DNA of 16,742 nt, taken from contig CAMPIO010000077.1 of the NCBI GenBank assembly GCA_946886405.1, positions 1-16,742 on the forward strand, in the 5' to 3' direction. Shown here one piece after another: positions 1 to 16,742 of this stretch. Both the position numbers and the translations under genes were made by a program. Source of the stretch: an uncultured Pseudoxanthomonas sp. GTDB lineage: Bacteria; Pseudomonadota; Gammaproteobacteria; Xanthomonadales; Xanthomonadaceae. The notes under the pieces were generated by a model that searched no databases, was not told the DNA's origin, and saw only the letters and a program-made list of their open reading frames with translations. Every line of letters begins with the position of its first letter. The stretch's first letter is position 1.

Positions 1-25
1 CCCGTATCCGATAAGGCGCCCTCGC

Positions 26-823
26 ATGGCCCGCATCATCGCCGTCGCCAACCAGAAAGGCGGAGTCGGCAAGACCACCACCGCCGTGAACCTGGCCGCC
101 GCGCTCGCGCGTGCGCCGCAGCGGGTGCTGCTGGTCGATCTGGATGCACAGGGCAACGCCACGATGGGCAGCGGCGTGGACAAGCGCGAGGTGGACGCGT
201 CCACCTGCGACGTGCTGCTGGGCGAAGTCGAAGCGAAGGCCGCCGTGGTGACCACCGCAGAAGGCTTCGACCTGATGCCCGGCAACATCGACCTGACCGC
301 GGCGGAGATCCAGCTGATGGATGCGGAGGGCCGCGAGCAGCGCCTCAAGAGCGCGCTGCAGCCGCTTCGCCCCGACTACGACTTCATCATCATCGACTGC
401 CCGCCGGCGCTGTCGCTGTTGACGCTCAACGCACTGACCGCCGCCGATTCGGTGCTGGTGCCGATGCAGTGCGAGTACTACGCGCTGGAAGGCCTGTCCG
501 CGCTGATGGAAACCATCGATGCGCTGCGCGCGCGCCTGAATCCCGGCCTGGAGATCGAAGGCGTGCTGCGCACGATGTTCGACATCCGCAACAACCTGGC
601 CAACGCCGTGTCCGGCGAACTGACCACGCATTTCGGCGACAAGGTGTTCCGCACCATCGTGCCGCGCAACGTGCGCGTGGCCGAGGCGCCCAGCCACGGC
701 CAGAGCATTGTCGGCTACGACCGCGCCTCGCGCGGTGGCGTCGCCTACCTGGGCCTGGCCGGCGAGATCCTGCGCCGCGCCGCAGAACGCAAGAAGCAAT
801 CGCAGCACATGGAGCACGCGTGA
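26..823 (+). CDS. parA: ParA/Soj chromosome-partitioning ATPase
   Basis: This 265-residue protein is a ParA-type deviant Walker ATPase. The N-terminus carries the deviant P-loop KGGVGKTT at residues 11-18 with the signature lysine K11. The A' motif VDLDAQGN is at 37-44 and the Walker B strand FIIIDCPP at 120-127. In this family ATP-bound dimers coat the nucleoid, and ParB bound at parS stimulates hydrolysis, which drives origin segregation. Length and motif order fit chromosomal ParA/Soj rather than larger plasmid ParA proteins with an N-terminal HTH. The stop codon overlaps the ATG of parB by one base (TGATG), so the two are translationally coupled. Only 25 bases precede the start, so the promoter and upstream neighbour are not visible. 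Identification is secure from the motifs and the parB neighbour. Confidence 0.96.
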   Translation: MARIIAVANQKGGVGKTTTAVNLAAALARAPQRVLLVDLDAQGNATMGSGVDKREVDASTCDVLLGEVEAKAAVVTTAEGFDLMPGNIDLTAAEIQLMDAEGREQRLKSALQPLRPDYDFIIIDCPPALSLLTLNALTAADSVLVPMQCEYYALEGLSALMETIDALRARLNPGLEIEGVLRTMFDIRNNLANAVSGELTTHFGDKVFRTIVPRNVRVAEAPSHGQSIVGYDRASRGGVAYLGLAGEILRRAAERKKQSQHMEHA

Positions 824-1719
824 TGAGCGCCCCGAAGAAGCGCGGCCTGGGTCGCGGACTGGAAGCCCTGCTCGGCCCGAAAGCCGCCGAGACGCCACCG
901 CCGGAAGCCCAGCCAGGCGAAGCGCTGCGCACGCTGCCCGTGCAGCAGCTTCAGCCGGGCAAGTACCAGCCGCGCATGCAGATGGATGCCTCCAAGCTCA
1001 CCGAGCTGGCGGAATCGATCAAAGCGCAGGGCGTGATCCAGCCGATCGTCGTGCGCGAGATTTCGGCGGGCAAGTTCGAGATCGTCGCCGGCGAACGCCG
1101 TTGGCGCGCGTCGCAGGAAGCCGGCCTGGCCGAAGTCCCGGTGGTCGTGCGCGAGCTCGACGATCGCACCGTCATCGCGATGGCGCTGATCGAGAATATC
1201 CAGCGCGAAGATCTCAACCCGCTGGAAGAGGCGCAATCGCTGCAGCGTCTCATCAACGAGTTCTCGCTGACCCACGCCGAAGCCGCCGAAGCCGTAGGCC
1301 GTTCGCGCGCTGCGGTTTCCAACCTGCTGCGTTTGCTGGAACTGCCGCCGGCCATCCGAGCGCTGCTGGAAGCCCGCCGCCTGGAGATGGGCCACGCGCG
1401 CGCCTTGCTGACGCTGTCGCCGGACCTGGCCAGCAAGCTGGCTTCCGACGCCGCCGAACAGGGCTGGTCGGTGCGCGAAGTCGAACACCGCGCGCAGCAG
1501 TTCGCCGCTGGCAAGGTGCCGGTCACCGGCAAGAAGGCCAAGCCCATCAAGGCCGCGCCGCAGCCCGACATCGCCTCGCTGGAAACCGAACTGTCCGAGA
1601 GCCTCGGCACCCGCGTCACCATCGCCCACGGCCGCGGCGGCAAGGGCAAGCTGATCATCCAGTACACCGACCTGGACACACTGGATGGCGTGCTGGAGCG
1701 GCTGCGTCCGAGGGCGTGA
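823..1719 (+). CDS. parB: ParB/Spo0J parS-binding CTPase
   Basis: This 298-residue protein has the full chromosomal ParB layout. The basic N-terminal peptide KKRGLGRGLEALLG (residues 5-18) is the ParA-stimulating segment. The ParB N-domain includes GERRWRAS at 90-97, the arginine patch of the CTP-binding pocket, and ENIQREDLNP at 124-133. A helix-turn-helix at about 149-174 reads LTHAEAAEAVGRSRAAVSNL, and a C-terminal dimerisation region follows a lysine-rich linker at about 230-245. The family clamps and slides on DNA from parS sites and recruits SMC and ParA. The ATG at 823 overlaps the parA stop, so the genes form one operon. I saw no parS palindrome in the window. A REP-like inverted pair lies just downstream. 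Confidence 0.96.
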   Translation: MSAPKKRGLGRGLEALLGPKAAETPPPEAQPGEALRTLPVQQLQPGKYQPRMQMDASKLTELAESIKAQGVIQPIVVREISAGKFEIVAGERRWRASQEAGLAEVPVVVRELDDRTVIAMALIENIQREDLNPLEEAQSLQRLINEFSLTHAEAAEAVGRSRAAVSNLLRLLELPPAIRALLEARRLEMGHARALLTLSPDLASKLASDAAEQGWSVREVEHRAQQFAAGKVPVTGKKAKPIKAAPQPDIASLETELSESLGTRVTIAHGRGGKGKLIIQYTDLDTLDGVLERLRPRA

Positions 1720-1731
1720 TGCCGTGCTTGT

Positions 1732-1888
1732 TGTAGGAGCGACGTGAGTCGCGACCGCACGCCATCAGACCACCGCGCCTCCAAAGACAGGCGCTGACGC
1801 CGGAAACCAGTCTTGGGCCGCCGCCCACAGCACCCTGCGGACCTCGCGGCGCGTCTGTGCCACGGTCGCGACTTGCGTCGCTCCTACA
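1732..1888. repeat. inverted pair of REP-like elements (REPIN-like)
   Basis: Two near-identical 26-bp copies face each other. The copy at 1732-1757 begins TGTAGGAGCGACG, and its inverted partner at 1863-1888 ends CGTCGCTCCTACA. Each contains its own small palindrome (GCGAC/GTCGC), and about 105 bp separates them. This is the typical form of Xanthomonadaceae REP doublets. They fill most of the 220-bp gap between parB and the next gene and could form a large cruciform or RNA hairpin that ends or stabilises the parAB transcript. Nothing else was recognised in this gap. Confidence 0.8.
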
Positions 1889-1939
1889 GAAGGCACTGAT
1901 CCCGACGCTGCATTACCATCCGGTTTCCGCTTCCACCGG

Positions 1940-3700
1940 ATGTCCGCCTTGAATTTCCGTACCGCCGCCCTGCTCCTCGCCTGCGCCCCCCTGCACGCGT
2001 TCGCCTTCGCGCCCTCCGACGCCGACAAGCGCTTCCAGGCGCTGTACGAAAAAGAGTGGACCTGGCGACAGGAGCAGACCGGCCAGGCCGACGAGGACAC
2101 TGACACCAGCGGTGACAAGCGTCGCCTGCCGGATGTCGATGCCGCCACGCAGCAGGCGCGGTTGAAGGTGTGGCAGCAGGTGCTGAAGGACCTGGACGGC
2201 GTCGACGCCCAGGCGCTGTCGCCCGAGAACCGCATCAACCTGGCCATCTATCGTCCCCAGGTGGAGAACCTGGCAGAAGAAGTCCGCCTGCGCGCTTACG
2301 AGATGCCGTTCAATTCGGACTCGTCGTTCTGGTCGAACCTCTCGTTCATGGCGCGCCGCCCGATGAAGACGGCGAACGACTACCGCGCCTATGCCGCGCG
2401 CCTCAGCGACGTGCCGCGCTACTTCGACCAGCACATCGTCAACATGCGCAGTGGCCTGAAGCGCGGGTTCACCGTGCCGCGCGCGGTACTGGACGGCCGT
2501 GATGTTTCCATCGCCGCCGTGGCGGAGCTGAAGGATCCCGAGCAGTCCGCGTTCTATGCGCCGTACAGGAAGATGCCTGCCAGCATCCCCGCCGCGGAAC
2601 AGGAAGCGCTGCGCCAGGAGGCGCGCAACGCGATCGGCCAGAAGGTCGTGCCCGCGTTCGGCACCCTGCTGACGTTCTTCCGCACCGAGTACATGCCCCA
2701 GGCGCGCACGACCCTGGCAGCCGAGGCGATGCCGGGCGGCAAGGAGTTCTACGCCCAGCAGATCCGTGAGTACACCACGCTCGACCTGAGTGCCGAGCAG
2801 ATCCACCAGATCGGCCTGGAAGAAGTGGCACGCATCTACGCGGAAATGCAGGCCGTCATCAGGCAGAGCGGCTTCAAGGGATCGTTCGCCGAGTTCCTGG
2901 CCTTCCTGCGCACCGATCCGCAGTTCTATGCGAAGACGCCGCAGCAGTTGCTCGATCGCGCGGCATGGATCTCCAAGCGTGTCGATGGCGAGGTCGGCAA
3001 GTACATCGGCACGCTGCCGCGCGGACGCTTCACCATCGTCGAGGTGCCGGCCGACATCGCGCCGTTCTGGACTGCCGGTCGCGGCGGCCTGGGCACTTAC
3101 TGGCTGAACACGTACGACCTGCCCTCGCGTCCGCTGTACAACCTGCCGGCGCTGACGCTGCACGAGTCCTCGCCCGGCCATTCGCTGCAGGCCGCGCTGG
3201 CGCAGGAACAGGGCGAGCAACCCGCCTTCCGCCGCGACAACTACATTTCTGCGTACGGCGAAGGCTGGGCGCTGTACACCGAGAAGCTCGGCAAGGAAAT
3301 GGGCATCTACGAGACGCCGTACGAGGACTTCGGCCGCCTGACGTACGAGATGTGGCGCGCTGCCCGCCTGGTCATCGACACGGGGGTGCACCACAAGGGC
3401 TGGAGCCGCGACCAGGCCCTGGCCTACCTGCGCGACCACACCGCCCTGTCCGAGCACGAAGTGACGACCGAGGTCGACCGCTACATCTCCTGGCCGGCAC
3501 AGGCACTGAGTTACAAGCTGGGCGAGATCACCATCGTGCGCCTGCGCGGGGAAGCCGAGCAGGCGCTGGGAGCGGCGTTCGACATCAAGGCCTTCCACGA
3601 CGCCGTGCTGAAGCAGGGATCGGTCACGCTGCCGGTGCTGGAAGAACAGATCCGCGCCTGGACGCGCGAACGCAAGCAAGCGCTGGCGTCTCAGCCGTAG
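1940..3700 (+). CDS. DUF885 family secreted metallopeptidase-like protein
   Basis: This 586-residue protein matches the DUF885 family, predicted zinc-dependent peptidases. The N-terminus (residues 1-24) is a signal peptide with a hydrophobic core ending in AFA. Because LLLAC ends at Cys15, lipoprotein processing is an alternative. The catalytic region has H408-E409-SSPG-H414, a variant of the HExxH zinc site, followed by EGWALYTEKLG starting at Glu441, the probable third ligand. Both motifs and the length of about 590 residues are characteristic of the family. Substrates are not known in general, and periplasmic peptide hydrolysis is an inference. The gene stands alone on the plus strand and overlaps the convergent LysR gene by 10 bp at its 3' end. 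No obvious promoter or strong ribosome-binding site was seen before the ATG. Confidence 0.88.
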   Translation: MSALNFRTAALLLACAPLHAFAFAPSDADKRFQALYEKEWTWRQEQTGQADEDTDTSGDKRRLPDVDAATQQARLKVWQQVLKDLDGVDAQALSPENRINLAIYRPQVENLAEEVRLRAYEMPFNSDSSFWSNLSFMARRPMKTANDYRAYAARLSDVPRYFDQHIVNMRSGLKRGFTVPRAVLDGRDVSIAAVAELKDPEQSAFYAPYRKMPASIPAAEQEALRQEARNAIGQKVVPAFGTLLTFFRTEYMPQARTTLAAEAMPGGKEFYAQQIREYTTLDLSAEQIHQIGLEEVARIYAEMQAVIRQSGFKGSFAEFLAFLRTDPQFYAKTPQQLLDRAAWISKRVDGEVGKYIGTLPRGRFTIVEVPADIAPFWTAGRGGLGTYWLNTYDLPSRPLYNLPALTLHESSPGHSLQAALAQEQGEQPAFRRDNYISAYGEGWALYTEKLGKEMGIYETPYEDFGRLTYEMWRAARLVIDTGVHHKGWSRDQALAYLRDHTALSEHEVTTEVDRYISWPAQALSYKLGEITIVRLRGEAEQALGAAFDIKAFHDAVLKQGSVTLPVLEEQIRAWTRERKQALASQP

Positions 3701-4581
3701 GCGCGCGCCAGTCGCTTCACGCTGTCGATGAAGTGCCGCTGCACCGGCATCGGCGGCTCGCCGTCGCGCAACAGCGCATGCAGCGTCACCGCCAGCGGCG
3801 GATCCAGCGCCCGGACCTGCACCGCAGGCCCGGGTGTTCGCGCCGTGAAGGCGTCCACCACGGCCACGCCATGCCCGTCGGCGACCAGCGCGCGCGCCAG
3901 CGGGTAGGTCTGCACGCGGATGCGCAGGCGCGGTGGTGGCGCGAGGTCCTGCAGATGCTGGCGGACGGCCCGACCGAGTGCGTCCCTCACGTCGAGGCCG
4001 ACCATCCGCTGATCGGCCAGTGCCTCGCGCGGCAGGGGCTCGCGCACCGCGTCGTCGCTCCAGTGGCCGGGCGGCGCGATCGCATGCACGCGGCTTTCGC
4101 CAAGCGCCAGCAGGCGGATGCCGGGTTCGTGCACGGCCTGCAGCGTCAAGCCGATGTCCGCATCGCGCAGGCGCAGCGCATCGACGATCTCGCGTGTGTG
4201 CTGTGTCAGCAGTTGCACCTGCGCATCGGCGTAGCGCGCCGACAGCGCGCGCATCGCGGCCGGCAACAGGGCGCTGGCCAGCGTAGGCGTCGCCACCACC
4301 CGCAGTGCCGTACCGCCCGGAGCGACCACATTGCGCGCCAGCCGGTCCAGGTCCGCCAACTCATCGCCGACACGCTCGATGTGCTCCCGCATCAGCAGGC
4401 CTTGCGGCGTCAGCACCAGGCGTCCGTTCACGCGTTCGAACAGCGCGAACCCGAGTTGCGTTTCCGCATGCTGCAGCAGCTTGCTGGCCGCCGGCTGCGA
4501 GATGTGCAGCCGCTGCGCGGCGCCCGTCAGCGTGCCGGCCTGCAACAGCGCCTGGAACAGCTCGATATGGCGCAGGCGCAT
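3691..4581 (-). CDS. LysR-family transcriptional regulator
   Basis: This 296-residue protein is a standard-length LysR regulator. The N-terminal winged HTH spans about residues 3-62, with GTLTGAAQRLHISQPAASKL (16-35) as the recognition helices and LFERVNGRLVLTPQG as the wing. A periplasmic-binding-protein-like effector domain fills about 92-290. The start is supported by AGGAGG on the minus strand (4587-4592), five bases before the ATG. It lies 57 bp downstream of a DUF1611 gene on the same strand, so the two may be cotranscribed, although TATGAT (4606-4611, minus strand) could be a weak -10 for its own promoter. Known D-glutamate catabolic loci pair a DUF1611 gene (dgcN) with a LysR regulator (DgcR), so regulation of the neighbour is plausible. 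The effector is unknown. Confidence 0.93.
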   Translation of the reverse strand: MRLRHIELFQALLQAGTLTGAAQRLHISQPAASKLLQHAETQLGFALFERVNGRLVLTPQGLLMREHIERVGDELADLDRLARNVVAPGGTALRVVATPTLASALLPAAMRALSARYADAQVQLLTQHTREIVDALRLRDADIGLTLQAVHEPGIRLLALGESRVHAIAPPGHWSDDAVREPLPREALADQRMVGLDVRDALGRAVRQHLQDLAPPPRLRIRVQTYPLARALVADGHGVAVVDAFTARTPGPAVQVRALDPPLAVTLHALLRDGEPPMPVQRHFIDSVKRLARAYG

Positions 4582-4638
4582 GCGTCCCTCCTTCCGATGG
4601 TCCGCATCATACGGAGCGCTGACCCTGTTCCCCTACCC

Positions 4639-5667
4639 TCATGCCACGGCACTCAGCGCGAGCATCCGGTCCGCGATGCGCGCCACGCCATCAGCAACAG
4701 GGTCCTGGCACGGCAGGCCGAAGCGCCGCTCGACATGCGAGCACAGGCTGGCCGCCTGTTCGCGCGACAGCCGCGAGGTGTCCACCGCGATACCCGCCAC
4801 CTGCACGCCCGGCGAGGTAAGCCGCGCGGCCTGCAGGTTCGCGGCCAGGCACTCCTCCAGCGTGGGCAGCGCGTAATGGGGCAGCCCGCGCATGTGCTGG
4901 CGCGTGGGTTCATGGCAGAGCACCAGCACATCGGGCTGCGCGCCATGCAGCAGGCCCAGCGATACGCCGGCGAACGAGGGGTGGAACAGCGAGCCCTGCC
5001 CCTCGATCAGGTCCCAGCCGTCGTCGTCGCGCGCCGGCGACACCCATTCGGCGCCACCGGAGATGAAGTCCGCCACCACGGCGTCGATGGGCACGCCGTG
5101 CCCGCCGGCGATGAAGATGCCGGTCTGTCCGGTGGCGCGGAAGTCCGCCGCCACGTCGCGCGACTGCAGTTCGCGTTCGAGCGCCAGCGTCGTGTACATC
5201 TTGCCGACCGAGCAGTCGGTGCCGACGGTGAGCAGGCGTCGCCCGGCGCGCGGCACGGCCTTGCCGACCTCCAGGGCCGGTGGGCAGCGAGCGTCGAACA
5301 GCACACGTCCCAGCCTGTCGGCGGCTTCGCGGATGCGCGGCTCGTCGGCCAGGCGCTGGTGCAGGCCCGACGCCACGTGGAATCCCGCCTCCATCGCTGC
5401 CAGCACCGCCTCCACGGTGTCGGCATCCATCACGCCGCCCGCATTGGCCACCCCCACCAGCAGCGTCCGTGCACCCGCGGCCCGCGCCTGCCCGAACTCA
5501 AGGTCCGGCAGCCCGACGCTGGTCTTGCAGTGCGGCCCGCGGACTTGTCCCACGCACCAGGCCGGTCGCCAGTAGGCCAGGCCACGGGCGGTCTTGGCGG
5601 CCAGGTCGTCCTGCGCATTGCCCAGGTAAAGCAGGTAAGGGGGTCCCCAGCTGGCGGACTCGGACAT
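4639..5667 (-). CDS. DUF1611 family protein, DgcN-like (possible D-glutamate N-acetyltransferase)
   Basis: This 342-residue protein has the DUF1611 two-domain layout: an N-terminal Rossmann-like domain (about 1-135) and a C-terminal P-loop-like domain. The latter has GTDCSVGK at 149-156, a TGQTGI-AGGHG segment at about 179-191 and EGQGSLFHPSF at 222-232. DUF1611 members include DgcN, which is described as acetylating D-glutamate before DgcA epimerises the product. The activity here is inferred from family only. I chose the ATG at 5667 because AGGAGG sits seven bases upstream on the minus strand. The frame stays open to 5841, but the extra codons overlap the rpmB promoter region and look noncoding. 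No dgcA (enolase-superfamily epimerase) is next to it in this window, which weakens the functional call. A LysR gene follows on the same strand. Confidence 0.8.
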   Translation of the reverse strand: MSESASWGPPYLLYLGNAQDDLAAKTARGLAYWRPAWCVGQVRGPHCKTSVGLPDLEFGQARAAGARTLLVGVANAGGVMDADTVEAVLAAMEAGFHVASGLHQRLADEPRIREAADRLGRVLFDARCPPALEVGKAVPRAGRRLLTVGTDCSVGKMYTTLALERELQSRDVAADFRATGQTGIFIAGGHGVPIDAVVADFISGGAEWVSPARDDDGWDLIEGQGSLFHPSFAGVSLGLLHGAQPDVLVLCHEPTRQHMRGLPHYALPTLEECLAANLQAARLTSPGVQVAGIAVDTSRLSREQAASLCSHVERRFGLPCQDPVADGVARIADRMLALSAVA

Positions 5668-5815
5668 GCACATTCCTCCTGGACACCGGCGGCTTCCGGC
5701 CCCGACACCGTAGCCAAGGGCTCCAGGGGCGGCCAATCGAAAACCCCGCAGGGTCCATAACCCCGGGTTGGGGTCGGCAGGCGGGCCGCGTCCTCCGGCG
5801 GCCCGTCGTAAGTGC

Positions 5816-5844
5816 TTGCGAGCAAAGGGGAAGTCACGCATAAT
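5816..5844 (+). promoter_or_regulatory. candidate sigma-70 promoter of rpmB-rpmG
   Basis: TTGCGA (5816-5821) and CATAAT (5839-5844) are separated by exactly 17 bp, a good housekeeping promoter match in an otherwise very GC-rich region. Transcription would start near 5851. The 349-bp gap from 5668 to 6016 between DUF1611 and rpmB holds this promoter, the rpmB leader and, toward DUF1611, a short GC-rich palindrome (AACCCCGGGTT, 5759-5769) of unknown role. Confidence 0.65.
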
Positions 5845-5850
5845 GCGCGG

Positions 5851-6016
5851 CTCGCTGCGTCCGGTTCACCCGGATCTGCGGCCGGAAATGCGATTCCGGC
5901 TTGGGTCAGCAGCGGTTTTCATGCCGTATCGCGTGGTGTCCGTCCTGCCCTGCAGGCCGTCCGCCGGGCCGCCGTCTCCCGGGCTATGGGCGACACAATT
6001 ACTTATCGAGGTGCGT
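5851..6016 (+). promoter_or_regulatory. long 5' leader of rpmB with a perfect hairpin
   Basis: If transcription starts near 5851, rpmB has an untranslated leader of about 165 nt, which is unusually long. It contains a perfect 7-bp stem, GCCGGAA (5881-5887) with TTCCGGC (5894-5900), around a 6-nt loop. The last 30 bases before rpmB turn A/T-rich and unstructured. A role in control of ribosomal-protein expression is speculation. Confidence 0.35.
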
Positions 6017-6253
6017 ATGTCCCGCGTATGCCAAGTAACCGGCAAGCGTGTGATGACGGGTAACAACGTCAGCCACGCCAACAACAAGACCCGTCGTCGT
6101 TTCCTGCCCAACCTGCACGAGCGCCGTTTCTGGGTCGCCAGCGAGAACCGCTGGATCAAGCTGAAAGTTTCCGCGCACGCGCTGCGCACCATCGACAAGA
6201 ACGGCATCGATTCCGTTCTGGCCGAGCTGCGTGCCCGCGGCGAAAAGGTCTGA
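6017..6253 (+). CDS. rpmB: 50S ribosomal protein L28
   Basis: This 78-residue protein is the same length as E. coli L28. It begins [11 protein letters not shown], keeps [19 protein letters not shown], and ends [18 protein letters not shown], all hallmark segments. It is a structural component of the large ribosomal subunit. The ATG at 6017 is preceded by GAGGTG at 6008-6013. Only one cysteine is visible, so this form lacks the zinc-binding cysteine pairs found in some L28 proteins. Upstream in-frame codons to 5768 run through the promoter and leader and are rejected. The gene is followed 13 bp later by rpmG, the usual operon. Confidence 0.97.
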
Positions 6254-6266
6254 GGAGTAACTACAC

Positions 6267-6431
6267 ATGGCATCCAAGCGCGACAAGATCCGTCTGATCT
6301 CCTCGGCCAACACCGGCCACTTCTACACGACGGACAAGAACAAGAAGAACACCCCGGGCAAGATGGAAATCAAGAAGTACGACCCGGTCGTGCGCAAGCA
6401 CGTGATCTACAAGGAAGGCAAGATCAAGTGA
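6267..6431 (+). CDS. rpmG: 50S ribosomal protein L33
   Basis: This 54-residue protein begins [20 protein letters not shown], continues [20 protein letters not shown], and ends [10 protein letters not shown], which matches the zinc-free proteobacterial L33 form closely. It is a small protein near the E site of the large ribosomal subunit. The Shine-Dalgarno sequence GAGGAG (6252-6257) overlaps the rpmB stop codon, so expression is coupled with rpmB. Transcription probably ends at the strong hairpin at 6509-6532. Confidence 0.97.
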
Positions 6432-6440
6432 CCTGATGGC

Positions 6441-6459
6441 GCGTTCGCGACGCGAACGC
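6441..6459 (+). terminator. inverted repeat directly after rpmG, possible first terminator
   Basis: GCGTTCGCG (6441-6449) and CGCGAACGC (6451-6459) are perfect reverse complements that begin 10 bases after the rpmG stop. Only a short CTTTG follows, so as an intrinsic terminator it is weaker than the one at 6509-6532. It may instead be an RNA 3'-end stabiliser. Confidence 0.4.
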
Positions 6460-6474
6460 CTTTGCCACCAGGTC

Positions 6475-6494
6475 ATCCCCGCGCAGGCGGGGAT
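6475..6494. repeat. short palindromic intergenic repeat (ATCCCCGC type)
   Basis: ATCCCCGC (6475-6482) pairs perfectly with GCGGGGAT (6487-6494) around GCAG. The element, read on the minus strand as TGGATCCCCGCCTGCGCGGG, resembles a dispersed intergenic repeat that is common in Xanthomonadaceae and other proteobacteria. A genome-wide copy count would confirm it. Confidence 0.55.
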
Positions 6495-6508
6495 CCAGCG
6501 CCTCAAGG

Positions 6509-6532
6509 AAAACCCCGCTCCGGCGGGGTTTT
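6509..6532 (+). terminator. Rho-independent terminator of rpmB-rpmG
   Basis: AAAACCCCGC (6509-6518) and GCGGGGTTTT (6523-6532) form a perfect 10-bp stem with a TCCG loop. The stem ends in four Ts, and CTGTTTTC follows. This is a textbook intrinsic terminator 78 bp after the rpmG stop. Because A-tracts lie on the left arm, it could also work in the opposite direction. Confidence 0.88.
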
Positions 6533-6610
6533 CTGTTTTCAGGAGCTGGCGAAGTCGAAAGCTGCCCCTCATCCGCCCCCGTATCAAGTATGGGGCAGGC
6601 TCTCCGGGCA

Positions 6611-6636
6611 CCTTCTCCGCGCATGCGGGGAGAAGG
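6611..6636. repeat. intergenic palindromic repeat (CCTTCTCC type)
   Basis: CCTTCTCCGC (6611-6620) pairs with GCGGGGAGAAGG (6625-6636) around GCAT with a one-base offset. It sits within a longer CCCCTCATCCG...GGGCACCTTCTCC context that I recognise as a common Xanthomonadaceae intergenic repeat. It accounts for the spurious in-frame extension upstream of cls. The 284-bp rpmG-cls gap is almost entirely such repeats plus the terminator and a poly-C run. Confidence 0.6.
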
Positions 6637-6689
6637 GAACGGCGCTCGGGTTTTCTTTGCACCCTTGCCAACGCAGAATCCCGACATCT

Positions 6690-6699
6690 CCCCCCCCCC
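6690..6699 (+). repeat. ten-base poly-C tract upstream of cls
   Basis: An uninterrupted run of ten C residues ends 16 bases before the chosen cls start codon. Homopolymer tracts of this length are slippage-prone and could be a length polymorphism or a sequencing artefact. No promoter was recognised next to it. Confidence 0.7.
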
Positions 6700-6715
6700 G
6701 GACGCGCGCCACCCC

Positions 6716-8125
6716 ATGGACTGGTCCTACGGCACCGCGCTGCTGATCCTCGACTGGCTGATCCGCCTCGCGGCGTTGTGGTGGATTCCCAGTCGCACCT
6801 CGCCCGCCGCCGCGCGCAGCTGGCTGCTCCTGGTGGGCTTCGTGCCGCTGCTGGGCCTGCCGCTGTACCTGCTGCTCGGACACCCCTGGCTGTCGCGGGA
6901 GCGCATCGAACGCCAGGCGCGCGCATCGGATGTCATCCGCGAAGAGCAGCGCCCACTCAGTGCATTGCGCTGGACACCGCGCGACGGTGCCGCTGCCGAA
7001 ATGACGCCACTGATCGAACGCCAGGGCGCGTTCATGCCCACGCACGGCAATGCGGTCGCGCTACTGGACGACTACGACGCTTCATTGCGCGCCCTGCTCG
7101 ACGATATCGACGCCGCCACGCAGCAGGTACACCTGCTGTACTACCTGATGTTCGACGATGTGGTTGGCGAAGCGGTCACCGATGCGCTGTGCCGTGCTGC
7201 GGGGCGCGGCGTGACGTGCCGCCTGTTGCTCGACGCCGTCGGCGCCAAGCGTGGTCTGCGCGCCTACGCTGCGCGCTTGCGGGCGGGGGGCGTACAGGTA
7301 CACGCCATGCTGCCAGGCGGGCTGCAATGGCGCCGCAGTGGACGCATGGACCTGCGCAACCACCGCAAGGTGGCGGTGATCGACAACGGCATCGGCTACG
7401 TGGGCTCGCAGAATCTCGCCGACGCCGTGTTCGTCGCCTGCCACCCGAACCGCGAACTGGTGGCGCGCGTGCAGGGGCCCGTGGTGTCGCACCTGGAAGG
7501 CGTGTTCGCCAGCGACTGGTACATCGAGACGGGTGAGCGGCTGGCCGTCCAGCCCGACCTGTCGGTGCAGGCCGAGGATGTCAGCGCGCAACTGTTGCCC
7601 AGCGGTCCGGCGTATCCGTTCGAGAACGCACGCGACACCGTCAACGCGCTGATCCACCTCGCGCGGCGCCAGGTGGTCCTGACCACGCCCTACTTCGTCC
7701 CCGATGACGCCACCCTCAGTGCGCTGCGCATCGCCGCCCTGTCCGGCGTGGACGTGCAGCTGGTGCTGTCCGCGACTAACAACCAGACGCTGACTGCGTG
7801 GGCACAGCAGTCGTACTACGACGAACTGCTCGCGTGCGGGGTGAAGATCGCGCTGTATCGCCCGCACTTCCTGCATGCCAAGCATCTGACCGTGGACGAC
7901 GACATCGCGCTGGTCGGCTCGATCAACCTGGATATCCGCTCGTTCGCGCTCAATGCCGAAATCGGCCTGGTCTGCTACGACGCCGGCGTGGTCGCGCGCA
8001 TCCGCGTGATCGAGGCCGAGTACCTGGCACAGGCGGATGCTGTCGACCGCGAGGCCTGGCGCCGTCGTCCCGGTTGGCAGCGCAGTCGCGAGGGCATCGC
8101 GCGCTTGGCGGACTCGCTGATGTAG
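6716..8125 (+). CDS. cls: cardiolipin synthase (phospholipase D superfamily)
   Basis: This 469-residue membrane enzyme condenses phosphatidylglycerol (or related lipids) to cardiolipin at the inner membrane. Two N-terminal membrane segments (about 5-24 and 33-54) precede two phospholipase-D catalytic modules. The first HKD motif is H216-R-K218-x4-D223 in NHRKVAVID. The second is H387-A-K389-x4-D394 in LHAKHLTVD, each followed by the usual G-S-N element (GSQNL, GSINLDIRSF). Length and order match ClsA-type synthases. The start at 6716 gives the expected MDWSY... membrane helix. The frame is open upstream to 6590, but those codons lie in a dispersed repeat and are rejected. The ribosome-binding site is poor. 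The FAD-binding gene follows after 41 bp on the same strand. Confidence 0.93.
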   Translation: MDWSYGTALLILDWLIRLAALWWIPSRTSPAAARSWLLLVGFVPLLGLPLYLLLGHPWLSRERIERQARASDVIREEQRPLSALRWTPRDGAAAEMTPLIERQGAFMPTHGNAVALLDDYDASLRALLDDIDAATQQVHLLYYLMFDDVVGEAVTDALCRAAGRGVTCRLLLDAVGAKRGLRAYAARLRAGGVQVHAMLPGGLQWRRSGRMDLRNHRKVAVIDNGIGYVGSQNLADAVFVACHPNRELVARVQGPVVSHLEGVFASDWYIETGERLAVQPDLSVQAEDVSAQLLPSGPAYPFENARDTVNALIHLARRQVVLTTPYFVPDDATLSALRIAALSGVDVQLVLSATNNQTLTAWAQQSYYDELLACGVKIALYRPHFLHAKHLTVDDDIALVGSINLDIRSFALNAEIGLVCYDAGVVARIRVIEAEYLAQADAVDREAWRRRPGWQRSREGIARLADSLM

Positions 8126-8154
8126 CGTTGCGGGGACGGCATCACCCGTTCGCC

Positions 8155-8160
8155 TACAAT
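8155..8160 (+). promoter_or_regulatory. -10-like TACAAT close to the next start codon (possible leaderless transcript)
   Basis: TACAAT ends six bases before the ATG at 8167, and no Shine-Dalgarno sequence lies between. If this is a real -10 box, transcription would start at or next to the A of the ATG, giving a leaderless mRNA. No good -35 element is visible at 16-18 bp, which limits confidence. Confidence 0.4.
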
Positions 8161-8166
8161 GACGGC

Positions 8167-9564
8167 ATGACTTCCGAGACGACGACGCCCCTGCCGCCTT
8201 GCGACCTCGCGATCATCGGCGGCGGCGCGGGCGGCGTGCTGGCGGCGATGCAGGCGCTGCGGCAGGCCACCACGCCGCTGCGTATCGTGATGATCGAGCC
8301 GCGCGACGCGCTGGCGCAGGGCGTGGCCTACGCGACGACGTATGGCGAGCACGTCCTCAACGTGCCTGCGGCGCGCATGAGCGCGTTCGACGACCGCCTG
8401 GAGGATTTCCTCGACTACGTTGTCGCTACCACCCCGGCGGGTGGGCCCGACCGCGACACCCTGGCGCACGCCTTCATCGAACGGCGCCGCTACGGCGACT
8501 ACCTGCGCACGCGCCTGCACGACGTGATCGCCGCGAGTCCGGCGTCATTGCAGGTGGTACGCGACACGGTCTCCGAACTCGATGCACGCGCCGACGGCGC
8601 GACGCTGCACATGGCGGAACACGGCCCTCTGCAGGCCCGCGGCGTGGTGATGGCGGTCGGCAACACGCCCAAGCCGCTACCGGCGCGCGGGGCACCGCAG
8701 CTGCCGGAAGGTCGTTCGCTGGCAGCGTGGGACTTCGACGCGGTGAAGGCCATGCCGGCCGATGCCGAAGTCTGCATCGTCGGTTCCGGCCTGAGCATGG
8801 TGGACACCGTGCTGAGCCTGGCCGACAACGGCCACACCGGCCGCATCCACGTGCTGTCCCGGCATGCGCTGCTGCCGCTGCCTCACTGCCATGGCGGCGC
8901 GGCGACGTTCGATCCCGCTCCGCTGCAAACCCTGGATCTGCGTGGCCGCATGCGCTTCCTGCGCAAGGCCGCGCAACAGGCCGTCGCCGACGGCCTGCCC
9001 TGGCAGGCCGCGATGGAACGCATCCGCCCGCACGGACAGGCGTTGTGGCAATCGATGTCGACGGACGACCAACGCCGCTTCCTGCGCCACGTGGTCCGCC
9101 AGTGGGACGTGCACCGACACCGTATCGCGCCGGAGGTCCATGCCTTGTTGCAGGCCCTGCTCGACCGCGGCCAGCTGCGGCTCCATCGCGGCCGGCTGGA
9201 TACGGTGATGAACGAAGGCCGCCGGCTGCGCGTGACCACGCACACCCGCGAGGGCCGCACCGACGAGTTCGATGTCGATTACGTGGTCAACGCCACCGGT
9301 GTGGAAATGCGCGCACAGACCATGCGCAATCCCCTGTTGCACGATCTGCTGGGCAAGGGCCACGCGCAGCCGGGACCGCACGGCATCGGCTTGAAGGCGG
9401 CCCGCGACGGCCGCATGGTCGATGCCGACGGCAACGCCCAGCCGCGCGTGTTCATTCTTGGCAGTCTGCGCATCGGTTGCGTGTGGGAAAGCATCGCCAT
9501 CCCCGAGCTGCGCGGCCAGGCCGAGACCGCCGTGCGCGAGCTGCTGTCGTTTCCGGCGCCCTGA
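8167..9564 (+). CDS. FAD/NAD(P)-binding protein, YdhS-like (NAD_binding_9)
   Basis: This 465-residue protein opens with a dinucleotide-binding fold, DLAIIGGGAGGVLAA, with the glycine motif at residues 18-23. It continues with GVAYATTYGEHVLNVPAARM (52-71), a segment typical of the NAD_binding_9/YdhS family. A second nucleotide-binding motif, VGSGLSMVD, is at 205-213, and NATG at 375-378 is the usual late FAD-contact strand. It is probably a soluble flavoprotein oxidoreductase or monooxygenase-like enzyme, but substrates are unknown for close family members. The start was chosen at 8167 because the FAD motif then falls at the usual distance and the longer frame (from 7798) overlaps cls. It follows cls by 41 bp and may be cotranscribed or leaderless from its own promoter. 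A strong hairpin follows the stop. Confidence 0.82.
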   Translation: MTSETTTPLPPCDLAIIGGGAGGVLAAMQALRQATTPLRIVMIEPRDALAQGVAYATTYGEHVLNVPAARMSAFDDRLEDFLDYVVATTPAGGPDRDTLAHAFIERRRYGDYLRTRLHDVIAASPASLQVVRDTVSELDARADGATLHMAEHGPLQARGVVMAVGNTPKPLPARGAPQLPEGRSLAAWDFDAVKAMPADAEVCIVGSGLSMVDTVLSLADNGHTGRIHVLSRHALLPLPHCHGGAATFDPAPLQTLDLRGRMRFLRKAAQQAVADGLPWQAAMERIRPHGQALWQSMSTDDQRRFLRHVVRQWDVHRHRIAPEVHALLQALLDRGQLRLHRGRLDTVMNEGRRLRVTTHTREGRTDEFDVDYVVNATGVEMRAQTMRNPLLHDLLGKGHAQPGPHGIGLKAARDGRMVDADGNAQPRVFILGSLRIGCVWESIAIPELRGQAETAVRELLSFPAP

Positions 9565-9568
9565 CCGG

Positions 9569-9590
9569 CGGCTGCCGCGTGCGGCAGCCG
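9569..9590 (+). terminator. strong hairpin between the flavoprotein gene and the kinase gene
   Basis: CGGCTGCCG (9569-9577) and CGGCAGCCG (9582-9590) form a perfect 9-bp GC stem with a CGTG loop, starting four bases after the stop codon. No T-run follows, so it may be a Rho-dependent pause or 3'-end stabiliser rather than a classical intrinsic terminator. Confidence 0.5.
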
Positions 9591-9627
9591 GTACACTCGG
9601 CGACGGGTTGAGCGTCGGGAGAGGGCG

Positions 9628-12600
9628 TTGGTTTCCAGCTGGATCCTGCTGTTGGTGTCGGTCGGCTATGCCGCGCTGCTGTTCGGCGTGGCATGGTGGG
9701 GCGATCGCCGCCCCATGTACCCGGACCGCCCCTGGCTGCGCCCCGTGGTCTACAGCCTGGCGCTGGCGGTGTACTGCTCGTCGTGGACGTTCTACGGCGC
9801 GGTCGGCAGCGCCGTGCGCAACGGCCTGGGCTATCTGCCGATCTACCTGGGCCCGCTCCTGTTGCTGCTGTTCGGCTGGCGCATCATCGAACGGCTGGCG
9901 CTGATCGCGCGCAGCGAGAACACCGTTTCCATCGCCGACTTCATTTCGTCCCGTTACGGCCGCTCGCGACGGCTGGCCGCGCTGGTCACGGTGATCGCGC
10001 TGATCGGCGTGGTGCCGTATCTCGCCCTCCAGTACAAGGCCGTGGCGATGAGCCTGAGCGTGCTGAGCGGCGAAGGCGGCGACAGTACGCATGGCTTCTT
10101 CACCGACCCGGCGCTGTATGTCGCGCTGCTGATGGCGTTGTTCGCCGCCCTGTTCGGCACGCGCCAGGTCGATGCCACCGAACACCACCACGGCATGATG
10201 CTGGCGATCTCGCTGGAATCGGTGGTCAAGCTGGTGGCGATGATCGCGGTGGGCGTGTTCGCCTACCTGTGGCTGGATGACAACGCCTTCCGCGTCACCG
10301 ATTCGGCGCGCACGCTGTTCGAGAACGCGCCGCCGGTGGGTTTCATCGCGCAGACGCTACTCGGCTTCCTGGCCATCGTCTGCCTGCCGCGCCAGTTCCA
10401 CGTCGCCGTCGTCGAATGCAGCGACGTCGGCGACATCCGCAAGGCACGCTGGCTGTTCGGCGGCTACCTGGTGCTGTTTTCGCTGATGATCATTCCGGTG
10501 GCGGCTGCCGGTGCGTCGCTGTTCGGCGGCACCAGCGTGGCGGACGACAGCTACGTGCTTGCACTGCCGCTCGCAGAGGGCCGCACCGCGCTGGCGATCA
10601 TCGCGTACGTCGGCGGCTTCTCCGCCGCGACAGGCATGGTGATCGTGGCCAGCATCGCGCTGGCGACGATGGTCAGCAACGACCTGATCATGCCCGTGCT
10701 GCTGCGGCGCGGCTGGGCGGACCACCACGCCGAGGCCGACGTCGCTTCGCGCGTCCTGTGGATCCGCCGCGTCGCGATCCTGCTGTTGGCACTGACGGCC
10801 TATACCTACTACCGCAGCAGCAGCAACGACAGCACGCTGGCGTCGTACGGCCTGATGGCGTTCGCCGCCGTCGCGCAGTTCGCGCCCGGCCTGATCGGCG
10901 GACTGTACTGGCGCGGCGCCAGTCGACGCGGCGTCGAAGCCGGCATGGTGCTCGGCTTCGCCACCTGGATCTATACGCTGCTGCTGCCGACGATGACGCA
11001 GGCCGGATGGTTCGACCTGCACTGGCTGCACGACGGCCCGTTCGGCATCCGCTGGCTTCGTCCGCAGCAGCTGTTCGGCCTGAGCGGCTGGGACACGCTG
11101 ACCCACGGCACGTTCTGGTCGCTGCTGGTCAACACGGGCACGATGATGATCGTCTCTGCGCGTTCGCGCCCCGGCGTGGACGAGCGCCTGCGCGCTGCGC
11201 CGTTCCTCGACCCCTATGCGCAGCGCCCCGCGCTCGTGGCGGGCGAGTGGCCTGGCAGCGTGCGCATCGGCGATCTGCGCACGCTGGCCGAGCGCGTGGT
11301 CGGCGAGCGCCATGCGCGACGCGCGTTCGCCGAGCAGGCACAGCTGCTGGAACGGGAACTGCAACCCAACGCCCCTGCGGATCGTGCGTGGGTGCAGTTC
11401 ACCGAACGCCTGCTGGCTGCCGCCATCGGCGCGGCGTCCGCGCGCATCGTGCTGACCAGCGTGCTGCGCGGATCGGGCATGGAACTGGGCGAAGTGGTGG
11501 CGGTGCTCGACCAGGCGGGGCAGGAACTGCGCTTCAACCGCGAGATCCTGTCGACCACGCTGGAGAACATCAGCGCCGGCGTCAGCGTCGTCGATCCCGA
11601 CATGCGATTGGTGGCGTGGAATCGCCGCTACCAGCAGATGTTCGGTTATCCCGATGGCATGCTCTATGTCGGCCGCCCGGTGGCCGACCTGATCCGCTAC
11701 AACGCCGAGCGCGGCGAACTGGGCGACGGCGACATCGACGCGCAGATCAACAAGCGCATCCGCTACATGCGCGCTGGCTCGCCGCACATCTTCGAGCGTG
11801 TGCGCGCCGATGGCCAGGTCATCGAGATGCGCGGCCAGCCCCTGCCCGGCGGTGGCTATGTGACCAGCTACAACGACATCACCGATTTCAAGCACGCCGA
11901 GGCGCTGCTGCTGGAGACCAACGAGACACTGGAACAGCGCGTGGCCGAGCGCAGCGAGGCGGCGGAACACGCGCAGCAGTCGCGTACGCGCTTCCTCGCC
12001 GCGATCAGCCACGACGTGCTGCAACCGTTGAATGCCGCGCGCCTGTTCGTCAGCGCCTTGCGCGACAGCGAGCAGGGCGCCGACGCGCAGGCACAGGAGC
12101 GCCAGCACCTGGCGGAGCGGGTCGATGCATCCTTGCGCGCGGCCGAGGAACTGCTGGATGGCCTGCTCGATGTGTCGCGCCTGGATGCAGGCGGGCTGCA
12201 GACGCAGATCACCGATTTCGACGCCGGTGAACTGCTGCGCGAGCTCGCGGCGCAGTACGCGCCGGTCGCGGCGGGTCGCGGCCTGAAGCTGCGCGTGCAT
12301 GCACGTGCGATACCGGTGCGCAGCGACCGCCGCCTGCTGCGCCGCGTGCTGCAGAACTTCCTCGCCAATGCCCTGCGTTACACGCGCGAGGGCCGCATCG
12401 TGATCGGCATGCGCGTAAATGGCGAGCGGATCGTGCTGCAGGTGTGGGACACCGGCCCCGGCATTCCCGAAAACCACATGCGTCAGATCTACGACGAATT
12501 CCACCGGTACCAGCAGCCTTTCGACTGGGGCGAACGCGGACTGGGGCTCGGCCTGTCGATCTGCCAGCGCATCTCGCGCCTGCTGCAACATGAGCTGGAT

Positions 12601-13095
12601 GCGCGCAGCAAGGTCGATCGCGGCAGCATGTTCTCCATCGTCGTGCCACGCGGCGCCAGCATTGTCGAACGGCGCGTCCGTCGCTCCACCCTGGGCAGCG
12701 ACTCGCTCGCCGGCCTTCGCGTGCTGTGCGTGGACAACGATCGCGAAATCATCGACGGCATGCAGGCCCTGCTCGGCCGCTGGCAGGTGGATGTCATCAC
12801 CGCGACGACCGTCGACGAAGCACTGGAGAAGATCACCGAAGGTCCGACCGTGATGCTGGTGGACTACCATCTGCACGACCGCCTCGACGGCCTGGCCACC
12901 CTCGACGCGCTGCGCGCCGCCAGCCCCGGCCCCATCGCGGGCGCCCTGCTTACCGCCGACGGCCGCGACGAACTCAAACGCGAAGCCCGCGAACGCGGCT
13001 ACCGCCTGCTGACCAAGCCAGTAAAGCCCGCCTCGCTACGCGCCTTCCTCGCCGCGCACCACGTGCCGGACGCACTGCCAGCATCCGATAACTGA
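9628..13095 (+). CDS. hybrid sensor histidine kinase with N-terminal SSS transporter domain (CrbS/CbrA-like)
   Basis: This 1155-residue inner-membrane protein joins a sodium:solute-symporter-like domain (about 1-500, roughly thirteen hydrophobic helices) to a signalling module. A PAS domain lies at about 642-760 (ISAGVSVVDPDMRLVAWNRR). The dimerisation H-box is AAISHDVLQPLN with phospho-acceptor His795. The ATPase motifs are N910/N914, DTGPGIP (941-947) and GLGLGLS (971-977). A C-terminal receiver has D1036/D1038, phospho-acceptor Asp1079 and Lys1130. CrbS proteins with this layout control acetate or carbon use, so a similar sensory or transport role is inferred. The start is TTG at 9628, chosen because GGGAGAGG lies just upstream and it retains the first helix. 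The next Met (residue 30) would cut that helix. No response-regulator partner is adjacent. Confidence 0.9.
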   Translation: MVSSWILLLVSVGYAALLFGVAWWGDRRPMYPDRPWLRPVVYSLALAVYCSSWTFYGAVGSAVRNGLGYLPIYLGPLLLLLFGWRIIERLALIARSENTVSIADFISSRYGRSRRLAALVTVIALIGVVPYLALQYKAVAMSLSVLSGEGGDSTHGFFTDPALYVALLMALFAALFGTRQVDATEHHHGMMLAISLESVVKLVAMIAVGVFAYLWLDDNAFRVTDSARTLFENAPPVGFIAQTLLGFLAIVCLPRQFHVAVVECSDVGDIRKARWLFGGYLVLFSLMIIPVAAAGASLFGGTSVADDSYVLALPLAEGRTALAIIAYVGGFSAATGMVIVASIALATMVSNDLIMPVLLRRGWADHHAEADVASRVLWIRRVAILLLALTAYTYYRSSSNDSTLASYGLMAFAAVAQFAPGLIGGLYWRGASRRGVEAGMVLGFATWIYTLLLPTMTQAGWFDLHWLHDGPFGIRWLRPQQLFGLSGWDTLTHGTFWSLLVNTGTMMIVSARSRPGVDERLRAAPFLDPYAQRPALVAGEWPGSVRIGDLRTLAERVVGERHARRAFAEQAQLLERELQPNAPADRAWVQFTERLLAAAIGAASARIVLTSVLRGSGMELGEVVAVLDQAGQELRFNREILSTTLENISAGVSVVDPDMRLVAWNRRYQQMFGYPDGMLYVGRPVADLIRYNAERGELGDGDIDAQINKRIRYMRAGSPHIFERVRADGQVIEMRGQPLPGGGYVTSYNDITDFKHAEALLLETNETLEQRVAERSEAAEHAQQSRTRFLAAISHDVLQPLNAARLFVSALRDSEQGADAQAQERQHLAERVDASLRAAEELLDGLLDVSRLDAGGLQTQITDFDAGELLRELAAQYAPVAAGRGLKLRVHARAIPVRSDRRLLRRVLQNFLANALRYTREGRIVIGMRVNGERIVLQVWDTGPGIPENHMRQIYDEFHRYQQPFDWGERGLGLGLSICQRISRLLQHELDARSKVDRGSMFSIVVPRGASIVERRVRRSTLGSDSLAGLRVLCVDNDREIIDGMQALLGRWQVDVITATTVDEALEKITEGPTVMLVDYHLHDRLDGLATLDALRAASPGPIAGALLTADGRDELKREARERGYRLLTKPVKPASLRAFLAAHHVPDALPASDN

Positions 13096-13164
13096 ATCGA
13101 GCCACGCGAGCACCGACTACCGGCCGCGACGTTGAAGCCGTGAATGACGGCGAGAACGCCACCC

Positions 13165-13204
13165 ATGCCGGGCAGTGTCCGGCATCTGATGTCCCCCACA
13201 TCAG
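13165..13204 (+). terminator. two adjacent perfect hairpins downstream of the kinase gene
   Basis: The first stem is ATGCCGG (13165-13171) with CCGGCAT (13179-13185). It abuts a second stem, CTGATGT (13186-13192) with ACATCAG (13198-13204), around a CCCCC loop. Both stems are perfect. No T-run follows, so transcription termination for the kinase mRNA is only a reasonable guess. Confidence 0.4.
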
Positions 13205-13335
13205 CCTGCTATCACCCCATGCAGGCCCTGATAATCCACCGAGCCCTCGTTGGAGCCGGATAATGCGGGATGCACAGGCATGCAGATCGGGACGCCAAGG
13301 GAGCGAAGCGGTTGTTTGGCAGGGCATTACCCTCG

Positions 13336-13364
13336 TTGACGCCTCTTCGTCTTGGCTGAATACT
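13336..13364 (+). promoter_or_regulatory. candidate cassette promoter (Pc-like) reading into the array
   Basis: TTGACG (13336-13341) and AATACT (13359-13364) are separated by 17 bp, and the -10 ends 35 bp before the first recombination point (13399/13400). The -35 matches consensus at five of six positions and the -10 at four of six. The orientation is correct for driving the cassette genes. In known integrons Pc lies in intI or attI. Here it sits in the integrase-free leader. Confidence 0.5.
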
Positions 13365-13366
13365 CG

Positions 13367-13405
13367 GCGTTATTACCCCTTATTGGGGTCTACTAGGTGT
13401 TATGC
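13367..13405 (+). other. left boundary of the array: attI-like site or degenerate attC
   Basis: The first core site GTTATGC (13399-13405) is preceded by a small hairpin, ACCCC (13375-13379) with GGGGT (13385-13389), and then by CTACTAGGT. This resembles the right half of the downstream attC sites (GCGGGT...TTCAGGT-GTTA), but the left R'' core and most of the inverted repeat are missing. It could be an attI, or an attC relic left by deletion. Confidence 0.45.
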
Positions 13406-13776
13406 GTGGGTTGGCATGTTGGTGTCGTCGGCTTCGGTGACACCTTGGTTTTTCACTCGATCACGGCTTCGGCATTGGTCGGTCGCTGACCTAGCTCGGT
13501 CTCTCGCGTCTCCCGCCTTCGCTTCAGTCGGCTTCGGATGCAGCAGGTTCGCGCCGCTCGGTTAGCTGATGCAGGACCAACTCCATGCGGGCGGCGCCAC
13601 TGGCTTCGGCCTTACAAGCACGGGCCACTCACTGCCCCTGGCTCCATCCCGTGATTTCCTCTTCGCCTACTGTTCTCGGCTAAGATCGCTTCAACAGTCC
13701 GGGGTACCTTCTACCCAGGCTGCATAACCACTCGTTCAAGCCGAACCCGCTTCGCGGGTCGGCTTAACTCAAGGTG
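13400..13776 (+). mobile_element. cassette 1: ORF-less cassette, family copy A
   Basis: This 377-bp unit begins TTATGC and ends in its own attC (13722-13782). No convincing ORF is present. A 49-codon frame (13416-13565) exists but is interrupted in the related cassette 5. The motif GGCTTCGG occurs four times (near 13430, 13465, 13529 and 13612). It is the same length as cassette 3 and differs from it at nine positions: 13440, 13452, 13463, 13506, 13693, 13694, 13710, 13716 and 13731. The role is unknown. A structured RNA, a promoter or spacer element, or a decayed gene are all possible. Confidence 0.85.
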
Positions 13777-13782
13777 TTAGGC
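13722..13782 (+). other. attC site 1 (61 bp)
   Basis: R'' is GCATAAC (13722-13728) and R' is GTTAGGC (13776-13782). The stem AAGCCG-A-ACCCGC pairs with GCGGGT-CGGCTT around a TTC loop, leaving one extrahelical A (a T on the recombining bottom strand). The spacer arms CCACTCGTTC and AACTCAAGGT are shared only with attC 3. Confidence 0.93.
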
Positions 13783-13789
13783 GCCACAA

Positions 13790-14191
13790 GTGACTATCTC
13801 GCCCTTCAATAAGACTCTCAGCGCGGCATGCCTTGTAGGCGGACTAATTGTCACCTGCACCGTTACTGCCGTGGCGCGATCTGCCCTTGAGTACACGTAC
13901 CCCAACAACTCTGGCGCCGGCCCGCTGCACGCCTTCGTGCAGCTCCCAATCTATCTGCTGCTCTCAGCCTTAGTCGCACTGGCTGTTCTTGCCTACGCTC
14001 GCGTCAAGAGATTTCCTGCGATATCAGCGCGCAGTAACGCCCTGCTGGGGGCACTGTGTGGCTTCGCCTCTGCGCTCCAACTAGCTACGCGTTGGGCATC
14101 AGAGCTTCCGGCACTCCTAGTGATTGTAGGCATCACTCTTGGCATCGCAGTATTCTTTCGGTCACGTATAGGCGCCCGGGTTGGCGCCTAA
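13790..14191 (+). CDS. cassette 2 protein: small membrane protein of unknown function
   Basis: This 133-residue protein is the only ORF of the 463-bp cassette 2 (13777-14239). I do not recognise the family. It has four hydrophobic segments, at about residues 9-30, 49-71, 83-99 and 106-123, with short basic loops (RVKR at 71-74, RSRIGAR at 124-130), so it is an integral membrane protein. The start is GTG, eight bases after the GTTAGGC core, with no clear Shine-Dalgarno sequence. Expression would then depend on an upstream promoter and possibly translational read-in. The stop codon TAA is part of the R'' core GCCTAAC, so the protein does not extend into attC. Composition is less GC-rich than the core genome. 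A 4-TM transporter subunit or an immunity-like protein cannot be distinguished. Confidence 0.72.
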   Translation: MTISPFNKTLSAACLVGGLIVTCTVTAVARSALEYTYPNNSGAGPLHAFVQLPIYLLLSALVALAVLAYARVKRFPAISARSNALLGALCGFASALQLATRWASELPALLVIVGITLGIAVFFRSRIGARVGA

Positions 14192-14245
14192 CAGTTCATT
14201 CAAGCCGAACCCGCTTCGCGGGTCGGCTTAATTCTGGTGTTATGC
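14186..14245 (+). other. attC site 2 (60 bp)
   Basis: R'' is GCCTAAC (14186-14192) and R' is GTTATGC (14239-14245). It has the same AAGCCGAACCCGC/GCGGGTCGGCTT hairpin with TTC loop. The spacers are AGTTCATTC and AATTCTGGT. Confidence 0.93.
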
Positions 14246-14616
14246 GTGGGTTGGCATGTTGGTGTCGTCGGCTTCGGTGGCACCTTGGTTTCTCACTCGA
14301 TCGCGGCTTCGGCATTGGTCGGTCGCTGACCTAGCTCGGTCTCTCACGTCTCCCGCCTTCGCTTCAGTCGGCTTCGGATGCAGCAGGTTCGCGCCGCTCG
14401 GTTAGCTGATGCAGGACCAACTCCATGCGGGCGGCGCCACTGGCTTCGGCCTTACAAGCACGGGCCACTCACTGCCCCTGGCTCCATCCCGTGATTTCCT
14501 CTTCGCCTACTGTTCTCGGCTAAGATCGCTTCGGCAGTCCGGGGTACCTACTACCTAGGCTGCATAACCAATCGTTCAAGCCGAACCCGCTTCGCGGGTC
14601 GGCTTAACTCAAGGTG
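14240..14616 (+). mobile_element. cassette 3: ORF-less cassette, family copy B (near-duplicate of cassette 1)
   Basis: This 377-bp unit aligns without gaps to cassette 1 at an offset of 840 bp and differs at nine positions. It lacks a convincing ORF. It has the same four GGCTTCGG motifs and the same GTTATGC/GCATAAC core pair. The nine substitutions mean it is not a very recent copy of its neighbour. Either an old duplication or two separate captures of family members would fit. Confidence 0.87.
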
Positions 14617-14622
14617 TTAGAG
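14562..14622 (+). other. attC site 3 (61 bp)
   Basis: R'' is GCATAAC (14562-14568) and R' is GTTAGAG (14616-14622). The inner hairpin and the right spacer AACTCAAGGT are identical to attC 1. The left spacer differs by one base (CAATCG against CACTCG). Confidence 0.93.
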
Positions 14623-14627
14623 GGCTG

Positions 14628-15065
14628 ATGACGGAGTTTGCGCTAGTCGAGCCAAGGGCGATTCGGATCGATACCGGCCACGCCCCGGATCTGACTGTCT
14701 CGGTGGAGTCCATTCAATCCAATGCTGACGGTCTCTGCATCACGATCAAATCCGAGCTATGGCGTGCTAAGGCTGTCTTCGACTCTATTTGGGGCTTCCG
14801 TGTCTTGACGGAGTTGGACCTCACAGAGTTCTGGTCCAAGGTGACGCTCAAGGACGGCTGGCTGTTCAAGGTTCAGGCCGGGGGATGGTTAGACTTGGAG
14901 CTAAGTCGCCCTCACTTCACGTCAGGTCGCTTGTATCAGCTACACGAGTACCTGATCGTCGGTGCAAACGACTGTGTATCGGTCCTATCTGAGCGTCCGC
15001 CCAGCATCACCGGTACGCCCTCTAACAATTCATTCAAGCCGAACCCGCTTCGCGGGTCGGCTTAA
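14628..15065 (+). CDS. cassette 4 protein: conserved soluble hypothetical protein with attC-encoded tail
   Basis: This 145-residue protein is the sole ORF of the 457-bp cassette 4 (14617-15073). The body (1-127) is soluble and aromatic-rich, with SELWRAKAVFDSIWGFRVL (42-60), EFW, GWLFKVQAGGWLDLE (77-91) and HEYLIVGANDCVSVLSERPP (106-125). I recall similar proteins annotated as hypothetical in many proteobacteria, but I cannot name a function. The frame continues into attC 4, adding NNSFKPNPLRGSA as residues 133-145. The ATG lies five bases after the GTTAGAG core, whose AGAGGG could act as a very closely spaced ribosome-binding site. The C-terminal half can be aligned by eye with the cassette 6 protein. 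Confidence 0.78.
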   Translation: MTEFALVEPRAIRIDTGHAPDLTVSVESIQSNADGLCITIKSELWRAKAVFDSIWGFRVLTELDLTEFWSKVTLKDGWLFKVQAGGWLDLELSRPHFTSGRLYQLHEYLIVGANDCVSVLSERPPSITGTPSNNSFKPNPLRGSA

Positions 15066-15079
15066 TTCAAGCGTTATGC
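15020..15079 (+). other. attC site 4 (60 bp)
   Basis: R'' is CTCTAAC (15020-15026), the reverse complement of the cassette's GTTAGAG. R' is GTTATGC (15073-15079). The hairpin is standard with a TTC loop, and the spacers are AATTCATTC and AATTCAAGC. It encodes the last residues of the cassette 4 protein. Confidence 0.92.
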
Positions 15080-15439
15080 GTGGGCGGGTGTGTTGGTGTT
15101 GTCGGCTTCGGTGATGCCGCGATTTCAGCAGCGTCGCGGGCTTCGGCACTGATCGGCCGCTGACGCAGCTGAGTTGCTCACGTCTCCTCGCTTCGCTTCA
15201 ATCGGCTTCGGATGCATTGCGTTCGCGCCGCTCGGGACAAGGATGACTTCATGACTTTCGGACCGGCGTCGCTGTCGGCTTCGGTCTTTATGGGCCCCAC
15301 CCTGCTACGGGCTGGCGGCGAGTGATTTCCTGCTCCCGGATGTTCCGACCCCGTTGCAGGTTGCTGGCTTCGGGCTTACCTTGGCGCATAACAGTTCATT
15401 CAAGCCGAACCCGCTTCGCGGGTCGGCTTAATTCAGGTG
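15074..15439 (+). mobile_element. cassette 5: ORF-less cassette, diverged family copy C
   Basis: This 366-bp unit is clearly homologous to cassettes 1 and 3 but diverged. Conserved blocks include TTATGCGTGGG at the start, TCGGCTTCGGTGA, TCGGCTTCGGATGCA, GTTCGCGCCGCTCGG and GTGATTTCCT, separated by diverged segments with insertions and deletions. GGCTTCGG occurs five times, near 15103, 15139, 15202, 15278 and 15367. The 49-codon frame of cassettes 1 and 3 meets an early TGA here, which argues against a conserved peptide. It has the same GTTATGC/GCATAAC core pair as the other two members. Confidence 0.82.
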
Positions 15440-15445
15440 TTAGGC
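15386..15445 (+). other. attC site 5 (60 bp)
   Basis: R'' is GCATAAC (15386-15392) and R' is GTTAGGC (15439-15445). The hairpin is standard, and the spacers are AGTTCATTC and AATTCAGGT. Confidence 0.93.
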
Positions 15446-15449
15446 CCGC

Positions 15450-15869
15450 ATGGCAGAAATCTCCGCTCTTGAAGAATTGGCAGCCTGCGAGGACGTTGGG
15501 TTCGGCTCGCTTCGAGAAGAGCCGGGGTTCGAGTTGTGCATTGTTGTTGAGGCAACCGATCCAGATCGAGTGTTTGAGATTCGCTGGTCTAGCTATATCA
15601 GTTATGCCGTTCGTAGCGAGCACTTCTGCCAGTGGGACAGTGACGAGGTCTGGGAGGGCAAGCATGTATTTCGGGTTTACTCCAAGTCCAAGTTCATAGA
15701 CTTCGTTGACCGCGGCACTTTTGCCACTGCCGATTTCCCTGGTCCATTCAAGCACTATCAGATACAGAGTCTTTACCAAATCGTAGACGTGGCATCGTTG
15801 GAGGCGCCGCAAGTCCGCGTTAGCGGGCCTAACAATTCATTCAAGCCGAACCCGCATCAGGTTCGCTAA
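15450..15869 (+). CDS. cassette 6 protein: soluble hypothetical protein, distantly like the cassette 4 protein
   Basis: This 139-residue protein is the sole plus-strand ORF of the 496-bp cassette 6 (15440-15935). The body (1-126) is acidic and aromatic-rich: FELCIVVEATDPDRVFEIRW (27-46), EGKHVFRVYSKSKFIDF (69-85), KHYQIQSLYQIVDVASLEAP (101-120). The order of these elements and the spacing to the C-terminus parallel the cassette 4 protein, suggesting a shared fold. Function is unknown. The ATG lies four bases after the GTTAGGC core, with no Shine-Dalgarno sequence. The frame runs into the unusual attC 6, adding NNSFKPNPHQVR, a tail altered by the enlarged loop. The opposite strand is also open over this interval (15396-15812) but lacks the orientation and start placement of cassette genes. 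Confidence 0.72.
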   Translation: MAEISALEELAACEDVGFGSLREEPGFELCIVVEATDPDRVFEIRWSSYISYAVRSEHFCQWDSDEVWEGKHVFRVYSKSKFIDFVDRGTFATADFPGPFKHYQIQSLYQIVDVASLEAPQVRVSGPNNSFKPNPHQVR

Positions 15870-15941
15870 CTTCGGGTCGTTCTGGGTACTATCGGCTTCG
15901 GTGCCTATCCATGGCGGGTCGGCTTAATTCAGGCGTTAGGC
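15827..15941 (+). other. attC site 6 (115 bp) with a 58-nt enlarged loop
   Basis: R'' is GCCTAAC (15827-15833) and R' is GTTAGGC (15935-15941). The arms AAGCCGAACCCGC (15843-15855) and GCGGGTCGGCTT (15914-15925) are intact, but the usual 3-nt TTC loop is replaced by 58 nt (15856-15913). The inserted sequence contains ATCGGCTTCGGTGCC, closely resembling the motif of the ORF-less cassettes. attC sites with long variable terminal structures are known elsewhere, but this is the only one here. Confidence 0.9.
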
Positions 15942-15946
15942 CTCAT

Positions 15947-16264
15947 ATGAGCCACCCTCATACGTTCACATCATGGCCCTTTCCAGATGCAGTCAACACT
16001 GCTTCATTCACAACAAGGCATGTGCTTGACGGACGCAAACCGGTTGTCGAGGTCTATCACGATCACGATGGAGACTGGCAGTTCCTCTGCGGGACAACGA
16101 CAGATGTTGCAGACCTTAAACTCGTCTGTATGGGATGTATGCTTGAGCGTGATCCTTCGATCGCAGACTTGGCAGACCTACCCTGCGGCTGGTCGGCCAC
16201 CCGCGACGGTCTGCGAGGCAACTGGACGCGAGACGCCTTCGAGGATAGCGACGATGAGGCCTAA
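15947..16264 (+). CDS. cassette 7 protein: small soluble conserved hypothetical protein
   Basis: This 105-residue protein is the only ORF of the 377-bp cassette 7 (15936-16312). Visible features are VYHDHDGDWQFLCGTTTD (about 38-55), the pair LVCMGCM (59-65), DPSIADLADLPCGWSATRD and an acidic end, EDSDDEA. I recall similar sequences as uncharacterised conserved proteins in several phyla, without a named function. The start at 15947 is chosen because it lies inside the cassette, five bases past the GTTAGGC core. The frame is also open from 15911, but that start lies within attC 6. The stop TAA is part of the R'' core GCCTAAC, so no attC tail is added. The C-x-x-C at 61-64 could bind metal but is unpaired. 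Confidence 0.75.
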   Translation: MSHPHTFTSWPFPDAVNTASFTTRHVLDGRKPVVEVYHDHDGDWQFLCGTTTDVADLKLVCMGCMLERDPSIADLADLPCGWSATRDGLRGNWTRDAFEDSDDEA

Positions 16265-16318
16265 CAAATCATTCAAGCCGAACCCGCTTCGCGGGTCGGC
16301 TTAATTCTGGTGTTAGAC
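16259..16318 (+). other. attC site 7 (60 bp)
   Basis: R'' is GCCTAAC (16259-16265) and R' is GTTAGAC (16312-16318). The hairpin is standard with a TTC loop, and the spacers are AAATCATTC and AATTCTGGT. Confidence 0.93.
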
Positions 16319-16332
16319 CGCACAGGAGAGAT

Positions 16333-16716
16333 ATGCAAGCCAAGACGCCCTTCGCAAGTCGACTAGCCGCGTTGTTTCTGGCGGTTCTGGTTGCCATGCA
16401 CCTTCTGGTTACACTCGACCTGTTCTTCAAGTTCTTTCCGGCAACGCCTGAGTTCCTAGCCATGTGGGGGATCTCCGCCTGGGCAAAGCTGCTCTGGGCC
16501 GCGACCTGTACTGTCGGAACCGTTGCAGTGCTCTTGCTTTATCGTCGCGCGTGGTTGGGTTTCTTCGCATCAATCTTGTTTTGTGCAGGCTTGTATTTCG
16601 CCAGCGTGCAATTGTGGGGCGCCGTGAAAGGTGGCTTCTGGCTAGCTGTCGGAGTGACGGCTCTTGCATTGGTAGGCGCGGTGCGGTCTAACAATTCATT
16701 CAAGCCGAACCGGTAG
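16333..16716 (+). CDS. cassette 8 protein: small four-helix membrane protein of unknown function
   Basis: This 127-residue protein is the ORF of the last, incomplete cassette (from 16313). It has four strongly hydrophobic segments at about residues 10-30, 48-70, 74-95 and 101-117, with RR at 71-72 between helices two and three, so it is an inner-membrane protein. I do not recognise the family. Unlike most cassette genes here it has a good ribosome-binding site, AGGAGAG (16324-16330), just before the ATG, so it can be translated independently. The frame enters attC 8 and adds NNSFKPNR before the stop. The tail is shorter than that of cassette 4 because this attC departs from the consensus after CCGAACC. 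Confidence 0.75.
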   Translation: MQAKTPFASRLAALFLAVLVAMHLLVTLDLFFKFFPATPEFLAMWGISAWAKLLWAATCTVGTVAVLLLYRRAWLGFFASILFCAGLYFASVQLWGAVKGGFWLAVGVTALALVGAVRSNNSFKPNR

Positions 16717-16742
16717 TTCCTACGGTTTGGTGGACACCTTGA
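16686..16742 (+). other. attC site 8, divergent and cut by the window edge
   Basis: R'' is GTCTAAC (16686-16692), the reverse complement of cassette 8's GTTAGAC core, followed by the standard AATTCATTCAAGCCGAACC. The next bases differ from all other sites. They form a new hairpin, GTAG-TTC-CTAC, bounded by CCGAACC and GGTTTGG, then TGGACACCTTGA. The R' core is not within the window. This is either a variant attC or an attC disrupted by an insertion. Confidence 0.7.

Follow-up and report, generated by a model that had tools for sequence, protein, structure and literature searches.

The array and its surroundings

The window, by which we mean the whole 16,742-nt stretch of DNA analysed here, is a chromosomal stretch of Pseudoxanthomonas. 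It aligns with one relative's record (L001) at 88.6% DNA identity over 11.5 kb, and the product of its hybrid histidine kinase gene is 95-97% identical in eight Pseudoxanthomonas records, including P. japonensis and P. mexicana. About 300 bp after this gene a cassette array begins, which runs past the window end. The features are as follows.

9628-13095, + strand: hybrid histidine kinase gene (PAS, HisKA, HATPase and receiver domains by Pfam); conserved left neighbour, outside the integron
13201-13239, - strand: putative intI 5'-end stub, VDYQGLHGVIAG (12 codons) then a stop; GTG replaces ATG
13336-13364, + strand: Pc-like candidate cassette promoter, TTGACG-17-AATACT, 9/12 consensus matches
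about 13375-13405, + strand: attI, an ACCCC-TTATT-GGGGT hairpin, then CTACTAGGT, core G|TTATGC
13400-13776, + strand: cassette 1, gene-less family; attC 13722-13782
13777-14239, + strand: cassette 2, ORF 13790-14191 (133 aa); attC 14186-14245
14240-14616, + strand: cassette 3, gene-less family, 97.5% identical to cassette 1; attC 14562-14622
14617-15073, + strand: cassette 4, ORF 14628-15065 (145 aa); attC 15020-15079
15074-15439, + strand: cassette 5, gene-less family; attC 15386-15445
15440-15935, + strand: cassette 6, ORF 15450-15869 (139 aa); enlarged attC 15827-15941
15936-16312, + strand: cassette 7, ORF to 16264, within the cassette from ATG 15947; attC 16259-16318
16313-16742, + strand: cassette 8, ORF 16333-16716 (127 aa); eighth attC from 16686, cut by the window end

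Seven complete attC sites lie on the + strand in one orientation. As an earlier, sequence-only reading of this DNA had stated, each cassette is bounded by an R'/R'' core pair: a motif parse recovers the pair with at most one mismatch in 7/7 closed cassettes, and by eye the pairs are exact. Folded as a single DNA strand, the bottom strand of each attC gives an attC-like hairpin, with z of -4.06 to -5.27 at six sites, where none of 200 shuffles equals the real fold, and z of -2.27 at the enlarged site, where 6 of 200 do. Core pairs and folds together uphold the claim that this is a real integron array. Among the matches listed, the attC sites match integron resistance-cassette regions in plasmid records; these matches cover 9-11% of the query and are 83-94% identical. 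A plasmid relative of the window was also considered and rejected: the matches are short attC matches only, and no record covers 80% of the query. No Rfam family matched the window sequence at gathering score, and none of the five ORFs of cassettes 2, 4, 6, 7 and 8 has a Pfam match over cut-off.

Cassettes 1, 3 and 5 form one gene-less family, for which 25 of 28 gene-less cassettes were aligned, near-duplicates being left out. Double changes fall at 5 of 38 pairs against a shuffled mean of 3.9 (reached by 133 of 500 shuffles), while double-change cells number 19 against 6.1 (reached by 0 of 500) and 96.4% of cells are paired against 93.7%. This is suggestive at most of a conserved RNA structure. 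Single folds do not bear out structured RNA, shuffled sequences folding just as well (z -0.70 and 0.04). Some family members carry long open antisense frames, and in some a coding role may exist.

An attI site, a candidate promoter and an intI stub before the first cassette

The sequence-only reading had put the kinase gene some 300 bp before the first cassette and treated the interval as empty. The spacing and the kinase stand, but the interval does not lack features: promoter, attI and stub occupy 13201-13402, so that a feature span starting at 13400 begins too late. Judged by its sequence, the module at 13375 is an attI with a Pc-like candidate promoter; seven relatives (L082, L084-L089) have this module at their intI locus, where it separates intI from cassette 1. 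TTGACG-17-AATACT is the sole promoter-like site in 13096-13460, where 0.2 such sites would be expected.

On the opposite strand, the distance between the -35 box and the window stub is 96 nt. Ten intact intI genes that begin with M[DE]YQ keep a distance of 95-97 nt, and like stubs occur in G001, G003, G004 and G032 at 93-96 nt. Aligned to intI starts, the window stub scores 55 (best of 200 shuffles, 52), and those of G003 and G032 score 81 and 78 (null maxima 49 and 53). At some relatives the stub is weak, with shuffles reaching its score in 170 of 200 cases for G002, 12 for G001, 8 for G007 and 1 for G005. That no intI lies on the left flank is confirmed by tblastn, which finds none in the 4 kb upstream of the array, a search that by itself also misses the 12-codon stub.

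The array thus starts at an attI, as an integron does, and has in place of an adjoining intI gene the 12-codon stub only. The label CALIN, which the earlier reading had offered, fits the usual software definition of an attC cluster without a neighbouring intI: at least two attC sites are asked for and seven complete ones are present, with no integrase gene beside the array on its left side, the right end lying outside the window.

A stub ending in a stop in place of intI is also what a dead relic would leave: a degraded integron with a frozen array, in which attI and promoter are yet to decay. We consider this unlikely. Among the kinase-side modules of the window and 12 relatives, TTGACG is present in 13/13 and AATACT in 11/13 while the spacers vary, and the retention of the former in every module argues against such a relic.

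The kinase-side site is inherited within the genus

In 12 other genomes of the genus (G001-G008, G022, G027, G031 and G032) an attI and an array follow the same kinase gene, which indicates that the site is inherited. The comparison of this locus among relatives, which the sequence-only reading had suggested, therefore runs contrary to its proposal of a relocated piece at an unusual locus. In 11 of these 12 relatives a single full-length intI is found at another locus. That reading had also remarked on the absence of ilvD. ilvD is indeed the neighbour in Xanthomonas, going by the portion of PMC12444791 used here; as the neighbour to be expected in Pseudoxanthomonas it is rejected, since intI of G031 adjoins a ComEC-like gene and the region upstream can be aligned to intI loci elsewhere in the genus, so that a missing ilvD says little.

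The same comparison bears on whether the arrangement could be an assembly artefact, or whether an intI might sit at the far right end of the window array. The window does stop inside the array, similar attC sites break assemblies, and many relatives' contigs likewise stop in the array. We nevertheless find either hardly credible: the kinase-attI junction is repeated in the 12 other genomes, and in G027 and G031 a single contig (3.8 and 4.2 Mb) carries both platforms, separated by 2.1 and 1.5 Mb, with the intI of this type at the other platform and not on the kinase side.

One integrase gene and several attI sites per genome

A pattern of hairpin plus core finds 35 attI sites in 15 of 38 genus genomes, and twelve of these are the kinase-side sites named above. 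By tblastn a full-length intI adjoins 13 of the 35 sites and a remnant 4 of them; 1 has a weak match and 17 have none. The intI of G022 adjoins an attI that this pattern missed and that the covariance model of the family survey found. Searched as whole genomes with TIGR02249, G001-G004, G006-G008, G012, G021, G022, G024, G031, G032 and G035 each have one intI over cut-off; G009 and G027 have two, the second scoring lower (373 and 378 bits); and G005, G010, G011 and G013 have none. One intI with further attI platforms in the same genome is thus seen in relatives. G005 has a kinase-side attI and retains two attI sites without a full intI, which is what a dead relic would look like.

For the family survey, a covariance model of the attI module (R1) was run on 297 genomes at E of 1e-4 or better, the E-values being rough. 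It matches 93 of them, of which 40 have at least two sites, with a maximum of five. (The attI module alignment, A4, leaves out three of the five G021 sites.) Reading 82 sites in 36 genomes gave 30 with full-length intI, 16 with a remnant (two of these with short upstream sequence), 5 with a weak match and 31 with none; the reading took in the multi-site genomes other than G044, G094, G105, G165, G234 and G282, less one site each of G074, G171, G220 and G280, and 9 of 53 single-site genomes. Exactly one full-intI site is present in 23 of the 27 survey genomes with at least two read sites, none in four (G112, G125, G171 and G280, the last with intI matched in pieces) and two in no genome. Once the pattern search is included with its 13 multi-site genomes (n = 40), 35 genomes have one full-intI site, five have none, the fifth being G005, and still no genome has two.

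The remnants are placed as one would expect of integron copies decaying from the far end of intI: in both sets taken together, 18 of 20 start within the first 70 query-frame residues, beside attI, the exceptions being G005:C17 and G280:C6. Among the tblastn remnants, G032:C4 and part of G003:C23 and of G009:C20:8653 are translated leader and not intI codons. As a check on the survey sites, attC-like sites lie downstream in 36/46 and upstream in 10/46 of the non-full sites with at least 600 nt of sequence, and at full-intI sites in 22/29 and 6/29, respectively; an opposite-strand control (37/46) is uninformative because attC is nearly palindromic.

Single cassettes shared between platforms of one genome

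Motif parsing yielded 355 cassettes from 26 array pieces, several of which are cut by contig ends. The kinase-side array of G002 gave no parsable cassettes, a further point that a dead relic would account for. Counting as shared any pair that is roughly 97% identical or better across 95% of its length, we find 20 shared pairs among 4,582 comparisons between platforms of one genome, against 3 among 53,581 between genomes; a further 14 lie inside single arrays. The 20 pairs come from three genomes only (9 in G027, 8 in G007 and 3 in G031) and are not independent, some having a common member. Near-identical cassettes on two platforms of the same genome are not what a frozen array would show; nor are the first cassettes at the 13 kinase-side modules, no two of which are alike over 60 nt (best pair 0.73). 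The closest of these pairs, that of the window and G003, consists of two members of the gene-less family.

Could homologous recombination between similar repeats instead have swapped cassettes and attI, with IntI uninvolved at the platforms that lack intI? One of the 20 shared pairs does have an identical next cassette. In the other 19 the right neighbour is unrelated (0.37-0.44, against a background of 0.41), which indicates that single cassettes moved; furthermore, array starts coincide exactly with the attI core. Both observations speak against homologous recombination, which we hold to be improbable, even counting the attI tracts described below.

attI sites resemble each other within genomes

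Ten genomes carry an attI on the kinase side as well as one beside intI. The mean distance of their attI cores is 3.0 inside one genome, compared with 6.9 for orthologues and likewise 6.9 for cross pairs (permutation p 5e-5, the permutations ignoring kinship); when close kin are thinned out to leave seven genomes, 4 of 5040 permutations are as good. Across 35 genomes, a test run without the window and without four survey sites judged doubtful beforehand (two of G022, one each of G009 and G065), the distance is 4.2 within genomes against 10.9, and 0 of 20,000 permutations are as good. The own attI pair is closest or tied in 21 of the 35. The likeness fails in G132 and G074, which are far from closest, and less so in G004, G007, G022, G123 and G219. 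That attI sites are alike within genomes again goes against a dead relic.

This likeness could come either from gene conversion or from shared selection for binding one IntI. For the core of attI, shared selection by one IntI would be explanation enough. In two G021 pairs the likeness extends upstream of the exchange point, over 342 bp at 97.7% and 268 bp at 95.5%, tracts that gene conversion fits; such upstream likeness would not be expected from IntI strand exchange and counts in favour of homologous recombination.

A platform that may be served in trans

We think it quite probable, from the sequence comparisons above, that the window holds the platform of a former integron whose intI has decayed, whose attI and Pc have been kept, and which is served in trans by a distant IntI. 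By label it is a CALIN; anatomically, as far as its sequence tells, it is an integron platform minus the integrase alone, one of a set spread across the family. The integron at the kinase site would be a duplicate or second copy in which intI decayed to about 12 codons while attI and Pc were retained. IntI from an intact locus elsewhere would then bind the kinase-side attI and the folded bottom strands of attC sites, excise cassettes by attC x attC recombination and insert them by attI x attC recombination between 13399 and 13400, the predicted exchange point within the attI core, and Pc would transcribe the cassettes that land first. The genome would thereby have at least two expression platforms fed by one enzyme. 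We infer that IntI acts at the kinase-side platform and the promoter drives transcription, and that the window genome has an intI of its own. Signs of such use in trans are the attI likeness within genomes, the shared cassettes and, at the kinase-side modules, the kept promoter boxes and differing first cassettes; the cassette sharing bears indirectly on whether IntI recombines a distant attI.

For the family as a whole, we lean towards the broader reading that one IntI commonly serves two to five scattered attI/Pc platforms whose attI sites evolve in concert, and that many of the CALINs regarded as debris would be live expression platforms within one network. If many CALINs keep attI and Pc and use a distant integrase, an integron amounts to a network rather than a single locus; more cassettes would stand beside a promoter at once, and distant arrays could swap genes. 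The window offers a direct test of whether the loss of its integrase kills an integron.

Comparison with known systems

The sources below are cited for the parts of them available to us. Degradation of integrons has been proposed as the origin of CALINs, and attI sites outside class 1 integrons are not detected by IntegronFinder 2.0 (PMC9024848). Like the CALINs described there and in Xanthomonas (PMC12444791), the window has an attC array without a neighbouring intI; unlike them it keeps an attI, a Pc-like promoter and an intI stub, no attI being reported at Xanthomonas CALINs in the portion of that study used here, which does describe conserved CALIN positions and mobilisation in trans. With the sedentary chromosomal integron of Xanthomonas (PMC12444791) the window shares attI, a uniform attC array, a candidate for the cassette promoter and cassettes mostly of unknown function; there, however, intI sits beside ilvD, whereas the window has a stub only, at another locus, and belongs with genomes that have more than one attI. 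Xanthomonadales-type attC sites also belong to a good share of the resistance cassettes found in clinical settings, according to the available part of PMC8352920.

The relocation of the Vibrio superintegron, as far as the excerpted account goes, moved the whole unit (PMC11551772), and the attenuated attI sites inside mobile-integron cassettes (PMC12901181, likewise cited in part) are a separate matter. Our literature search, mostly outside subscription papers and with sources seen in part, found no account of a genome in which one IntI serves several attI/Pc platforms. One precedent for the window platform is the Shewanella prophage M16-3, in which, from the available text, one CALIN with its own attI lies beside a complete integron (PMC9892861). 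That case, as presented there, is a single inactive prophage, whereas here the locus is chromosomal and common to many species; beyond what that text reports, we find several platforms per genome, a candidate promoter, intI remnants, attI likeness within genomes and the sharing of cassettes between platforms.

Gene-less cassettes and the start of the array

Far ahead of the second-largest family (6 members), the gene-less family accounts for 28 of the 355 cassettes parsed by motif from the window and its relatives, and its mark is repeated GGCTTCGG words; there are also weak signs of paired structure in these cassettes.

13399-13728, gene-less family member, window
14239-14568, gene-less family member, window
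15073-15392, gene-less family member, window
L101, L147, L148, L151, L152, L155, L156, L160, L161, L166-L168, pieces from relatives with members

The first member, cassette 1, carries near its start a terminator-like hairpin and T run (window 13421-13444, ~20 nt past attI; 0.4 such hairpins expected in shuffles), and this predicted hairpin could stop transcription from Pc. A near-copy lies in cassette 3, where the T run is interrupted.

Enlarged attC and integrase loci

The 115-nt attC of cassette 6 has full-length matches of 91-94% in two relatives, and its loop carries the GGCTTCGG word, as do gene-less cassettes.

15827-15941, enlarged attC, window
L001 18120-18236 and L007 17772-17891, its counterparts in relatives

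Two related genomes carry a second integron integrase of lower score, with a 337-aa open frame in each. In another, G031, a ComEC-like competence gene adjoins intI, and the upstream DNA is alignable to other intI loci of the genus; it may be no coincidence that an importer of single-stranded DNA sits beside an enzyme that recombines folded single strands.

C1:980090-981028 (L178), second integron integrase, G027
C18:1686-2624 (L094), second integron integrase, G009
L145 3-2024, intI locus, G031

Likeness to clinical cassettes

The window attC sites are matched, over short stretches only, by 3,815 plasmid records. On the plasmid side the matches fall in clinical integron cassettes, in the aac(6')-IIa, fosE, aadA11 and aadB regions, in agreement with PMC8352920.
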